This document shows, piece after piece, positions 1 through 64,000 of a stretch of 64,000 bases of DNA (its first letter is position 1; each line of letters starts with the position of its first letter). Origin of the DNA: Halpernia frigidisoli (lineage in GTDB: Bacteria > Bacteroidota > Bacteroidia > Flavobacteriales > Weeksellaceae); assembly GCF_900113805.1 (NCBI RefSeq), contig NZ_FOQT01000001.1, positions 124,001 to 188,000 on the forward strand, in the 5' to 3' direction. Under the pieces are notes generated by a model. That model searched no databases. It was not told the DNA's origin and saw nothing but the letters and a program-made list of their open reading frames with translations. Made by a program: the position numbers and the translations under genes.

Positions 1-299
1 AGAATGATAAGTGGTACTAAAATATTAGTAAGAATCAACATGATCATGCTTAATCCGTCGATACCAAAATGAAGATTACTTCTTAGAACTCCCGAAAAAG
101 GAACGTTAATTTCATATTGTAATTTCTGCCCGACTGTAGGTCCAAAATTAAAATAAGCCAAAGCGTAAAATGCCAGAACCATCGAAATAAGGGAAAAACC
201 AAGCGCAACATCATTGCTGAATTTGTTGTTCTTCCAAAAGAAAGTAAAAACTGAACCTATTAAAGGTAATAGCAATAATGCTAATAAAACTCCAGACAT
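1..299 (-). CDS. nuoM: NADH-quinone oxidoreductase subunit M (5' end only; gene runs off the left edge)
   Basis: The minus strand opens with ATG at 299, one base after the stop of nuoL, and stays open for 99 codons to the edge. The translation starts MSGVLLALLLLPLIGSVF and later has GIDGLSMIMLILTN, the typical N-terminal helices of the antiporter-like NuoM/ND4 subunit (the GIDGLS stretch follows the second helix). NuoM is one of the three antiporter-like proton-channel subunits of the membrane arm of complex I. Its position directly after nuoL in the same direction fits the usual nuoL-nuoM order. Only the first fifth of the expected roughly 500 residues is visible, so nothing can be said about completeness. 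Confidence 0.93.
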   Translation of the reverse strand, partial: MSGVLLALLLLPLIGSVFTFFWKNNKFSNDVALGFSLISMVLAFYALAYFNFGPTVGQKLQYEINVPFSGVLRSNLHFGIDGLSMIMLILTNILVPLII

Positions 300-2195
300 T
301 TATTGTAATATAAAGTTAACAATTAAAATTATTCCTATCGCTAAAGACATGATTAGCACATAGTTTTCGACGTTTCCGTTTTGGAATCGTTTCATAGATT
401 TACCGGTATCTTCGGCACCAATTCCAACAAAATCTGTGAATGGTGTCAAAATTTCTTTGTCAAACATTTTACCGGCTCTTCCTAAACCTTCCACGGGTTT
501 TACAACTGTTGCCTGATAAATTTCGTCGATAAATAATTTTTTATTGGAAAGTCTTTCCCAGCCAAGATATTCTCTTTCCGGTAAAGCCATTTTTCCTTTT
601 TTTACATACATTTGATAAAGGACGAAAATAATTACCAAAACTACTAAAACAGTAACCGCCATTAAAGAAAGTTCTTTCCATAAAGGGATTTCTGCGGCCT
701 GGACATCAAATAAATAGATGCTGTGAAGCCATTTTTCCAGTTTTAAAGATATATTTTCACCCACGAAATGTGGTAAATTAATAGATCCGCCGATCAAAGA
801 TAAAACTGCTAAAACAACCAAAGGAATTGTCATTGTAGCCGGACTTTCATGCATATGATCTGCCTGTTCTTTTGTTCCCCTAAATTCTCCAAAGAATGTT
901 AGGAATAATAATCGGAACATGTAAACTGCTGTTAAAGCCGCGCTGAACAAAGTTAAAAACCAAATAATCGGGCTTTTATTCCACGTTGCAGAAAGAATTT
1001 CGTCTTTCGAGATCATTCCTGAAAAGAAAGGGATCCCGGATATTGCTAGCGTTCCTATTAAAAAAGTAATGTATGTTAATGGAATTTTCTTTCTTAAACC
1101 ACCCATTTTACGCATATCCTGTTCATCACTCATAGCGTGAATTACAGAGCCTGCACCTAAAAATAAAAGTGCTTTGAAGAATGCGTGCGTCATTAAATGA
1201 AACATTGCTGTTGTATAAGCGCCTGCGCCAAGTGCAATGAACATAAAACCGAGTTGCGATACCGTGGAATAAGCCAATACTTTTTTAATATCATTTTGAC
1301 GTAAACCGATAAACGCCGCGACTAACGAAGTCGTTAAACCAATAAATAAAATAATATCTAAAGTTGTTGGCGCCAAAGAATAAAGGAAATTACTTCTCAC
1401 AACTAAATAAATCCCTGCAGTAACCATCGTTGCCGCGTGAATCAACGCAGAAACCGGCGTTGGACCCGCCATTGCATCCGGAAGCCAGGTAAATAATGGA
1501 ATCTGTGCAGATTTTCCTATTGCGCCAATAAATAAACTTAAGGTAATGAAAACGACAACCGGTGAATTTAATTCAAACTTCGCTGCGTTTTGAGAAACGG
1601 TCATATAATCGATCGCGTTCATTTGCTGGGCAATAACGAAAATACCGACTAATAAAGCCAAATCACCAATTCTATTCATGATAAAGGCTTTTCTCGCGGC
1701 TTTACCGTAATCTTCATTTTTATACCAAAATCCAATTAACAAATAAGAACAAACTCCAACACCTTCCCAACCGATAAATAAAATTAAATAATTACTTCCC
1801 ATTACCAAAAGTAACATTGAGAAAATAAATAAATTTAAATAAGTAAAAAACTTGTAAAACCCTTTGTCGTGGCTCATGTAGCCGATAGAGTAGAGGTGAA
1901 TTAATGAGCCAATTCCTGTAATGATCATGATCATCATTAAAGACAACTGATCGATCTGAAACGCGAAATTGATCTGCATTCCGTTGACTTTAAACCATTC
2001 AAATGCTTTCACAATGATTGGCGAAGAATTCTCATTAAAGCCTAAAAATATTTTTACAGCGATACAAAAAGAGGCGAAAACCACTAAAGTCGCTAAAGTA
2101 CCAACGAATATTTTCGGTAATTTTTTACCAAAAAAACCATTAAATATAAAACCTGCGAGAGGCAAAAGTATGATTGCGTAAACTAAATTTTCCAT
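300..2195 (-). CDS. nuoL: NADH-quinone oxidoreductase subunit L
   Basis: Polytopic protein of 631 residues, the normal length for NuoL/ND5, the distal antiporter-like proton channel of complex I with the long lateral helix. Visible hallmarks are GWEGVG at residues 142-147, whose Glu144 matches the essential channel glutamate of the E. coli subunit, and IGKSAQIPLFTWLPDAMAGP around 226-245 with the conserved Lys at about 228. The C-terminal part (from about residue 520) has the amphipathic and last transmembrane segments of the lateral arm. It starts 7 bases after the nuoK stop and ends directly before nuoM, so it is in the middle of the nuo transcript. Confidence 0.97.
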   Translation of the reverse strand: MENLVYAIILLPLAGFIFNGFFGKKLPKIFVGTLATLVVFASFCIAVKIFLGFNENSSPIIVKAFEWFKVNGMQINFAFQIDQLSLMMIMIITGIGSLIHLYSIGYMSHDKGFYKFFTYLNLFIFSMLLLVMGSNYLILFIGWEGVGVCSYLLIGFWYKNEDYGKAARKAFIMNRIGDLALLVGIFVIAQQMNAIDYMTVSQNAAKFELNSPVVVFITLSLFIGAIGKSAQIPLFTWLPDAMAGPTPVSALIHAATMVTAGIYLVVRSNFLYSLAPTTLDIILFIGLTTSLVAAFIGLRQNDIKKVLAYSTVSQLGFMFIALGAGAYTTAMFHLMTHAFFKALLFLGAGSVIHAMSDEQDMRKMGGLRKKIPLTYITFLIGTLAISGIPFFSGMISKDEILSATWNKSPIIWFLTLFSAALTAVYMFRLLFLTFFGEFRGTKEQADHMHESPATMTIPLVVLAVLSLIGGSINLPHFVGENISLKLEKWLHSIYLFDVQAAEIPLWKELSLMAVTVLVVLVIIFVLYQMYVKKGKMALPEREYLGWERLSNKKLFIDEIYQATVVKPVEGLGRAGKMFDKEILTPFTDFVGIGAEDTGKSMKRFQNGNVENYVLIMSLAIGIILIVNFILQ

Positions 2196-2202
2196 CCTTT
2201 TC

Positions 2203-2532
2203 TTAACCTCTTAATTTATTAAAAATACTGATGTCCACAGATTTTGAATTTCTGTACATCATTGCAATAATTGCTAAACCTACAGCAACTTCTGCGGCAG
2301 CAACAACCATGATAAAGAATACCAAAATTTGTCCGTTTCCATCTCCTTTGTAGCTTGAAAATGCAGCAAGCAAAAGATTTACAGAATTTAGCATCAATTC
2401 TACACAACCCAAAATAACGATCGCATTTCTACGAACTAAAACGCCTAACACGCCTAACGAAAACAAAAATGTACTGAGCAAAATAAAATACTCTAAAGGC
2501 ACACTTTGTATAAAAGTATTGGTCTCTCCCAT
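2203..2532 (-). CDS. nuoK: NADH-quinone oxidoreductase subunit K
   Basis: Membrane protein of 109 residues with three predicted helices, the standard size and topology of NuoK/ND4L. Two buried acidic residues typical of the family are present: Glu45 in CVELMLNSVNL and Glu81 in AAAEVAVGLAI, corresponding to the channel glutamates Glu36 and Glu72 of E. coli after a 9-residue N-terminal offset. It forms part of the proton path between NuoJ/NuoA and the antiporter-like subunits. The gene lies 3 bases after nuoJ and 7 bases before nuoL, as in other nuo operons. Confidence 0.97.
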   Translation of the reverse strand: MGETNTFIQSVPLEYFILLSTFLFSLGVLGVLVRRNAIVILGCVELMLNSVNLLLAAFSSYKGDGNGQILVFFIMVVAAAEVAVGLAIIAMMYRNSKSVDISIFNKLRG

Positions 2533-2535
2533 AAT

Positions 2536-3033
2536 CTATAAATCTCTTTTTCCAATTAAAACTGCACCTACAATTCCTGCTAAAATTAATATTGAAGCCA
2601 GTTCAAAAGGTAAAACATATTCATTAAATAATAATCTGCCCAGATCTTTAGTTAAACCTGCAGATTGATTGACAGTTGCACCAGCCACAGAATTCATCGC
2701 CATTCCTCTATAAGCGCCTAGCATTCCGATGAACAATAGACCTGCAGAAAAAATTGCTATAAATTTTCCATAAGTTGGTTTCTTACTTTCGTCGGCTTCA
2801 TTTAAATTTAACATCATCAAGATGTAAAGAAATAAAACCATGATCGCACCTGCGTAAACGATGATCTGAACAATTCCTAAAAACTGTGCATTTAATAGAA
2901 CGTAAAGTCCGGCAATCGAGAAAAATGTGACAATTAGTGATAAAATACTGTAAAGTGGGTTTTTAGCAAAAACAAAATAAACCGCACTGAAACACGCTAT
3001 GAAAGCAACTAAAAAAAATAATATCTGCTCCAT
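2536..3033 (-). CDS. nuoJ: NADH-quinone oxidoreductase subunit J
   Basis: Five-helix membrane protein of 165 residues. VYAGAIMVLFLYILMMLNL around residues 60-78 is the diagnostic NuoJ/ND6 helix that carries the pi-bulge and links quinone reduction to proton pumping. The C-terminal helix ends in GAVLIGKRDL, another common feature of the family. It lies 3 bases after nuoI and 3 bases before nuoK, so the order I-J-K is conserved and translation is probably coupled. Confidence 0.96.
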   Translation of the reverse strand: MEQILFFLVAFIACFSAVYFVFAKNPLYSILSLIVTFFSIAGLYVLLNAQFLGIVQIIVYAGAIMVLFLYILMMLNLNEADESKKPTYGKFIAIFSAGLLFIGMLGAYRGMAMNSVAGATVNQSAGLTKDLGRLLFNEYVLPFELASILILAGIVGAVLIGKRDL

Positions 3034-3036
3034 TTC

Positions 3037-3588
3037 TTAAACTAATTTTTTTTGTTCTTCCGACTGTCTTGCTGAAACGTCAATTCTTGTTTCCATAGTT
3101 TCAACCAGTTTATCTTTTCCGTAAACGAACGATCCACGGTTAGTTTCTACATCTACAAGTCTGTCTGTAAGATAGATAGCGGATTTTGGACAGGCTTCTT
3201 CGCACATGCCGCAGAAAATACAACGCAACATATTTATTTCGTAAGTAATAGCATATTTTTCTTCCCGGAACAGATTTCTTTGTTCCTTAGTTCTTTCTCC
3301 AGAAGTCATTGTGATCGCTTCAGCAGGACAGGCAACGGCGCATAAACCACATGCGGTACAACGTTCGCGACCTTCATCGTCAATTTTTAAAACATGAAGT
3401 CCGCGCCAAACTTCAGCTCTTGGTTTCACTTCTTCCGGATATTGAATTGTCTGTGAACCATTCACAACGGTGTTTACCGCGTGTTTCATAGTGATCGCCA
3501 TACCTTTCAATATCGCCGGAAAATATAATTTTTCGCCAACAGTCATCTTTTTATTAGAGACTACCTTTGATCTGTTTGTTAATTTCAT
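3037..3588 (-). CDS. nuoI: NADH-quinone oxidoreductase subunit I (2x[4Fe-4S])
   Basis: Soluble ferredoxin-like subunit of 183 residues that carries clusters N6a and N6b and passes electrons to NuoB. Both binding motifs are intact: CTACGLCAVACP near residue 78 and CIFCGMCEEACP near residue 123. The N-terminal part has LKGMAITMKHAVN, the amphipathic helix that contacts the membrane arm. The C-terminal tail after about residue 150 is charged and weakly conserved in the family. Unlike the other junctions of the operon, nuoI is separated from nuoH by about 260 bases that contain a repeat element. Confidence 0.96.
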   Translation of the reverse strand: MKLTNRSKVVSNKKMTVGEKLYFPAILKGMAITMKHAVNTVVNGSQTIQYPEEVKPRAEVWRGLHVLKIDDEGRERCTACGLCAVACPAEAITMTSGERTKEQRNLFREEKYAITYEINMLRCIFCGMCEEACPKSAIYLTDRLVDVETNRGSFVYGKDKLVETMETRIDVSARQSEEQKKLV

Positions 3589-3699
3589 TTTTTATAATGT
3601 AACAATTTAATAGTGCCGCAATTTAACAATATTAAAATTAATTTTATTCTAGTTCCAATTTTTTGGCAGTATTTGACTGCTTCGAATGTATGTTTTTCA

Positions 3700-3790
3700 A
3701 TTTTTCTTTGGCAGACATTTCCGTCTTCCGTTCCCAATCTTTTTTTCAAATGCAAAAAAAGGATTTCCACTCAAGCCGGGCTGCAACTCA
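3700..3790 (-). repeat. Intergenic repeat element between nuoH and nuoI
   Basis: Read on the minus strand the gap contains GCCCGGCTTGAGTGGAAATC followed by CTTTTTTT and then AAAAAAAGATTGGGAACGGA. A related arrangement (CCCGATTGCAATGGAAATCC, a T run, later AAAAAGATTGTAATGGAA) occurs at 50177-50275. The two share the GGAAATCCTTTTTT core and the AAAAAGATTG second half, so they look like two copies of one dispersed intergenic family. A 61-codon open frame over this area has no coding character and I do not call it a gene. Confidence 0.5.
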
Positions 3791-3849
3791 TTTTGCTTAA
3801 CCAGTTTATTTAATAGTTGAAGATTATTACAATCTTCAAAGATTAAAAG

Positions 3850-4923
3850 CTATTTCATAAAATGCTCAAAAGCCAAAATAATTCCGCCCGTTAACACCAA
3901 ATTCACCAACGCGATTGGGATCAGTTTTTTCCAACCTAAATGCATTAACTGGTCATATCTGAAACGTGGTAAAGTCCATCTCACCCACATAAATATTAAA
4001 ATACCGATAAAAGTTTTTAACAAAAATGACAGGATCGACAATATTCCTACCGTATTTTCACTCCAGTGTTCCGTCGCCCACTGAATTCCTGGAAAGTTGT
4101 AACCTCCTAAAAATAAAGTAACGATCAAAGCATTCGAAATAAACATATTTACATATTCACCGAACATATAAAGTCCCAGTTTCATGGAAGAATATTCTGT
4201 ATGATAACCGTTAATTAACTCAGATTCACATTCCGCCAAATCAAAAGGATGTCTGTTACATTCTGCTAAAGCTGCCACAAAAAATATAATAAATGCGACA
4301 GGCTGGTAAAAAATATTCCAGTTCATGCCAGAAATCCAGGGAATAACGCCCCAAAGTTTTCCTGTTGACTGACTGTCTGTTATTACTTTTAGATCTAAAC
4401 TTCCTGTCATCATAATGATCGCAATCAGAGCTAAACCCATTGCGAGTTCGTATGAAATCATTTGAGAAGAAGCACGTATTGCACCGATCAAAGAATATTT
4501 ATTATTAGAAGCCCATCCGCCTATCATAATTCCGTAAACACCGATTGAAACCATTCCAATTAAATAAAGCACGCCGACGTCAATATTGGCAACCTGTAAA
4601 GAATAGCTTTGTCCGCCAAAATTTAAAGATTTACCCCAAGGAATGACAGCTCCAGTAATCAGGGAAATAAACATTACCAAAGATGGTCCGATCACGAAGA
4701 GGAATTTTTCTGCGTTTGCCGGCGTAAAATCTTCTTTAAAGAAAAATTTACCACCATCCGCTAATGGCTGAAACAAACCAAAAGGTCCTGCGCGGCTTGG
4801 TCCCATTCTATCCTGCATTATTGCAGCTACCTTTCTTTCTGCCCAGGTAGAGTAGGCTGCAACGGTTAGTGCCAATAAGAAAAGGCCAAAAACCAGTATT
4901 AATTTAAAAGTTAAAACTCCCAT
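3850..4923 (-). CDS. nuoH: NADH-quinone oxidoreductase subunit H
   Basis: Polytopic protein of 357 residues, about the usual length of NuoH/ND1, which forms the quinone-access chamber at the junction of the two arms. The family signatures are present: AERKVAAIMQDRMGPSRAGP (residues 28-47) and the acidic loop ALAECNRHPFDLAECESELI (about 218-237) that lines the quinone site. It follows nuoG after 3 bases and precedes nuoI after a long spacer. A break of this kind inside nuo operons can carry an internal promoter or an RNA processing site, but none can be shown here. Confidence 0.97.
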   Translation of the reverse strand: MGVLTFKLILVFGLFLLALTVAAYSTWAERKVAAIMQDRMGPSRAGPFGLFQPLADGGKFFFKEDFTPANAEKFLFVIGPSLVMFISLITGAVIPWGKSLNFGGQSYSLQVANIDVGVLYLIGMVSIGVYGIMIGGWASNNKYSLIGAIRASSQMISYELAMGLALIAIIMMTGSLDLKVITDSQSTGKLWGVIPWISGMNWNIFYQPVAFIIFFVAALAECNRHPFDLAECESELINGYHTEYSSMKLGLYMFGEYVNMFISNALIVTLFLGGYNFPGIQWATEHWSENTVGILSILSFLLKTFIGILIFMWVRWTLPRFRYDQLMHLGWKKLIPIALVNLVLTGGIILAFEHFMK

Positions 4924-4926
4924 AAC

Positions 4927-5925
4927 TTATATTTCGTCTTTTTTGCTAATTTCTTTTGCCTCCGGATTATCCAGCATTCTAAGTGTCTCGACAGGTTTTT
5001 GATAATGATTTAAAGAAATTACAGAATGTCTGTCAATATGACGTGGACCTTCAATTATCCATTCTTTTGCGTCTTTTCTTTCAAATCTGCAGGTATTACA
5101 AATATATTCCTGAACTTCGTCGTACTGGTCTTTTCTGGCAGTGACTCTTATCACTTCTTCGCCTTTTAACCAAACAACTGCTTTGCCGGAACATTTATCA
5201 CAATTGCAATGTGCGTCCATTGGTTTTGTAAACCAAACGCGACTCATAAAACGCGAAGTTTTATCCGTTAAAGCCCCAACAGGGCAAACATCAATAACGT
5301 TTCCAATGAAGTCGTTGTCTAAAGCTTTATTTAAATATGTTGAAATTTCTGCATGTTCACCACGAAATAAAATACCGTGTTCTCTTTCTTCCGTTAATTG
5401 ATTTGCCGCCAAAACACATCTTGCGCACAAAATGCAGCGGTTCATATTCAATTTAATATAAGGACCGATATCTTCCGGTTCGAAAGTTCTTCGCTCGAAA
5501 TCTGTTCTTGTTTGTTCTTCACCATTTTCGTACGCCAGATCCTGAAGATGACATTCGCCCGCTTGATCACAAATTGGGCAATCCAGAGGGTGATTAATTA
5601 ACAAAAATTCTGTCACGGCGTGTCGTGCTTCCTGAGTTTTTGGTGAAGTTAAATTTTTCACTTCCATTCCATCCATCACTGCAGTTCTGCAACTTGCCAT
5701 TAATTTTGGCATTGGTCTCGGATCTTTTTCTGAACCGGCGCTCACTTCAACCAAACAGGTTCTGCATCTTCCACCGCTTGTTTCCAAAGATGAGTAATAA
5801 CACATTGCCGGCGGAACTGATTTACCACCAATTTGGCGCGCTGCGTTTAAAATAGTAGTTCCGGGCTCAACTTCTGTAGTTTGCCCGTCAATAGTTACTT
5901 TAAATTTTTTAATTTCTTCGCTCAT
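4927..5925 (-). CDS. nuoG: NADH-quinone oxidoreductase subunit G, short form
   Basis: Only 332 residues against roughly 700-900 in proteobacterial NuoG. Cluster ligands visible in order are Cys42/54/57/79 ([2Fe-2S] N1b), His112 with Cys116/119/125 (N5), Cys164/167/170/214 (N4), then a second cysteine group Cys240/242/245 and Cys276/279 that resembles the N7 site. The large molybdopterin-oxidoreductase-like domain that normally follows is missing. The ORF ends cleanly in a charged tail (KEISKKDEI) and nuoH follows 3 bases later, so this is a natural short form and not a frameshift; the same short form is common in Flavobacteriia. It carries electrons from NuoF through the peripheral arm. Confidence 0.94.
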   Translation of the reverse strand: MSEEIKKFKVTIDGQTTEVEPGTTILNAARQIGGKSVPPAMCYYSSLETSGGRCRTCLVEVSAGSEKDPRPMPKLMASCRTAVMDGMEVKNLTSPKTQEARHAVTEFLLINHPLDCPICDQAGECHLQDLAYENGEEQTRTDFERRTFEPEDIGPYIKLNMNRCILCARCVLAANQLTEEREHGILFRGEHAEISTYLNKALDNDFIGNVIDVCPVGALTDKTSRFMSRVWFTKPMDAHCNCDKCSGKAVVWLKGEEVIRVTARKDQYDEVQEYICNTCRFERKDAKEWIIEGPRHIDRHSVISLNHYQKPVETLRMLDNPEAKEISKKDEI

Positions 5926-5955
5926 ATCTTGTAATTTGCCTTTGGCAATATGAAT

Positions 5956-6774
5956 TTATAATTTCTTTTTTGTTCTAAAAGTGTAGCCTAAACCAAAATT
6001 AACCTGCGCAAATGCAAAATCCTGGCTAGCTTTGTCAGGTCTGTCATTCAGTGTCGTTTTAATATCTGGTAAGTTAATATAACCACCTTTTGCTTCAATT
6101 TGTCCAACTAAATGATTCCAAAGTACAAAATTAATACTACCCCTTGCATCAAGTCCAAAACCTGCAATATGGTAACGGTCACTTCTTTCAAAACCCATCA
6201 ACGTTACGTTAGATTTTGGAACCATAACACCTGCACCTCCACCATAACCTAAAAATATATCAAATTTAGTGTGATTTAAAAGATGTTTATATTTTTGAAC
6301 ACCAATATTTGCATAATTTAATCCGTCCGTATGTTCAAATTGTAAAAATTCACCACTCGTTAAATCTACCTTATTATTAACAACAAAAGCTGAGTAAGTT
6401 GGATTTCCTATATATCCCGTAAAATCTGCAGTCTGGTTTTGCACCATCACATATTTCATATGATCCATTCCTAAAGTTATACTCAAGTTATCTGCTATAA
6501 AATAGGATAATCTATAATTTACCTGAGGAACAGTTAATTTATTTATATTAAAATAAATATTTGCTTTAAATGGTGTTTGTCTATCTCTTGCGTGAACGTT
6601 TTGCAAAGTAAAATCATAGTTATTACCTTTAAAATGAATATCTGAGTTTGCATAAACGGCTCTGTTGTAACCCCAAAAAAACATCATGTCACCTTTTTTA
6701 AAGGGTTCTGTTTGCGCATTTATACTAACGATTGAAAGCAATAATACTGCAAAAATTACTATTTTATTTTTCAA
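5956..6774 (-). CDS. Secreted outer-membrane-like protein encoded inside the nuo operon
   Basis: I do not recognise a named family. The 272-residue product has a clear Sec signal peptide (about residues 1-20, ending SINAQ) and a body rich in alternating aromatic and polar residues, such as NIYFNINKLTVPQVNYRL and AQVNFGLGYTFRTKKKL, with a C-terminal beta-strand-like end. This suggests a small beta-barrel or other outer membrane protein. It sits between nuoF and nuoG: the start is 2 bases after the nuoF TAG stop and the stop is 30 bases before nuoG. The start codon must be TTG at 6774: the only upstream in-frame stretch has no ATG and the next Met is at residue 29, past the signal peptide. A role linked to complex I is not shown by the sequence; co-transcription is. 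Confidence 0.82.
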   Translation of the reverse strand: MKNKIVIFAVLLLSIVSINAQTEPFKKGDMMFFWGYNRAVYANSDIHFKGNNYDFTLQNVHARDRQTPFKANIYFNINKLTVPQVNYRLSYFIADNLSITLGMDHMKYVMVQNQTADFTGYIGNPTYSAFVVNNKVDLTSGEFLQFEHTDGLNYANIGVQKYKHLLNHTKFDIFLGYGGGAGVMVPKSNVTLMGFERSDRYHIAGFGLDARGSINFVLWNHLVGQIEAKGGYINLPDIKTTLNDRPDKASQDFAFAQVNFGLGYTFRTKKKL

Positions 6775-6776
6775 GA

Positions 6777-8138
6777 CTACTTTATATTTTGTATTTCAGG
6801 TGTTGGAATTGGATCAGCATAGTTTGACATTCCATAATTTCTTGTTTGAGATTCTGGATTATCAATATACCATTCAAACTCATCTCTGAAATGTCTGATC
6901 GCTGCTGCAACTGGCCATGCTGCTGCATCACCAAGTGGACAAATTGTGTTACCTTCGATTTTTCTCTGAATATCCCAAAGTAGATCGATGTCTTTCATTT
7001 CTCCGTCACCGCGTAAAATTTTCTTTAAAATTCTGTACATCCAACCAGTTCCTTCTCGACAAGGCGTACATTGTCCACAACTTTCATGGTTGTAAAATCT
7101 TGCTAAAGTCATCGTGTGTTCTACCACAGACTGGTCTTCGTCCAAAACTATAAATCCACCGGAACCCATCATGGTTCCTGTTGCAAAACCGCCGTCTGCA
7201 AGAGATTCATAATTCATGATTCTATCTTCTCCGTTGATTGTTTTTAACAACAAATTTGCAGGAACAATTGGAACTGAACTTCCACCTGGAATACAGGCTT
7301 TCAATTTTTTACCGTTTGGAATTCCACCACAATAGTCATCAGAATAGATAAATTCTTCGACTGAAATCGTCATGTCGATTTCATAAACGCCAGGTTTATT
7401 AATGTTTCCACAAGCAGAAATTAATTTTGTTCCAGTCGATTTTCCAACGCCAATTTTAGCATATTCTGCACCAGTAATATTTATAATTGGCACAACTGCT
7501 GCAATTGTTTCAACGTTATTTACAACGGTTGGTCTTTCCCAAGCGCCTTTTACAGCGGGAAATGGTGGTTTTAATCTTGGATTTCCACGTTTTCCTTCAA
7601 GAGATTCTAATAATGCCGTTTCTTCGCCACAAATGTAAGCACCTGCACCACGATGAACATAAATTTCTAAATCGTAACCAGAATTTAAGATATTTTTACC
7701 TAAGAATCCGGCAGCTTTTGCTTCATCAATGGCTTCCTCTAAAATATTTGTGATCCACGCATATTCGCCACGGATATAAATATAAGAATCGTGCGCGCCC
7801 AAAGCGAAAGATGAAATGATCATTCCTTCAATTAATAGATGAGGCAAAAATTCCATTAAATAACGGTCCTTGAAAGTTCCTGGTTCAGATTCATCGGCAT
7901 TAACCACCAAATGTCTCGGAACGCCTTCTGGTTTTGCAAGAAAACTCCATTTCAAACCTGTTGGGAAACCTGCGCCACCACGGCCGCGAAGTCCGGAAGT
8001 TTTTACTTCTTCCGTAATTTCTTCAGGTGTCATTTTAAATGCTTTTTCAACTGCTTCATAACCACCTTGTTTTCGGTAGGTTTCGAAATAGCGAATACCT
8101 TCTATATGTGCGTCTTTAAGTAAAAGTTTTTTACTCAT
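6777..8138 (-). CDS. nuoF: NADH-quinone oxidoreductase subunit F
   Basis: The NADH-oxidising flavoprotein subunit, 453 residues, normal for the family. SGLRGRGGAGFPTGLKW near residue 50 is the NADH/FMN-binding glycine-rich loop, GAGAYICGEETALLESLEG near 165 is the second nucleotide-binding region, and ESCGQCTPCREG together with CPLGDAAAW provides the four cysteines of cluster N3. It takes a hydride from NADH to FMN and passes electrons on to NuoE/NuoG. nuoE ends 13 bases upstream; the next gene is the unexpected outer-membrane-like protein. Confidence 0.97.
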   Translation of the reverse strand: MSKKLLLKDAHIEGIRYFETYRKQGGYEAVEKAFKMTPEEITEEVKTSGLRGRGGAGFPTGLKWSFLAKPEGVPRHLVVNADESEPGTFKDRYLMEFLPHLLIEGMIISSFALGAHDSYIYIRGEYAWITNILEEAIDEAKAAGFLGKNILNSGYDLEIYVHRGAGAYICGEETALLESLEGKRGNPRLKPPFPAVKGAWERPTVVNNVETIAAVVPIINITGAEYAKIGVGKSTGTKLISACGNINKPGVYEIDMTISVEEFIYSDDYCGGIPNGKKLKACIPGGSSVPIVPANLLLKTINGEDRIMNYESLADGGFATGTMMGSGGFIVLDEDQSVVEHTMTLARFYNHESCGQCTPCREGTGWMYRILKKILRGDGEMKDIDLLWDIQRKIEGNTICPLGDAAAWPVAAAIRHFRDEFEWYIDNPESQTRNYGMSNYADPIPTPEIQNIK

Positions 8139-8151
8139 TTTTTAGTTTAAA

Positions 8152-8658
8152 TTAATTTAAAGCAAGTTGACCTTCTCTGCAAAGCTGAAGAATTTCATCT
8201 ACTTTTTCTGTTGTTAAATTTTCATGGTAAAAATCGCCTAACTGCATCATTGGAGCATAACCGCAAGCGCCAAGACATTCCGCTGGTTTTAAAGTAAATA
8301 AACCATCTGCGGAAGTTTCGCCGTCTTTTATATTTAAAGAAGTTCGGATGTGATCTAAAATTTTCTCACTTCCGTTCAACATGCAAGGACCGGTTCTACA
8401 AACTTCTAATACAAATTTACCAACCGGTTTCATATTGAACATGCTGTAAAAAGTCGCGACTTCATATACCTCAATTGGCAATAAGTTTAAAACCTCTGCC
8501 ACATAATCCATAACGGGAACGCTTAACCAACCACCTAATTCTGTTTGCGCCAAATGCAAAACGGGAATAAGAGCAGATTTGCTTTTTCCTTCTGGATATC
8601 TTTTTATCATCTGCTGAACTTTATCTAAAGTTTCAGGTTTAAAACTTAATTCACTCAC
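8152..8658 (-). CDS. nuoE: NADH-quinone oxidoreductase subunit E
   Basis: Thioredoxin-fold subunit of 168 residues that binds the off-pathway [2Fe-2S] cluster N1a next to NuoF. Cluster ligands lie in CRTGPCMLNG and CLGACGYAPMM. The N-terminal helical part with YPEGKSKSALIPVLHLAQ is characteristic. The initiation codon is GTG at 8658; no in-frame ATG is available between it and the upstream AT-rich spacer, and MSELSF fits the usual N-terminus. A 115-base gap separates it from nuoD. Confidence 0.95.
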   Translation of the reverse strand: MSELSFKPETLDKVQQMIKRYPEGKSKSALIPVLHLAQTELGGWLSVPVMDYVAEVLNLLPIEVYEVATFYSMFNMKPVGKFVLEVCRTGPCMLNGSEKILDHIRTSLNIKDGETSADGLFTLKPAECLGACGYAPMMQLGDFYHENLTTEKVDEILQLCREGQLALN

Positions 8659-8773
8659 AATATTAATTTTGAATTTTAAATTTTAGATTTTGAACGTCTA
8701 ATATTCAAGTTTTTAATTTTATATTTTTTGCTTTAGATCAATTTAAAATTTGTAATCTAAAATCTATAATTTC
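8659..8773. repeat. AT-rich intercistronic spacer with shared motif (nuoD-nuoE)
   Basis: This 115-base spacer is almost pure A/T and contains AATTTTAGATTTTGAA at 8679-8694. The identical 16 bases recur at 11091-11106 in the nuoA-nuoB spacer. Both also contain TTTAAATTTT/AAATTTAAA-like stretches that can fold back. These are probably copies of a simple dispersed AT-rich repeat that has expanded selected gaps of the operon; no ORF is present. Confidence 0.45.
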
Positions 8774-9997
8774 TTACGCGTCTAATTCTCCCGCAATCAC
8801 ATTCATTGAACTCAACGTTACAACGGCATCGGAAATCATTGAACCGGTTATCATTTCAGGATAAGCCTGATAATAAATAAAACAAGGTCTTCTGAAATGC
8901 AATCTATAAGGCGTTCTTCCGCCATCGCTCACTAAATAAAATCCTAATTCACCGTTCCCGCCTTCTACGCAGTGGTAAACTTCACCTTTCGGAATTTCAG
9001 TTTCAGCCATTACGATTTTAAAGTGGTAAATTAAAGCTTCCATTTTTGTATAAACATCCGCTTTTTCCGGTAAATAAAAATCCGGAACATCCGCGTGGAA
9101 AGGACCTTCAGGTAAATTTTCGTAAGCATTTTTAATTAATTTAAAGCTTTCCCAAACTTCCGTTTGTCTCACCATAAATCTATCATAAGTATCTCCCGCG
9201 GTTCCGATGGGAATTGTGAAATCAAAATCACCGTAAGAAGAGTAAGGTTGAGCAACACGAACATCATAATCAACACCGGCTGCTCGAAGGTTTGGTCCCG
9301 TAAAACCATAACTTAAAGCTCTTTCGGCAGAAATCGAACCTGCGCCGATTGTGCGGTCCATAAAAATTCTGTTCCTCTCTAAAAGTGTTTTAAATTCCTG
9401 AAATCTTTTAGGGAAGTTTTTAATAAAATCTTTTATAAGCTCATGAAATTTTGGTGTAAAATCTCTTTCGAAACCACCAACTCTGCCCATATTTGTAGTC
9501 ATTCTCGCACCGCAAATCTGTTCATACATTTCATAGATACGCTCTCTATCCTGAAAAACGTAGGTAAATCCTGTTAAAGCCCCGGTATCAACTCCAATAA
9601 CGCCATTACAAACCAAATGGTCTGCAATTCTGGCCATTTCCATCATAATAATACGCATGTAATCTACACGTTTCCCAACTTCGCATCCAATTAATTTCTC
9701 AACCGTCATGTGCCAACCAATATTATTGATAGGCGACGAGCAATAATTCATTCGATCAGTCAAAGTAGTGATCTGTGCAAAATTTCTTCGTTCAGAAATT
9801 TTTTCAAAAGCACGGTGAATATAACCCACAGTCTGCTCTGAATGTAGAATTCTTTCACCATCCATTGTAAGGATATTCTGAAAAATTCCGTGTGTTGCAG
9901 GGTGCGTTGGACCAAGATTTAAGGTGTATAATTGACCATCAATTTGTTCCTTTGTCTCGTACTGGCTGAGTATGTTAGATAATTCGTTGTCTTTCAT
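8774..9997 (-). CDS. nuoD: NADH-quinone oxidoreductase subunit D
   Basis: The 49-kDa subunit, 407 residues, homologous to the large subunit of [NiFe] hydrogenases and lining the quinone pocket with NuoB. LNLGPTHPATHGIFQ near residue 27 is the conserved quinone-pocket loop with its His residues, and RADCHVGYIHRG-type sequence appears here as EQTVGYIHRAFEKI. It ends in VVTLSSMNVIAGELDA, a slight variation of the usual C-terminal arginine motif. nuoC is separate in this genome, not fused to nuoD as in E. coli. It starts 30 bases after nuoC. Confidence 0.97.
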   Translation of the reverse strand: MKDNELSNILSQYETKEQIDGQLYTLNLGPTHPATHGIFQNILTMDGERILHSEQTVGYIHRAFEKISERRNFAQITTLTDRMNYCSSPINNIGWHMTVEKLIGCEVGKRVDYMRIIMMEMARIADHLVCNGVIGVDTGALTGFTYVFQDRERIYEMYEQICGARMTTNMGRVGGFERDFTPKFHELIKDFIKNFPKRFQEFKTLLERNRIFMDRTIGAGSISAERALSYGFTGPNLRAAGVDYDVRVAQPYSSYGDFDFTIPIGTAGDTYDRFMVRQTEVWESFKLIKNAYENLPEGPFHADVPDFYLPEKADVYTKMEALIYHFKIVMAETEIPKGEVYHCVEGGNGELGFYLVSDGGRTPYRLHFRRPCFIYYQAYPEMITGSMISDAVVTLSSMNVIAGELDA

Positions 9998-10027
9998 AAT
10001 TTAGATTTGCTTTAAAATTTAAGCAAT

Positions 10028-10522
10028 TTATCTTCCGAACATTTTATCGTCTTTATCGGTTCTGGTTCCATCTTCCAGTTTGTATTCTTTCAACATTGGA
10101 TGATAGCCCATTTCAGGATCATTTAAAATCACGCGAAGATCCGGATGGCCTTTAAATTTAATCCCATAAAAATCAAAAGTTTCCCTTTCCATCCAGTTCG
10201 CGCCGGCGTAAAGCTCAGTTAAACTGTCAACTTCTGCATTTTCTCTTGGCATAAAAACTTTTAGACGAATTCTAAAATTAGTCATCATATTATGCAAATG
10301 GTAGATAACGCCTAATTCTTTTTCCTGAAATTCAGGATAATGAATACCACAAATATCTGTAAGAAAATTAATTTCAAGAGAAGAATCTTGTAAATAATGA
10401 ATTATTTTTTTTATATCCTGTTTTTTGACTTCTAAAGTTAAAAACCCATAAGGTTCAGAATGTAATAAAACAGATTCCGGAAATTCTCTCGTGATCGCTT
10501 CCAGCACAAATTCGTTCGTCAT
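10028..10522 (-). CDS. nuoC: NADH-quinone oxidoreductase subunit C
   Basis: The 30-kDa subunit of the peripheral arm, 164 residues, separate from nuoD. The signature is ANWMERETFDFYGIKFKGHP around residues 108-127, followed by LRVILNDPEMGYHPMLKEY. It binds no cofactor but is part of the connecting fragment between the NADH module and the quinone module. The gene lies 4 bases after nuoB and 30 bases before nuoD. Confidence 0.96.
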   Translation of the reverse strand: MTNEFVLEAITREFPESVLLHSEPYGFLTLEVKKQDIKKIIHYLQDSSLEINFLTDICGIHYPEFQEKELGVIYHLHNMMTNFRIRLKVFMPRENAEVDSLTELYAGANWMERETFDFYGIKFKGHPDLRVILNDPEMGYHPMLKEYKLEDGTRTDKDDKMFGR

Positions 10523-10526
10523 ATTC

Positions 10527-11084
10527 TTAATTTATATCGTAAGATTCGAGTAAATGTTTATACTCATCAGAATCACGTCTTCTTAAACTTTCACTTTTTG
10601 ACAAAGCCTGAACCTGCATAAATCCTTCCAGAATTTGCTCTGGTCTTGGCGGGCAACCAGGAACGTAAACATCAACAGGAATAACCTTATCAATACCCTG
10701 AAGAACAGAATAAGTATCAAAAATTCCACCTGAGCTTGCGCATGCGCCAACTGCAATTACCCATTTTGGTTCGGCCATTTGAGTATAAACTTCTTTTAAA
10801 ATCGGTCCCAGTTTTTTTGATATCGTTCCGCAAATTAAAAGAACATCTGATTGACGTGGAGAGAACGACATTCTTTCCCCACCAAAACGGGCAAGATCGA
10901 AAGTCGGCATCATCATCGCCATAAATTCAATTCCACAACAGGATGTTGCGAAAGGTAAAGGCCAAAGTGAATTTGCACGCGCCATTCCTATTAAGCTGTC
11001 AAGCTTTGTTGCGAAAAAACCTTCACCGGAAAAGCCGGGAGGCGCTGGTGCATCTGTTTTTATAATGTTGTTATTGTCTGACAT
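10527..11084 (-). CDS. nuoB: NADH-quinone oxidoreductase subunit B
   Basis: The 20-kDa subunit carrying terminal cluster N2, 185 residues. It has the tandem cysteines of the family (FATSCCGIEFM, Cys49-Cys50), a third in VGACASSGGIF and a fourth in VPGCPPRPEQ, matching the unusual ligand set of N2, which reduces quinone. The N-terminal 20 residues are variable and proline-rich. nuoA lies 90 bases upstream across an AT-rich spacer. Confidence 0.97.
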   Translation of the reverse strand: MSDNNNIIKTDAPAPPGFSGEGFFATKLDSLIGMARANSLWPLPFATSCCGIEFMAMMMPTFDLARFGGERMSFSPRQSDVLLICGTISKKLGPILKEVYTQMAEPKWVIAVGACASSGGIFDTYSVLQGIDKVIPVDVYVPGCPPRPEQILEGFMQVQALSKSESLRRRDSDEYKHLLESYDIN

Positions 11085-11174
11085 TTTTTTAATTTTAGAT
11101 TTTGAATATAAAATTTAAATTTTTGGAATCTAAACTTATATTCAAATATTATAATTAATATTCTAACTATTTTC
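11085..11174. repeat. AT-rich intercistronic spacer with shared motif (nuoA-nuoB)
   Basis: The spacer carries AATTTTAGATTTTGAA at 11091-11106, identical to 8679-8694 in the nuoD-nuoE gap, then TTTAAATTTTTGGAATCTAA, which is partly the inverted form (TTAGATT against AATCTAA). It looks like a second copy of the same simple repeat. No coding potential is seen. Confidence 0.45.
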
Positions 11175-11540
11175 TTATTTGTCCCAGTCTAAAGCACCTC
11201 TTTTTAAAACGTAGAAAAAGCCTAAAAAGAAAACGCCAACGAACATTAAAACCGCAACGAAACCCTCCAAACCAAATTCTCTAAAATTAACGGCGTAAGG
11301 GTAAAAAAAGACGATCTCAATATCAAATAATACAAATAGAATCGCGGTTAAAAAATATTTTACGGAAAAAGGTGTTCTTGCGTTTCCCTCGTTTTCAATA
11401 CCACATTCAAAGTTTTTATCTTTATTTGTACCTTTTAATCTTGGTCCTAAATAATGGGCGCCTAAAATTGAGATCAGGACAAAACCGATAGCAACTCCGG
11501 CTTGAAATAAAATGGGAATATAATTTTCTGCTGAATTCAT
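11175..11540 (-). CDS. nuoA: NADH-quinone oxidoreductase subunit A
   Basis: First gene of the complex I operon, 121 residues with three predicted transmembrane helices, typical of NuoA/ND3. The loop FECGIENEGNARTPFSVKYF around residues 44-63 contains the conserved cysteine near the quinone entrance, and ALLFVLFDIEIVFFYPYAV-type sequence is present as ILFVLFDIEIVFFYPYAVNF with two conserved acidic residues. A TANNTTTG box lies 18-25 bases upstream, so transcription of the whole operon probably begins here. Confidence 0.97.
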   Translation of the reverse strand: MNSAENYIPILFQAGVAIGFVLISILGAHYLGPRLKGTNKDKNFECGIENEGNARTPFSVKYFLTAILFVLFDIEIVFFYPYAVNFREFGLEGFVAVLMFVGVFFLGFFYVLKRGALDWDK

Positions 11541-11557
11541 TTTGGTGGGTTATTGTG

Positions 11558-11565
11558 CAAATTTA
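11558..11565 (-). promoter_or_regulatory. nuoA: Candidate -7 box of the nuo operon promoter
   Basis: On the minus strand TAAATTTG matches the Bacteroidota TANNTTTG -7 element, 18 bases before the nuoA ATG. A -33 TTTG at the expected distance is not evident, so the call rests on the -7 box and its position before the first gene. Confidence 0.45.
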
Positions 11566-11650
11566 CTGAATAAAGTAGAGAAGATAAAATATAGTGGGTT
11601 AAAATATCAAATTAATTATATAGATGAATATGATTTAGAAACTTTAAAGA

Positions 11651-11833
11651 TTATGTTTTTTTGTTCATTCTTTTTAACACGGTAAATGCCAGATATGAAA
11701 TGTAGCCAAAAATAAGACTGGCAAAAATAATATCGATTGCGGCGTTTATTTTATCATCCTGAATTTTAAAAAAGAAATTGTAGGTGAGATAAATAAGGAT
11801 TAAAATTCCGTAAACTGTAAGCTGTTTTTTCAT
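11651..11833 (-). CDS. Small two-helix membrane protein, unknown function
   Basis: A 60-residue product with two hydrophobic segments (about 7-22 and 33-53) linked by a short charged loop KIQDDKINAA, and a basic tail NRMNKKT-like (KRMNKKT), suggesting both ends in the cytoplasm. It follows the DinB-like gene by 3 bases and is transcribed with it. I recognise no family; its clean ATG, membrane pattern and tight spacing are the support. Confidence 0.65.
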   Translation of the reverse strand: MKKQLTVYGILILIYLTYNFFFKIQDDKINAAIDIIFASLIFGYISYLAFTVLKRMNKKT

Positions 11834-11836
11834 AAT

Positions 11837-12280
11837 CTATCTTTTATATGCAATAAAGTCAGAATTTATTGGTTCTAAACCAGAATTTTTAATTTCTGTT
11901 GCAATTTGAGCGCGGTGATATGTGGAATGATTGAGATAATGAAACATTATATCTTTTAAAACATTTTCAAATTTTTCACCATTTGAATTTTCATAATTTA
12001 TGAGTCTTTCAAAATCTTCATTTTCTAAAATTTTATTTGAAGTTTCTAAATTTTTTAAATTAGTTTCCTGCAATTTTTCTAAAGGCAATGTTTCCCAAAC
12101 CCCAAATATTGTCGTAGAATGTAAAATGCGGTGATTCCAGATATTTTGTGCATTTATGAGATGTGTTAGTAGCAGTTTTGCTTTCTCTGAAATTTGATTG
12201 TCATTTTTATCAAGAAATTCAATTAACTTTTCATTGTAGTAGAAATTATAATTCAGTAGATCTTCAAAAAATTCTCTCAT
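11837..12280 (-). CDS. DinB-like four-helix-bundle protein
   Basis: The 147 residues fit the DinB/YfiT-like fold, metal-binding four-helix bundles often acting as thiol-dependent transferases. The family's three-histidine pattern is visible: NIWNHRILH in the second helix and FHYLNHSTYHRAQIATEI in the last (about 114-131), where the HxxxH-type spacing before RAQI is diagnostic. The substrate cannot be read from the sequence. It lies 7 bases after the GNAT-like gene and 3 bases before the small membrane protein. Confidence 0.82.
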   Translation of the reverse strand: MREFFEDLLNYNFYYNEKLIEFLDKNDNQISEKAKLLLTHLINAQNIWNHRILHSTTIFGVWETLPLEKLQETNLKNLETSNKILENEDFERLINYENSNGEKFENVLKDIMFHYLNHSTYHRAQIATEIKNSGLEPINSDFIAYKR

Positions 12281-12287
12281 TTCAGTG

Positions 12288-13412
12288 TTAAATTTCTTTA
12301 GAATAAGTTCTTCTGCGTTTGTGATTTACGATGTCATAATCCTGCCAAAGTAATTGTACGTTTTTATTTTCTTCCAGTTCTGGATTTGTTTCAGCAAATT
12401 TGATCCCCATTTTACTAAATCTCACAAAAATTTCTTTAAAAATAATTGCTGTTACGCCACGGCGTTGATAATCTGGGTGAATTCCAATTAAATAAAAATT
12501 AGCGCGGTCGTTTTTCTTACTTGCCTGCAAAAAATGCCACCATCCAAAAGGCCACAATTTACCTTTTGCTTTCTTCAACGCTTCTGAATAAGAAGGCATT
12601 GTGATGGCAAAAGCGACAAGTTCGTAGTTTTCATCTTCCACACAAACTATATAATCTTTGTCAATAAAAGGCAGATATTTTTCTTTATAGGTTTTAATTT
12701 GTTCCTGCGAGATAGGCGTATAAGTAGAAAGTGTTTTATAGGTTTCGTCCAAAAGTTTGAACATTGCATCTACGTGCGGTATGATTTCTTTTTTATTTTT
12801 AAAATGAAGAACTTTTAACTTATATTTCTGTGCTATTAAACTACTGAATTTTTCTACTTTTTCCGGTAAAACTGTGGGATAATTCATTTCAAATTCTACC
12901 CATTCTTTTTCTTTAATTAAACCTAATTTTTCTAAATGTTCCGGATAATACGAAAAATTGTAAAGGCCGATCATCGTTGCTAATTTATCAAAACCCATCG
13001 TCAACATCCCGGATTTATCCAAATTGGTAAAACCCATCGGACCTTCAATTTTAGAAATATTTTTCTCTTTAGCAAATTCTATTGCTTTGTCAATTAAAGC
13101 TTTAGAAACATCAATGTCATCAATAAAATCTAACCAGCCAAAACGAACTTTTGAAATTTCTAATTCCTTTGCTTCTTTATGATTGAGCATAATTGCAATT
13201 CTACCTACAATTTTTCCATCAATTAATGCCAGATATTTTACAGATTCTGAATAGGCCAAAGCGCCGTTATGATTTGGGTCCCAGATTTTAATTTCATCAT
13301 TAATTAAAGGTGGAACGTAGCAGTTATTATTCTTATAAAGTTCCATTGGGAATTTCACGAATTTTTTGACAAGTTCAGGAGTATTAACTTCAATTAAGGT
13401 AGGTTGAGCCAT
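12288..13412 (-). CDS. GNAT-like N-acetyltransferase superfamily protein
   Basis: A 374-residue cytosolic protein. VALIDGKIVGRIAIMLNH-like sequence at about 64-80 (ALIDGKIVGRIAIMLNHKE) and FYLIGIHPDYQRRGVTAII near 305-323 match the beta4 strand and acetyl-CoA-binding loop of GNAT enzymes. It is much longer than a single GNAT domain (about 150 residues) and matches the long GNAT-like proteins common in Bacteroidota, whose substrate is not known. It heads a short minus-strand unit with the DinB-like and small membrane protein genes. Confidence 0.75.
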   Translation of the reverse strand: MAQPTLIEVNTPELVKKFVKFPMELYKNNNCYVPPLINDEIKIWDPNHNGALAYSESVKYLALIDGKIVGRIAIMLNHKEAKELEISKVRFGWLDFIDDIDVSKALIDKAIEFAKEKNISKIEGPMGFTNLDKSGMLTMGFDKLATMIGLYNFSYYPEHLEKLGLIKEKEWVEFEMNYPTVLPEKVEKFSSLIAQKYKLKVLHFKNKKEIIPHVDAMFKLLDETYKTLSTYTPISQEQIKTYKEKYLPFIDKDYIVCVEDENYELVAFAITMPSYSEALKKAKGKLWPFGWWHFLQASKKNDRANFYLIGIHPDYQRRGVTAIIFKEIFVRFSKMGIKFAETNPELEENKNVQLLWQDYDIVNHKRRRTYSKEI

Positions 13413-13431
13413 TGAAAATTTTTTATTAAAA

Positions 13432-13439
13432 CAAAGATA
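13432..13439 (-). promoter_or_regulatory. Candidate -7 box (GNAT-like gene)
   Basis: TATCTTTG on the minus strand, matching TANNTTTG, 20 bases before the ATG of the GNAT-like gene. No convincing -33 TTTG is present at 19 bases. Confidence 0.35.
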
Positions 13440-13523
13440 AAATTAAAATCTTTAAATAATGGTCTTGGCATAGTTTTTACTTGGTCTGAAGAAGAGTTTT
13501 TTTTAATAAGTAGATTGATTGTG

Positions 13524-14216
13524 ATGGGTGGTTATTATATAATTTTGGCGTTAGTTTTTGGAATTAGTTTTATAATTCAAAACCGTCTGAAATCAAAGTT
13601 TGCTTTCTATTCTCAACTGCATTTACAAAACGGCATGTCTGGTAAAGAAATCGCCGAAAAAATGCTCTCAGACAATGGAATTGATGATGTGCAGGTTACT
13701 TCTGTTGCCGGACAATTAACAGATCATTATAATCCTGCTGATAAAACTGTCAACCTTTCTGAAGAAGTTTATATGCAAAGAAATGCTGCCGCAGCTGCAG
13801 TTGCAGCACACGAATGCGGACATGCAGTTCAACATAAACTTGGATATTCTGCTTTAAATCTTCGTTCCAAAATGGTTCCTTTGGTTAACATTAGTTCAAA
13901 ATTATTGAATTTTGTTTTAATTGCAGGCATTTTTATAATGGCTTCAAGTGGAAATAAAACAATTCTGGCGATTGGTGTTTTGCTTTTTGCAGTTACTACT
14001 GCCTTTGCCTTTATCACCTTACCTGTCGAATACGAAGCAAGTAAACGTGCATTGGTTTGGCTGGAAAAATCAGGAACTGTTACTGTTCAGGAGCAGGCAG
14101 CGGCAAAAGATTCTTTGAAATGGGCAGCCCTTACTTATGTGGTAGCCGCAATCGGATCTTTAGGTCAGTTACTCTATTTTGCTTCAATGCTAAATGGCGG
14201 CGGAAGACGAAATTAA
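13524..14216 (+). CDS. Zinc-dependent membrane peptidase, YugP family
   Basis: The product (230 residues) begins MGGYYIILALVFGISFI, a transmembrane helix, and has VAAHECGHAVQH at about residues 94-105, the HExxH-type zinc-binding motif of the YugP/DUF1285-like neutral zinc metallopeptidases. Further hydrophobic segments follow at about 117-160 and 195-220. LPVEYEASKRAL near 169 supplies the third ligand region with its conserved Glu. I start it at the ATG 13524; an upstream TTG at 13515 adds only three residues. The 3' end is 3 bases from the end of the convergent yigZ-like gene. Confidence 0.88.
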   Translation: MGGYYIILALVFGISFIIQNRLKSKFAFYSQLHLQNGMSGKEIAEKMLSDNGIDDVQVTSVAGQLTDHYNPADKTVNLSEEVYMQRNAAAAAVAAHECGHAVQHKLGYSALNLRSKMVPLVNISSKLLNFVLIAGIFIMASSGNKTILAIGVLLFAVTTAFAFITLPVEYEASKRALVWLEKSGTVTVQEQAAAKDSLKWAALTYVVAAIGSLGQLLYFASMLNGGGRRN

Positions 14217-14219
14217 ATC

Positions 14220-14831
14220 TTAGTGTTCCAAAATATCAAATTCTAAATCTCTGAATTCTAACAGTTTTTCTGTAAAAGATTCTTGATTTGCTAATTTAAT
14301 TTCACACCGAATTAAACAATTTTCGGCGGCTAAAAATTCTACAATTTTTCCGTCGAATTTATTTATTAAAGAAAAAACAATATTTTGAATTTCGAACTTA
14401 AATTTAATTTCGAAAGTTGTTTTCAAATCTAAAATTATAACTTCAGATAATTCTAAAGTTTCCTGAGCACATAACTTATACGCTTTTACCAAACCGGAAA
14501 CGCCCAGCTTAGTTCCGCCATAATATCTCACAACTACAACACAAATGTTTGTTAATTCCTTCGCTAAAATTTGATTGTAAATTGGTAAACCTGCGCTGCC
14601 ATTTGGTTCGCCATCATCATTTGCCCGAAAATTTTCGCCTTCTGTACCTATTTTAAAAGCGTAGCAGTGATGAGTCGCCTTTGGATGATCTTTTTTAATT
14701 TGTTCTAAAAATTTTTTAAAATCTTCTTCGTTGAAAACTGATGCAGCAAAACCAATAAATTTGCTTCCTTTTTCTTTTAAAAGAACTTCGTAAATCGGTT
14801 TTTTAATTGTTTTAAAGGAAAATTGGGACAT
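14220..14831 (-). CDS. YigZ/IMPACT family protein
   Basis: A 203-residue protein of the YigZ (UPF0029/Impact) family. The N-terminal domain has KGSKFIGFAASV, HPKATHHCYAFKIG and DDGEPNGSAGLPIYNQI followed by VVRYYGGTKLGVSGLVKAY, the strongly conserved core. The smaller C-terminal ferredoxin-like domain covers about 135-203. Family members bind RNA or ribosomes and have been tied to translation control, but the bacterial role is not settled. It follows ribD by 7 bases. Confidence 0.9.
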   Translation of the reverse strand: MSQFSFKTIKKPIYEVLLKEKGSKFIGFAASVFNEEDFKKFLEQIKKDHPKATHHCYAFKIGTEGENFRANDDGEPNGSAGLPIYNQILAKELTNICVVVVRYYGGTKLGVSGLVKAYKLCAQETLELSEVIILDLKTTFEIKFKFEIQNIVFSLINKFDGKIVEFLAAENCLIRCEIKLANQESFTEKLLEFRDLEFDILEH

Positions 14832-14838
14832 TTAAAAA

Positions 14839-15861
14839 TTAAATATTCTTATAAAAATAAAGTTTATTATCACGTAAAATTTCACTTCTAATAGGTATTT
14901 GCAAGAATTTTGGTGCAGAAGTTCCGTTTTCTAAAGTGAGATTTTCATTTTTGATAATAATGCATTCGTCCCAGATATTTTCATCAATAAATTGTTGTAA
15001 CGTATAACGTCCGCCTTCGATGATAACAGATTGTATTTGCAGATCAAACAATTTTGTCATCAGATTTTGTATAAAATTTTCTTTTTCAATTTTTATGAAG
15101 TTTAAATTTTCAATTTGCTCTTCTTTAATAGAATTGAAAATTATTGTTTCAGCTTCATTATTGAAAATGTTAAAATCAACTGGTACTTTTAAATCAAAAT
15201 CTATCAAAACCCTAACTGGATTTCTTCCTTCTACTTCTCGTGTTGTCAAACTTGGATTGTCGATCAAAGCTGTGTTTGTTCCCACTAAAATAGCATGTTC
15301 TTCACTTCTTAGTAGATGCACGAATTGTTTAGTCAAAGTATTTCCGATCTGAGTTGGTTTAAAATATTTATCTAAAAATCCATCTGCTGACTCAGCCCAT
15401 TTTAATTTGATATAAGGTCTTTTTTTTCTGTGATATGTGAAAAATCTTTTATTTAAATCTTCGCATTCTTTTTCTAAAATTCCAGATTCTACGTCGATTC
15501 CAGCATCTTCTAAAATTTTTTTGCCTTTTCCATTTACTTTATCGTGAGAATCCATCGCGCCAATAACGACTTTCTTAAAACCAATTTCTTTCAGTTTCAA
15601 AGCGCAAGGCGGTGTTTTTCCAAAGTGTGCGCAAGGTTCCAGCGAAACATAAATTGTGGAAAAGGGTAGAAGTGATTGATCTTCCACCGAATTTATTGCA
15701 TTAATTTCTGCGTGGTTTTCACCTGCTTTCTGGTGATATCCTTCTCCGATAATTTCATCATTATAAACGATAACTGCGCCTACTAAAGGATTTGGATAGG
15801 TTTTTCCTAAAGCTTTTTTGGCAAGTTCGATGCAGCGCTGCATGTAAAATTCGTGCGTCAT
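14839..15861 (-). CDS. ribD: Bifunctional diaminohydroxyphosphoribosylaminopyrimidine deaminase / uracil reductase
   Basis: Catalyses two steps of riboflavin synthesis, deamination then NADPH reduction of the pyrimidine intermediate. The N-terminal deaminase domain has zinc ligands in HAEINAI (His50, Glu52) and PCAHFGKTPPC (Cys77, Cys86). The C-terminal reductase domain (about 147-340) has KWAESADGFL and the NADP-binding region VIIEGGRYTLQQFID. The length of 340 is typical. The other rib genes are not in the window, so riboflavin synthesis is scattered in this genome. Confidence 0.95.
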   Translation of the reverse strand: MTHEFYMQRCIELAKKALGKTYPNPLVGAVIVYNDEIIGEGYHQKAGENHAEINAINSVEDQSLLPFSTIYVSLEPCAHFGKTPPCALKLKEIGFKKVVIGAMDSHDKVNGKGKKILEDAGIDVESGILEKECEDLNKRFFTYHRKKRPYIKLKWAESADGFLDKYFKPTQIGNTLTKQFVHLLRSEEHAILVGTNTALIDNPSLTTREVEGRNPVRVLIDFDLKVPVDFNIFNNEAETIIFNSIKEEQIENLNFIKIEKENFIQNLMTKLFDLQIQSVIIEGGRYTLQQFIDENIWDECIIIKNENLTLENGTSAPKFLQIPIRSEILRDNKLYFYKNI

Positions 15862-15872
15862 ATTTTAAATAA

Positions 15873-15897
15873 AAAACACTTAAATTTTAAGTGTTTT
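15873..15897 (-). terminator. Rho-independent terminator
   Basis: Perfect hairpin AAAACACTTAAA / TTTAAGTGTTTT with a T run on the minus strand (continuing into TTTATTT), 8 bases after the stop of the 15905 gene. It ends the DUF349 / 15905 unit before ribD. Confidence 0.75.
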
Positions 15898-15904
15898 CAA
15901 ATGT

Positions 15905-16501
15905 TTATTTGGTTTCAGATTCTTTGCTCGCTAAATTTATCGGCGGAATTGCAAAATCGATAATAGAACCCATTAACTTATTTCGCTCTTTGTCCAAAAA
16001 TTTTGCGCTTGCTTTCACTTCTCCATAATTTCTTTTAATGAAAGAAAATATGATAAATGATTTTTTGCTGCCGTTTGTCAAAGTTTTAAAACGGTAAATA
16101 CCATATTCTGCATAAGAATTGCCGTTTTTAGGAAGTTCTGTTAACATGCCGTCAACAATATATTCCGTACCGTCCGGACTTTCCGTTACCTGAACCTTAG
16201 AAAACTTATCGTTATTTTCTCTTTTTTGAAAACTTTCAACCTTCTGTTTTACGGCATCATCAATATTAATTTCTTTATCAAAATAGGAAATATTAACCAT
16301 TTGTGTAAAACTGTCAATTTTTTCATCTTTCATTAAATATTGCTGTAGGTAAAGCGTATTTGATGCCTGCTTACTCCAGTCTAAAAAATATTCTGTTTCT
16401 GAAATAACGAAAGGATTTGGAAGATTTAGAAATTCTTTCGCATTTTGAGATTTCAATCCGAAACTCAGAAAAAACAGGAATAAAAATAGAATTTTTTTCA
16501 T
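15905..16501 (-). CDS. Secreted protein of unknown function
   Basis: A 198-residue product with a typical signal peptide (MKKILFLFLFFLSFGLKSQ, cleavage near residue 19). The mature part has mixed alpha/beta character, with GTEYIVDGMLTELP and FIIFSFIKRNYGE. I recognise no family. It follows the DUF349 gene by 10 bases and is closed by the hairpin at 15873-15897, so the two are probably one transcript; that says nothing firm about function. Confidence 0.75.
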   Translation of the reverse strand: MKKILFLFLFFLSFGLKSQNAKEFLNLPNPFVISETEYFLDWSKQASNTLYLQQYLMKDEKIDSFTQMVNISYFDKEINIDDAVKQKVESFQKRENNDKFSKVQVTESPDGTEYIVDGMLTELPKNGNSYAEYGIYRFKTLTNGSKKSFIIFSFIKRNYGEVKASAKFLDKERNKLMGSIIDFAIPPINLASKESETK

Positions 16502-16511
16502 TTTTAAAATT

Positions 16512-18560
16512 TTATTCTCCGCTTATAATTTGGTGCAAAGTCACTTTTAAACTTTCTAACTGTGCTTGCTTATCATCAATTTTCACATAAGTTTCTTTTA
16601 AAAGCGGATTATTTCTGGAAGAATCTGCGAAGAATCCTAGATTATTCCCCAATTTCACGACTTCTGTTTCAAGATCAGAAATTTGATTTTTAATTTTTCT
16701 AGCTTTATCGGAAAGCTGTGCTTCTGAAAGACCTTCTTCCTTCAGATCAAACTCATTTATTTTATTTAATTTTAATTTTTCTCGCAGCGTTTTATTAAAT
16801 TCCGTATTTATAGAAAGATTTTCACGGGGAACTTTGCCAATTTTATTCCAACCGTTTTTCAGTTCTTCTATTTTTTCAATGCTTCCTTCTTCGTCGGTAA
16901 TGTTTTTTAACTCCGATAAAATTTCATTTTTTTGCTTTAAATTTTCCTTCCAGTTATCTTCTGAAACATTATTTTTCTCCCGAAAATTATTAAAAAAAGT
17001 ATTGCAGGCTGCTCGAAAATCTGTCCAGACTTTATCCGCCTGGCTTCTCGGCACGTGACCAATTTTTTTCCATTCTTCCTGAAGATTTTTGAAAAGCGGT
17101 ACAACAGTTTCCCATTCTTCACTATTCATATTGTCACTCGCGGTTTGGATCAAATTTAATTTTTTGTCAAGATTTTCCTGTTGCGTATTTTTTAAGCCTT
17201 TGTAAAAATCGTTCTTTTTAGAATTAAATTGGCGAAGAACTTCCTTAAAATCTGCCCAGTTTTTGTTGGACATTTTTTTTGGAACGCTTCCTAATTTTAA
17301 AAACTCTGTACGCAGATCTTCAATTTTCTTTATAGATTGTTGCCAATAACTGTGGTTAACTTCTTTCTCCGGCGAAGCAATCGCTTTCATTTTAGAAATT
17401 ATATCATTTTTCTTAGTTAAATTTTCTGCTTGCTCGGCATCAATTTTTGTAAATAATTCTGCTTTACGATCATGAATTTTATTTGATATTTCTTTAAATT
17501 CCAGCCACGTTGATTCTCTGAATTCTTCTGCGACCGGTTCAGATTCTTCCTTCCAAAGTTTATGCAGATATTGCAACTCGTTGAGCGCTTTTTGCACAGA
17601 TGGTTCATCAATCAGCTCTTTTGATCGTAAGATAATATGCTGTCTTTTTTCCAGATTATGCGCATGTTCCTGACCTAAAAACTCTTTATTCATGTCAAGC
17701 ATTTCATAGAATTGGTTGAGATGAAAAAAGTAATTATTGTTTAAAAGTTTAAATTCATTTTTTGCAACCTGTCCGGCATTTGACCAGTCTTCTTTTATTT
17801 CGCGAATAGCTTTAAAAAGGTTTGTTCCTGCTTCTGAATTTGTATAAAGATTTTTCAGACGATCGATTATTGCCTGTCTGTTTTTTAAATTTTCTTCTTG
17901 TTTTACTTCCAGATCTTTGTGATAAGCATCTTGTTTTTCCCGGAACATATGAAGAACCACGTTTAATTTCGAAGTGTACGGATGAACATAATGTGATGTT
18001 TCATCTTCGGAAAGTTTGTTTTTTGATGCAGCAGATTCTGATTGAATAAGCGTTTGCATTTGGTCTTTTAACTCATTGAACTCCTTGAAATGAACTCCAG
18101 AATCCTGCAAATTTGCTATTTTTTCCAGTTTTGCTAAAATTTCAGCGCTAGAATTGAGTTTTTGTTCAACAATGACATCATTATCAACTTCAAATTTCGA
18201 ATCTGAGAATTCTTCTGATTTTTCTTCTTCAATTGTTGGTTTTTCCGTTTCCTCGGGCTCTTTTATCTCTTCCGGTTCTGCTATGTTTTCATTCAATGAT
18301 GGCATTGTCTGAGATAATTCTGCATGCGGAGGTAAACTTTGTTCGGGAGAATTTGTTTCAGAGTTTATCTCATGTTCTTCTAAAACAGCAGTTTCAAGCA
18401 AATTTTCACTGTTATTTAAATCGTCGTTTTTTTCGAGCTCTTCAGTATTAATTTCTGAAGATTCAGGTTTCTGAAAATTTTCCGGCGAATTTGCCATATT
18501 TTCTGAGTCAGGATTTAAAACTTTTTCCTCGTTGTCAGAAATATTATTTTCTGTAGTCAT
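16512..18560 (-). CDS. DUF349 domain-containing protein
   Basis: A 682-residue protein. The first 150 residues are acidic low-complexity sequence (many Glu/Asn/Ser, PENFQKPESSEINTEELEKN and similar). Then come repeated helical units of about 70-75 residues, each with a W-K-x-[IV]-G-x-[VA] motif: EWKKIGHVPRSQADKVWTDF, GWNKIGKVPRENLS and FLKLGSVPKKMSNKNWADF. These are the DUF349 repeats. The C-terminal 60 residues form a coiled coil (LSDKARKIKNQISDLETEVVK). The family is widespread in Bacteroidota; the molecular role is unknown. Confidence 0.88.
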   Translation of the reverse strand: MTTENNISDNEEKVLNPDSENMANSPENFQKPESSEINTEELEKNDDLNNSENLLETAVLEEHEINSETNSPEQSLPPHAELSQTMPSLNENIAEPEEIKEPEETEKPTIEEEKSEEFSDSKFEVDNDVIVEQKLNSSAEILAKLEKIANLQDSGVHFKEFNELKDQMQTLIQSESAASKNKLSEDETSHYVHPYTSKLNVVLHMFREKQDAYHKDLEVKQEENLKNRQAIIDRLKNLYTNSEAGTNLFKAIREIKEDWSNAGQVAKNEFKLLNNNYFFHLNQFYEMLDMNKEFLGQEHAHNLEKRQHIILRSKELIDEPSVQKALNELQYLHKLWKEESEPVAEEFRESTWLEFKEISNKIHDRKAELFTKIDAEQAENLTKKNDIISKMKAIASPEKEVNHSYWQQSIKKIEDLRTEFLKLGSVPKKMSNKNWADFKEVLRQFNSKKNDFYKGLKNTQQENLDKKLNLIQTASDNMNSEEWETVVPLFKNLQEEWKKIGHVPRSQADKVWTDFRAACNTFFNNFREKNNVSEDNWKENLKQKNEILSELKNITDEEGSIEKIEELKNGWNKIGKVPRENLSINTEFNKTLREKLKLNKINEFDLKEEGLSEAQLSDKARKIKNQISDLETEVVKLGNNLGFFADSSRNNPLLKETYVKIDDKQAQLESLKVTLHQIISGE

Positions 18561-18639
18561 AGCAAATCTTTTTGGTTATAATAACGCCTTTTTTTAAAAA
18601 AATAAATTTATTAAAATTATTTCATTAAATGGAAGTTTT

Positions 18640-19371
18640 TTACTTGGAGTTCCAAATTTCCCAGGCTTTCTCTGCCTGTTGCTCCAGCATGTAATAGCCA
18701 TTCAATGTTTTTGCATTAAATTCTGCCGCGTTTTTTAAAAATTGTGTGTAAGTTGGATTGTAAATCAGATCAATTACCAAATGCTTTTCTGTTAGAGAAT
18801 TAAAGGGAAATTTAAGACAATCTGATTCGTTGGGAAATGTACCAACAGGCGTACATTGAATGATTAAATTTGAATTGACAACTTCATCAGCAGTTAAATT
18901 TTCAAAGTTAAGATCTGTGTTTCTGGCAACTGTTTTAAAAGGAATATTATGCTTTTTTAAAATATATTTAACAGCTTTCGCCGCGCCGCCATTTCCTAAA
19001 ATAAGTGCGTTTTTGTGAAAATCCTTTAAATGAAGTAAAAGTGTTTTTTCAAAACCAAAAGCGTCAGTATTATGTCCGGTTTTTGTTCCGTTTTTAATAG
19101 CAATACAGTTCACTGCGCCAATTTCTTTTGCTTCATCAGATAATTCATCTAAAAAAGGAATTACTTTTTCCTTAAAGGGAATCGTCACATTTAGCCCTTT
19201 GATCTCGGGATTTAGAAAAAAATCTTCTACTTCAGAAATATCATTTAGGTCAAAGATTTCATAAATCTTATTCTGTAGATGTAACTTTTTAAACTTATCT
19301 GTAAAATATTTTTTAGAAAATGAGTAGGAAATATTTTTCCCGATCAATCCAAAAAGCTGTTTCTCAATCAT
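18640..19371 (-). CDS. aroE: Shikimate dehydrogenase
   Basis: NADP-dependent reduction of 3-dehydroshikimate in the aromatic amino acid pathway. The 243 residues include FGLIGKNISYSFSKKYF (shikimate-binding Ser pair), GLNVTIPFKEKV with the catalytic Lys, GAVNCIAIKNG and the Rossmann GNGGAAKAVKYIL. The NADP loop has VARNTDL in place of the common NRT. Slightly short of the usual 270 residues, as is frequent in this phylum. aroC lies at 56927, far away, so the pathway genes are dispersed. Confidence 0.93.
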   Translation of the reverse strand: MIEKQLFGLIGKNISYSFSKKYFTDKFKKLHLQNKIYEIFDLNDISEVEDFFLNPEIKGLNVTIPFKEKVIPFLDELSDEAKEIGAVNCIAIKNGTKTGHNTDAFGFEKTLLLHLKDFHKNALILGNGGAAKAVKYILKKHNIPFKTVARNTDLNFENLTADEVVNSNLIIQCTPVGTFPNESDCLKFPFNSLTEKHLVIDLIYNPTYTQFLKNAAEFNAKTLNGYYMLEQQAEKAWEIWNSK

Positions 19372-19380
19372 AGTTCAAAA

Positions 19381-19413
19381 ATAAAAAAAAAGACCGGTAA
19401 AAAACCGGTCTTT
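19381..19413 (-). terminator. Rho-independent terminator
   Basis: AAAGACCGGT / ACCGGTCTTT, a perfect 10-base stem with a 5-base loop, followed on the minus strand by a run of eight Ts. It lies 23 bases after the stop of the endonuclease gene and separates it from aroE. Confidence 0.85.
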
Positions 19414-19435
19414 CAAGATAATATTATAATAAAAA

Positions 19436-21490
19436 TTAGTTTACCAGGAATTTAGCAGAACCAGTTCCTGCTTTTAAAATATAAATTCCTTTAGGCAAAT
19501 TATTAATTTTAAGTTTTCCGCCTGTTTTAAATGGCTGAGAAACGGTTTGAATTAATTTACCTGTAAAATCAAAAATCTGAACGCTGTCAAATTGAGAAAG
19601 ATTTTTACCGGAAACATTAATTTCGCCATTTTTAATTGGGTTTGGTGAAATCACCAACGCGTCTTTCGCTTTATTGGTTTCACTTGTTCCTGCTGTTGCG
19701 TAGCAAGTCCATTTCATATCGTCGATCGCGATTCTGTTCGCGGGTACAGTATTATTAACTAAACTGATATCAACTGTTCCTGAAATATTGATTCCTGTAA
19801 CTGTCGTAGTTGTGTTAACGCCGGTCGCGCCATAAGGAATTGTTTTTCCTGTATCAATATCATTGATGAATATTTTTAAAACACCAGGCGTTCCTGTAAA
19901 TTTTAATTGAGTCGTTACAGTTAGATCTCCAATACCGTTTGGTGCAGATAATGCCGTAAGAGAACCATTTCTGATTGTAATTGCACGTCCGTTTATCGTT
20001 TGATCTGTTCTTGAATCTACAGATGTAAATGAAATACCATTGCTCGTCCAGTTATAAGTAGAGTAGGCAGAAGCATTTGCTGGAATCGTTTCAAAGTTTT
20101 CAACTCCGCAATTGATTCCAACTACTAAAGTTGTTGCGTTAACAGAGTTACTTTGAGGTGAAGCGTTTTCAGCAGCATCTTTAGCAATTACATAAATCGT
20201 ATAAGAAGTGCTTGGGTTTAAATTAGCAATATTCGTATCCGTAGAAGCTGTAGATCCCATTAAAACGCCGTTTGCGTAAACATCATAAGACGCTACACCA
20301 ACATTATCTGTTGCAGCAGTCCAGGAAACTGCGATATTATTTGAGCCAACATTTACGATTGCTAAATTTGTAGCCGCAGTTGGGTTTGTAGTATCAACTA
20401 AAGTTGTTCCGCTCGCTGTATTACTTTGAGGTGAAACATTACCGGCAGCATCAGCAGCGATAACATAAAAATTGTAAGAAGTCCCTTGTTTTAAACCAGA
20501 AACTGTTGCGGTATTTGTAGAAGAATTGGTCTTAAAGTTACCATCTACATAAATTTTATAGTAGGCAACTGCAATATTATCTGTAGAAGCTGTCCAGCTT
20601 AAACTGGCAGATGCTGTGTTTGTAGAAAGAACAGCTAAGTTAGTAGGCGTTGATGGCGCTTCGGTATCAGCAACCTGAGTTCCGAAAACCTGCTGAACCC
20701 ATTCAGGGTGATCAATATAAGGATTTCTGTTTTTTTGAAAAGCAAAAGCAGCATTATTTCTTTCAATTTCACTCGGCGAAACAGGATCTTGTGATGCCCA
20801 GATCAAAAGAACATCTTTTTCCCACGTCGTCAAACCAGGATAAGTTGTGTTTCCTAACATACCTCCGCTGGAAAAACCTGAAAGTTTGTCTTCATATCTT
20901 GTTACAAAATATAAAATCATTCTCGCAATATCTCCTTTAAATTCGTCAATTGGCTCACAAACTGAACCAGTGTAACCTGGTGATGTACTTGGGCCAACTT
21001 TAGTTCCGTTTTTTGATGTAAATGATGGTGCTGTAACTGCTCCGAAAGGATAATTACTTCTCATTCCGTTCACTTTACCATCAGTCGGACGAATAAAATT
21101 AATGTCAGAAACCATTGGGTTTGCAGAACCGAATAAACTTTGTGGCACAACGTGTTCTCTGTTGTAGCAGTCACCTTCATTGGAATAGTTACCGCATTTT
21201 TTTACACCATGCTGATAATTGTAAGGATCTGTACCAGTAGGATTTTCTGAATACATATCTAAAACAGAACCGTCATTATCATAATAATGGTCCGTATCAG
21301 TAGTTGGATAACCGTTATATAATCCGCCGTAACCATTGTCAATTGCCCCAGCGCTGATGATCTGCATCAGTTTTGTTTTTAAAGGAGCACCGGATAAACC
21401 TGCCGTACCGTCATAATAAGTTGCAGGAGCCTGCGCGGAAGCAAAGCCTAAAAGCAAGGTTAATGATAATAGAGTAAAAATTCTTTTCAT
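19436..21490 (-). CDS. Secreted endonuclease I family protein with fibronectin type III domains and T9SS sorting tail
   Basis: A 684-residue modular protein. Signal peptide (1-20), then an endonuclease I (EndA/NucM-like) domain at about 40-265 with the catalytic CYNREHVVPQSLF (His113) and SDINFIRPTDGKVNGMRSNY, then two fibronectin type III domains (about 278-362 and 369-455, each with LSWTAS/VSWTAATDNV repeats), a beta-rich region (460-595) and a C-terminal type A sorting domain (about 610-684, VISPNPIKNGEI through KGIYILKAGTG). The tail marks export by the type IX system. The likely job is extracellular DNA or RNA degradation for nutrient uptake. Confidence 0.92.
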   Translation of the reverse strand: MKRIFTLLSLTLLLGFASAQAPATYYDGTAGLSGAPLKTKLMQIISAGAIDNGYGGLYNGYPTTDTDHYYDNDGSVLDMYSENPTGTDPYNYQHGVKKCGNYSNEGDCYNREHVVPQSLFGSANPMVSDINFIRPTDGKVNGMRSNYPFGAVTAPSFTSKNGTKVGPSTSPGYTGSVCEPIDEFKGDIARMILYFVTRYEDKLSGFSSGGMLGNTTYPGLTTWEKDVLLIWASQDPVSPSEIERNNAAFAFQKNRNPYIDHPEWVQQVFGTQVADTEAPSTPTNLAVLSTNTASASLSWTASTDNIAVAYYKIYVDGNFKTNSSTNTATVSGLKQGTSYNFYVIAADAAGNVSPQSNTASGTTLVDTTNPTAATNLAIVNVGSNNIAVSWTAATDNVGVASYDVYANGVLMGSTASTDTNIANLNPSTSYTIYVIAKDAAENASPQSNSVNATTLVVGINCGVENFETIPANASAYSTYNWTSNGISFTSVDSRTDQTINGRAITIRNGSLTALSAPNGIGDLTVTTQLKFTGTPGVLKIFINDIDTGKTIPYGATGVNTTTTVTGINISGTVDISLVNNTVPANRIAIDDMKWTCYATAGTSETNKAKDALVISPNPIKNGEINVSGKNLSQFDSVQIFDFTGKLIQTVSQPFKTGGKLKINNLPKGIYILKAGTGSAKFLVN

Positions 21491-21631
21491 TGTATAAAAT
21501 ATTTATTTTTGGGCGATAAAGGTAAATATTAATTGCTTAAATCTTTCAATAATAATGAAATTTAATATTGACTATAGACAGCGAAAAAGATGTTTTTTAG
21601 AGGAATAAAAGAAGAAAATTCAGAAATCTAT

Positions 21632-22834
21632 TTAAGCTCGGAAATATCTTTTATTTATTTTAGAAAAAATAAAAGAAACAGAAATTCCGAAAAAAGCAGC
21701 AACTGCCGCAACAATAACATAGTTTTCACCAACAATTTTTACCGGAAATGGTAACGTAGCGCTTGCTTTAAAAAGACCGGTTTGGATTTGAAGATAACAA
21801 ATCGCGGTTCCAACTACCAATCCGGAAATTACCCCGAAAGTGACGATCAGTAAACCTGTATAAAAGTAAACCATACGCAAACTTCTTAGTGGAAATCCCA
21901 GTGAAATTAAAGATTTTGACTGCTCTTTTTTATCCAATTGCAGAATAATAATCGCGCCTGCCAAATTAAAAGTGGTAATAAAAATAACAAGGGCAAAAAT
22001 TAAATAAATGAAAAACTTCTCCGTATTTATCATTTTCCAAAAAGCCGCATTCTCTTCCTTTTGTGTTTTAATGACAACTTTATTACCTAAAGAATCTTGA
22101 AGTTCGGATTTTACTTGATTCGGATTTGCAGCATCTTTTAATTTTATAACAATGCTGTAAGCAGAATTTTTGGGTAAATTTAGAAGTTGCTGAGACAGTT
22201 CTAAAGGCGCAATAATATAATTGTTCAGTTGATCATTTCCCGGGAAAATACCGGTCACATAAACATTTTTTTTATTAAAAATATCAGCTTCTTTGCTGAT
22301 CATTCCCACGCCCGGTCTCGGCATCATTAAAGTGGCAGTAGCATTATTAGAACCGACCGGAATTGCCAAACGGTTATTTAAATTATTTTCCATCAACACC
22401 TCATTGACATATTTAAAGCTTGGATATGTCCCGTAATAGATCGTTTTATTGATAGGATTTACTGATGTGTAAGCAGAATCAACGCCGCGCAGATAACCGA
22501 TTTCGCCCACATTGTCATAGTCGATGTAAACTTTCTCTTCGATAACGCGGGAAAAATGTACAACATTTTTATTGGCCTTAATTTTTGAAACTAAGTTATT
22601 GGCGTCGGGTAATAATTTCCCGGTTTTGCTCGTGATCGTGAGATCGGCATGTAGATTAGAGATCAGATCCTGATTTAAAACTTCAAGACCTGAAAAAACG
22701 GAAATTATGATAAACATTGAAGCCACCGCTACCATCATTGCGCAGGCAGAAAGCCAGGTAATGAAAGTGACAGCAGTACTGCCTTTTTTCGAAAGCAAAT
22801 ATCTTCGCGCTATGTAAAATGCCGTGTTTTTCAA
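21632..22834 (-). CDS. LolC/LolE-type FtsX-family ABC transporter permease
   Basis: A 400-residue permease. One transmembrane helix at about 21-47, a large periplasmic domain (50-265), then three helices (about 272-300, 322-345, 370-395), the MacB/LolCE layout. FYIARRYLLSKKGS at the N-terminus is typical of lipoprotein-releasing permeases. No ATPase partner is adjacent. The start is TTG at 22834, 7 bases after the rbfA stop; no upstream in-frame ATG exists and the next Met (residue 33) is inside the first helix. Confidence 0.85.
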   Translation of the reverse strand: MKNTAFYIARRYLLSKKGSTAVTFITWLSACAMMVAVASMFIIISVFSGLEVLNQDLISNLHADLTITSKTGKLLPDANNLVSKIKANKNVVHFSRVIEEKVYIDYDNVGEIGYLRGVDSAYTSVNPINKTIYYGTYPSFKYVNEVLMENNLNNRLAIPVGSNNATATLMMPRPGVGMISKEADIFNKKNVYVTGIFPGNDQLNNYIIAPLELSQQLLNLPKNSAYSIVIKLKDAANPNQVKSELQDSLGNKVVIKTQKEENAAFWKMINTEKFFIYLIFALVIFITTFNLAGAIIILQLDKKEQSKSLISLGFPLRSLRMVYFYTGLLIVTFGVISGLVVGTAICYLQIQTGLFKASATLPFPVKIVGENYVIVAAVAAFFGISVSFIFSKINKRYFRA

Positions 22835-22841
22835 ATTAGTT

Positions 22842-23201
22842 TTACAAAACAGGATTATCGCCTTCGCCTTTCAGTTCGCGTTCGATCGCTTCTACATCGT
22901 CCATAGAAGTATCAAGAAAAAAAGAAAGTTGCGGAATAATTCGCACTTGTTTTCCCATTTTTTGTCCAACAAAGTTTCTGTAGGTCGCTTTATTTTCCTC
23001 AATTTCTTTCATGATCGCCTTTCTGTTTTCAGGCGGAAAAATGCTGAGATAGATTTTTGCCACACCAAGATCCGCGGAAATTTTGACATCAGAAACGCTT
23101 ACTAATATCGTTTGTTTGCTTTCAGAAGCTTGTTTTCTAAATAATTCGGCAAAATCTTCCTGTAAGATCTGCGCTATTTTTCTCTGTCTGTTACTTTCCA
23201 T
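22842..23201 (-). CDS. rbfA: 30S ribosome-binding factor A
   Basis: Small KH-fold protein (119 residues) that helps 16S rRNA 5' end maturation and 30S assembly. SNRQRKIAQILQEDFAELF at the start, VSVSDVKISADLGVAKIYLSIF in the middle and RIIPQLSFFLDTSMDD at about 88-103 are the hallmarks. It is followed after 7 bases by the LolE-like permease gene, a pairing frequently seen in Flavobacteriia. Confidence 0.95.
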   Translation of the reverse strand: MESNRQRKIAQILQEDFAELFRKQASESKQTILVSVSDVKISADLGVAKIYLSIFPPENRKAIMKEIEENKATYRNFVGQKMGKQVRIIPQLSFFLDTSMDDVEAIERELKGEGDNPVL

Positions 23202-23208
23202 AATACTG

Positions 23209-23216
23209 CAAATTTA
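23209..23216 (-). promoter_or_regulatory. rbfA: Candidate -7 box (rbfA)
   Basis: TAAATTTG on the minus strand, 8 bases before the rbfA ATG, fits TANNTTTG. The short distance would give a nearly leaderless transcript. Confidence 0.4.
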
Positions 23217-23237
23217 CTAAATTTGTGTGGATATTTT

Positions 23238-23390
23238 GGGCGTGCCCACAAGATATTAAAATGACAGCTCAGCCTTGCTTCGCTGCCATTTTAATATCTT
23301 GCGGTCGGTCTTCTGCTCCCACTTTTTTTCCAAAATTTTCTGGCGAAAAATTTAGAAAAAAGAGTTCCGCCTTCGTCCTCACGCGGGATT
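23238..23390. repeat. Intergenic repeat element with a 19-base foldback
   Basis: Between the divergent rbfA and mce genes, from GGGCGTGCCCACAAG at 23238 to CACGCGGGATT at about 23380. Its core is a hairpin: 23249-23267 against 23283-23301 pair over 19 bases with one mismatch and a 15-base loop. GC content is far higher than in the surroundings. The GGGCGTG...ACGCGGG framing is one I associate with dispersed intergenic repeats of Flavobacteriia; only this copy is in the window, so the family assignment is from memory. Confidence 0.5.
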
Positions 23391-23609
23391 TATCAAAAAA
23401 CAAAACCTTTTATAAAAATCATAAAATCGCTTTAAATTTTCAAAGTTATTTTCGTGAATTTTTACAATTTTTTTACATTTATTTTTTTTTAATATAAAAG
23501 AATTTTATTTTAAAACTTATGTGTTCTCATGTTTACTAAATTCAAAATTATTAAAGAAACTAATGTGTTCATAAAAATGTTTAAAATCATTTCTAATATT
23601 TTCTTTTGC
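23391..23609. other. AT-rich stretch without a gene
   Basis: Very AT-rich sequence between the repeat element and the mce promoter. I see no open frame with coding character, no hairpin of note and no RNA gene. Confidence 0.5.
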
Positions 23610-23617
23610 TACTTTTG
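23610..23617 (+). promoter_or_regulatory. Candidate -7 box (mce)
   Basis: TACTTTTG matches TANNTTTG and lies 20 bases before the ATG of the epimerase gene. The -33 region is not a clear match. Confidence 0.4.
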
Positions 23618-23636
23618 TGGTTCAAATCATTAAAAA

Positions 23637-24035
23637 ATGAAATTAGAACACATCGGTATTGCCGTAAAATCTCTGGAAACTTCCGACGACTTATTTTCCA
23701 GACTTTTAGGAAGAGAAAACTACAAACAGGAATCCGTAGAAAGAGAAGGCGTAAAAACCAGTTTTTATAAAGTCGGTGAAAGTAAAATTGAACTTTTAGA
23801 AGCCACAAATACAGAAAGTGCCATATCAAAATATTTAGATAAAAACAGAGAAGGAGTTCATCATTTGGCTTTCAGTGTTGATAATATTTTAGAGGAAATA
23901 GAAAGATTACAATCCGCCGGATTTCAATTCATTTCTACCGAACCAAAAGAAGGCGCAGATAATAAATTAGTTGTTTTTCTTCATCCAAAAACCACGAATG
24001 GCGTCTTAGTGGAAATTTGCCAGGAAAAAAATTAA
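23637..24035 (+). CDS. mce: Methylmalonyl-CoA epimerase
   Basis: VOC-superfamily protein of 132 residues that interconverts the (R) and (S) forms of methylmalonyl-CoA, linking propionyl-CoA to succinyl-CoA. The start KLEHIGIAVKSLE (metal ligand His5), the internal KIELLEA, GVHHLAFSVDNI and the end GVLVEICQEKN give the paired beta-alpha-beta-beta-beta modules with His and Glu metal ligands. The methylmalonyl-CoA mutase genes are not in the window. The gene is monocistronic and precedes a tRNA. Confidence 0.92.
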   Translation: MKLEHIGIAVKSLETSDDLFSRLLGRENYKQESVEREGVKTSFYKVGESKIELLEATNTESAISKYLDKNREGVHHLAFSVDNILEEIERLQSAGFQFISTEPKEGADNKLVVFLHPKTTNGVLVEICQEKN

Positions 24036-24041
24036 AAAGGG

Positions 24042-24072
24042 TTTGCAAATTTCTAAAAAAATATTACATTTG
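24042..24072 (+). promoter_or_regulatory. Bacteroidota promoter of the CAU tRNA
   Basis: TTTG at 24042-24045, exactly 19 bases, then TACATTTG at 24065-24072. This is a full match to the TTTG-N19-TANNTTTG consensus, with the tRNA beginning 38 bases further on. Confidence 0.8.
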
Positions 24073-24110
24073 CACCTCAATAAAACGACTGGTTTTTTAC
24101 CAAAGTTTTA

Positions 24111-24184
24111 GGTCCTATAGCTCATTCGGTTAGAGCAACTGACTCATAATCAGTAGGTGCTTGGTTCGATTCCAAGTGGGACCA
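24111..24184 (+). tRNA. tRNA with CAU anticodon (Met, or Ile2)
   Basis: Cloverleaf of 74 bases: acceptor GGTCCTA pairs with TGGGACC (one G-U), D stem GCTC/GAGC, anticodon stem ACTGA/TCAGT with loop CTCATAA, T stem CTTGG/CCAAG with TTCGATT, discriminator A; CCA is not encoded. The anticodon CAU means elongator Met or the Ile isoacceptor modified by TilS. The sequence alone does not let me decide. A terminator follows. Confidence 0.93.
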
Positions 24185-24189
24185 CAACA

Positions 24190-24220
24190 AAACCTTTACA
24201 GAAATGTAGAGGTTTTTTTT
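24190..24220 (+). terminator. Rho-independent terminator after the tRNA
   Basis: AAACCTTTACA / TGTAGAGGTTT hairpin (one mismatch) with loop GAAA, followed by eight Ts, 6 bases after the tRNA. Confidence 0.8.
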
Positions 24221-24256
24221 ATCGGCGAAGTCTATTTTCAAAAACTTTTTCTTTTT

Positions 24257-24264
24257 TAAATTTG
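24257..24264 (+). promoter_or_regulatory. Candidate -7 box (24293 gene)
   Basis: TAAATTTG, a TANNTTTG match, 28 bases before the ATG of the acidic protein gene and just after the tRNA terminator. Confidence 0.4.
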
Positions 24265-24292
24265 CTTTATTTTAATTTTTTAAACCACAAAA

Positions 24293-25111
24293 ATGATCGA
24301 CAAAAACTTTTACCTCGAAAATCTTTCCGCGTTTGATATCCTAATTGAGGATGAAGACCGTCAGCAGGCAGAATCATTGATTTTTCGTGTTTACAGTATG
24401 TTGCAACGCGATAAGATCTGGATGAATGATGTGGCTGGAAAAGATGAAATTTTTGAAGATGATATTGAATTTATTGAACAGATCGACCAGGAATTGAAGG
24501 AACTTGACGAGCAATATGATTTCCGCTTTGATGATTTCTATAAACTGGTTCAGCAAAAATTGAAAGAAAAACAATCTTATTTAGATGTTAATTCTGAAAG
24601 TTCTGATATAATCATTCAAAATAATGATATTTTAGTGGAAACAGAAGAAAATTTCTTGGAAGAGTTAGATGATGAACTTGAAACTGAGGATGAAGACGAT
24701 TATTTTGATGAAGAAGAAGAATCGGAATTTTCAGATATTTCTGATGAGGAACTTGATCTCGTGACCGATTTTATTCTGGAAAGTGCAAAAACCAGATTTA
24801 ATTATTCTGATTTTTTAGAATCACTTTTACCGATGGACAAGGATTTTGTAAACAATGATATTATTTTAGCCATAATCGCAGAAAAAGCCTTCGGTGTTGA
24901 AACCACAGAAATTGCTGAAAATATTCTTTTTGCCTGTGAGGAAGCAGTTTATGAGATGGATGAGGAAGATTTAGAAAAAATAATTGATAAAAAATCTAAA
25001 GAATTGGGCGCCGAGCTCCTTGCTTTCAAAATCGCCTCAGATTCACTGCAACAAGGCGCAAATCCTGTGAATGTAGTGCAGCAAATTTCACAGTTACTTC
25101 GATCTAAATAA
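24293..25111 (+). CDS. Highly acidic protein of unknown function
   Basis: A 272-residue soluble protein. The centre (about residues 112-155) is a run of Glu/Asp (LEELDDELETEDEDDYFDEE and following). The flanks are predicted helices: N-terminal FDILIEDEDRQQAESLIFRVY and C-terminal SKELGAELLAFKIASDSLQQ. No signal peptide, no membrane segment, no motif I recognise. It has its own promoter after the tRNA and converges with the signalling cluster, ending 39 bases from it. Confidence 0.72.
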   Translation: MIDKNFYLENLSAFDILIEDEDRQQAESLIFRVYSMLQRDKIWMNDVAGKDEIFEDDIEFIEQIDQELKELDEQYDFRFDDFYKLVQQKLKEKQSYLDVNSESSDIIIQNNDILVETEENFLEELDDELETEDEDDYFDEEEESEFSDISDEELDLVTDFILESAKTRFNYSDFLESLLPMDKDFVNNDIILAIIAEKAFGVETTEIAENILFACEEAVYEMDEEDLEKIIDKKSKELGAELLAFKIASDSLQQGANPVNVVQQISQLLRSK

Positions 25112-25150
25112 CTTTATAAACTTTATTAAATCTGAATTATTTTTAAGATA

Positions 25151-25525
25151 TTATTTTACTTTTAAATACAATTTCACCATTTCCTCGAATTTGTAAATAT
25201 CAAAAGGTTTCGGAAAATAACCGTCAGCACCAGCTTCTTCAGCCAATGAACTGATATTGGTATTAGCGGAAAAGTAAACAACCGGAATATCTTTAAGATC
25301 CTCGTGTGCTTTTATCATTTGCGTAGCTTCAATGCCGCTCACATCGGGCAACCAGTTGTCCATCAAAATAAGATCCGGCATAAAATCAAGTACCTGTTCT
25401 ACCACGTCCATTGTTGTTGGTGAGGTTTTTATTTCGCAACCCAGATCTTCCAATATTTCTGTGCAAAGTTCTAAGATCTGCACATTATCATCAAAAATCA
25501 ATACTTTTTTATCTTCTTCTATCAT
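25151..25525 (-). CDS. Single-domain response regulator (REC)
   Basis: A 124-residue stand-alone receiver domain. The acidic pocket is FDDN at residues 11-14, the phosphorylated Asp is Asp56 in DLILMDNWLP, the conserved Thr/Ser position is VYFSAN and the Lys is in FPKPFDIYKF. There is no output domain, as in CheY- or Spo0F-like relay proteins. It is the last gene of the signalling cluster, after cheB with a 9-base gap, and is probably phosphorylated by one of the upstream hybrid kinases. Confidence 0.93.
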   Translation of the reverse strand: MIEEDKKVLIFDDNVQILELCTEILEDLGCEIKTSPTTMDVVEQVLDFMPDLILMDNWLPDVSGIEATQMIKAHEDLKDIPVVYFSANTNISSLAEEAGADGYFPKPFDIYKFEEMVKLYLKVK

Positions 25526-25534
25526 TTTTTATCT

Positions 25535-26095
25535 TTAAAGTTTATTTATAAAATCTGCCATTTCTTCTGGATTTAAAACTTCGTCAATTTTGACATGCTC
25601 AAGCGCATATTCAGGCATGTAACTTACCACAGAATTTTTAGGATCCTGAATCACCGTTTTACCTCCGCATTTTTTTATTTTCTTTAAGCCATCACTCCCG
25701 TCACTATTTGCGCCGGAAAGAAGCAAACCTACTAAATTATTACCGAAAACCTCAGCAGCACTTTCGAAAGATATATCTATCGAAGGTCTGGAATAATTGA
25801 CTTTTTCTGACGCATCCAAAGAAAAAGTTTTGTCCATTTCTATAAGAATATGATAGTTTGGTGGCGCAATATAAATTGAACCGTTAACTATTTTTTCCTT
25901 TTCCTCAATTTCTTTAACGTTAAGTTCTGTCTTCGCTGCAAAAAGGTCAATTAAAATACTATCTTTTCCGGATTTACGATGAAGAACAATGATAATGGGG
26001 AAGGAGAGCAAGGGATCAATGTCCGGCAATACTTTTAAAAGTACCTCCAGACTTCCGGCCGAACCGCCAATAATTAAAGCCTCGCAACGTTCCAT
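25535..26095 (-). CDS. CheB-type methylesterase domain protein
   Basis: A 186-residue protein that is only the catalytic half of CheB; the receiver domain of classical CheB is missing. The Ser-His-Asp triad is readable: IIGGSAGS (Ser12), IVLHRKSGKD (His39) and LLSGANSDGSDG (Asp132). IAPPNYHILIE is also a CheB hallmark. CheB removes methyl groups from, or deamidates, chemoreceptors, but no receptor gene is in the window. It starts 1 base after cheR. Confidence 0.93.
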   Translation of the reverse strand: MERCEALIIGGSAGSLEVLLKVLPDIDPLLSFPIIIVLHRKSGKDSILIDLFAAKTELNVKEIEEKEKIVNGSIYIAPPNYHILIEMDKTFSLDASEKVNYSRPSIDISFESAAEVFGNNLVGLLLSGANSDGSDGLKKIKKCGGKTVIQDPKNSVVSYMPEYALEHVKIDEVLNPEEMADFINKL

Positions 26096-26096
26096 A

Positions 26097-26915
26097 TCAA
26101 TTTATCTTTCGCCAGATTTTTGCCGGTTTTATTCTTTCATAATTTTTTGAAACATCTGAAAAATCAAGGGATTCTTTGGTGCCAAGTGCGAGATATCCAA
26201 ATTTGTCAAGACTTCTGGTGAACAACTTAAAAACTTTGGTTTGTAATTCACGGTCGAAATAGATGATCACATTTCGACAAAGGATCAGCTGAAACTCATT
26301 AAAAGAATTATCTGTCACCAAATTATGCGTACTGAATATGATTTTCTCTTTTAAATTATCCTGAAGTTTACCTAAAGAATAATTTGCCGTATAATAATCT
26401 GAAAAATTACTATTTCCGCCGGCTGCGATATAGTTTTCCGTGTAAAGTTTTATTTTACTTAAAGGAATCATTGCCTGAGCCGCATTTTCAAGTACAGCGC
26501 TGTTTATGTCAGTTGCGTAGATCAATGACTTATGAAGCAGATTAAGTTCTTTTAAAAAAATAGCAACCGAATAAGCTTCTTCGCCGGTGCTACAACCTGC
26601 AACCCAGATCCTGATGAAAGGGTAGGTGCCAAGTCTTGGAAGAATATCGGTTTTTAAAGTTCTGTAAAATTCGGGATCACGGAACATTTCTGTCACGTTA
26701 ATGGTAATTTCTTCTAAAAAACGTTTGTAATAACCTGCATCACTGCGAATTTTATACCTAAATTCTGCAAAACTCACGAAACCATCGAGTTCGTAAAGTC
26801 GCACAATTCTTCGCTTTAAAGATGCACGCGAATATCCGGTAAAATCATAGCCATATACTTCCAGAACATCTGAAAGAAGCGTTTCGATATGTTCGTTATT
26901 TTGTTCAGAATTCAC
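26097..26915 (-). CDS. CheR-type protein-glutamate methyltransferase
   Basis: A 272-residue S-adenosylmethionine methyltransferase of the CheR family. The N-terminal helical domain (about 1-75) ends in INVTEMFRDPEFYRTL; the catalytic domain has IRIWVAGCSTGEEAYSVAI (SAM-binding glycine loop), LIYATDINSAVLE and LILCRNVIIYFDRELQTKVF. The beta-subdomain that docks on receptors is present. The start is GTG at 26915, two bases after the upstream REC gene. Together with the cheB-like gene it suggests reversible methylation of an unknown partner. Confidence 0.93.
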   Translation of the reverse strand: MNSEQNNEHIETLLSDVLEVYGYDFTGYSRASLKRRIVRLYELDGFVSFAEFRYKIRSDAGYYKRFLEEITINVTEMFRDPEFYRTLKTDILPRLGTYPFIRIWVAGCSTGEEAYSVAIFLKELNLLHKSLIYATDINSAVLENAAQAMIPLSKIKLYTENYIAAGGNSNFSDYYTANYSLGKLQDNLKEKIIFSTHNLVTDNSFNEFQLILCRNVIIYFDRELQTKVFKLFTRSLDKFGYLALGTKESLDFSDVSKNYERIKPAKIWRKIN

Positions 26916-26917
26916 CT

Positions 26918-27292
26918 TTATTTCATTGCTTGATTAATAAGTTTAATCAGTTCATTTACATCGACAGGTTTTGAAATATAACCATCTGCACCCGCTGCGA
27001 GACACTTTTCGCGATCACCTGACATAGCCTGAGCGGTAATTGAAATTACAGGTATATCTTTCATTTTACTGTCGATTTTCATCTTTTTTATGGCTTCATA
27101 ACCATCCATTTCCGGCATCATCATGTCCATTAAAACGACGCCAATATTTTTATTTTCAGAAACCATTTCAAATCCTTCATTTGCACTCAAAGCGGAAACG
27201 CAGTCGAATTTTTTGGCTTTCAGAACCGCATTTAATGCAAAAATATTTTTACTGTCATCATCAATAATGAGGATCTGTTTTAAATTATCCAT
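26918..27292 (-). CDS. Single-domain response regulator (REC)
   Basis: A second stand-alone receiver of 124 residues. Acidic pocket IIDDDSKN (residues 9-16), phosphorylated Asp56 in VVLMDMMMPEMDGYEAI, SITAQAM for the Thr/Ser position and YISKPVD for the Lys. It is closely similar to the third receiver domain of the hybrid kinase directly upstream (both have LMDMMMPEMDGYE, GDREKC and DYISKPVD-like ends), so it may be a duplicate of it. It starts 10 bases after the kinase. Confidence 0.93.
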   Translation of the reverse strand: MDNLKQILIIDDDSKNIFALNAVLKAKKFDCVSALSANEGFEMVSENKNIGVVLMDMMMPEMDGYEAIKKMKIDSKMKDIPVISITAQAMSGDREKCLAAGADGYISKPVDVNELIKLINQAMK

Positions 27293-27302
27293 TCTTACTT
27301 TT

Positions 27303-30300
27303 TTAAATTTTATCGTATAACCAAACTCTCAGCAATGAAACGAGCTGGTCAATATCCACTGGTTTTGAAATATAATCTGACGCGCCTACTGCGATACATT
27401 TTTCCCTATCGCCCATCATTGCTTTTGCCGTTACTGCAAGAACAGGAAGATTTTTAAATTCCTTAATAGCGCGAATCTCGCGGATGCTTTCATAACCGTC
27501 CATCTCGGGCATCATCATATCCATAAGCACAATGTCCACATTATTTTCAGACTGCATTATCTTAAGTGCTTCTTTACCATCCAGCGCCGGAATCACTTTC
27601 ATTCCCTGTATTTCCAGGGCTTTTGTGAGTGAGAAAATATTCCTTACATCGTCATCTGCAATAAGAACTGTTTTGTTTTTCAATATATTTCTCATTTCTG
27701 AAAGATTATCAATTCCAGATCTTGTTTCTATATTTTTTTTACTTTTTTCTTCTACTAAATGAAGGAATAGTCCAGCTTCATCTAAAATTCTTTGGTACGA
27801 ATAAGCAGTTTTTACTACAATAGAATCAGCATATTTTTTGATCCGGTTTTCTTCACCCTGAGAAAGATTTTTCCCTGTGAAAACAATGATCGGCAGATTT
27901 TCAAGGCCTTTATTTTGTTTAATGGTTTCCAGTGTTTCGTAGGCATTTTTATCCGGAACTCCCATATCCAGAATGACGATATCTATTTCTCTGCTGTGTA
28001 AAGAATCTATACTTTGCTCCACGTTATCCGCAATATTTGTGCTGATATTATTGGCGCTTAGAAAGTAACTTAGCGCTTTGGCGTGTTGTTTATTTTCTTC
28101 TACAATAAGTACTTTTTTTGGAGAACGTTTTAAGGCATTCTCTATTTTATCAAAAACATCCTGCATTTGTTCTAAAGCAAAAGGTTTGTTAATGAAATCT
28201 ACCGCACCTTTTAGCAGACTTTCCTGTTTAAATTTCATGGAAGACATGATGTGAACGGGAATTGGTTTTGTCTTTGGGTCAGATTTTAAAGCTTCCATTA
28301 CCTGCCATCCGTCCATTATTGGAAGTTGAATATCAAGTAAAATAGCAAGCGGTTTAAAATTTTGAGCCAACTCAATACCGTGATCGCCGCGAACGGCGCA
28401 AATGACCTTATAATTTTTACTTCGGGAAAAATCTGCTAAAATTTTTGCAAAAGGCGTGTCGTCTTCGATGATCAGGATCACTTTATCTCCCGGAATTATA
28501 TTGTCGCGGTCGTCAGGTATTGGTTGTGGAATTTTATTAGCAATAAACCGGTCTGGCTGAGTTTCGATTTCTTCCGAAAAGTAAACCGGTTTTTTTTCTT
28601 CTTTTTCCAAAGGAATTATTACCGCGTGTTCTTTATTTACAGGTATTTCTAAAATGAACTCGCTACCTTTTCCTTCGGTGCTTGCAAGATCGATTTTCCC
28701 ACCAAGCAATCTGGCAAGTTCGCGGCTGATCGAAAGACCGAGCCCTGTTCCGCCATATTTACGTTGTGTAGATCCATCAGCCTGTTGGAATGCTTCAAAA
28801 ACGAGACGCAATTTGTCTTTTGGAATTCCTATTCCGGTATCGCTTACTTTAAAATTTATCTTTTCCTTGTTTTCATCACAGAAAACAGTCATTTTAATGA
28901 TTCCCTCGGAAGTGAATTTTATAGCATTTGAAAGAAGATTTTTTAAAATTTGCTCCAGTCTGAGTTTGTCTGTATGGATGATTTCTGCAGCTTCCGGCTC
29001 TATTTCAATGATCAGCTCCAGTTTTTTATTTTCAGCTTGTGGTTTAAAAAGCATCTGCATATCTGTGGTGACATCTTTTACCAAAACATCATCAATTAAC
29101 AGCGTCATTTTTCCGGATTCTATTTTTGAAAGATCCAGAATTTCATCAATTAAAGTAAGCAATCCCTGACCGGAACTTTGCATCACTTCGCCATATTCTT
29201 TATACTGTTCTTCCAGATCTTCACTTTCTGTCATCAGTTTTGAAAGCAGCAAAATAGAATTGAGTGGCGTTCTAAGTTCATGTGACATATTCGCCAAAAA
29301 TTCAGATTTGTACTTGGTGCTTTGTTCAAGTTCGTTGGCTTTTCTTTGAATATCAATATTACGCTCTTCAATTAAAAGATTTTTTTCTTCCAGTAAACCT
29401 GTTCTTTCCTCCAGCTCCTGATTACTTTCCAGCAATTCTTCCTGCTGTACTCTAAGTTCTTCTTCTGAAGCTAAAAGTTTTTGTCCTTGTGCTTCAAGTT
29501 CGGAATTTATATTTTCAAGCTCCGAATGTTGTGCCTGAAGTTCTTCAGATTGCGCCTGTGTTTCTTCTAAAAGTTCCTGCATTTTTAGACGGCTTTGTGC
29601 GGAATAATAGGCAAGACCAATATTGCCTGCTACCGCACTTAAAAATTCTTTTTGCAGTGAGGTAAAATTAACGGTAGAACCCAATTCTATTACGCCCAGG
29701 GGAATATTATATCTAGATATAGGAAATGCAATAATGTTGATGGGCTTCGTATTTCCTGTTGAATAACTGATGGTATAACTTTCCTCTGAAATATGATCAA
29801 CAACAATTTCTTGATTGGTGCGAAAAGCTTCACCCGCGATTCCTTCACCAATTTTAAGTCTTTTTTTAATTCCACTTTCGTCTAAAGCATAGCTTCCCGC
29901 TAAATGAAGATGTGTGTCTTCTTTCAAAATGAAAAGTGTTGCAAGCTGACTTTTGGTATGAAATGCGAGGGTTTTAAGAATAACAGCTGATAGAGCATCT
30001 ATATTTTTATCACCCACCATGAGATCATTTAATTCTGAAAGAGAGGTGCTTAGCCATTTTTTATCCGCCAAAGAACTAAATGAAGTCTGCAGCGATTCTG
30101 CCATATTGTGAAGCGCTTCCGCAGCATTTCCTAAATTATTTTTTATATTTTTATCTAAGATAATATTATAATCACCACTTGAGATCTGCGAGGCAACTTT
30201 TTCAATTGCTGCAAGCCGCTCTCCGGTTTCGTGGTTTTTCTCTTCCAGTTCGCTGGTCAATTTATTTTTTTCATTGAAATCCTGAGCAACTTTCTGGAAA

Positions 30301-30884
30301 AAAAACAGCGTAATAACAATAGCCAAAAAAGAAGAAAGAATAATGAGATATGGCGTGTAAGACGCAAATTTATCCATACTTTCTGTACGGGTTCTGAGCA
30401 AAACTTGTTCTTCGTTTTGCATTTTAGCAACAATACTGCGGGTTTCATCCATGTATTTTTTGCCGCTTAGCAGCTCTTCAGTTGTTACCTGATTATTTTT
30501 GAATTTCGAATCTAAATTCTGATCAAGTATCTCCATTCTTTTTGTGATGGTGATCTGTAGTTTTTCAAGATTTTTTGCCTGACTGTCAGTGTCAGTAATT
30601 TCTGAAGAAAGTGCATCAAAAATATTTGCAAGTTTATCTTTCGCATTTCTGTAAGGTTCCAAAAACCTTGTGTCATTTGTCAACAAATAACCGCGTTGAC
30701 CCGTCTCTGCATCTTTTATTAATGAAAAAACATTATCAAGATCTTTAATGATCTTATTACTGCTTTTTACCATCGTAGAGATTCCGATAAGATTTTTTAT
30801 ACTGTTATAGGAAGCGATTGAACTTATTAGCAATAAAACCAATGATAAACCCAATCCAAAAAATAAATTTCTTTTAAAAGTCAT
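27303..30884 (-). CDS. Hybrid sensor histidine kinase (CHASE3-HAMP-GAF-HisKA-HATPase-3xREC)
   Basis: 1193 residues. Order: helix 7-29; CHASE3-like sensor (about 35-170, with DAETGQRGYLLTND at 58-71); second helix (179-197); HAMP (198-260); GAF (290-430); long coiled coil rich in Glu/Gln (435-525); HisKA with SHELRTP (His535); HATPase with N653, DTGIGIPKD (682) and GGTGLGLSI (711-719); then three receivers with Asp851, Asp973 and Asp1122. The periplasmic CHASE3 and cytosolic GAF give two possible inputs. The three receivers suggest a multistep relay ending on stand-alone REC proteins or on CheB/CheR. Starts 5 bases after the REC-kinase gene. Confidence 0.95.
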   Translation of the reverse strand: MTFKRNLFFGLGLSLVLLLISSIASYNSIKNLIGISTMVKSSNKIIKDLDNVFSLIKDAETGQRGYLLTNDTRFLEPYRNAKDKLANIFDALSSEITDTDSQAKNLEKLQITITKRMEILDQNLDSKFKNNQVTTEELLSGKKYMDETRSIVAKMQNEEQVLLRTRTESMDKFASYTPYLIILSSFLAIVITLFFFQKVAQDFNEKNKLTSELEEKNHETGERLAAIEKVASQISSGDYNIILDKNIKNNLGNAAEALHNMAESLQTSFSSLADKKWLSTSLSELNDLMVGDKNIDALSAVILKTLAFHTKSQLATLFILKEDTHLHLAGSYALDESGIKKRLKIGEGIAGEAFRTNQEIVVDHISEESYTISYSTGNTKPINIIAFPISRYNIPLGVIELGSTVNFTSLQKEFLSAVAGNIGLAYYSAQSRLKMQELLEETQAQSEELQAQHSELENINSELEAQGQKLLASEEELRVQQEELLESNQELEERTGLLEEKNLLIEERNIDIQRKANELEQSTKYKSEFLANMSHELRTPLNSILLLSKLMTESEDLEEQYKEYGEVMQSSGQGLLTLIDEILDLSKIESGKMTLLIDDVLVKDVTTDMQMLFKPQAENKKLELIIEIEPEAAEIIHTDKLRLEQILKNLLSNAIKFTSEGIIKMTVFCDENKEKINFKVSDTGIGIPKDKLRLVFEAFQQADGSTQRKYGGTGLGLSISRELARLLGGKIDLASTEGKGSEFILEIPVNKEHAVIIPLEKEEKKPVYFSEEIETQPDRFIANKIPQPIPDDRDNIIPGDKVILIIEDDTPFAKILADFSRSKNYKVICAVRGDHGIELAQNFKPLAILLDIQLPIMDGWQVMEALKSDPKTKPIPVHIMSSMKFKQESLLKGAVDFINKPFALEQMQDVFDKIENALKRSPKKVLIVEENKQHAKALSYFLSANNISTNIADNVEQSIDSLHSREIDIVILDMGVPDKNAYETLETIKQNKGLENLPIIVFTGKNLSQGEENRIKKYADSIVVKTAYSYQRILDEAGLFLHLVEEKSKKNIETRSGIDNLSEMRNILKNKTVLIADDDVRNIFSLTKALEIQGMKVIPALDGKEALKIMQSENNVDIVLMDMMMPEMDGYESIREIRAIKEFKNLPVLAVTAKAMMGDREKCIAVGASDYISKPVDIDQLVSLLRVWLYDKI

Positions 30885-30889
30885 AATTG

Positions 30890-32014
30890 TTAATTTTCTA
30901 CCTTTTCAGGATGTAATGGTATTTGGAAATAAAATTCAGAACCTTCATGCAGTTTGCTGTTCACGCCTAATTTTCCTAAATGGCGGTCAATGATTTCCTG
31001 GCAAATATATAAACCGATTCCTAAACCCTGGAAACGTGAAGAGGTTTCCTCAATGCGGTAAAATTTTTCAAAGATTTTCTGGCGATGTTCCTCAGTCATG
31101 CCAATTCCATAATCCTGTACAGAAAAGTAGATCTCATTTCCACGGACTTCTGAGTTTATTACTATTTCAGCGGTTTCTGGTGCATATTTTATGGCATTAG
31201 AAATAAAATTAATAATGACCTGTTCCAGCCGCATTTCGTCACCATAAACATCTTCGTTTATTTTATTTTTTTTAATAATTTTTACGCCAGGATTAGCCTG
31301 TTGCATCGGCTCTATGATTTGATCTATCAACTGATCAAACGAAAAATATTTTTTATTGAATTGTAGTTTACCGCTTTCGATTTTAGAAATATCAAGAAGG
31401 TCTGCAATAAGCAGATTTAATTTTTCAACCTGATTTTGTACTTTGTGTAAACGGTTCTTTACAACATCCATATTATTAGTATCTAAACTTCTTTCTAAAA
31501 GTTGAATATAGCCTTTGATCGTTGTCATTGGCGTTTTCAGTTCGTGACTTGCCACACTGATAAATTCATCTTTTTTCTGCTCAGCCTCTTTCCGGAATTC
31601 AATTTCTTTTCGCAGCTCGATCTGCATTTCATGAAGCGCACGACTTTGTTCATAGATTCTGTAAAAAGTTTTTACCTTCAAAAGAAGAATATTCATATCA
31701 ACAGGCTTGCTGATGTAATCTAAACCGCCGGAAGAATAACTTCGTGTAATAAGATTTACGTTTGCACTGGCAGCTGACAAAAAAATAATGGCAGTTTCCT
31801 TCGCTTTGCTGTAACCAGTGATTGCTTCTGCAACTTCAAAACCATCCATTCCGGGCATTTGAACATCCAGAATAATAAGCACGTAAGATTTTTTAAGTAT
31901 TTTCCTTAATGCTTCTTCGCCGGACAAAGCAGTATCAACTTCAAAACCATTTTTCTCCAGTACTTTTTTTAAAGAGATAATATTTTCCGGAGAATCATCA
32001 ACAATTAAGATCAT
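30890..32014 (-). CDS. REC-HisKA-HATPase hybrid kinase (receiver at the N-terminus)
   Basis: A 374-residue soluble kinase. N-terminal receiver with Asp50 in VLIILDVQMPGMDGFEV and Lys in YISKPVDMN; short coiled linker (120-148); HisKA with SHELKTPMTTIKGY (His157); HATPase with INFISNAIKYAPE, DYGIGMTEEH and LGIGLYICQEI. Having a receiver before the kinase suggests its activity is set by phosphorylation from another kinase, so it may act below or beside the large CHASE3 hybrid kinase. It is the first gene of the six-gene cluster. Confidence 0.93.
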   Translation of the reverse strand: MILIVDDSPENIISLKKVLEKNGFEVDTALSGEEALRKILKKSYVLIILDVQMPGMDGFEVAEAITGYSKAKETAIIFLSAASANVNLITRSYSSGGLDYISKPVDMNILLLKVKTFYRIYEQSRALHEMQIELRKEIEFRKEAEQKKDEFISVASHELKTPMTTIKGYIQLLERSLDTNNMDVVKNRLHKVQNQVEKLNLLIADLLDISKIESGKLQFNKKYFSFDQLIDQIIEPMQQANPGVKIIKKNKINEDVYGDEMRLEQVIINFISNAIKYAPETAEIVINSEVRGNEIYFSVQDYGIGMTEEHRQKIFEKFYRIEETSSRFQGLGIGLYICQEIIDRHLGKLGVNSKLHEGSEFYFQIPLHPEKVEN

Positions 32015-32053
32015 TTTAAAAAAGTAAGGTATAATTTAAATAAAAAAACTTCC

Positions 32054-32061
32054 CAAAGATA
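32054..32061 (-). promoter_or_regulatory. Candidate -7 box of the signalling cluster
   Basis: TATCTTTG on the minus strand, a TANNTTTG match 40 bases before the first gene of the cluster (ATG at 32014). No full -33 TTTG at 19 bases. Confidence 0.4.
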
Positions 32062-32196
32062 ATATTTTTGCGCCATGAAACCACAATGAAATTAACAAAG
32101 GAAGGTTCAAAATTTAATAGTATTATTAACATTCTAACAATAAACATTTTAATTAGTTCAATTATTGAAATTCAGTTTAATTTTACTTTAAAAATA

Positions 32197-32230
32197 AAAA
32201 ATCCCCAAACAATAAAGTTTGAGGATTTTT
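32197..32230 (-). terminator. Rho-independent terminator after tRNA-Ser
   Basis: AAAAATCCCCAAAC / GTTTGAGGATTTTT hairpin (one mismatch, loop of 6) directly after the tRNA 3' end on the minus strand, followed by TTTTATTTTT. Confidence 0.75.
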
Positions 32231-32231
32231 G

Positions 32232-32316
32232 CGGAGAGCTAGGGATTCGAACCCCAGGACCTGTTACAGTCAATAGTTTTCAAGACTATCGCAATCGACC
32301 ACTCTGCCAGCTCTCC
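32232..32316 (-). tRNA. tRNA-Ser (UGA)
   Basis: 85 bases on the minus strand. Acceptor GGAGAGC pairs with GCTCTCC, discriminator G, anticodon loop CTTGAAA with anticodon TGA, and a long variable arm typical of class II tRNAs. T loop GTTCGAATC is standard. CCA is not encoded. Confidence 0.96.
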
Positions 32317-32343
32317 ATAAAAACGTTTCCGTTTTCAGTGGTG

Positions 32344-32374
32344 CAAATATAAAATTATTTTATATTCCCACAAA
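32344..32374 (-). promoter_or_regulatory. Bacteroidota promoter of tRNA-Ser
   Basis: On the minus strand TTTG, exactly 19 bases, then TATATTTG. A full match to the TTTG-N19-TANNTTTG consensus about 28 bases before the tRNA. Confidence 0.8.
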
Positions 32375-32407
32375 ATTATTTTTATAAAATTTTGAACCGA
32401 TTTTAAT

Positions 32408-32779
32408 TTAATTTTTAATCATTTGAAAGCCAGCAAATACCGCAAATAAACCAATAATCACGCTGCTCAAAATGTAAAAAATCAAAGTATAATAATTCCC
32501 ATTTTGCCAAAGCGAATAATTCTCCGCAGAAAAAGTGGAAAATGTCGTGAAACCGCCACAAAATCCTGTTATTAAAAGAAATTTTAAATAATTATCAACT
32601 TTTAAAAAATAAGCGGAAAGTAAACCAATCAAAAAACAACCAATAATATTAACGGTAAAAGTCCCCAACGGAAATGCTTTGATATTTAATAATTTTTCAG
32701 TGTAGTTGGAAACTAGAAAACGCAAAACGCTACCCAACCCACCACCTAAAAAAACATAAATAATTGCCCGAAATTCCAT
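32408..32779 (-). CDS. crcB: Fluoride ion exporter CrcB/Fluc
   Basis: A 123-residue four-helix membrane protein that forms dual-topology dimers and exports fluoride. GGGLGSVLRFLVSNY near the N-terminus, GTFTVNIIGCFLIGLLSAY with the pore Asn, and ITGFCGGFTTFSTFSAENY with the Phe-box and central Thr-Thr-Phe-Ser are all present. It starts 12 bases after the trxB stop and is probably co-transcribed; there is no room for a fluoride riboswitch. Confidence 0.95.
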   Translation of the reverse strand: MEFRAIIYVFLGGGLGSVLRFLVSNYTEKLLNIKAFPLGTFTVNIIGCFLIGLLSAYFLKVDNYLKFLLITGFCGGFTTFSTFSAENYSLWQNGNYYTLIFYILSSVIIGLFAVFAGFQMIKN

Positions 32780-32791
32780 CAGAATTCTTTT

Positions 32792-33730
32792 TTATTTCAA
32801 CTCACCTAAATATTTTTCAGCGTCCATGGCTGCCATACAACCACTTCCAGCCGCTGTTATCGCCTGTCTGTAAAGATGATCCTGAACATCCCCTGCAGCA
32901 AAAACACCATGAAGATTGGTCTTCGTAGATTTTGCGTCGGTGATGATGTAGCCGTTTTCATCTAAATTGATCTGATCTTTAAAAACGGAGGTATTTGGTG
33001 TATGACCAATTGCAATAAAAATCCCGTGAACGTCAATTTTAGAAATTTCCTGCGTTTGGTTATTGATAACAACACCTCTTTCTACCAAACCATTTTCACC
33101 TTCAATCCCAATCAATTCGTGGAAATATTTTACTTCAATATTTGGTGTATTTGCCACTCTGTTTTCCATTGCTTTTGACGCTTTGAAATGGTCTTTTCTG
33201 ACCAACATTGTAACTTTGCTGCAAATATTTGAAAGATAAGTCGCTTCTTCTGCCGCCGTATCACCGCCGCCAACAACGATCACATCTTTTCCTTTGTAGA
33301 AAAATCCGTCGCAAGTTGCACAGGCAGAAACACCGCCGCCCATATATTTTTTCTCATCATCTAAACCCAAATATCTCGCCGTTGCGCCAGTTGAAATAAT
33401 TACCGTTTTTGCCGCTAATTCTTTATTTCCTGCCCAAAGCTTGTGAATTCCACCCATTTCTGTAGAAAATTCAGTCTTTGTGATCATTTCGTAATGCACT
33501 TTTGTTTCAAATCTTTCGGCTTGTTTTTGCAGATCCATCATCATCTCCGGACCGGTAATTCCTTGCGGATAACCTGGAAAATTGTCAACTTCAGTCGTTG
33601 TTGTCAATTGTCCGCCTGGCTCTAAACCGGTGTAAAGTTCAGGTTTTAGGTCTGCTCTTGCTGCATAAATTGCGGCAGTAAATCCAGATGGACCAGAACC
33701 GACAATAATGCAATCTAATATATTTTCCAT
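32792..33730 (-). CDS. trxB: Thioredoxin-disulfide reductase
   Basis: NADPH-dependent flavoprotein of 312 residues that reduces thioredoxin. FAD motif VGSGPSGFTAAIYAA (10-24), NADPH motif VVGGGDTAAEEATYL (about 152-166), redox pair Cys137-Cys140 in ACATCDGFF, and GVFAAGDVQDHLYRQAITAA near the C-terminus for the flavin. The thioredoxin-like proteins at 55718 and 56364 are possible but unproven clients. Confidence 0.97.
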   Translation of the reverse strand: MENILDCIIVGSGPSGFTAAIYAARADLKPELYTGLEPGGQLTTTTEVDNFPGYPQGITGPEMMMDLQKQAERFETKVHYEMITKTEFSTEMGGIHKLWAGNKELAAKTVIISTGATARYLGLDDEKKYMGGGVSACATCDGFFYKGKDVIVVGGGDTAAEEATYLSNICSKVTMLVRKDHFKASKAMENRVANTPNIEVKYFHELIGIEGENGLVERGVVINNQTQEISKIDVHGIFIAIGHTPNTSVFKDQINLDENGYIITDAKSTKTNLHGVFAAGDVQDHLYRQAITAAGSGCMAAMDAEKYLGELK

Positions 33731-33830
33731 ATTTTAATTTTAATTTTTTAGAAGTACAAAATTCGTTTTAATATTTTTGTTTGAAGACAAAAGTCAATAT
33801 GATTTTTAAATCGTAATAATATGATAAATT

Positions 33831-34868
33831 TTAATGTAAAACTTTAATCGAATTGATATTTAAAATTTTAAAAACCAACTCATTTAACAGTGCGTCGTCA
33901 CCAACATTTACAGCGCCTAAACCTTTGCTTTTAAGATCAGTTTCGCGTAGTAGTGAAATGATTCTTGTAGAGTTTCTTAGATTATAATGTCTTGCTGCAA
34001 TTGCCAAAAATCTTATTGCGTAAGGATTGATTCCCGTTTCTGAAGCAATTGTTTGCGGATTTTGTCCCGCCATTGCCTGATACATTATTAAATTTGAAAA
34101 AAAAGTGTAAAGATTTCCCAGTGATAAAACAATCGGATTTAGTTTTACGTTTTTGCCCATATAATGCGCGATTTTTAGAGATTTCGAAGCATTATTTTCT
34201 GATAACGCGTTGATCAGTTCAAACACATTATAATCTTTGGAAATCCCAATATGAAGTTCAACTAATTTTTCATCTAAAACTTCATTTTCTTTTAAAACAA
34301 TTTGAAGTTTTTTCAGTTCATTAGCGATTCTTGACAAATCATCACCGAGGTATTCTGCTAATAAATTTGGGATGTTTGGGGATGTTTTTATTTTTAATTC
34401 TTTGCATTCGTCAGAAATCCATTTTACTAAATTTCCGTCTTTTAGTTTTTCACTAAGAAACAAAAACTGCTTTTTCGCCAATACTTTTCCGAATGCTTTT
34501 CTGCCGTCAATTTTTTTGTTTTTATGACCAAAAACCAAAATCGTACTTTCAACTGGATTTTCTAAATAGGCGAGGATTGGTTTTGTATCATCTTCGCCAC
34601 TTTTTAAATCCTGCGCTTCTTTTACAATAATAACCTGTTTGTCTCCTATCATTGGAAACTGGCGAGCGAGTGAACAAATTTCTGCGTAAGAACTGTCTTT
34701 TCCGTAAACAATTATTTGATTAAAGGCTTTTTCATCTTCTGTGAGAACATCATTTTCCAGAGATTTTACGGCCACATCTATAAAGTAAGATTCTTCCCCG
34801 TGAAAAAAATAAACCGGCAAAAACGCTTTATTTTTAATACTTTTGAGAATTACATTTAAATCTTTCAT
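33831..34868 (-). CDS. holA: DNA polymerase III subunit delta
   Basis: Clamp-loader subunit of 345 residues. FFHGEESYFIDVAVKSLE near the start is the variant Walker-A region, IVKEAQDLK follows, and LAEYLGDDLSRIANELKKLQI with the later ISKDYNVFELINAL and the C-terminal collar helices are typical of HolA. It opens the sliding clamp together with the other clamp-loader subunits. Divergent from the next gene with start codons only 5 bases apart. Confidence 0.92.
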   Translation of the reverse strand: MKDLNVILKSIKNKAFLPVYFFHGEESYFIDVAVKSLENDVLTEDEKAFNQIIVYGKDSSYAEICSLARQFPMIGDKQVIIVKEAQDLKSGEDDTKPILAYLENPVESTILVFGHKNKKIDGRKAFGKVLAKKQFLFLSEKLKDGNLVKWISDECKELKIKTSPNIPNLLAEYLGDDLSRIANELKKLQIVLKENEVLDEKLVELHIGISKDYNVFELINALSENNASKSLKIAHYMGKNVKLNPIVLSLGNLYTFFSNLIMYQAMAGQNPQTIASETGINPYAIRFLAIAARHYNLRNSTRIISLLRETDLKSKGLGAVNVGDDALLNELVFKILNINSIKVLH

Positions 34869-34873
34869 AGACG

Positions 34874-35308
34874 ATGGAACTTCAGAAACTCAACTTTCCG
34901 GCTGATTTTAATTTTGAATTTAAGCAGGACAAAGATAAGTTTTTTATTTATGATGAAGTCCGTAAATCGTGGTATTTGCTTACGCCGGAAGAGTGGGTTC
35001 GGCAACATTGGATTCATCATTTTATCAAACAAAAATCAATATCAGCGTCTGCTATAATTTTAGAGAAAAAACTGGTAATCAATAATTTAACTAAAAGAAT
35101 TGATATTTTAATAACCGAAAAAGCATTACCAAAAATTTTAATAGAATGTAAAGCGCCGCATATTAAATTAACGGAAAAAACCTTTGAACAAACTGCACGT
35201 TACAATTCAATTTTAAAGGCAGAAAAAATTATTTTGAGTAATGGTTTGCAACATATTTCCGTGAAATTTATTGATAATCAATATACTTTTGAAGCGTTTT
35301 CTTTTTGA
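34874..35308 (+). CDS. HSDR_N-like nuclease-fold protein
   Basis: A 144-residue protein resembling the N-terminal domain of type I restriction enzyme R subunits (HSDR_N). KRIDILITEKALPKILIECKAP (about 75-96) has the PD-(D/E)xK order Asp...Glu-Cys-Lys, and LTEKTFEQTARYNSIL contains the conserved Gln-x-x-x-Tyr. No helicase or methylase is nearby, so it is a stand-alone form, as seen next to holA in many Flavobacteriia. It may be a housekeeping DNA-processing nuclease; that is inference. Confidence 0.85.
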   Translation: MELQKLNFPADFNFEFKQDKDKFFIYDEVRKSWYLLTPEEWVRQHWIHHFIKQKSISASAIILEKKLVINNLTKRIDILITEKALPKILIECKAPHIKLTEKTFEQTARYNSILKAEKIILSNGLQHISVKFIDNQYTFEAFSF

Positions 35309-35454
35309 AATCTAAGCAAGAAAAAATTTTTTAATCTAAAGATTTATAGAAATTTTAGATCCACGAAGATGATTTTATTTGAAACAAAGATTTTTGCATT
35401 TTTAATTCAAACAATACCAAATAGAACTTTTTTCAAATAAAAATCAAAAATAAA

Positions 35455-35484
35455 AAATGACCTTACTTTTCAGTAAAGTCATTT
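35455..35484 (-). terminator. Rho-independent terminator
   Basis: AAATGACCTTACT / AGTAAAGTCATTT hairpin with one mismatch and a 4-base loop, followed on the minus strand by TTTTTATTTTT. It follows the DUF2383 gene. Confidence 0.65.
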
Positions 35485-35508
35485 AAAAAAACTTAAAAAA
35501 CTTAATTC

Positions 35509-35952
35509 TTATTTGGCGAAACCTTCCATTGCTCGCAAAGAAAGAAGCGCTTTGTCAGCAGATTCTTTCTGTTTTCTCACCAAACTTTTAACGTCTTCCG
35601 GCAATTCATGGTCGATCAACATTTCACCATATTCATTGGAGAAAGCTTCTTCGCCTCTAATGCATTCGTCGTAAATCGCATTATCTCCATCTGTAAAAGC
35701 GTTTCTTATGGCAAGCCAGGTTCTATGAAGATCGCCTGCGATGCTTGTTCCTTTAATTGGTTCGCCACCATATTTTGCGATCAGCGCTTTTATCTCATGT
35801 CCGAAATCGTAGCGGTTTTTCGCCTGACTTTCAAAATAGGATTTTAAAGATGAATGTTCGGTTTTTTCCGCCGCTTCTTTATAGCCATTTTCTGCATCAT
35901 AATTTTTTGTGATCAAATCATTCAGCAAGCTTATTACTTTTTCATTTTCCAT
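35509..35952 (-). CDS. PA2169/DUF2383-family four-helix-bundle protein
   Basis: A 147-residue ferritin-like helical bundle. NDLITKNYDAENGYKEAAEKTE at the start and YDECIRGEEAFSNEYGEML near 100 are family marks (the ENGY...E and GEE...Y positions are candidate metal ligands). Members are widespread in Bacteroidota and proteobacteria and often linked to stress, but the function is unknown. Monocistronic, with its own terminator. Confidence 0.88.
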   Translation of the reverse strand: MENEKVISLLNDLITKNYDAENGYKEAAEKTEHSSLKSYFESQAKNRYDFGHEIKALIAKYGGEPIKGTSIAGDLHRTWLAIRNAFTDGDNAIYDECIRGEEAFSNEYGEMLIDHELPEDVKSLVRKQKESADKALLSLRAMEGFAK

Positions 35953-36082
35953 AATAGTATATTTTATTTGCTAAATTTTATACATAAAACATTCCATTTT
36001 TGAATAGAATGGTAAGATTTAACACTTATTAACGGTTTGACTATTTAGAGTAAAAATTATTATCTTTAAAAAAAATTAAAAT

Positions 36083-37102
36083 ATGAAGTTAAAAACAGGT
36101 CTGTTGACATTTGGTTTCGTAGCAATGCTTTCCAGTTGCGCTGCTGTCAATTATTCTTATGAGGGAAAAGCTTTTAAAAGTGCTTTTTCTTCTATTAAAA
36201 GTGAAGATTTAAAGAAAAATCTCTACGTGATTGCCGCAGATAATATGGAAGGAAGAGACACAGGAAGTCCCGGACAAAAGCGCGCCGCTGATTATATTAT
36301 CAATTATTATAAAAATTTGAACATCGGTCACCCAACTGAAATGACATCTTATCTACAAACCGTTCCTGCAGATTACATGAATAAAAAAAGCAGGGGTGAA
36401 ACTTTTAATGATTCAGCTAATATTCTGGCTTTCATAAAAGGTTCAGAAAAACCTGAAGAAATCATTGTTGTTTCTGCACATTACGATCACGTTGGTACAA
36501 AAAACGGCGTAGTTTACAACGGGGCGGATGATGACGGAAGTGGAACTGTGGGTGTGATGGAGATTGCCGAAGCATTTAATAAAGCCGCAAAAGAAGGTCA
36601 CGGACCAAAGCGTTCTGTTCTTTTTTTACATGTGACGGGTGAAGAGCACGGTTTGTTTGGATCGGCCTATTATTCTGATAATCCAATTTTTCCTTTGGCA
36701 AATACCGTTGCAGATTTAAATATTGATATGATCGGCCGCGACGATGCTGAGAACAGAGGTCAGGATTATGTTTATGTAATTGGTTCCGAGATGCTTTCAA
36801 AAGAATTGAAAACAATAAATGAGACGGCTAATGCGCAAACCAATCAATTGAAATTAAATTATAAATATGATGATCCAAAAGATCCGCAGCGTTTATATTA
36901 CCGAAGTGACCATTATAACTTTGCTAAAAAAGGAATTCCTGTCGCATTTTTCTTTGATGGCATTCATGAGGATTATCATAAACCAACAGACGATCCGGAA
37001 AAAATTAATTATGTTTTACTGGCAAAGAGAGCGCAACTAGTTTTTGCAACAGCCTGGGAACTGGCAAACAGAAAGGAAAGAATTGTTGTTGATAAAAAAT
37101 AA
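36083..37102 (+). CDS. M28 family zinc aminopeptidase, lipoprotein
   Basis: A 339-residue protein with a lipoprotein signal (lipobox ...MLSSC, Cys19). The M28 zinc site is complete: VSAHYDHVG (His133), NGADDDGSGT (Asp150 bridging), VTGEEHGLFGS (Glu187/188), NIDMIGRD (Asp215) and PTDDPEKINY with the last His in EDYHKPTD. It should release N-terminal amino acids at the cell surface or in the periplasm. It ends with a terminator and converges with the SDR gene. Confidence 0.93.
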   Translation: MKLKTGLLTFGFVAMLSSCAAVNYSYEGKAFKSAFSSIKSEDLKKNLYVIAADNMEGRDTGSPGQKRAADYIINYYKNLNIGHPTEMTSYLQTVPADYMNKKSRGETFNDSANILAFIKGSEKPEEIIVVSAHYDHVGTKNGVVYNGADDDGSGTVGVMEIAEAFNKAAKEGHGPKRSVLFLHVTGEEHGLFGSAYYSDNPIFPLANTVADLNIDMIGRDDAENRGQDYVYVIGSEMLSKELKTINETANAQTNQLKLNYKYDDPKDPQRLYYRSDHYNFAKKGIPVAFFFDGIHEDYHKPTDDPEKINYVLLAKRAQLVFATAWELANRKERIVVDKK

Positions 37103-37108
37103 AATAAA

Positions 37109-37138
37109 AAGCAGGATTTTTTGATCCTGTTTTTTTTT
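37109..37138 (+). terminator. Rho-independent terminator
   Basis: CAGGAT / ATCCTG stem extended by flanking A-T pairs, then a run of nine Ts, 9 bases after the M28 peptidase stop. Confidence 0.8.
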
Positions 37139-37142
37139 GTGA

Positions 37143-37174
37143 AAAAAAAGACCTGCACTTAGAAGAAGTGCAGG
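37143..37174 (-). terminator. Rho-independent terminator
   Basis: CCTGCACTT / AAGTGCAGG, a perfect 9-base stem with loop of 5, followed on the minus strand by TCTTTTTTTT. It terminates the SDR gene from the other side of the convergent gap. Confidence 0.8.
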
Positions 37175-37213
37175 AACAAACAAAAATTAACACATATAAA
37201 AAACTAAAATAAC

Positions 37214-37909
37214 TTATTTGAGAGTTGAAAAACCACCGTCCACGTGAATAATTTGACCCGTGATCCAGGAGGCTTTTTCTGATAATAAAAAGGCAGCAAT
37301 TTCTGCAATATCTTTTGCTTCGCCCACTTTTTTCAATGGATTATGTTCTGCCTGAGCTGATTTTTTTTCTTCGGTGCTTAAAATTTTTCCTGCTAAAGGT
37401 GTATCTGTTAAAGACGGCGCAATTGCATTGACCCGAATTTTTGGTGCAAATTCTGCCGCTAAAGATTTTGTTAAGCCTTCGATAGCACCTTTTGACATGG
37501 CGACTTGCGAGTGAAAATTAAAACCTGACTGTACGGCAACCGTTGAAAACAAAACGATCGAAGCTGTTCCGCTGACTTTTAATTTTGGTAAAATTTCACG
37601 GATAATTTTGGTTGCGCCAAGAACCTGAAGCTTAAAATCATTTAAAAAATCTTCCTCTGAAAATCTGTGAAAAGGTTTCAAATTAATACTTCCCGGGCAG
37701 TATACCAAACCATGAATTTCTTCCGGTAAAGTTTCGAGATCTAAGCTGTTTTCTAAAACATTTAAATGAATATAACGGACATTATCTAAATTTTCTTCCG
37801 GTTGTGTGTCGTTAAAAGTGGCCGTGATGTTACTTCCTTCAGTTTGAAGAAGTTTAACCAAAGCTTTACCGATTCCTGATGAACCGCCGATTATTAAATA
37901 ATTTCTCAT
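37214..37909 (-). CDS. SDR family oxidoreductase
   Basis: Short-chain dehydrogenase/reductase of 231 residues. NADP-binding IIGGSSGIGKAL (residues 6-17), GLVYCPGSINL in place of the usual NNAG, catalytic Ser in VLFSTVA, the SQVAMSKGAIEGL with Lys (the usual Tyr of YxxxK is Val-Ala-Met here, written as QVAMSK), and ITGQIIHVDGGFSTL at the end. The missing active-site Tyr is notable: the position before xxxK reads Val. A strong 30-base palindrome lies 64-94 bases upstream. Confidence 0.88.
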   Translation of the reverse strand: MRNYLIIGGSSGIGKALVKLLQTEGSNITATFNDTQPEENLDNVRYIHLNVLENSLDLETLPEEIHGLVYCPGSINLKPFHRFSEEDFLNDFKLQVLGATKIIREILPKLKVSGTASIVLFSTVAVQSGFNFHSQVAMSKGAIEGLTKSLAAEFAPKIRVNAIAPSLTDTPLAGKILSTEEKKSAQAEHNPLKKVGEAKDIAEIAAFLLSEKASWITGQIIHVDGGFSTLK

Positions 37910-37950
37910 TTTTGTTTCTAAATGTCGATTGATTTTGACACTGCTAAATT

Positions 37951-38003
37951 AGTAAAAATATTTTATAAATAAAAATATTAAGTAAAATATTTTACTTAAT
38001 ATT
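37951..38003. promoter_or_regulatory. Candidate operator: 30-base perfect palindrome plus degenerate second copy
   Basis: 37974-38003 is a perfect palindrome (half-site AATATTAAGTAAAAT). Its centre AGTAAAATATTTTACT recurs imperfectly as AGTAAAAATATTTTAT at 37951-37966, exactly 30 bases away. Two equally phased palindromic sites upstream of the SDR gene look like a repressor operator. No regulator gene is adjacent. Confidence 0.5.
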
Positions 38004-38046
38004 ATTTGATGATATTATCATAAATTTTTGTTTTAAAAATCAATTT

Positions 38047-38087
38047 AAAAAAAAGTTTACCGGAACTAATTCGGTAAACTTTTTTTT
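38047..38087 (-). terminator. Rho-independent terminator
   Basis: AGTTTACCG / CGGTAAACT stem extended by A-T pairs on both sides, with a T run on the minus strand, 37 bases after the GH3 stop. It terminates the beta-glucosidase gene. Confidence 0.8.
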
Positions 38088-38123
38088 AATTAATATTTAG
38101 AAAATAGGAAAAATGTGATTTTT

Positions 38124-40604
38124 CTATTTGCTTTTTAAGTCAGTAAAAGCAACATCTTCAGCAAAAGCAGGATTTGTCTTTTGAACGATGATCTCTTTCC
38201 CAACGTAAAAATTTGCAGTTTTTTTAATATTTGTGGAAGAAGAACCTACCGAGATTTTGTAATTTCCTGCGTCCGCGATCCAGCTGTTTCTTTTTGAGAT
38301 AAATGAAGCGAGTTGATCGGAATTTAAAGTTAAGGTCAAAGTTTCGCTTTCGCCAGGTTGAAGTAATTTTGTTTTACCAAAAGCTTTTAATTCTTCACTT
38401 GGTTTATCGGTGGATTTGTCTGGCGCTGATAAATACAGTTGTACAACTTCTTTCCCGGCAGTTTTCCCAGTATTTTTCACGGTCACTTTAACTTCCATTT
38501 TTCCTGAAAATTTTGTGCTGCTCAATTTTAAATCAGAATATTCAAAGTTTGTATAAGATAATCCGTAACCAAATTCATAAGCCGGTTTTACTTTAAAGGT
38601 ATTAAAATAGCGGTAACCCACATAAATTCCTTCTTCATAATTGACATCTTTCGGTTTGTTTCCCGGAGGCGTCCCCAGCCAGTTTTTCGCTGAAGGAGTA
38701 TCCTCGTATTTTACGGGGAATGTCATTGTTAAACGACCGGACGGATTTACTTTTCCGGTGAAAATATCTGCTACAGAATTTCCGCCTTCCTGTCCGCCTT
38801 GCCAAGGCAAAATTATCGCGTCCACTTTATCACGCCAGCTAGCAGTTTCTATAACGCCGCCGATATTTAAAATAACAACCACTTTTTTACCTTTTGCATG
38901 AAAAGCTTCCGATACATTATTTATTAAATTAACTTCATCTGGTGCTAGATTAAAATCATCGTCCACGCTTCGGTCTGCATTTTCTCCCGCATTTCGCCCG
39001 ATTGTGATCATCGCCATTTCTGCGACATTAGCTTGTGAAGAAATTACTGCTTTGCTCACTTCCAGTTCAGGAATTCTTTTTGGTATGGCCAAAATACCGT
39101 CTTTTTTCATACGTGCAGCTTCGATTGCACCTTGTTCATCAACATATGGTTTGTAAAGAGATTCTAGATTTTTATCAATTGAGAAGCCAGAATTTGTTAA
39201 GCCGTCAATTAGAGAAACTGTGTATGCCTGATTTACTTTTCCGCTACCACTTCCGCCAGAAATAAAATTGTAAGAAGTGATACCAAAAACCGCTAATGGA
39301 TTTTTTTTAGAGTTATAAGGAAGTGTGTTTTTGTCATTTTTTAAAAGTATTGTGCCTTCTGCTGCAGCTTCTCTGGTAATTTTTGCATTTTCCTTTAAAT
39401 CTGGTTTGTTTGAATATTTGTATTTATTCATCACCGGTGATTTTAAAATTAAAGCTAAAATTCTGCTCACATCTAGATCTACAATTTCTTTGGAAAGTTT
39501 ACCATTTTTCATGTTTTCCAGAATTGCCGCTTTTTGATTGGGCATTCCGGGCATAAGAAGATCATTTCCTGCGACAAGTTGTTTTGTGACGTCACTTGTT
39601 GCATCTTTTTTAAAAGCTGAATTTTCACCAGAAAAATCACTGTAACCGCCAAACCAGTCGCTCATTACCAGACCTTTAAATCCCCATTCATTACGCAAAA
39701 TTGTAGTGAGCAGATCTTTTCTGGCAGAAGTATAAGTGCCGTTAACTAAATTATAAGAGGACATTACGGTCCAGGGTTGTGATTCTTTTACGGCAATTTC
39801 AAAACTTTTTAGATAAATTTCTCTTAATGCGCGTTCGCTGATGTGCTCATTGACATCCATTCTGTTGCGCTCCTGATTATTTGCCACAAAATGTTTGATG
39901 GATGTTCCGACGCCGTTTGATTGCACGCCGTTTACCATTGCCGCCGCAATTTTGCCTGATAAAAGTGGATCTTCAGAGTAATATTCAAAATTTCTACCGC
40001 ACAAAGGATTTCGGTGGATATTCATTGCCGGACTAAGTAAAACGTCAATGCCATATTCTTTTACTTCATTTCCCATCGCTTTTCCAACATTTTTGATGAG
40101 GTTTTCGTTCCAGGTTGAAGCAAGACAAGTTCCTACAGGAAATGCTGTTGTGTAATAAGTGTTTTTATCATCGGGTCTTGTAGGATTTATTCTTACGCCC
40201 GCAGGTCCGTCAGAAACAATAACTGCTGGAATACCGAGGCGTTTAATAGGATTTGTTCCGCCCGCAGCGCCTGGAACTTTACTTTTGTCTTGTGATGGAT
40301 CAAATGCTGTTGCGCCCGTACTAAAACCGGGAATTCCGCTTCCGATGAGAAGTGAGGCTTTTTCATCATCTGTCATTTTACTAAGTATATCTTTTATTCG
40401 GTCTTCAATTGGAAGACGATAATCTTCAAATTTATCTAATTTTCCGTTTCTGTTTAGATCAGAAAATTTTAATCCACCTACTTTAATTATAGGGTCATTG
40501 GTTAGAAAACCCTTAATAGGATTGGCTTTCAGGGAAGAACCGGAAATAATCAGCGCAGTAAAAAGTGAGGCTTTAGCTGTTTTTTGTAGAGAATGTTTAA
40601 TCAT
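38124..40604 (-). CDS. Glycoside hydrolase family 3 beta-glucosidase
   Basis: An 826-residue secreted enzyme that removes terminal beta-linked glucose or related sugars. Signal peptide about 1-26, a calcium-type DLNRNGKLDKFEDYR stretch near 49, the GH3 barrel with VSDGPAGVR, SIKHFVANNQE and the nucleophile Asp316 in VMSDWFGGY, then the alpha/beta sandwich and a C-terminal fibronectin-like domain (PSEELKAFGKTKLLQPGE). I use the ATG at 40604 because 17 extra upstream residues (TTG-like start) would precede the signal peptide. Divergent from a NUDIX-winged-helix regulator. Confidence 0.94.
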   Translation of the reverse strand: MIKHSLQKTAKASLFTALIISGSSLKANPIKGFLTNDPIIKVGGLKFSDLNRNGKLDKFEDYRLPIEDRIKDILSKMTDDEKASLLIGSGIPGFSTGATAFDPSQDKSKVPGAAGGTNPIKRLGIPAVIVSDGPAGVRINPTRPDDKNTYYTTAFPVGTCLASTWNENLIKNVGKAMGNEVKEYGIDVLLSPAMNIHRNPLCGRNFEYYSEDPLLSGKIAAAMVNGVQSNGVGTSIKHFVANNQERNRMDVNEHISERALREIYLKSFEIAVKESQPWTVMSSYNLVNGTYTSARKDLLTTILRNEWGFKGLVMSDWFGGYSDFSGENSAFKKDATSDVTKQLVAGNDLLMPGMPNQKAAILENMKNGKLSKEIVDLDVSRILALILKSPVMNKYKYSNKPDLKENAKITREAAAEGTILLKNDKNTLPYNSKKNPLAVFGITSYNFISGGSGSGKVNQAYTVSLIDGLTNSGFSIDKNLESLYKPYVDEQGAIEAARMKKDGILAIPKRIPELEVSKAVISSQANVAEMAMITIGRNAGENADRSVDDDFNLAPDEVNLINNVSEAFHAKGKKVVVILNIGGVIETASWRDKVDAIILPWQGGQEGGNSVADIFTGKVNPSGRLTMTFPVKYEDTPSAKNWLGTPPGNKPKDVNYEEGIYVGYRYFNTFKVKPAYEFGYGLSYTNFEYSDLKLSSTKFSGKMEVKVTVKNTGKTAGKEVVQLYLSAPDKSTDKPSEELKAFGKTKLLQPGESETLTLTLNSDQLASFISKRNSWIADAGNYKISVGSSSTNIKKTANFYVGKEIIVQKTNPAFAEDVAFTDLKSK

Positions 40605-40634
40605 ATAAATAGTTTTTATAGTTTTAAAATAAAT

Positions 40635-40657
40635 TATTGCTTCAATATGAAGCAATA
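40635..40657. promoter_or_regulatory. Candidate operator in the GH3/NUDIX-regulator intergenic region
   Basis: TATTGCTTCA, a 3-base spacer, TGAAGCAATA: a 10-base inverted repeat 31 bases before the GH3 ATG. A second palindrome (TTAAAATAATTATTTTAA, 40743-40760) lies closer to the divergent regulator, but its A/T composition makes chance more likely. The first is the better operator candidate for the neighbouring NUDIX-winged-helix protein. Confidence 0.45.
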
Positions 40658-40845
40658 TTAATTAATTATATTTAAATTGCAAAATATTTTTACAGATAAT
40701 TTTATAAAATTTCATTTTCCATTAAAAATGTATAATTTATTTTTAAAATAATTATTTTAAGTTTAATGATTGTAAAATAATGTTGTAAAATATTGAATAT
40801 GATAATTTTAGCAAATTCAAATGTTTTTAATTATATTTTTGCAAA

Positions 40846-41592
40846 ATGGACTTTAGAAATAAAATAGCTAATATATCTGCAAATTCCTGGGAAATCTATT
40901 TGCCAAATCTTTCTATAGATTGCATTGTCTTTGGATTTCATGAAAATGAGCTGAAAGTTTTGGTAGTAAAAATTTTGGATGATGAAATCTGGGCATTACC
41001 GGGAGGTTATATATTAAAAGATGAAAATTTAATAGATGCTGCTAATAGAATCCTGAAAGACAGAACCGGCGCGGAAAATGTCTACTTACAACAATTTCGA
41101 GTTTTTGGGGATATTAATAGATCGGAAGGTTTTTTTCAAGATTATGCGGATGATTTGTGGAATAAACAGCGTTTTGTTTCAGTTGGTTTTTATGCTTTGG
41201 TAGATTACACAAAAGTTAATTTAGTAGTGGATGAATTTTCAATTAAATGCGAATGGAAATCAATTGATGATCTGCCGGAACTAATGATGGACCACAATTT
41301 TATTTTTGAAAAAGCACTTGCCACTTTAAGAAAACAATTGATCCATAAACCGATTGGCTACAATTTATTGCCCGAAAAATTTACCATGCCCGAACTTCAA
41401 AAACTTTATGAAATTATCTTATCTAAAAAACTTAATCGGGGAAATTTCTACAGAAAAATGTTGCGCTACAATATTTTAACTAAATTAGAAGAAACCCGAA
41501 AAGGTGGCGCGCACAAAGCACCGGATTTATATATCTTTAATCAAGAAAATTACCAACTGGCGCTAAAAAATGGTTTTAATGAAGGTTGGTAA
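40846..41592 (+). CDS. NUDIX-domain transcriptional regulator (NrtR/AraR type)
   Basis: A 248-residue protein. The N-terminal NUDIX domain (about 20-155) has IWALPGGYILKDENLIDAANRILKDRTGA at about 48-76, where the NUDIX box is degenerate (DAANRILKDRTG in place of REXXEE), so hydrolysis is probably lost and the domain senses a ligand. The C-terminal part (about 165-248) has FTMPELQKLYEIIL and NFYRKMLRYNILTKL, the winged helix. Members of this family in Bacteroidota control sugar catabolic genes; here the divergent GH3 beta-glucosidase is the obvious target. Confidence 0.88.
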   Translation: MDFRNKIANISANSWEIYLPNLSIDCIVFGFHENELKVLVVKILDDEIWALPGGYILKDENLIDAANRILKDRTGAENVYLQQFRVFGDINRSEGFFQDYADDLWNKQRFVSVGFYALVDYTKVNLVVDEFSIKCEWKSIDDLPELMMDHNFIFEKALATLRKQLIHKPIGYNLLPEKFTMPELQKLYEIILSKKLNRGNFYRKMLRYNILTKLEETRKGGAHKAPDLYIFNQENYQLALKNGFNEGW

Positions 41593-41826
41593 AGAACAAA
41601 ACTGAAAAAACTCTTCATATCAGAAAAGCATAAAAATCAAATTATCTTAAAAAAGTGCTTTCAACTTCTGCATTTTTTGATTTTCGGAAAATTTTTATAC
41701 GCTAATTAAAAACAGTAAATTTCATTTAATATAATAGGTTTCATTCATTTAAAATTTATTACAACAAAATCTGAAAGACACAAAATCTCGTAAATCTAAA
41801 CAGTATAACTAATTAAAAAAAACATC

Positions 41827-42366
41827 ATGTTAAATAAAACAAGTCATTATTTACTCATACTTTTAGCTTTTTTTACTTTAAGCTGTAATAAAGCCCAAAG
41901 TAAAGGAGCAAAAAGCAGTTCGAAAACGACGCAAGTTGCAAAATCAAATTATCCAATGAAATTGTCTGATGCCGAATGGAAGGCAAGGTTGACACCAAAT
42001 CAATATACAGTCCTGCGCGAACAAGGGACAGAAATGGCATTTACAGGAAAGTTGGACCATTTTTATAAAAAAGGAACTTATTATTCGGCAGCTTCTTTGC
42101 AACCGGTTTTTAGTTCCGAAACCAAATTTGATTCCGGAACAGGATGGCCAAGTTTTTATCAGCCGATATCAAGTGATGCGATCAAAATCATAACTGATAA
42201 CAGCGATGGAATGACGAGAAGTGAAGTGGTAGACAGCAAAAGCGGTTCTCATTTAGGTCACGTTTTTGATGACGGACCGGAACCAACTGGTCAAAGATTT
42301 TGTATGAATTCAGCAGCACTCATTTTTGTTCCAGAAGGTGGTAAAGCACCAACTGCTTCAAAATAA
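41827..42366 (+). CDS. msrB: Peptide-methionine (R)-S-oxide reductase, lipoprotein form
   Basis: A 179-residue protein with a lipobox (FFTLSC, Cys20). The SelR fold is clear: [41 protein letters not shown], with the catalytic Cys159. All four zinc cysteines of classical MsrB are replaced (Ser87/Ser90 in [11 protein letters not shown], Asp136/Ser139 in DSKSGSHLG) and the usual resolving Cys of SGCGW is Thr105. This points to a zinc-free MsrB that is regenerated differently, anchored in the periplasm or outer membrane to repair oxidised methionines. Single gene with its own terminator. Confidence 0.92.
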
Positions 42367-42385
42367 TTATATTAAGTTTTTCATT

Positions 42386-42421
42386 AAAAGTTGAGCAGAT
42401 TTATTTCGCTCAACTTTTTTA
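42386..42421 (+). terminator. msrB: Rho-independent terminator
   Basis: AGTTGAGC / GCTCAACT stem with flanking A-T pairs, loop of 11 and a run of seven Ts, 20 bases after msrB. It may also serve the convergent 42424 gene from the other side. Confidence 0.8.
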
Positions 42422-42423
42422 TT

Positions 42424-42714
42424 TTAATCATGTTTCATTAAATCCAATGTGATTTGAGAAGAAATATTAATGCTTAAATTTTTATTTTTTGCCAATTTTG
42501 TGAAGTCTTTTATTTCCTCAATACTTTTTTGGAGTATCGGAATTCTTAATTCAGCTATTGCATTATTTTTACCAAACCGCTCTTGACTGCTTAGATTATT
42601 TCGCTGATGAAAATTTAATTTCGTGTGGTAAATTTTTAATAATATTTCTTTGGCTTCTTCCGCTGAAAAACTACCGTCAATAAGACTTAATTTTAATATT
42701 TCTGAAGATGTCAT
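42424..42714 (-). CDS. Small helical protein of unknown function
   Basis: A 96-residue soluble protein, predicted all-helical, with no signal peptide. LIDGSFSAEEAKEILLKIY (about 11-29) and SSQERFGKNNAIAELRIPIL (43-62) are the most structured parts. I recognise no family. It converges with msrB and lies 75 bases downstream of the icd terminator. Its clean ATG and strand-compatible codon pattern support a real gene. Confidence 0.68.
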   Translation of the reverse strand: MTSSEILKLSLIDGSFSAEEAKEILLKIYHTKLNFHQRNNLSSQERFGKNNAIAELRIPILQKSIEEIKDFTKLAKNKNLSINISSQITLDLMKHD

Positions 42715-42730
42715 ATTTATTTTTTTTGTT

Positions 42731-42760
42731 AAAAAAGATGCAGAAGTTCTGCATCTTTTA
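42731..42760 (-). terminator. Rho-independent terminator
   Basis: AAAAGATGCAGAA / TTCTGCATCTTTT, a 13-base stem with a 1-base centre, and TTTAACAAAAAAA after it on the minus strand (Ts before the next gene). It closes the isocitrate dehydrogenase gene 30 bases after the stop. Confidence 0.8.
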
Positions 42761-42789
42761 TTTGCTAGTTTTAATTTAAGGTTCTAATT

Positions 42790-44226
42790 TTATTGACCTT
42801 GTCCTAACGAATAACACGCTTTGTCATCGAAATTATATAAATTTTCAGTTTTCACTACATCAATTTTCGCATCTAAGGCTTTGGCCAAAAGTGTAATGAT
42901 GTTATTTTTGTATAGTATTTTCCCTTCATTTGGTTCAAATCTGCATCTCCAGTGGTCGGTGCAAAAGGTTTCTTCAAAACCATTTGGCCAAACTTTTATA
43001 CCTCGATTGGTGATCATTGTTAGATGTTTGTTTTCTGTGTTAATGCTTTGCAGTTTTTCTGCCAATTCATTTGGATCGGTACCTTTCCAATCCACAAAAA
43101 GATCAACACCAACTAAATCCTTTTTCATCGGGGCTTTTTTAACATATTTTGGTAAGTGTAAAACAGCATCTTTTGCGAAATGAACTTCTTTTAAAATTGA
43201 AGGTTTTTGACCTAAATTTTTAATAATTGCTTCCGCAAATTCTTTGGTTCCCACTTTTTCTTTACTGGTTCCTTCTCTATAAATATCGTAAGTATGAATA
43301 CCGTCTTCAATAGTTTTTAACCAAGCATTTTGTACTTTTTCTGCGACTTCGGTTTGCCCAATGTGGTTTAACATCATCACAGCACCTTCTAATAAAGCGG
43401 AAGGATTAGCCATATTTTGACCGGCACGTCTCGGCGCAGAACCGTGAATGGCTTCAAACATCGCACATTCTTCACCAATATTGGCGGATCCAGCCAAACC
43501 TACAGAACCTGCGATTTGAGCCGCAATATCAGAAAGTACATCTCCATAAAGATTTAAAGTAACAATCACGTCAAAAACTTCAGGTGTATCTGCCATTTTC
43601 GCGGCGCCTATATCAATGATCCAGTGTTCGTTTTCAATCTCAGGATATTCTAAAGCAATTTCGTCAAAAATTTTATGAAATAAACCGTCGGTTTGTTTCA
43701 TAATATTGTCTTTTGTGAAACAAGTCACTTTTTTTCTGCCATAAACTTTAGCATATTCAAAAGCATATCTTACAATTTTTTCACAACCAGGTCGGCTGAT
43801 CAATTTTAAACATTGCACTACTTCATCCGTTTGCTGGTGCTCGATTCCGCCATAAGTGTCTTCTTCATTTTCACGAATGATAACGAGATCCATTTTCGGA
43901 TGTTTTGTGGTCACAAAAGGACTTAAACTCATACAAGGTCGAACATTAGAATACAAACCAAGAAATTTTCTGGTCGTTACATTCAGACTTTTATAACCGC
44001 CACCTTGTGGTGTAGTAATCGGCGCTTTTAAGAAAATTTTATTTTTTCTGATCGTGTCCCAAGATTCCTTTGCAATTCCAGAAGTGTTTCCTGATAAATA
44101 AACTTTCTCACCAACTTCTATTTCATCAATTTCAATTTGTGCACCGGCTGCTTTTAAAATACTTAAGGTAGCATCCATAATTTCTGGTCCAATTCCATCT
44201 CCTTTTGCGACTGTAATTCGTGTCAT
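42790..44226 (-). CDS. icd: Isocitrate dehydrogenase, NADP-dependent (Thermus/Rickettsia-like long form)
   Basis: A 478-residue enzyme of the beta-decarboxylating dehydrogenase family. VAKGDGIGPEIMDATL at the start, the substrate loop TTPQGGGYKSLNVTTRKFLGLYSNVRP (Ser/Arg ligands), LVIIRENEEDTYGGIEH, and the metal loop NLYGDVLSDIAAQIAGSVGLAGSANIG are diagnostic. The extra about 140 C-terminal residues (from about 340) match the long form known from Thermus, which has an added dimerisation region. It converts isocitrate to 2-oxoglutarate in the TCA cycle. Divergent from a LysR regulator. Confidence 0.92.
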   Translation of the reverse strand: MTRITVAKGDGIGPEIMDATLSILKAAGAQIEIDEIEVGEKVYLSGNTSGIAKESWDTIRKNKIFLKAPITTPQGGGYKSLNVTTRKFLGLYSNVRPCMSLSPFVTTKHPKMDLVIIRENEEDTYGGIEHQQTDEVVQCLKLISRPGCEKIVRYAFEYAKVYGRKKVTCFTKDNIMKQTDGLFHKIFDEIALEYPEIENEHWIIDIGAAKMADTPEVFDVIVTLNLYGDVLSDIAAQIAGSVGLAGSANIGEECAMFEAIHGSAPRRAGQNMANPSALLEGAVMMLNHIGQTEVAEKVQNAWLKTIEDGIHTYDIYREGTSKEKVGTKEFAEAIIKNLGQKPSILKEVHFAKDAVLHLPKYVKKAPMKKDLVGVDLFVDWKGTDPNELAEKLQSINTENKHLTMITNRGIKVWPNGFEETFCTDHWRCRFEPNEGKILYKNNIITLLAKALDAKIDVVKTENLYNFDDKACYSLGQGQ

Positions 44227-44321
44227 GTAAATTTGTTTTTAATTATTTAGTGGGGCAAAGTTGAATTTTTTAATTCATATATTTTTATATATATTTACAA
44301 TGATATATATAAATTAATTTT

Positions 44322-45239
44322 ATGAATTATACTTTAAATCAATTGCGAGTATTTTTAAAAATTGTGCAAACTGAAAGTGTAACAAAAGCCTCAGAAGAAT
44401 TATTTTTAAGTCAACCCGCAGTTTCTATCCAACTTAAAAATTTTCAAGATCAATTCCCAATTCCTTTAACGGAAGTTGTTGGTCGAAAAATTCAAATTAC
44501 AGATTTTGGACGAGAAATTGCGGAATCCGCAGAACAAATTCTTCAACAAGTTCAGGCGATTGATTTTAAAACTGCTGCTTACAAAGGTTTATTGGCAGGT
44601 CGATTAAGAATTTCTATCGTATCCACTGCGAAATATGTGATGCCTTATTTTTTGACAGATTTTATGAATTTACATCCAGAAGTTAAACTACAAATGGACG
44701 TGACAAATAAGCAAAAAGTGATTGAAAGTTTAGAAAATAATGAAATTGATTTTGCCTTGGTTTCACTTTTACCATCAAAAATGAAAGTTGAAAAACTTGA
44801 TCTTTTAGATAACAATTTATACTTGGTGGGGAAAACTGGAATCGATTTTAAACCCGATCAGAAAGTAGAAGAGATCTTTAAAAATTTGCCATTAATTTTT
44901 CGTGAAGAAGGTTCTGGAACGCGACAAACAATGGAAAAATTTATTGAAGATCAAAATCTTACGGTCATCAAAAGAATGGAATTAGCAACTAATGAAGCGG
45001 TAAAACAATCGATTTTAGCAGGTTTAGGCTTTAGCATCATGCCGTTAATTGGTTTGCGGAATGAATTAGAAACGGGAAAACTTCAAATAATTCCGTGTCC
45101 CGGTTTACCAATTACAACAGAATGGCAACTCATCTGGCGCGAAGGAAAGAAACATTCACCAGTTTCTGAAGAGTTTTTAGCATATTTAAAAATTCACAAG
45201 GAAGAAATTATTGCTGATAAATTTGCTTGGTGTAATTAA
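44322..45239 (+). CDS. LysR-type transcriptional regulator
   Basis: 305 residues. N-terminal winged helix (1-60) with TLNQLRVFLKIVQTESVTKASEELFLSQPAVSIQLKNF, then the periplasmic-binding-like effector domain (about 90-295) with LAGRLRISIVSTAKYVMPYFL and LPLIFREEGSGTRQTME. The order resembles CbbR/CysB-type activators. It is divergent from icd across 95 bases of A/T-rich DNA containing ATATATTTTTATATAT-like half-sites, so icd and/or its own promoter are likely targets. Confidence 0.92.
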   Translation: MNYTLNQLRVFLKIVQTESVTKASEELFLSQPAVSIQLKNFQDQFPIPLTEVVGRKIQITDFGREIAESAEQILQQVQAIDFKTAAYKGLLAGRLRISIVSTAKYVMPYFLTDFMNLHPEVKLQMDVTNKQKVIESLENNEIDFALVSLLPSKMKVEKLDLLDNNLYLVGKTGIDFKPDQKVEEIFKNLPLIFREEGSGTRQTMEKFIEDQNLTVIKRMELATNEAVKQSILAGLGFSIMPLIGLRNELETGKLQIIPCPGLPITTEWQLIWREGKKHSPVSEEFLAYLKIHKEEIIADKFAWCN

Positions 45240-45240
45240 G

Positions 45241-46158
45241 TTATTGCAAAACTTTTATGTTTTTTTCTTTAATAAAATTTAGCGTCGTTTTCCACCAATT
45301 CTCTTTTTGAGCTTCCGCAAAAGTTAAAATAGTTCCATTTTCGTCTTTGTTAGAGATCCAAATAATGACACCATCATAGCCCATTTTATATAATTCGTTT
45401 AATTCAAAATTCCAATACTTCGCTGGTAAAAATTGGGCGGTTTTTGCGACTTGCGGTTCTATGTAAGCATACACAGGAATTTTTTGATTTAGCCTGCGAC
45501 ACTCGTTAATATTGGCTTGTGCAAAAGATTTCCAGTTTGCGGAATCAACAATATTATTTCTTGTGTAAAGACTTGCCGCAAAAAATTGAATATCCTTTAT
45601 TATTGATTTTAATTTATCATTTACACTTTGCCATTTTTTATATTTTTCACCAGTGTTAATATTGCTCCATTCATATTTTGTCTGGGGAAAAGTGGCATAA
45701 AAGCCCAAAGGTGCAGTTGGATTTATACTTTTATAAGTTGAGATAACTCGTTTAAAATTTTGAACAGAATTAGATATATCAGCGGGATTAAAATTCCAGG
45801 ATTCAACATCAAGAACTACAGGTGTTTTTGGATTTGAGTTTAGATCATTTTTTGCAATTGTCTTTAAATTTACAAAATCTATAATTTTATTATCAACATT
45901 GCCATTGCCTTTTGAATTTGGATCATTAGGAAGAGGATTTAAAAACGTTGTGGGAGGATGCAAAATACTTGGACTTATTCCAAATTCTTCGAGATCTTTA
46001 GGCGTGTTATTATACCTTATTTGACTAAAAATTTTAAATGAGTGTGAAACAGAACCACTTAATTCTTGTGAAGATAACCTATTTGTAGAACCTTCAAAAG
46101 CAATCATCGTTAAACTTACAAGCAAGAAACAAACTTTTGATTTCATAGATTTTGACAT
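45241..46158 (-). CDS. Secreted TIM-barrel-like protein resembling hyaluronidase-fold (GH56) glycosidases
   Basis: A 305-residue protein with a signal sequence (about 5-28). PVVLDVESWNFN (Asp117, Glu119) gives the D-x-E pair found after a beta-strand in GH56 hyaluronidases; LGFYATFPQT and PVYAYIEPQV look like barrel strands; GYDGVIIWISNKDENG near 260 resembles the GxVIWGSSSD end of GH56. The overall identity seems low, so this is fold-level inference and other GH families with a DxE pair are possible. It ends 1 base from the convergent LysR gene. Confidence 0.6.
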   Translation of the reverse strand: MSKSMKSKVCFLLVSLTMIAFEGSTNRLSSQELSGSVSHSFKIFSQIRYNNTPKDLEEFGISPSILHPPTTFLNPLPNDPNSKGNGNVDNKIIDFVNLKTIAKNDLNSNPKTPVVLDVESWNFNPADISNSVQNFKRVISTYKSINPTAPLGFYATFPQTKYEWSNINTGEKYKKWQSVNDKLKSIIKDIQFFAASLYTRNNIVDSANWKSFAQANINECRRLNQKIPVYAYIEPQVAKTAQFLPAKYWNFELNELYKMGYDGVIIWISNKDENGTILTFAEAQKENWWKTTLNFIKEKNIKVLQ

Positions 46159-46316
46159 TTGATAGATTTAAATATTTATTTTTAAAGTGTAAAGTTATAA
46201 TAAAGTTGAAGTGGTGGAGATTAAGATTTGCTTAAATTTTTAGCATTGTCAGATTATAATTTAAATAAAAATCTACAATTATTAACCATGAATAATTTAT
46301 TCACAAAAACTGTGGT

Positions 46317-46324
46317 TATCTTTG
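46317..46324 (+). promoter_or_regulatory. Candidate -7 box (DEAD-box helicase)
   Basis: TATCTTTG, a TANNTTTG match, 14 bases before the ATG of the helicase gene; no TTTG at the -33 spacing. Confidence 0.4.
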
Positions 46325-46337
46325 TAAAAAAATTACA

Positions 46338-47636
46338 ATGCCCCGACTAATATCCGATTTAGGAATTATTAAAAAACTTCATAACGCCTTAAAAGATTTA
46401 GAAATTACTGTTGCAACGGAAATTCAGGAAGAAGTAATTCCGATAATTTTGAATCAAAAAGAAGATTTAGTTGCGCTAGCAAAAACAGGAACGGGAAAAA
46501 CCGCCGCTTTCGGATTGCCACTTTTGCAATTGGTTGACGTTGAAAATACAAATGTTCAAACTTTAATTTTATCACCTACAAGAGAATTAAGCCAACAGAT
46601 TTTTAATAATCTTAAGGGTTTTTCAAAATATACTCCAGAAATTTCAATTGTTTTGTTAACAGGAGGAAATACGGTGAAATCACAAGTTGAAGAATTAAAA
46701 TCTGGCGCACAAATAATTGTCGCTACGCCAGGACGATTTTTAGATTTATTAGAAAAAAATACGTTCGACATTAAATCTTTAAAAAACTTGGTTTTAGATG
46801 AAGCAGATGAAATGTTTCAGGCTTTAAAGGAAGACATTATGCCGATCTTAAAAGCTTTACCTAAAACACGGAATACTTATTTATTCAGCGCAACAATGCC
46901 TGGCGAGCTGAAGGATGTCGTGCATAATTTTATTTCAAAAAGCGCAGTTTCCATTAATTCTGACATGGAAATTATTGGAAATGAAAGTATTGACCATCAA
47001 TATATTGTTGTTGATCCAATAGAAAAACTGGATGTACTTTTGCATTTTTTAAACTCACAGGAAGGTGGAAGTGGGATTATTTTTTGCAAAACCAAAGCGG
47101 CAGTTAATAAATTAGCGAAAAATCTTGCCATCCGAAAAATTTCTTCGGGTGCTTTACACGGTAGTTTAACACAGGGAATTCGGGATCGGATAATGGATCA
47201 GTTTCGTGAAGGATATATTGATATATTGGTTGCGACAGATCTCGTTGCCAGAGGAATTGATGTAAAAGAATTAGCCTATGTTGTCAATTACCATTTACCA
47301 GATACGACCGAAGCCTACGTTCATAGAAGTGGAAGAACGGGTCGTGCAGGAGCAAAGGGACTTTCAATGACGATCATTCAAGAGGAAGAAGTTTCTGAGA
47401 TTGCTGATTTTGAAAAAGAACTGGGTATTCATTTTAAGCCGGTAAAAAAAGCTGACGCAGAATCTATCGAATGGAATAATACTTTAGTCTGGGCAAAAAA
47501 AGTCTTTAAAACCAAGCCAAACCGCGAAATTCCAGATGAGGTGAGACATCAGATAAAAACTGTTTTTCACCATTTGACGAAAGAGGAGTTGGTGGATAAA
47601 GTACTTGCCAATTATTTAGCAGAGAAAAGTAAGTAA
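46338..47636 (+). CDS. DEAD-box ATP-dependent RNA helicase
   Basis: 432 residues with both RecA domains. Q motif IQEEVIPIIL, motif I AKTGTGKTAAFG, Ia PTRELSQQ, II LDEADEMF, III FSATMP, then IIFCKTKAAVNKL, LVATDLVARGIDV and VI HRSGRTGRAG. The C-terminal extension is short (about 40 residues), so it lacks the RNA-binding domain of CsdA/DbpA. The likely task is RNA unwinding in ribosome biogenesis or mRNA turnover. Confidence 0.95.
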   Translation: MPRLISDLGIIKKLHNALKDLEITVATEIQEEVIPIILNQKEDLVALAKTGTGKTAAFGLPLLQLVDVENTNVQTLILSPTRELSQQIFNNLKGFSKYTPEISIVLLTGGNTVKSQVEELKSGAQIIVATPGRFLDLLEKNTFDIKSLKNLVLDEADEMFQALKEDIMPILKALPKTRNTYLFSATMPGELKDVVHNFISKSAVSINSDMEIIGNESIDHQYIVVDPIEKLDVLLHFLNSQEGGSGIIFCKTKAAVNKLAKNLAIRKISSGALHGSLTQGIRDRIMDQFREGYIDILVATDLVARGIDVKELAYVVNYHLPDTTEAYVHRSGRTGRAGAKGLSMTIIQEEEVSEIADFEKELGIHFKPVKKADAESIEWNNTLVWAKKVFKTKPNREIPDEVRHQIKTVFHHLTKEELVDKVLANYLAEKSK

Positions 47637-47739
47637 TTTTCTAAAAATTAATGGTCACAGAGTATAAATCCGCAACGTCTGAATTTTTATTCCGTGATTT
47701 TTTTTGTTAAAATTAATTTTAAATATAACTCGTGAAGGA

Positions 47740-47832
47740 TTACAAATCATCAAAATCGCCATCTGTCCAAAGATTTCCTTTGGAATACGTTCTGGCTTGT
47801 CCGCTAATTATGACCCGGTTTTCTTTATTGGT
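47740..47832 (-). pseudogene. Severed C-terminal tail of the phzF-like gene
   Basis: After the TGA that ends the 47833 ORF the same frame continues for 30 codons, TNKENRVIISGQARTYSKGN and LWTDGDFDDL, to TAA. ENRVIISGQARTYSKG matches the final beta-strand of PhzF proteins (consensus-like DRVxISGxAVTYxxG). So the stop is inside the gene, not at its end. Confidence 0.75.
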
Positions 47833-48546
47833 TCAATTTAATTTCCCAACACGTTCTGAAATTTGCATTGCCGTCAATTGATTTTTATTCAAACGTTTTG
47901 CCCAAAATGGAATTAATGAACAATGCGCCGAACCCGTCACTGGATCTTCTAAAATAGAGGCTTGCGGCGTAAAAAAGCGGGAAACAAAATCGCAGTTCTC
48001 GCCTTTTGCGGTCACAATTACGCCGCCTGTTTCGAGGTTTATTTCGTCAAAAAATTGGCGGTTGATGGATATGTTTTTAATATCCTCTTCTGAATCATAG
48101 ACTAAAACATAATCCCGTGATTTTAAAACTTCTTTTGGTTGGATGTTTAAAGACTTTGAGAAGTTTTCAAGTAAAGTGCTTTCAAGTGGCATTCTTGACG
48201 GGAAGTCTAAAAAATAGAAATCGTCTTCTACATGAACGGTCAAATCGCCACTTAAAGTTTCAAAGATTATTTTATTGCTTTTGTAATTTAGGATTGTTTT
48301 TAAACAATGCGCCGTTGCAAGAGTTGCGTGACCGCACAAATCCATTTCAATTTCGGGCGTGAACCAGCGCAAATGTATTTTTTCTCCTTTATCTACAAAA
48401 AAAGCCGTTTCAGCCACCGCATTTTCTTTTGTAATTTTTAGAAGAATATCGTCTGGTAACCATTTTTCTAAAGGCACCACACAAGCCGGATTTCCACCAA
48501 AAATTTTATCTGTAAAAGCATCAATTTGATAGAGTTCGAGTTTCAT
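47833..48546 (-). CDS. PhzF family isomerase-like protein, cut short by an in-frame TGA
   Basis: 237 residues of the PhzF/YddE diaminopimelate-epimerase fold. The active-site start YQIDAFTDKIFGGNPACVV, AETAFFV with Glu46, RWFTPEIEMDLCGHATLATAH and LEDPVTGSAHCSL are intact. The ORF stops at SERVGKLN with TGA at 47833-47835, where family members usually have a Cys (GELxC) and go on for about 25 residues; the missing tail is still present in frame (47740-47832). The protein would lack its last strand. Either a pseudogene in an early state or a sequence error. Substrate unknown. Confidence 0.88.
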   Translation of the reverse strand: MKLELYQIDAFTDKIFGGNPACVVPLEKWLPDDILLKITKENAVAETAFFVDKGEKIHLRWFTPEIEMDLCGHATLATAHCLKTILNYKSNKIIFETLSGDLTVHVEDDFYFLDFPSRMPLESTLLENFSKSLNIQPKEVLKSRDYVLVYDSEEDIKNISINRQFFDEINLETGGVIVTAKGENCDFVSRFFTPQASILEDPVTGSAHCSLIPFWAKRLNKNQLTAMQISERVGKLN

Positions 48547-48642
48547 GGTTGTTCGTTTTCTAGTTAAAAAAAAGATTTTAAAATAGTTTTGGTCATGGAT
48601 TACAATTCCGCAAATTTGGGAACCATTTTTTCTGCAGAAATA

Positions 48643-49050
48643 TTATTTATTTTTAATTTTCACCAAAATATTTGATGGGAATTCTTTGGATGCGTCAATA
48701 GGGTCTGCTTTTAATCGCTCATCATTCATAAAACTTAGTAATTAGAATTTTTTATCCTTTACAATAAGTTTAACTAAACCTTGATTTTGTAGTTTATCTT
48801 TTTTGAACATTTCTATCCAAACAAAATATTCTGGAAATGAATCTTTTTTCTCTATTGCATTTTTATCTAATAATTCCCATTTTAAATCATATTTTTTTCC
48901 ATGTTATTCTAAATAATGTTTATTTAATTCAATATTTAGTTCTTTATTAAAATCAGTTTTATCAGGAATGTTTTTATCAATTCCAAATTTGTTTTCTGTA
49001 CAAGACAAGAAAAAATAAAAGCACAAGATCAAGTAAATTTTAACTTTCAT
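48643..49050 (-). pseudogene. Decayed lipoprotein gene with two in-frame stops
   Basis: From ATG (49048-49050) the frame reads a lipoprotein signal (MKVKIYLILCFYFFLSC, lipobox LSC at residue 17) to residue 48, then TAA (48904-48906), continues HGKKYDLKWELLDKNAIEKK and further to KKF, TAA (48742-48744), then MNDERLKADPIDASKEFPSN to a last TAA at 48643. The whole 136-codon frame is one phase with coding-like sequence. Two stops make it a probable pseudogene. The third part could also be the remnant of a different gene, but the same phase argues against that. Confidence 0.7.
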
Positions 49051-49088
49051 GTAAGTAACTTATTTATGAACAAAATTTGTAAGTTGTT

Positions 49089-49223
49089 GCAGATAACGGT
49101 TGGGTATTTCTGTTGGCGGGGACTTTTTATAACAAGTCTTTGTAAATATAACAAATTGTACAATTAGCGAAAATATTGATGATATAAACTTCCGCCCCGC
49201 TAATAGAAATACCGTGTTAGCAG
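49089..49223. repeat. Large imperfect inverted repeat (foldback) between two lipoprotein genes
   Basis: Left arm GGTATTTCTGTTGGCGGGG at 49103-49121 pairs with right arm CCCCGCTAATAGAAATACC at 49195-49213 (19 bases, two mismatches); outer parts GATAAC / GTTAGC extend it. The loop between is about 73 bases and AT-rich. It resembles an attC-like or MITE-like element, but the canonical integron cores RYYYAAC and GTTRRRY are not both present at the ends. See the findings. Confidence 0.6.
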
Positions 49224-49967
49224 AAGTTATTATTCAACATCTATAAAAACACCTTTCAATTTTTCGATGTTCATAATTTTGATTTTTTTTGTAGGAATCA
49301 AATGCAAATCCAAAACCTTAATTTCAGGTAAATTTTCTGTTATTGTTCCATCTGAATTTCGATACTTAAAATCCATTGATTTTGAAATACGTTCAATAAT
49401 AATTTCCTTTAATCCATTTGTACTATTAATAATTTCAATATTTCCAAGGTCAAAACAATTGTCTTTTAGCGGTTCTCCCATAATACTTTTGATATTTTCA
49501 AAGCACAATTGTTTTTTGGTAATTTTAAAATTATCGAAACTGTATTTTTTTATTCCGCTCGAATTTATTGAACCATAAGTATATATTTTTAAAGTCAAAT
49601 CTTTGAATTTTTCGTACGAAATTTTTCCGGTTGTGTCTCTAGGCTGATTTAGAGAACTGTCAAATCTATTTATTGAAAGTGTATCATTTTCCCAAAATTT
49701 AATATTACCCTCTATTTTATAATTATTATTTTCTGAAAAACTTTCTCCTTTTTCCCTTATAAAAGTTCCGCAAATATCACCACTAAATGCAAATGTGCCA
49801 TTTCGACAATATTTGAATATGTCAAATTTCTCATTCGGCGAAATTTGTTTTTTGAATAGATAATATTCGTTCTCCTTTTTAATTTCTGAAAGCGGTTTTT
49901 CTTTGCATCCGATTATAATTAAGGCGAAGAATACAAACGTACTAATTTTCATATAATTTCTGCTAAC
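49216..49967. repeat. Inverted repeats flanking the 49230 gene
   Basis: GTTAGCAGAAGTTAT at 49216-49230 and ATAATTTCTGCTAAC at 49953-49967 are inverted copies (15 bases, one mismatch) at the two ends of the lipoprotein gene, the right one 1 base before the ATG-containing region and the left one running into the stop codon. The gene is therefore bracketed like a mobile cassette. Confidence 0.6.
49230..49952 (-). CDS. Lipoprotein of unknown function
   Basis: 240 residues. Starting at ATG 49952 it has a lipoprotein signal MKISTFVFFALIIIGC (lipobox IIGC, Cys16); an upstream TTG would add 7 residues and I reject it. The mature part is beta-rich with DISNSGIKKYSFDN-like alternating segments, including GTFAFSGDICGTF and EIIIERISKSMDF, and cysteines at CGTF, LCFE and DNCFD that could pair. 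No family recognised. It is flanked by 15-base inverted repeats and lies in the most disturbed part of the window. Confidence 0.75.
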   Translation of the reverse strand: MKISTFVFFALIIIGCKEKPLSEIKKENEYYLFKKQISPNEKFDIFKYCRNGTFAFSGDICGTFIREKGESFSENNNYKIEGNIKFWENDTLSINRFDSSLNQPRDTTGKISYEKFKDLTLKIYTYGSINSSGIKKYSFDNFKITKKQLCFENIKSIMGEPLKDNCFDLGNIEIINSTNGLKEIIIERISKSMDFKYRNSDGTITENLPEIKVLDLHLIPTKKIKIMNIEKLKGVFIDVE

Positions 49968-50160
49968 TATCAAATATACGCAACTTTTCTAAAAGTAAAA
50001 ATTTGTAATTGCGAGTAAATGTAGCGCTAATGTAGTATTATGTTTATAAATATACAGAATACGAAAGATTAATTAGTAAGTATACGCAAGTTAAATAATA
50101 CAAAAAACGCAGTCCTTTTTTTCTTTAATATTCATAATTTACTTCCAGTGAAACAAAAAA
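49968..50160. other. Gene-free AT-rich stretch
   Basis: AT-rich sequence with two ATACGCAA motifs (near 49976 and 50082). I see no coding frame, no RNA gene and no convincing promoter. It separates the bracketed lipoprotein gene from the next repeat element. Confidence 0.45.
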
Positions 50161-50283
50161 ATACCCGTATTTTTAGCCCCGATTGCAATGGAAATCCTTT
50201 TTTGTTATTGCGATTGCGATCATTTTCAACGGATTGCTTCGTTCCTCGCAATGACGAAAAAGATTGTAATGGAAAGCGGGTAC
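50161..50283 (+). repeat. Dispersed intergenic repeat element
   Basis: Bounded by TACCCG (50162-50167) and CGGGTA (50277-50282). It contains CCCGATTGCAATGGAAATCC with a T run, then CGGATTGCTTCGTTCCTCGC followed by AATGACG, then AAAAAGATTGTAATGGAAAG. The second part is a well-known kind of element in many bacteria, reading TCATTGCGAGGAACGAAGCA on the other strand; the first and last parts match the repeat at 3700-3790. So one element seems nested in another. A 63-codon open frame over it is not credible. Confidence 0.6.
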
Positions 50284-50323
50284 AATATTGAAAAAAAGCA
50301 AAACCGTGTTGCTCCTAAATAGT

Positions 50324-51607
50324 TTACTGGCCAATTTTAAAACGTTCGAAAGTGGCTTTTTCAAGCATTTCTCTGTCGTCTGGATGGGAAATTTCTATGA
50401 GTGCTTTTGCGCGCTGAAGCAGGTTTTTGCCGTAAAGATTGGCGACACCAAACTCCGTGACCACCCAATGAATATGGCCGCGTGTGGTAACAACGCCGGC
50501 GCCGGGTTTTAAGAAAGGGACAATTCTGGGAACGCCTTTTTTGGTGCGGGAAGAAATGGCGATGATTGGTTTTCCACCTTCGCTGAGTGCCGCGCCACGC
50601 ATAAAATCCATTTGTCCGCCAATGCCGGAAAATTGGTAAGTGCCGATGGAATCTGCGCAAACCTGCCCCGTTAAATCTATTTCTATGGCAGAATTAATAG
50701 CGACCATTTTCTTATTTTTCATAATATTAATGGGGTAATTGACGTGTTCTACATCCATAAATTCAAAGGAAGGATTGTCATTGATATAATCGTATAATTT
50801 TTTGGTGCCGAACGCAAAACTTGTGATGGTTCGGTTAAGATGCGTGCCTTTAAATTTATTGTTGATGATGTCTTTTGCGACCAAATCTACAATTCCATCG
50901 CTTATCATTTCGGTGTGAACGCCCAAATCTTTGTGGTTGTGAAGGCAACTTAAAACGGCATCCGGAATAGTGCCGATTCCCATTTGCAGAGTGCTTTTGT
51001 CGTCAATTAATTCTGCGATATTTTTGCCGATAATCATTTCGGTTTCGGTTACTTTTGCGCCATAATTTACTGTCAAAAGTTCTTCTTCATGCCAAACCAT
51101 TTTGTGGATTCGGGAAACATGGATCATTCCTTCGCCGTGCGTTCTGGGCATTTTTGGATTGACCTGAGCTATAATTAATTTTGCATTGTCAATAGCACTT
51201 CTGGCGACATCTACGGAAGTTCCGAGTGTGCAATAACCGTGAATGTCTGGCGTAGAAACGGTAATCATCGCGACATCTAAGGCGAGAATTCCGGATCTAA
51301 ATAAAGTGGGAATTTCACTCAAAAAAACGGGAACGAAATCGCCACGCTCAGAATTTACAGCATCGCGAACGGGCGTAGAAACGAAAAGTGAATTGATGAA
51401 AAATGAATCTTTGTACTGTGGTTTCGCCACTTCTACATTGCCTTGTTGAGTGATAGAAACAATTTCGACATTTTTTAATCGATAAGATTGTCTTGCCAAT
51501 TCGTCAATTAGAAAATTCGGTGTGCAAGCGCTGCCATGAGAGAAAATTCTGTCGCCACTTTTTATTACTGAAATAGCTTCTTCGGCACTTACGTAAATTT
51601 GCATCAT
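50324..51607 (-). CDS. Acetyl-CoA hydrolase / 4-hydroxybutyrate CoA-transferase family protein
   Basis: 427 residues of the Ach1/Cat1 family of CoA-transferases. IFSHGSACTPNFLIDELARQ near the start is the CoA-binding loop, LQMGIGTIPDAVLSCL with the following HTEMISDGIVDLVAKD contains the catalytic Glu region, and FSGIGGQMDFMRGAALSEGGKPIIA near 330 is a family mark. It moves CoA between acetate and another acyl group, or hydrolyses acyl-CoA. No neighbour fixes the substrate. Confidence 0.9.
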   Translation of the reverse strand: MMQIYVSAEEAISVIKSGDRIFSHGSACTPNFLIDELARQSYRLKNVEIVSITQQGNVEVAKPQYKDSFFINSLFVSTPVRDAVNSERGDFVPVFLSEIPTLFRSGILALDVAMITVSTPDIHGYCTLGTSVDVARSAIDNAKLIIAQVNPKMPRTHGEGMIHVSRIHKMVWHEEELLTVNYGAKVTETEMIIGKNIAELIDDKSTLQMGIGTIPDAVLSCLHNHKDLGVHTEMISDGIVDLVAKDIINNKFKGTHLNRTITSFAFGTKKLYDYINDNPSFEFMDVEHVNYPINIMKNKKMVAINSAIEIDLTGQVCADSIGTYQFSGIGGQMDFMRGAALSEGGKPIIAISSRTKKGVPRIVPFLKPGAGVVTTRGHIHWVVTEFGVANLYGKNLLQRAKALIEISHPDDREMLEKATFERFKIGQ

Positions 51608-51711
51608 TTAATATTTTATTTAAAAGTAAATGTACTAATTATAAAAAATCAATGAAAATTTTAATTTGTGATTTTAGTCAATCTGTTTAATGAAATTGAG
51701 AGTAAAATTTA
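51608..51711. other. Upstream region of the 50324 gene
   Basis: About 100 bases of AT-rich DNA between the CoA-transferase start and the inverted-repeat element; no clear TANNTTTG box, nothing else seen. Confidence 0.35.
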
Positions 51712-51944
51712 ACCACAAAGTCACAAAGATTGATTTAGTTTAGAAAGTTTATAAAGAAATTTTCTTTCCTCGACGCTAAAGGGAGGACAATTTTTCAAGT
51801 AATTTCATCAAAAATACTCCTTTTAGGGTTGGGGAAATATTTTTGATGTAATTTAAGACAATACCAAGATTTTGAAAATCTAGAGATTTTCAATTTGTGA
51901 ATTTTTAAAATAAATTAAAAAATGATTCTTTGTGACTTTGTGGT
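51712..51944. repeat. MITE-like element with 17-base terminal inverted repeats
   Basis: ACCACAAAGTCACAAAG at 51712-51728 and CTTTGTGACTTTGTGGT at 51928-51944 are perfect 17-base inverted copies that enclose 199 bases with no coding frame. Inside, CATCAAAAATACTCC / GGGGAAATATTTTTGATG gives a second stem. Terminal repeats with the (A/C)CACAAAGTCACAAAG pattern occur often in intergenic regions of this group. A non-autonomous mobile element or an RNA-level repeat is possible. Confidence 0.6.
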
Positions 51945-51973
51945 AAAGAATACTTTTAACGAATTAAAATCTA

Positions 51974-53161
51974 TTATTCCATTAATCTATCTTTAATATC
52001 GTTTTCAGGAATGTCGAGCCACGAAATTTTATAAGTCGGATCTTCCACTTTCATCGCTTCTTCTGTTATTTGAAATGGTCTGAACGGATCGACCATTACA
52101 GCATATTCTTCAGTAAATTTTTTGCCGATACTTCGTTCCATTGCGCCGGGATGAGGACCGTGAACAATTCCGCCGGGATGCAAAGTGAAATCCATTAAAT
52201 CTATGTGATTTCGGCTCATAAAATCGCCTTCCGTGTAAAATAAAACCTCGTCAGAATCAATGTTTGAGTGGTTATAAGGCGCAGGAATTGATTGTGGATG
52301 ATAATCGTACATTCTCGCGACAAAAGAGCAAACTACAAAATTGTGTGCTTCAAAAGTCTGATGAACCGGCGGTGGTTGGTGAATTCTGCCAGTTATTGGT
52401 TCGAAATTTTTGATGTTAAATTTATAAGGATAAAAATAACCATCCCAACCAACGACGTCAAAAGGATGTGTTGCGTAAATGAAATCCGTGATCTGATTTT
52501 CCTTCTTTACTTTAATTAAAAAATCACCTTTTTCATTTGTTGGTTTTTGCAAAGTCGGAACTTCAATGTCTCTTTCACAAAATGGCGAATGTTCTAAATG
52601 TTGACCGAATTCATTTCTATAGCGTTTTGGTGAAGATATTGGCGAATGACTTTCAAGAAAAAATAAAACGTTTTCTTTAGTGTCAAACTTTATTTTATAA
52701 ATCGTACCGCGCGGAATAATTAAATAATCGCCTTTAGAAAAACTTAAATCGCCAACAAAGGTTTTTAAAATTCCAGTTCCGTCATGGATGAAAAGTAATT
52801 CATCACATTCTGCGTTTTTGTAGAAATAATCCGTAGAATTTTGTGGTTTTGCCAAACCCATTTTTACGTCATTATTTACCAAAAGCACTTTTCGACTTTC
52901 AAGAAAATCTGCTTCTGGTGAAACATTCATTCCTTTAAACATTCTTGGCGTCACATTTTTAGCAACCGCTATTTTTGGAGAAACGTCTTTTGGTTCGCCG
53001 ATTGATTTTATTTGCGTCGGTCTTTGTAAATGGTAAAGTAGGGAAGAAATACCGTGAAATCCTTCCGTCCCGAAAAGTTGTTCATAGTAAAAATCGCCTT
53101 CTTCGGATTTAAAAATAGTATGTCTTTTTGGTGGAATTTTTCCTTCCTGAACGTAACGCAT
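51974..53161 (-). CDS. hmgA: Homogentisate 1,2-dioxygenase
   Basis: Iron-dependent ring-cleaving enzyme (395 residues) converting homogentisate to maleylacetoacetate in tyrosine breakdown. GTEGFHGISSLLYH near 31, VVGWDGYFYPYKFNIKNFEP, DYHPQSIPAPYNHSNIDSDEVLFYTEGDFMSR and FTLHPGGIVHGPHPGAMERS give the cupin core and iron ligands. The end of the protein is intact. Other tyrosine-degradation genes are not in the window. The gene is downstream of the PorV-like gene after 64 bases. Confidence 0.93.
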   Translation of the reverse strand: MRYVQEGKIPPKRHTIFKSEEGDFYYEQLFGTEGFHGISSLLYHLQRPTQIKSIGEPKDVSPKIAVAKNVTPRMFKGMNVSPEADFLESRKVLLVNNDVKMGLAKPQNSTDYFYKNAECDELLFIHDGTGILKTFVGDLSFSKGDYLIIPRGTIYKIKFDTKENVLFFLESHSPISSPKRYRNEFGQHLEHSPFCERDIEVPTLQKPTNEKGDFLIKVKKENQITDFIYATHPFDVVGWDGYFYPYKFNIKNFEPITGRIHQPPPVHQTFEAHNFVVCSFVARMYDYHPQSIPAPYNHSNIDSDEVLFYTEGDFMSRNHIDLMDFTLHPGGIVHGPHPGAMERSIGKKFTEEYAVMVDPFRPFQITEEAMKVEDPTYKISWLDIPENDIKDRLME

Positions 53162-53225
53162 GATTGCAGATTTATATTTACGTAAAGTTAGGTAAAAAAA
53201 AGAAAATCATTAAATTAAGATATTC

Positions 53226-54308
53226 TTAATTCCTAAAATCGCCCATATCAAACTTCAAAGAAAAGAAATTTGAGTAAAAATTACTGCCGCCAATTCCGGA
53301 ATTTGTAATGGCGTAATCTAAGGTGATACCGCGGTATTTTACACCAATTCCACCGCTTGGCTGAAAGGAAACTTTTCGCTTCAAATTTTCTATATCGGTA
53401 ATATTTTGAAACTGATTTATACCAACTCTTACAAAGATCAAATCCTGATATTTTAATTCAGCGCCTGCATAAGGCGTGATGCTTGCAAAACTTGTAGAAA
53501 CCAATGCAGCCGTTTTTGCGAAATCGACATTTAAACCAACCTCAGGCAATAAAGAAAGGTCCCGATTTAGATCGAAATTTTTGCTTACACCAACATTTAA
53601 TTTAGGTAAGGTAATTTCTAGTTTATCCGTCGGTGCCGGATTAAATTCCTGTCCATTTACAACGGTGGAAAGTTCCTTTTGATTGACTGTCCAAAAGTTG
53701 ACTGTTGAAGTGGCATCGCGCAAAGTTCCACCAAAATTATAACCTGTATCGCCGTGATAAATAGCGCCCAGATCAAAACCGAAACCGTAACCGGTTGCAA
53801 ATTTCCCAATATTTCGGTAAACAATTTTAGCATTTACGCCAAGATCCAGTTTTTGATTTCCACCAGGATGAAAAGCAAAAGAAATCAATCCGGCATAATC
53901 TGAGGCCGAAAAACTGGTTATTTTATCGTAATCAATATTGCCTTCACTATCAATCAATTGGGTAGTATTTAAAATATTATCAACACCCAAACGAACCAGC
54001 GAAACTGCAAAAACACCGTTCTTACTGTCCAAAGGTTTAGCAAAAGCAATGTAATCGTATTTTGCAATACTCTCAAAATATTCTGCGTGCATCGCAGCGA
54101 CCTGATAATCTCTTTCAATTCCTAACAAGCCTGCGGGATTCCACATTGGGGAATAAACATCGTTTTGACTGGAAATCACTGCGCCACCCATCGCAAGACC
54201 GCGGGCGCCAGCTCCAATATTTAAAAATTCATTGGAATATTTACGAATAATTTGCGACTGAGAAAAGCAGCAAAAAAGTAAAAAAGTAAAAAGTAATTTT
54301 ATTTTCAT
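53226..54308 (-). CDS. PorV/PorQ-like outer membrane protein (T9SS-associated family)
   Basis: A 360-residue beta-barrel protein. Signal peptide (1-18), then GAGARGLAMGGAVISS and SPMWNPAGLLGIE near 35-66, the signature of the PorV/PorQ/UPF0164 family whose members act in type IX secretion in Bacteroidota; the rest is alternating beta strands ending in FDMGDFRN. I start at ATG 54308, 3 bases after the EamA stop; a TTG one codon earlier is less likely. PorV itself sits with porU and this copy does not, so a paralogue is more probable. Confidence 0.85.
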   Translation of the reverse strand: MKIKLLFTFLLFCCFSQSQIIRKYSNEFLNIGAGARGLAMGGAVISSQNDVYSPMWNPAGLLGIERDYQVAAMHAEYFESIAKYDYIAFAKPLDSKNGVFAVSLVRLGVDNILNTTQLIDSEGNIDYDKITSFSASDYAGLISFAFHPGGNQKLDLGVNAKIVYRNIGKFATGYGFGFDLGAIYHGDTGYNFGGTLRDATSTVNFWTVNQKELSTVVNGQEFNPAPTDKLEITLPKLNVGVSKNFDLNRDLSLLPEVGLNVDFAKTAALVSTSFASITPYAGAELKYQDLIFVRVGINQFQNITDIENLKRKVSFQPSGGIGVKYRGITLDYAITNSGIGGSNFYSNFFSLKFDMGDFRN

Positions 54309-54311
54309 CAA

Positions 54312-55214
54312 TTATATTTGTGCTATTATCTCAGCTTTTTTCCGTTTAGCCTTTATAATTCCGTTTGCTACTATTGCCAAAATCATAATGAGAGATGCAA
54401 TGTAAAATATTGGACTCATATGCTCAGATTCTCCAAAGATAAAATAAGCAAAAATAATCCCGTAAACAGGCTCTAAATTTACTGTCAAGATCAATGTAAA
54501 CGGCGAAATGTATTTCATTAAATTAACAGATTCAAACATCGGAAAAGCGGTGAAAACACTTGCTAATATTGTTAGTAACGCTAAATCCCTGAAACTTATT
54601 TCATTAAAGCTAAAAATACTTCCTGTTGCCAGAAAAAATAGTGTAATTAATAACCATCCGCCGAATATTTCATAAAAAATAATATTGCCTGAACTCGTTT
54701 TCCCAAACATTTTCCCATTTAAAACTGAAAATAACGTCCCAAAAAAGGCGCATAAAATTCCGGCGATTATCCCGATCTTATAATTCAGTTCTGCGTGAAA
54801 GATGACAGCGATACATATAACGATCACCACGCCGATCAAAACTTCATAAAAATCTATTTTTCTACGGAAAATAATGGGTTCTATAAATGAGGCAAAAAGT
54901 GTGGAAGTCGCGAGACATGAGAGTGCGATGGAAACATTTGAAACCTTAATGGAATAAAAAAAACAAAGCCAGTGAAAAGCCATTAAACCACCGATCCCAA
55001 AGAGTTGAAGCAGGATTTTTTTTGAGACATGAATGCTTCTTTTTTTAATAACTCGTAAATATAGAAAAAGAAAAACTGACGCGAATAACATTCGGTAAAA
55101 AACCAAAGCCATTGCCTCAGCATGAATTAACTTACCTAAAATTGCCGTAAAACCCCATAAAAAAACAATGAGATGAAGCCTAAAAACTGCTGATTTATAA
55201 AGTTGACTTTTCAC
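54312..55214 (-). CDS. EamA/DMT family transporter
   Basis: A 300-residue ten-helix protein of the drug/metabolite transporter superfamily, two repeats of five helices. FLWGFTAILGKLIHAEAMALVFYRMLFAS at the start and ILTVNLEPVYGIIFAYFIFGE near 236-256 carry the conserved EamA glycine-proline and Glu-Pro pattern. The start codon is GTG at 55214; no ATG lies nearby in frame. Substrate cannot be inferred. Likely co-transcribed with the PorV-like gene. Confidence 0.9.
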   Translation of the reverse strand: MKSQLYKSAVFRLHLIVFLWGFTAILGKLIHAEAMALVFYRMLFASVFLFLYLRVIKKRSIHVSKKILLQLFGIGGLMAFHWLCFFYSIKVSNVSIALSCLATSTLFASFIEPIIFRRKIDFYEVLIGVVIVICIAVIFHAELNYKIGIIAGILCAFFGTLFSVLNGKMFGKTSSGNIIFYEIFGGWLLITLFFLATGSIFSFNEISFRDLALLTILASVFTAFPMFESVNLMKYISPFTLILTVNLEPVYGIIFAYFIFGESEHMSPIFYIASLIMILAIVANGIIKAKRKKAEIIAQI

Positions 55215-55283
55215 TTTGCAAAACTATTCAAATTTTATCTTTTTTAATATGAATTTTATAAATAATACGGTGAAGATTTTAAC

Positions 55284-55318
55284 AAAAAAAAGCATCTCAA
55301 AATTAATTAAGATGCTTT
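55284..55318 (-). terminator. Rho-independent terminator
   Basis: AAAGCATCT / AGATGCTTT stem (9 bases, loop of 12) with a T run on the minus strand, 20 bases after the YkvA-like gene. Confidence 0.75.
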
Positions 55319-55338
55319 ATGATTTTTAAAAATCAGTT

Positions 55339-55665
55339 TTATAGTGCTTTTGTTTCGATGAATTTATTACTCAATTTCTCATTTTCCCATTCTAGAAATC
55401 GTTCGGTTTCTTTTATTAGTAATGGAATTGCCAAAAGAACCAGAGCTAAATCATCCATTTGTCCTAAAACTGGAATCCAATCCGGGATAACATCAATTGG
55501 GGATAAAACGTAAAGCAAAACTGCACCAGGAATTAAAAGATTTTTAATCTCTGGTTTGTATTGTTTTTTGCGGATCGAATTGATCATCCGATAAATAGTT
55601 GGGATTTTTTGAACAAAACCTTTATGCTTAAAAGCTTCTATTGCTAAATTTATTTTTGAGGCCAT
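55339..55665 (-). CDS. YkvA/DUF1232 family small membrane protein
   Basis: 108 residues. The DUF1232 core is readable: [34 protein letters not shown] (about 44-77, with the invariant Pro-Ile-Asp-x-Ile-Pro-Asp). It is predicted to be a small membrane-associated protein with one or two helices. Function is unknown in all members. Confidence 0.9.
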
Positions 55666-55717
55666 TTTTTAAATATTTTAATCACAATTACAAAATCTGT
55701 TCCATTTAATTTTAAAA

Positions 55718-56275
55718 TTATTTCGTCACGTTATCAATAAATTCGCTAACGCTTTTAGAATTCCAGTCTTTTGATCCTTCTTCTTTTTGATAAATCCGTC
55801 CGCCTTTTCCCAAGATGAAAGTGGTGGGGAAAATCTGCACAAGTAATTTTTCAGAAAGCGGACTTTGCGCAACATAAACAGGCACGGAATAATTATTTTC
55901 CTTTAAAAATTTTCTGACGTCGGCTTCTTTCTCCTGCATCGCAACTAAAACAAATTTCATTTTTCCCTTTTTTGAGTCGTATAATTTTTGAATCGTTGGC
56001 CATTCTGCGCGACAGGGCGGACACCAGGTTCCCCAGAAATTTAAAAAAAGAGTCTCATTTTTAAAGTCTTTAAGATTGGCGTCGGGAACATTAATGCCTT
56101 TTAAAATCACATTGTATTCTGCATCAGAAACCGTAATTTCACTCTGAACTTTATTAACGGAAGGACTCATTAAAATTTGAGAACGGATAAAATCACCAAA
56201 TTTTGGAATTGTAAAAACTGCGATCATGAAAGCAGTTAGTACAAAATAGAAAATATTTTTTTTAAGAAATTTCAT
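55718..56275 (-). CDS. TlpA-like membrane-anchored thiol-disulfide oxidoreductase
   Basis: 185 residues. N-terminal transmembrane anchor (about 6-20), then a TlpA/ResA domain with LFLNFWGTWCPPCRAEWPTI (redox pair CPPC) and QIFPTTFILGKGGRIYQ with the cis-Pro loop. It should reduce disulfides in the periplasm, for example of cytochrome or outer-membrane protein precursors. Gap of 88 bases to the next upstream gene. Confidence 0.92.
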   Translation of the reverse strand: MKFLKKNIFYFVLTAFMIAVFTIPKFGDFIRSQILMSPSVNKVQSEITVSDAEYNVILKGINVPDANLKDFKNETLFLNFWGTWCPPCRAEWPTIQKLYDSKKGKMKFVLVAMQEKEADVRKFLKENNYSVPVYVAQSPLSEKLLVQIFPTTFILGKGGRIYQKEEGSKDWNSKSVSEFIDNVTK

Positions 56276-56363
56276 TTATAAATTATTATCTGATTTTTAT
56301 TTGCCAAAATACAATCTCTTTTCCACGTTACGTAATTTTTGGATTTTTAGGGAGTGTTATTAT

Positions 56364-56927
56364 TTACAATAAATTTAAAATTTCTTCGATCGCATCTTTG
56401 CCGCGATTTTTTGCATAATAAACCTGCAGATCATTGTGGAATTCATCTACAGAATAAGTTTCAGGGTTTGCTTTAAATTCTTTTAATAATTCCTGTCCAT
56501 ATTTTGGCCGCGGTCCCCAGGAATTTTTAACAGAAAAATCTTCATTTAAAATGATCACAATAGGAATTCCTCTTGCGCCGTTCGTTAAAAACTGGTCAAT
56601 TAAAGTTGTGTCGGAATCCCTTAAAAATATCTTAACTTCATTTCCAGTAGCTTCAAAAAACTTGGAGACAGCTGGAACAGTTGCACTTGCGTCGCCACAC
56701 CAAGGCTCAGAAATAATTAATATTTTTCCATTAAAATTTTTTTCGTTTGCTTTTGATAATTGCTCACTATCAATTTTGTAAGTCTTTAAAGTACGGTTTA
56801 CTCTGGTAAGTCCAAGTTCATAATATTCCTGAAATTCATCATTTTTATTCGGATTATTATGAATTCTCTGCTCTGAAATCTGAAGATATTCTTCTAGATT
56901 TAAGGCGTTTTGCCAATAATTTTCCAT
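56364..56927 (-). CDS. Thioredoxin-like protein with WCGDA motif
   Basis: 187 residues with no signal peptide. ISEPWCGDASATVPAVSKFFEA near 73-94 is the thioredoxin-fold active-site region with a single Cys (WCGDA instead of WCxxC), followed by GARGIPIVIILNE with the cis-Pro. The family (thioredoxin-like, DUF-type) occurs in Bacteroidota; without a second Cys it is not a classical disulfide reductase. Its ATG overlaps the aroC stop in the pattern TAATG, so it is co-translated with aroC. Confidence 0.83.
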   Translation of the reverse strand: MENYWQNALNLEEYLQISEQRIHNNPNKNDEFQEYYELGLTRVNRTLKTYKIDSEQLSKANEKNFNGKILIISEPWCGDASATVPAVSKFFEATGNEVKIFLRDSDTTLIDQFLTNGARGIPIVIILNEDFSVKNSWGPRPKYGQELLKEFKANPETYSVDEFHNDLQVYYAKNRGKDAIEEILNLL

Positions 56928-57988
56928 TAAATGGTTCTTATTTTATTAATTAAATATAAATCTGCCAATATAAAGGCAGCTAAATTTTCCACGATAGGCA
57001 CTGCGCGAGGTAAAACGCAAGGATCGTGGCGTCCTTTTCCTTCAACGGTTATTTTATTTCCCTCTTTGTCAATGCTATCCTGCGGTCTTAAAATTGTGGC
57101 GACTGGTTTAAAAGCTACACGAAAATAAATATCCATCCCGTTTGAAATTCCACCTTGAATTCCGCCGGAAAGGTTGCTTTGTGTTGTTCCGTCTTCGTTA
57201 AAAATATCATTGTGTTCTGATCCTGTCATTCTTGCGCCACAAAATCCACTTCCGTATTCGAAGCCTTTTGCAGCGTTGATGTTCATCATTCCTTTTGCCA
57301 GTTCGGCTTGTAATTTCCCGAAAACAGGTTCGCCAATTCCAATGGGAACGTTCTGTAAAACACAGGTAATTGTACCGCCAATCGTGTTTCCTTCTTTTTT
57401 TATTTCTTTAATTCTGGCTATCATTTTTTCTGCAGTTTCTGCGTCCGGACAACGAATATCGTTGGATTCAATCTTAGAAAAATCTAAATCCTGATAAGGC
57501 TTTTCGCAAAAAATATCGCCGACGGAAGAAACATAAGCATTTATTTTAATGTCTTTTGTTAAAAATTGTTTAGCTAAACTTCCTGCTATTACCCAGTTTA
57601 AAGTTTCACGCGCAGATGATTTTCCACCACCGCGAAAGTCGCGAATCCCAAATTTTTTATCGTAAGTGAAATCTGCGTGGGAAGGTCTGTAATATTCTGC
57701 AATATGATCGTAATCTTTTGATTTTTGATTTTCATTTGGTACTAAAAAACCAATAGGCGTTCCAGTTGATTTCCCCTCAAAAATACCTGATAAAAATTTT
57801 ACTGTGTCGCTTTCTTTACGTTGCGTCACGATAGAGGATTGACCTGGTTTTCTACGATCCAATTGTTTTTGAACTTCTTCTAAATCTAGATCTAAACCTG
57901 CCGGAAAATTGGTTAAAATACCGCCGTACGCCTCGCCGTGACTTTCTCCAAAGGTAGAAAGTGTGAGAAAATTTCCTAATGTGAACAT
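56927..57988 (-). CDS. aroC: Chorismate synthase
   Basis: 353 residues; converts EPSP to chorismate with reduced FMN, the last step of the shikimate pathway. [14 protein letters not shown] near the start (signature His), [37 protein letters not shown] and [22 protein letters not shown] are all present. The ORF ends KIRTI and overlaps the thioredoxin-like gene by one base. The shikimate dehydrogenase is elsewhere (18640). Confidence 0.97.
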
Positions 57989-57992
57989 GCTA

Positions 57993-58000
57993 CAAATTTA
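57993..58000 (-). promoter_or_regulatory. aroC: Candidate -7 box (aroC)
   Basis: TAAATTTG on the minus strand, a TANNTTTG match 5-12 bases before the aroC ATG, implying a leaderless or almost leaderless message. Confidence 0.35.
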
Positions 58001-58049
58001 CTAATATTTTTAGCAAAATTTGATGTATAAATTGATAAATAACTGACTT

Positions 58050-59672
58050 TTAATACCCGGGATCTTTCACTATTTTTCTCAATTTTCGCTCGTTTTCAAC
58101 GGAAAGCTTTTTCCAGATAAATCCATCTTTTATATTGTTAGTTATCATTTGGGGAAAAATTCCGGCATTCAGATCTTCCTTTAAATATTCTGGTGAGATT
58201 GAGGGAATCGGTGTATCAAAAGAAAAAGGATAGTTTTTAACAATATTAAATTTTAGATTTCCAATTTTATAAGTTTTATAATTGTTTAATTTAAAATACG
58301 CAGGTTTAATCCACTGATCTTTCGAAATTCCAAGCATGTAATTTCCTAATTTAAAACTCGGAACATTGTTTTTAATAATTTGCGGGAAACTTAAAAACAG
58401 AAAAGAAAAAATCACCAGAATTGAGGTTGTAAGTAAAATTAGTTTTTTGCTAAATATTTGGTAAAATATTATAAAAAATATGACAAAAAAAACATCAATG
58501 AAAAATCTGTATTGTGCTGAAAAAAGAAGAATTAAAATTATTTTAACTAAAATAGAAATCCAAATAAAGTAAATAATTTTTTTATTTTTTTTAAAAACAA
58601 AAAACGTAAAAATTGTTAATAATGCTATTAGACATAAATGAATAAAAGATTTTATTCCATCTAAAAAAAGCCAGTTTTTTATATGATCAAAAGTTGAAAA
58701 TTGATTGATTTGAGATATCGAAAATTGCATGTCAAAAGTTTTCTGAATGGCCACTTCTGATGATATTTTCAATAATTGTGCGTTTGGTCTCCAGGATAAA
58801 TTTAAATCAAAAACTGATACCGGAAAAATTGGAAATCCAAATGTGTAAAGGTTTTTTAAGATAAAAAGACAAAAAATCATTAAACCAAAAAAGAGAAATT
58901 TAACATTAGATTTTAAAATAAAAATAGAGTAGAGCAAAGTAATTATTGGCACCCAGATCATCGTGGGTTTTATCGCGAAAACAAAAATTGAAAATGCAAA
59001 AATTAAATTTGCATTTTTATTTACCTCCAGAATTTTATTTAAAATAATTAAAGAAAATACAATCGCAGGTAAATCTGGACTCGGAGATTGTGTGAAAAGT
59101 AATAAAACAGGAAAAAACAGAAGATGAAACCACGATTTATTTTCCAAAATATAGATCAAGTAAACAACCATTAAAACGGCATTTAATCTTAAATATATAT
59201 CAGAAAAATTTGAAAAACCTGCCTGCAAAAAATGCCAGAATGACATTTGACCCAAAAGCAGATCCAGATTTGAAATTCCCTTCACCAATCCAATTTCGGA
59301 AAGCCATTTTATGGTTGGAACATAATACCCAAAATGGTCTAAAATAAAAGGATAAAAGGACGCTGAGAAAATTATAATAATTAAGAAAATGAAAAATATT
59401 TTATAATTCCATTTCAATAAATCGTAGAATTCCTTGTAAATTTTAAAGTAAAAAAAAGAAATAAAACCGATTCCTAAAACTGGAATTTCAACATATATAT
59501 TTAAAGGAATGAAAAACGCAAGAGTTATAAGAAGAAGTGATAGTGAACTAATTCCGGCTATAAGTTTTGACGAAAGTTTAATAATTTTTGCGCTCAATAT
59601 TTTTCCACATAAAGCACCAAAACCCGAAAAAACGGGAAGCAGTACAATGATCGAAAATAAAATATAAAGCAT
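58050..59672 (-). CDS. Large polytopic membrane protein of unknown function
   Basis: 540 residues with about ten or more predicted hydrophobic segments covering the first 420 residues, then a soluble C-terminal domain (about 430-540, with MLGISKDQWIKPAYFKLN and IPSISPEYLKEDL). The layout resembles glycosyltransferase-like or O-antigen ligase-like membrane proteins, but I see no diagnostic motif. I start at ATG 59672; a frame upstream to 59699 runs through the terminator of the next gene. Very low GC. Nothing nearby defines a substrate. Confidence 0.78.
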   Translation of the reverse strand: MLYILFSIIVLLPVFSGFGALCGKILSAKIIKLSSKLIAGISSLSLLLITLAFFIPLNIYVEIPVLGIGFISFFYFKIYKEFYDLLKWNYKIFFIFLIIIIFSASFYPFILDHFGYYVPTIKWLSEIGLVKGISNLDLLLGQMSFWHFLQAGFSNFSDIYLRLNAVLMVVYLIYILENKSWFHLLFFPVLLLFTQSPSPDLPAIVFSLIILNKILEVNKNANLIFAFSIFVFAIKPTMIWVPIITLLYSIFILKSNVKFLFFGLMIFCLFILKNLYTFGFPIFPVSVFDLNLSWRPNAQLLKISSEVAIQKTFDMQFSISQINQFSTFDHIKNWLFLDGIKSFIHLCLIALLTIFTFFVFKKNKKIIYFIWISILVKIILILLFSAQYRFFIDVFFVIFFIIFYQIFSKKLILLTTSILVIFSFLFLSFPQIIKNNVPSFKLGNYMLGISKDQWIKPAYFKLNNYKTYKIGNLKFNIVKNYPFSFDTPIPSISPEYLKEDLNAGIFPQMITNNIKDGFIWKKLSVENERKLRKIVKDPGY

Positions 59673-59673
59673 A

Positions 59674-59706
59674 AAAAAAGATTGCTTAAAAATAAGCAAT
59701 CTTTTT
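59674..59706 (-). terminator. Rho-independent terminator
   Basis: AAAAAGATTGCTT / AAGCAATCTTTTT stem with a 6-base loop and a T run on the minus strand, 22 bases after the glycine-zipper gene. It overlaps the region just before the start of the next gene. Confidence 0.8.
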
Positions 59707-59727
59707 ATTTAATATGATGTTTAAAAT

Positions 59728-60252
59728 TTATCTTGGCGTTACACGTCCTGATTTTCTATCATTCGATCTTCCGATTGTGTAACCTGTTGCACCACCAACT
59801 ACACCTCCAATCACTGCACCTAAACCAGGATTTTTCTTGGATATTATCGCTCCTGCTGCTGCTCCGCCAACTGTTCCAATCACGGTTCCTTTGGCTGCAC
59901 CACTCCAACCTTGTTTTCTTGATGCGGTTGTCCCGGAAGATTGTGATGATCCTGAATTTGAGCTTGAGCTGCTACGTGGTGTATTATCAACATAAACTGT
60001 TCTTGTTCTCACTCTTTCCGGTGCTGCATTTGCACGTTTTGTAGCAACTGCATTTAATGAATCAGTTTTCTTTTGCTGGTCATAAACCATTCTTTCTTTC
60101 TCGATTGCCAGTTTTTGCTGTTCGATCTCAAGTTGTCTTTGTTGAAATTCAACTTTTTGACTTTCTAAACTCGCTGCACTGTCAGTTTTGTCTTTGTTAC
60201 ACGCTGTGAAACTTAATAAAGATACAAAACCAATTAACATTATATTTTTCAT
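59728..60252 (-). CDS. Lipoprotein with coiled coil and glycine-zipper (YMGG-like) domain
   Basis: 174 residues from ATG 60252 (17 upstream residues from a longer frame do not belong: the lipobox follows directly). Lipoprotein signal ending FTAC (Cys19). Residues 30-70 are a Gln/Glu/Lys coiled coil (VEFQQRQLEIEQQKLAIEKE). A Ser-rich linker follows, then the glycine zipper KGTVIGTVGGAAAGAIIS and GAVIGGVVGGATGYTIG (about 125-163). Such proteins sit in the outer membrane or periplasm; function unknown. Confidence 0.85.
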   Translation of the reverse strand: MKNIMLIGFVSLLSFTACNKDKTDSAASLESQKVEFQQRQLEIEQQKLAIEKERMVYDQQKKTDSLNAVATKRANAAPERVRTRTVYVDNTPRSSSSSNSGSSQSSGTTASRKQGWSGAAKGTVIGTVGGAAAGAIISKKNPGLGAVIGGVVGGATGYTIGRSNDRKSGRVTPR

Positions 60253-60732
60253 AATACGTAATTTTCGATTGATATAAACTTGACCTCTCAATACTGAAAC
60301 CAAAGCACTGTTAAAGAAATGTTAAAGTTTTTATCTCGATTTTTAAATTATGCTTAAATCAGCATAGAGGATTTTTTTATTTAAAGATAAAAATTCTAAA
60401 AATTATTTTTTACGTTCCTATTTTTTGAAATGTAAAAATCTAAAATTTAGCGCTTTAAAAATGTTATTTAAGATTTTTCTAAAACTTGTCAACAAGTTTC
60501 TCAATGATTTTTAAGACCATTTATTTGCTGTTTTTATAGTCAGTTACTATATAAAAATATATTGATAAATTTGAAATAAAACTATCCACATTTTTTTTAG
60601 CTTTAAAAATTTACTTATTTTTACAAATAATCTAATTAATTTTACACTTATTTTTTATTTTTATCTTCAAAATTATTATTTTATTATTGCAAATTCACAA
60701 CATAATTCAGAAAACTAAAAAACTAACAAGCT
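60253..60732. other. Intergenic region between two divergent genes
   Basis: 480 bases of AT-rich DNA between the glycine-zipper gene and the AraC-type gene. It has long A/T runs near 60590-60700 and TAAATTTG at about 60562 on the plus strand, but I see no coding frame, no hairpin with a T run and no RNA gene. Confidence 0.4.
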
Positions 60733-61746
60733 ATGATAACTTTGCAGGTTAATTCAACTCCTTTAAAAGATGTGATCATCAGTTTGTCGAAATCTTTTGA
60801 AGTTTCTTATAGTAACAATTGCGGGGAATATTCTTTAAAAATCCCTGAGCATATTGGGAAAGGTTCTATTCGGGGTATTAATTTTGAGAATGGATTAGGT
60901 TTAATTATTTATAATGCCATCTTTAAAGAAGATATTCGGCTGGAATTTACATTAAATGAAGTTCACCCGGTAAAATTTATCAATTCGATACACGGACCAT
61001 TAACACATGAATTTGCCAATGAAAATATTAAGCATTCAATTGAAGAATTTCGATGTGCGATTGTAGCAAGTGAGCAGAAAAACGGTCACATCATAGAATT
61101 TGAAAAAGATATTCTTCATGAAGTAACAAGCGTTGAAATTGACAGAATTAAATTTAGCAAAAAAGAAAACTGTGAGTTGAAACAGTGGAATTCAAAGTTA
61201 AAAAAGGTGCTTACTGATGTGGAAGGTATAAAACAATTTTATCATGTTGGTAATTGCGGGGTTTTCTTTAAAGATGTCGTGAAGGAAATATCAAAATATA
61301 AAACTTTTATACTTGCTCAAAAATTAAATTTACAATCAATTACTATAGAAATGTTTATTCATCAGCTCGTGCAGTACGATGACGATAGTTTGAATTCCGA
61401 AAAAAGTAGTGTTTTAAGAATTCAGGAATTGAAAAGAGTGGAAGAAGTTGGTGTTTTTATTAAAGATAATTTGTCTGGCGATCTTTCCATAAAAAATCTT
61501 TCCCGCCAGACGGGATTAAATCCTAATAAACTACAGATCGGTTTTAAATATATGTTTTCTACAACGATTAATGAATTTATTACAAATGTTAGATTAGAAC
61601 AATCAAATGTTTTACTTCGTAATAAGGAATATAATGTGAGAGACGTTGTGACATCGATCGGTTTGGAAAGCAGCAGTTATTTTTCTAAAATTTATAAAAA
61701 TAAATACGGTATCACGCCAAAAAATTACAAAAAAATGTTTTCTTAA
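60733..61746 (+). CDS. AraC-family helix-turn-helix transcriptional regulator
   Basis: 337 residues. The C-terminal DNA-binding domain (about 240-337) is typical: LSIKNLSRQTGLNPNKLQIGFKYMF and VRDVVTSIGLESSSYFSKIYKNKYGITPKNYKKMF. The N-terminal 235 residues are not the usual cupin sugar-binding domain and match nothing I recognise; MITLQVNSTPLKDVIISLSK opens with a beta-strand. Long leader and own terminator-like end. Ligand and targets unknown. Confidence 0.9.
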   Translation: MITLQVNSTPLKDVIISLSKSFEVSYSNNCGEYSLKIPEHIGKGSIRGINFENGLGLIIYNAIFKEDIRLEFTLNEVHPVKFINSIHGPLTHEFANENIKHSIEEFRCAIVASEQKNGHIIEFEKDILHEVTSVEIDRIKFSKKENCELKQWNSKLKKVLTDVEGIKQFYHVGNCGVFFKDVVKEISKYKTFILAQKLNLQSITIEMFIHQLVQYDDDSLNSEKSSVLRIQELKRVEEVGVFIKDNLSGDLSIKNLSRQTGLNPNKLQIGFKYMFSTTINEFITNVRLEQSNVLLRNKEYNVRDVVTSIGLESSSYFSKIYKNKYGITPKNYKKMFS

Positions 61747-61770
61747 TTTTAAATAAATTAAGTAAAAAAA

Positions 61771-61798
61771 TTAAAAAGCGGCCTTTTTCAGCCGCTTT
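61771..61798 (-). terminator. Rho-independent terminator
   Basis: AAAGCGGC / GCCGCTTT stem with loop of 8 and T-rich sequence on the minus strand (TTTTTAATTTTTTT). It ends the DUF892 gene (stop at 61804) and may also stop read-through from the convergent AraC-type gene. Confidence 0.75.
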
Positions 61799-61803
61799 CA
61801 TTC

Positions 61804-62334
61804 TTATTTAGCTTTGATGTTGATTTCTGAAACAGCAAGTTTCGTAAGATCTTTATCACAGGTTTTTTCTTCAGTTAAAGTTTCACCGAGTAAATTTTTA
61901 ACTTCTTTTTCACCTAAAAGTTTCGCATAAGTTGCCATAGTTCCGTAGGAAGCAATTTCGTAATGTTCCACTTTTTGTGAAGCTGCAATAATAGCCGCAT
62001 CCCGTACTGCGCCGGGTTCTGTTTCTTTCATAATGCTTTCCGCTTCTTTTAAAAGACCGTCCATTGCGTCACATTTTACTGCTTTTGGTTTTTCATTCAT
62101 CGCTTTAAAAGCACTTTCCAAACGACTTACTTGATTTTTAGTTTCACCTAAATGTTTTTCTATCGCTGCTTTCAATTTTGATGAAGTTGCGTTTTTAGCC
62201 ATTTTTGGTAAATTTTTTACCAAAGCCTGTTCCGCCCAATAAAGGTCTTTTAAACCATCAATCAAAAAATCACGAAGATCTTCTGCTGCATCTTTTTCGG
62301 GTTTAATTTTTCCGGATTCTTTTGTTTTTGCCAT
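61804..62334 (-). CDS. DUF892/YciF-like ferritin-superfamily protein
   Basis: 176 residues. LRDFLIDGLKDLYWAEQALVKNLPKM at the start and KVEHYEIASYGTMATYAKLLGEKE near 124-147 are hallmarks of the DUF892 four-helix bundle, with Glu and His positions for a di-metal site (E36 and E123-H124 type). Members are induced by stress in many bacteria. Single gene with its own terminator. Confidence 0.9.
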   Translation of the reverse strand: MAKTKESGKIKPEKDAAEDLRDFLIDGLKDLYWAEQALVKNLPKMAKNATSSKLKAAIEKHLGETKNQVSRLESAFKAMNEKPKAVKCDAMDGLLKEAESIMKETEPGAVRDAAIIAASQKVEHYEIASYGTMATYAKLLGEKEVKNLLGETLTEEKTCDKDLTKLAVSEINIKAK

Positions 62335-62654
62335 AATATATTTTTTTTTTAAATGATAAATCTAAATTAGGCTCTTTCTTTTGACTATTCAAAATTCTAA
62401 TTCAGAAAAGGTTGTATGCATCTTTAATTATTTTAATACGGTCATTTTTATTTTATGCAAATTTTTACTTTTACAGTACTAAATTTTAGGAAGTTTAACG
62501 AACTCTTACTAGTTTGAAAGTTGATAAATTCTGCTATTTAATTTAAAAAAAATTAAATAAAACAAATATTTAATTTTACATGAAAAATAGTTTTCATTAT
62601 TCCGAAAATGTAATTTTTAGCATTTAAATATCACAACATTAAATACAGATCAAT
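62335..62654. other. Intergenic region upstream of the glycan genes
   Basis: 320 bases between divergent genes, AT-rich, with no coding frame. It probably holds the promoters of both genes; no full -33/-7 pair with 19-base spacing is evident. Confidence 0.4.
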
Positions 62655-63734
62655 ATGAATGATTTAAAAATCATTGACAATGCAGACTATGATATAATTG
62701 TGTTCTGCCATCTTCGCTGGGATTTTGTTTACCAAAGACCGCAGCATATCTTAAGTCGGCTTTCAAAAGATTACCGCATTTTAGTTGTAGAAGAACCTGT
62801 GCATGCACATGATGGTTTTTCCACACCAAAAATCATTGAGATCAATCCGCATCTTCATGTTTTAAAGCCTGAGGTATCCAATATTGAAGAGATCGGGATT
62901 TTTCTAAAAAAACTTTTAAACCATAAAAATTTTCCTATTGCTTGGTTTTATTCCGCTGCTTTTGTTCAGGTTTTAGATATTTTGGATTTTGAAATCGTCA
63001 TTTACGATTGTATGGACGAACTCACTTTATTTAAAGGCGCTTCAGAAAAATTAATCGAGCAGGAAAATTATTTATTATCTGCGGTAGATGTTGTTTTCAC
63101 AGGTGGGAAATCTTTATATGAATCTAAAAAATTAAAACACAGTAATGTTCATTGTTTTCCAAGTTCGGTAGATGTTGCACATTTTGCGAATATTAATTTT
63201 AGCGATACAATTAATAGCCATGATTTGCAGGATATTCCCAAACCGATTGTTGGTTATTATGGCGTTATTGACGAACGAATTGATCTTGATTTAATAGAAA
63301 TGACAGCAATGAAAATGCCTGATGTTTCCTTCGTAATGATCGGTCCAATTTGTAAAATCGAAGAAAGTGATCTCCCTAAAAATGATAATATTTATTATTT
63401 AGGAATGAAATCTTACGAAGAATTACCGGTTTATCTTAAAAGTTTTGATTTTGCAATGATGCCATTTGCTTTAAATGATTCCACAAAATTTATCAGCCCT
63501 ACCAAAACCCTGGAATATATGTGTGCTCATAAACCAATAATTTCAACTAAAATTAAAGACGTGGTTCGTGATTACAGTGACTGCATTAATATAATAGAAA
63601 GTGATGACGATTTTGTAGCATCAATAAAAAATCCAAAGCAAAATTTCGAAAGCCGTTATGATGAAATTTTGGAAAATACGTCCTGGGATAAAACGGTGCA
63701 GGAAATGAAATCACAAATAACCAACATTAAATAA
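62655..63734 (+). CDS. Glycosyltransferase (GT1/GT4-like) of a cell-surface glycan locus
   Basis: 359 residues. The start DIIVFCHLRWDFVYQRPQHIL resembles the N-terminus of glycosyltransferases that follow a QRPQH motif in Bacteroidota. IVGYYGVIDERIDLDLI and SFDFAMMPFALNDSTKFISPTKTLEYMCAHKPIIS give the GT-B C-terminal domain with the E/PTK-E nucleotide-sugar site. It overlaps the next gene by one base (TAATG), a UDP-galactopyranose mutase, so it may use galactofuranose or a related sugar. Confidence 0.87.
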   Translation: MNDLKIIDNADYDIIVFCHLRWDFVYQRPQHILSRLSKDYRILVVEEPVHAHDGFSTPKIIEINPHLHVLKPEVSNIEEIGIFLKKLLNHKNFPIAWFYSAAFVQVLDILDFEIVIYDCMDELTLFKGASEKLIEQENYLLSAVDVVFTGGKSLYESKKLKHSNVHCFPSSVDVAHFANINFSDTINSHDLQDIPKPIVGYYGVIDERIDLDLIEMTAMKMPDVSFVMIGPICKIEESDLPKNDNIYYLGMKSYEELPVYLKSFDFAMMPFALNDSTKFISPTKTLEYMCAHKPIISTKIKDVVRDYSDCINIIESDDDFVASIKNPKQNFESRYDEILENTSWDKTVQEMKSQITNIK

Positions 63735-64000
63735 TGATAGATTTTGATATATTAATAATTGGCGCCGGAATATCCGGTTCCGTTTTAGCGAGACAATATG
63801 CAGAACTTGGAAAAAGCGTTTTAATCATTGAAAAACGTGATCATATTGCTGGAAACTGTTTTGACTATTATGATAAAAACGGTATTTTAACGTCAAAATA
63901 TGGCGCACATCTTTTTCATACCAATGATGAAGAAGTTTGGGAATACGTCAATAAATTTTCAACATGGTATCCTTGGCAGCACAAAGTGATTGCGCGCGTT
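63734..64000 (+). CDS. glf: UDP-galactopyranose mutase (5' end only)
   Basis: Frame from ATG 63734, overlapping the glycosyltransferase stop by one base, open to the window edge (89 codons). The translation MIDFDILIIGAGISGSVLAR is the FAD Rossmann motif, followed by VLIIEKRDHIAGNCFDYYDK and YGAHLFHTNDEEVWEYVNKF, which are diagnostic of Glf. The enzyme interconverts UDP-galactopyranose and UDP-galactofuranose for cell-surface glycans. Only the first quarter is visible. Confidence 0.93.
   Translation, partial: MIDFDILIIGAGISGSVLARQYAELGKSVLIIEKRDHIAGNCFDYYDKNGILTSKYGAHLFHTNDEEVWEYVNKFSTWYPWQHKVIARV

Follow-up and report, generated by a model that had tools for sequence, protein, structure and literature searches.

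The window analysed here, a 64,000-nucleotide stretch of the Halpernia frigidisoli genome, carries on its minus strand a phzF-like gene whose reading frame is interrupted by a TGA (Table 1). The first-pass annotation had reported this in-frame TGA at the same place, now confirmed as codon 238, and had put it 31 codons before the natural end of the gene, a count that holds if the terminator is included: the 30 sense codons that follow the TGA (239 to 268) read TNKENRVIISGQARTYSKGNLWTDGDFDDL and are closed by a TAA at 47740-47742. The part of the gene before the stop (codons 1-237) belongs to the PhzF family according to two sequence models, with 152.1 bits against Pfam PF02567 (cut-off 27) and 115.3 bits against NCBIfam TIGR00654 (cut-off 76.2), both curated cut-offs thus being exceeded, and a search of the host's own genome returned no second match to the phzF product. 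The frame also ends late, running six codons beyond the point at which 100 of 109 aligned relatives, each 262 residues long, come to their end (24 codons past the TGA). From about codon 261 on, its residues diverge from the pattern of the PhzF relatives, and the final six are GDFDDL; two of the 109 relatives are likewise longer than 262 residues (265 and 268), so that natural variation could account for the late end.

Table 1. Features of the window, copies of its dispersed repeat elsewhere in the genome, and lesions in phzF copies of other genomes of the host's family
Feature	Position	Strand	Remarks
phzF-like gene, frame spanning the TGA	47740-48546	minus	start at 48546; 267 sense codons, the TGA and the final TAA
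In-frame TGA, codon 238 of the phzF-like gene	47833-47835	minus	Cys codon in 109/109 aligned relatives
phzF tail 3' of the TGA	47743-47832	minus	remainder of strand 234-240, strands 244-249 and 251-260 (predicted)
Small lipoprotein-like frame	48643-49050	minus	in-frame TAA at 48904-48906 and 48742-48744; possible second broken gene
Dispersed repeat	49089-49234	minus	inverted arms 49103-49121 and 49195-49213; attC-like layout
ORF with no Pfam match	49230-49973	minus	3' end abuts the dispersed repeat
Flavo-1 RNA (RF01705)	50171-50287		68.5 bits, gathering score 42
Repeat copies, L134	547-691 and 3962-4110
Repeat copy, L147	8282-8411
Repeat copy, L146	13832-13927
Repeat copy, L148	3479-3573
G168 phzF	codon 107		TAG nonsense
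G210, G216 and G267 phzF			frame changes
G174 phzF			insertion of ~2.6 kb
G059 phzF			internal deletion
G007 phzF (more distant copy)			frame change and deletion

Several other features surround the gene. The small lipoprotein-like frame with two internal TAA codons may be one broken gene, to judge from the reading frame that its parts share, and a search of 394 further genomes from the order returned no relatives of it. An Rfam scan of 47500-50400 placed Flavo-1 above its gathering score and one other match below, and numerous short repeats dispersed through the host's own genome and that of a congener match the interval 49945-50340. Elsewhere in the window, the product of 45241-46158 matches the Pfam hyaluronidase family Glyco_hydro_56 with 40 bits (cut-off 23.2); such a hyaluronidase is unusual in a bacterium.

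The comparison at codon 238 rests on 109 rows that represent 102 distinct proteins. Eighty of these rows are the best 80 of 354 relatives found in a contig collection, and the other 29 are loci among the matches listed in a family search over 296 Weeksellaceae genomes, 104 of which, the host's own included, have a phzF-family match. Within this best-scoring sample, codon 238 is TGT in 75 rows, TGC in 34 and TGA in none, so that TGA occurs at this place in the present genome only, and the cysteine codon that the first-pass annotation had expected there is indeed the rule. Eight further copies lie outside the alignment; in seven of them the aligned tail contains the cysteine, while the distant G007 copy has none there. 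Because of that copy, we regard the cysteine, as far as these sequences indicate, as a trait of this clade, a statement that does not cover the PhzF family as a whole. Two of the aligned relatives, L008 and L096, are cut short at 106 residues by an early stop. They are identical in protein sequence, having been entered from two collections, and come from Chryseobacterium sp. OV279, which has an independent TAG at phzF codon 107 with the frame intact beyond it.

The origin of the gene appears to lie outside the host's family. In a tree of 108 rows, from which L008 and L096 were left out for their own early stop, the phzF-like gene falls into a five-row clade with four genes of Flavobacteriaceae (support 99/82), and the next clade, of six rows (100/93), adds Flavobacterium urocaniciphilum; neither clade holds any other Weeksellaceae row. 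L034 is no more than a candidate for the exact sister of the gene, with a support of 95/34. One other species of the host's genus was compared, and no phzF match was found in it. Of the window, only 50336-51682 and 52019-53204 align with the 19.9 kb of this congener around a shared acetyl-CoA hydrolase gene, and the phzF stretch is therefore missing there; when the whole congener genome was searched with 46100-51700, the hydrolase gene was recovered, and otherwise short matches only. The gene is thus apparently foreign, acquired from another bacterial family, and the direction that we infer for the transfer is into the host from a Flavobacterium-like donor.

Damage to phzF is not confined to this genome. 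Inspection of the copies listed as split or as having extra stops revealed broken phzF genes in at least seven other genomes of the host's family, seven being a lower bound given that only such copies were inspected. The lesions in these seven genomes are unrelated to one another (Table 1), which argues that decay of phzF is recurrent in the family. The extra stops in the G202 and G247 copies were set aside as tandem terminators behind an intact gene.

What follows the TGA is still recognisably the end of a PhzF protein, as the first-pass annotation had noted, and this is not a matter of chance. Compared with the nearest relative, L031, codons 239-260 differ in one residue, and the same residue is found in L032; codons 261-262 also differ, and were left uncounted as they adjoin position 47762, where DNA similarity to the relatives ends. 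A tail evolving neutrally along a branch with an assumed dS of 0.2 should have gathered about 10 changes; the probability of at most one is 0.0004. Measured against L031, dN/dS comes to 0.076 for the codons before the stop and to 0.105 for those beyond it, where it is based on just 7 synonymous and 4 nonsynonymous differences; no relaxation of constraint is visible before the stop. A codon-wise count along the gene's own branch, with the stop omitted, gives 2 replaced to 11 silent codons; for the three closest relatives taken together the ratio is 3 to 20, and the two do not differ (Fisher p 1.0 by codon). This count supersedes a cruder base-by-base one (p 0.45), which misscores some double changes in the leucine codons 5, 224 and 259 as replacements. 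Since the tail is still conserved and the constraint before the stop has not visibly relaxed, the stop, if genuine, would be young.

The conserved tail and the unchanged constraint are equally compatible with a recent mutation, with a base-call error and with readthrough of the stop. The main rival to a recent mutation is a base-call or assembly error, under which the true codon would be one for cysteine and the gene intact. The pattern of constraint is that of an intact gene, and the TGA is a single change away from the cysteine codons of all the aligned relatives. Against an error, one may cite the quality of the assembly (11 contigs, 99.5% complete), the genuinely broken state of phzF elsewhere in the family and the neighbouring frame with its two stops, but these points say nothing about the base itself. 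The error is the main competitor, although we consider it unlikely.

Functional readthrough, or a change in the code, supposes that a near-cognate tRNA reads UGA at some rate, so that the full-length enzyme would be made. The conservation of the tail and the low dN/dS are what one would expect in that case, and TGA is indeed a rare terminator in this organism. It ends only 1 of the 49 ORFs of at least 150 aa in the window, a count from which phzF and the ORF at 28654-29169 (a TGA-terminated frame antisense to a longer gene) were left out, and 3 of 61 ORFs of at least 200 aa in other stretches of the same genome. However, release factor 2 (RF2) is present, with 486.5 bits against a cut-off of 370, and ARAGORN read no TCA anticodon at any of the 35 matches to a general tRNA model, which come from the 150 of 286 first-look candidates that were scored. 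Thus, neither the loss of RF2 nor, among those 150 of 286 candidates, a tRNA with a UCA anticodon, the two marks of a UGA reassignment, was found. TGA is also absent from codon 238 of all 109 relatives, and a young stop accounts for the conserved tail just as well. Among the three explanations compatible with the conserved tail, readthrough is accordingly the one disfavoured by the content of the genome, and we regard it as very improbable.

The position of the stop within the protein fold bears on a further possibility, namely, that the 237-residue short form is itself functional. An AlphaFold2 model of the read-through protein, built from 20 aligned rows with a mean pLDDT of 86.1, places codon 238 inside a predicted strand (234-240), with two more predicted strands (244-249 and 251-260) beyond it. 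The closest solved structure to this predicted fold is 1s7j from Enterococcus faecalis (TM 0.89, 45% identity), which is, together with 4dun, one of the solved relatives in the PhzF family. In its model scores and its predicted read-through fold the gene resembles the family, whereas translation of the encoded product ends at residue 237, inside a late strand, and leaves the fold incomplete. In PhzF, the catalytic glutamate is E45, and H74 and D208 are described as active-site residues (PMC5524880). The counterparts of these here are presumed, from the surrounding motifs, to be E46, H73 and D201, which are invariant in the 20 aligned rows and lie intact upstream of the stop, as a working short form would need. 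Nevertheless, the lost part is predicted to supply strands to the fold (with a mean pLDDT of 78-91 across residues 231-260), and a length of 262 residues is the norm among the relatives (100 of 109). Deprived of two and a half predicted strands at its end, the short product is probably unstable or inactive, and it very likely fails to fold properly; we find it hard to credit that it works.

As for selenocysteine, the appearance of UGA where all 109 aligned relatives have cysteine is the classical Cys/Sec pattern and would be explained if UGA here encoded Sec where the family has Cys, but the genome, 99.5% complete as assembled, has no match to the SelA model, its matches to SelB and tRNA-Sec stay under their cut-offs, the RNA past the TGA folds like shuffled sequence, TGA is found in none of the 109 relatives and a 2006 survey (PMC1794560) gives the Sec-decoding trait as undetected among the Bacteroidetes that it covered, so that we assign this reading a negligible probability. 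The best SelB match reaches 190.1 bits (cut-off 242.25), and such sub-cut-off matches are presumably ordinary translation factors. All seven matches to the tRNA-Sec model are under the gathering score, and ARAGORN names them as tRNAs for Ser, Leu, Trp and Tyr. A SECIS-like structure 3' of the TGA, which the first-pass annotation had suggested looking for, did not emerge, given that the folding was of no unusual stability relative to shuffles (z of +0.59 over 63 nt and -0.96 over 93 nt). The locus therefore shares with bacterial selenoproteins that have cysteine homologues the UGA at a cysteine position, and differs from them in the absence of SelA, SelB and tRNA-Sec over the cut-offs, of a SECIS-like hairpin after the UGA and of homologues with UGA (0/109). 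Both selenocysteine and a reassignment of UGA were rejected because the genome content gives them no support. With none of SelA, SelB and tRNA-Sec above the cut-offs, RF2 present, no TCA anticodon read at the 35 tRNA matches and no unusually stable fold, UGA is most likely read as a stop in this host.

Taken as a whole, the evidence makes it highly probable that the TGA arose recently, by a nonsense mutation in a dispensable phzF gene that the host had acquired horizontally. Among the three options that the first-pass annotation had offered, this is the best supported; a sequencing error keeps a small chance, and recoding or readthrough is unsupported, none of the parts searched for having been found. 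In favour of the nonsense mutation are the uniqueness of the TGA to this genome, the foreign clade in which the gene lies, the congener with no match, the presence of RF2 and the lack of Sec components. The strands lost from the predicted fold, the broken copies in the family, the late end of the frame, the neighbouring frame with two TAA codons and the lack of any other match to the protein in the genome point in the same direction. Counted against decay are the constraint, which is not relaxed, the late end, which may be natural variation, and the neighbouring frame, which has no known relative. We propose that a PhzF-family gene would have entered the host lineage from a Flavobacterium-like donor, that a recent nonsense change at codon 238 would have inactivated it and that ribosomes would now terminate at the TGA via RF2, yielding a 237-residue protein. 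As in a pseudogene, a premature stop removes conserved sequence. Pseudogenes arising from failed horizontal transfer are described in prokaryotes (PMC522871), and the gene resembles such pseudogenes in its foreign tree position, its lack of a match in the congener and its disabling stop; it differs in that it would be very young, with no measurable relaxation of constraint. Thus, what could have been a case of recoding has the appearance of a gene in ordinary, recent decay, and nothing indicates that TGA is read as an amino acid; a Cys-to-UGA pattern alone can mislead where the Sec machinery is absent.

Of perhaps greater consequence, for what it suggests about gene exchange among Bacteroidota, is that an apparently foreign gene lies close to dispersed repeats whose ends are inverted. 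The repeat at 49089-49234 has seven further copies in the genome, with 83-95% identity, and four of these lie no more than 65 bases from the end of a contig, as though the assembly had been interrupted by an array. In the nearest relative, L031, phzF itself stands between direct repeats of 141 bp with 92% identity (2340-2479 and 3789-3929), which likewise bear inverted arms. More generally, parts of the 260 nt 3' of the gene recur at another place in the locus in 8 of 80 relatives (over 31 to 189 columns), compared with 1 of 68 control stretches. Given the dispersed repeat nearby and the direct repeats that flank the nearest relative's gene, this PhzF clade may travel among Bacteroidota as a cassette between non-canonical attC-like repeats, perhaps by means of an IntI-like tyrosine recombinase of less than classical IntI length, and the stop would be a casualty of that movement. 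We offer this tentatively and think it rather doubtful.

The likeness to integron cassettes lies in the layout of the window repeat, whereas the canonical cores and an integrase over the cut-off are missing. Canonical attC sites have a core pair, RYYYAAC and GTTRRRY, around the inverted arms. No ordered same-strand pair of this kind occurs in the window repeat, and a script search of L031-L034 found no canonical cores either, which lowers the odds of the cassette. One of the motifs GCTAAC, GCCAAC, GGTAAC or GGCAAC occurs within 60 nt after the stop in 19 of the 109 rows, a count made with no control and not used as evidence. Bacteroidota are named among the phyla with integrons in PMC8618304. 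In this genome, no integron integrase scores over the cut-off; the best candidate matches in two pieces, of 92.3 and 91.1 bits against the required 265. It is a tyrosine recombinase of 361 aa, encoded at 5037-6122 of L144 near the end of the host's contig C7, which matches both XerC-like and IntI4 structures and is a possible partner of the dispersed repeats. Several ORFs lie between the two repeat copies on L134.
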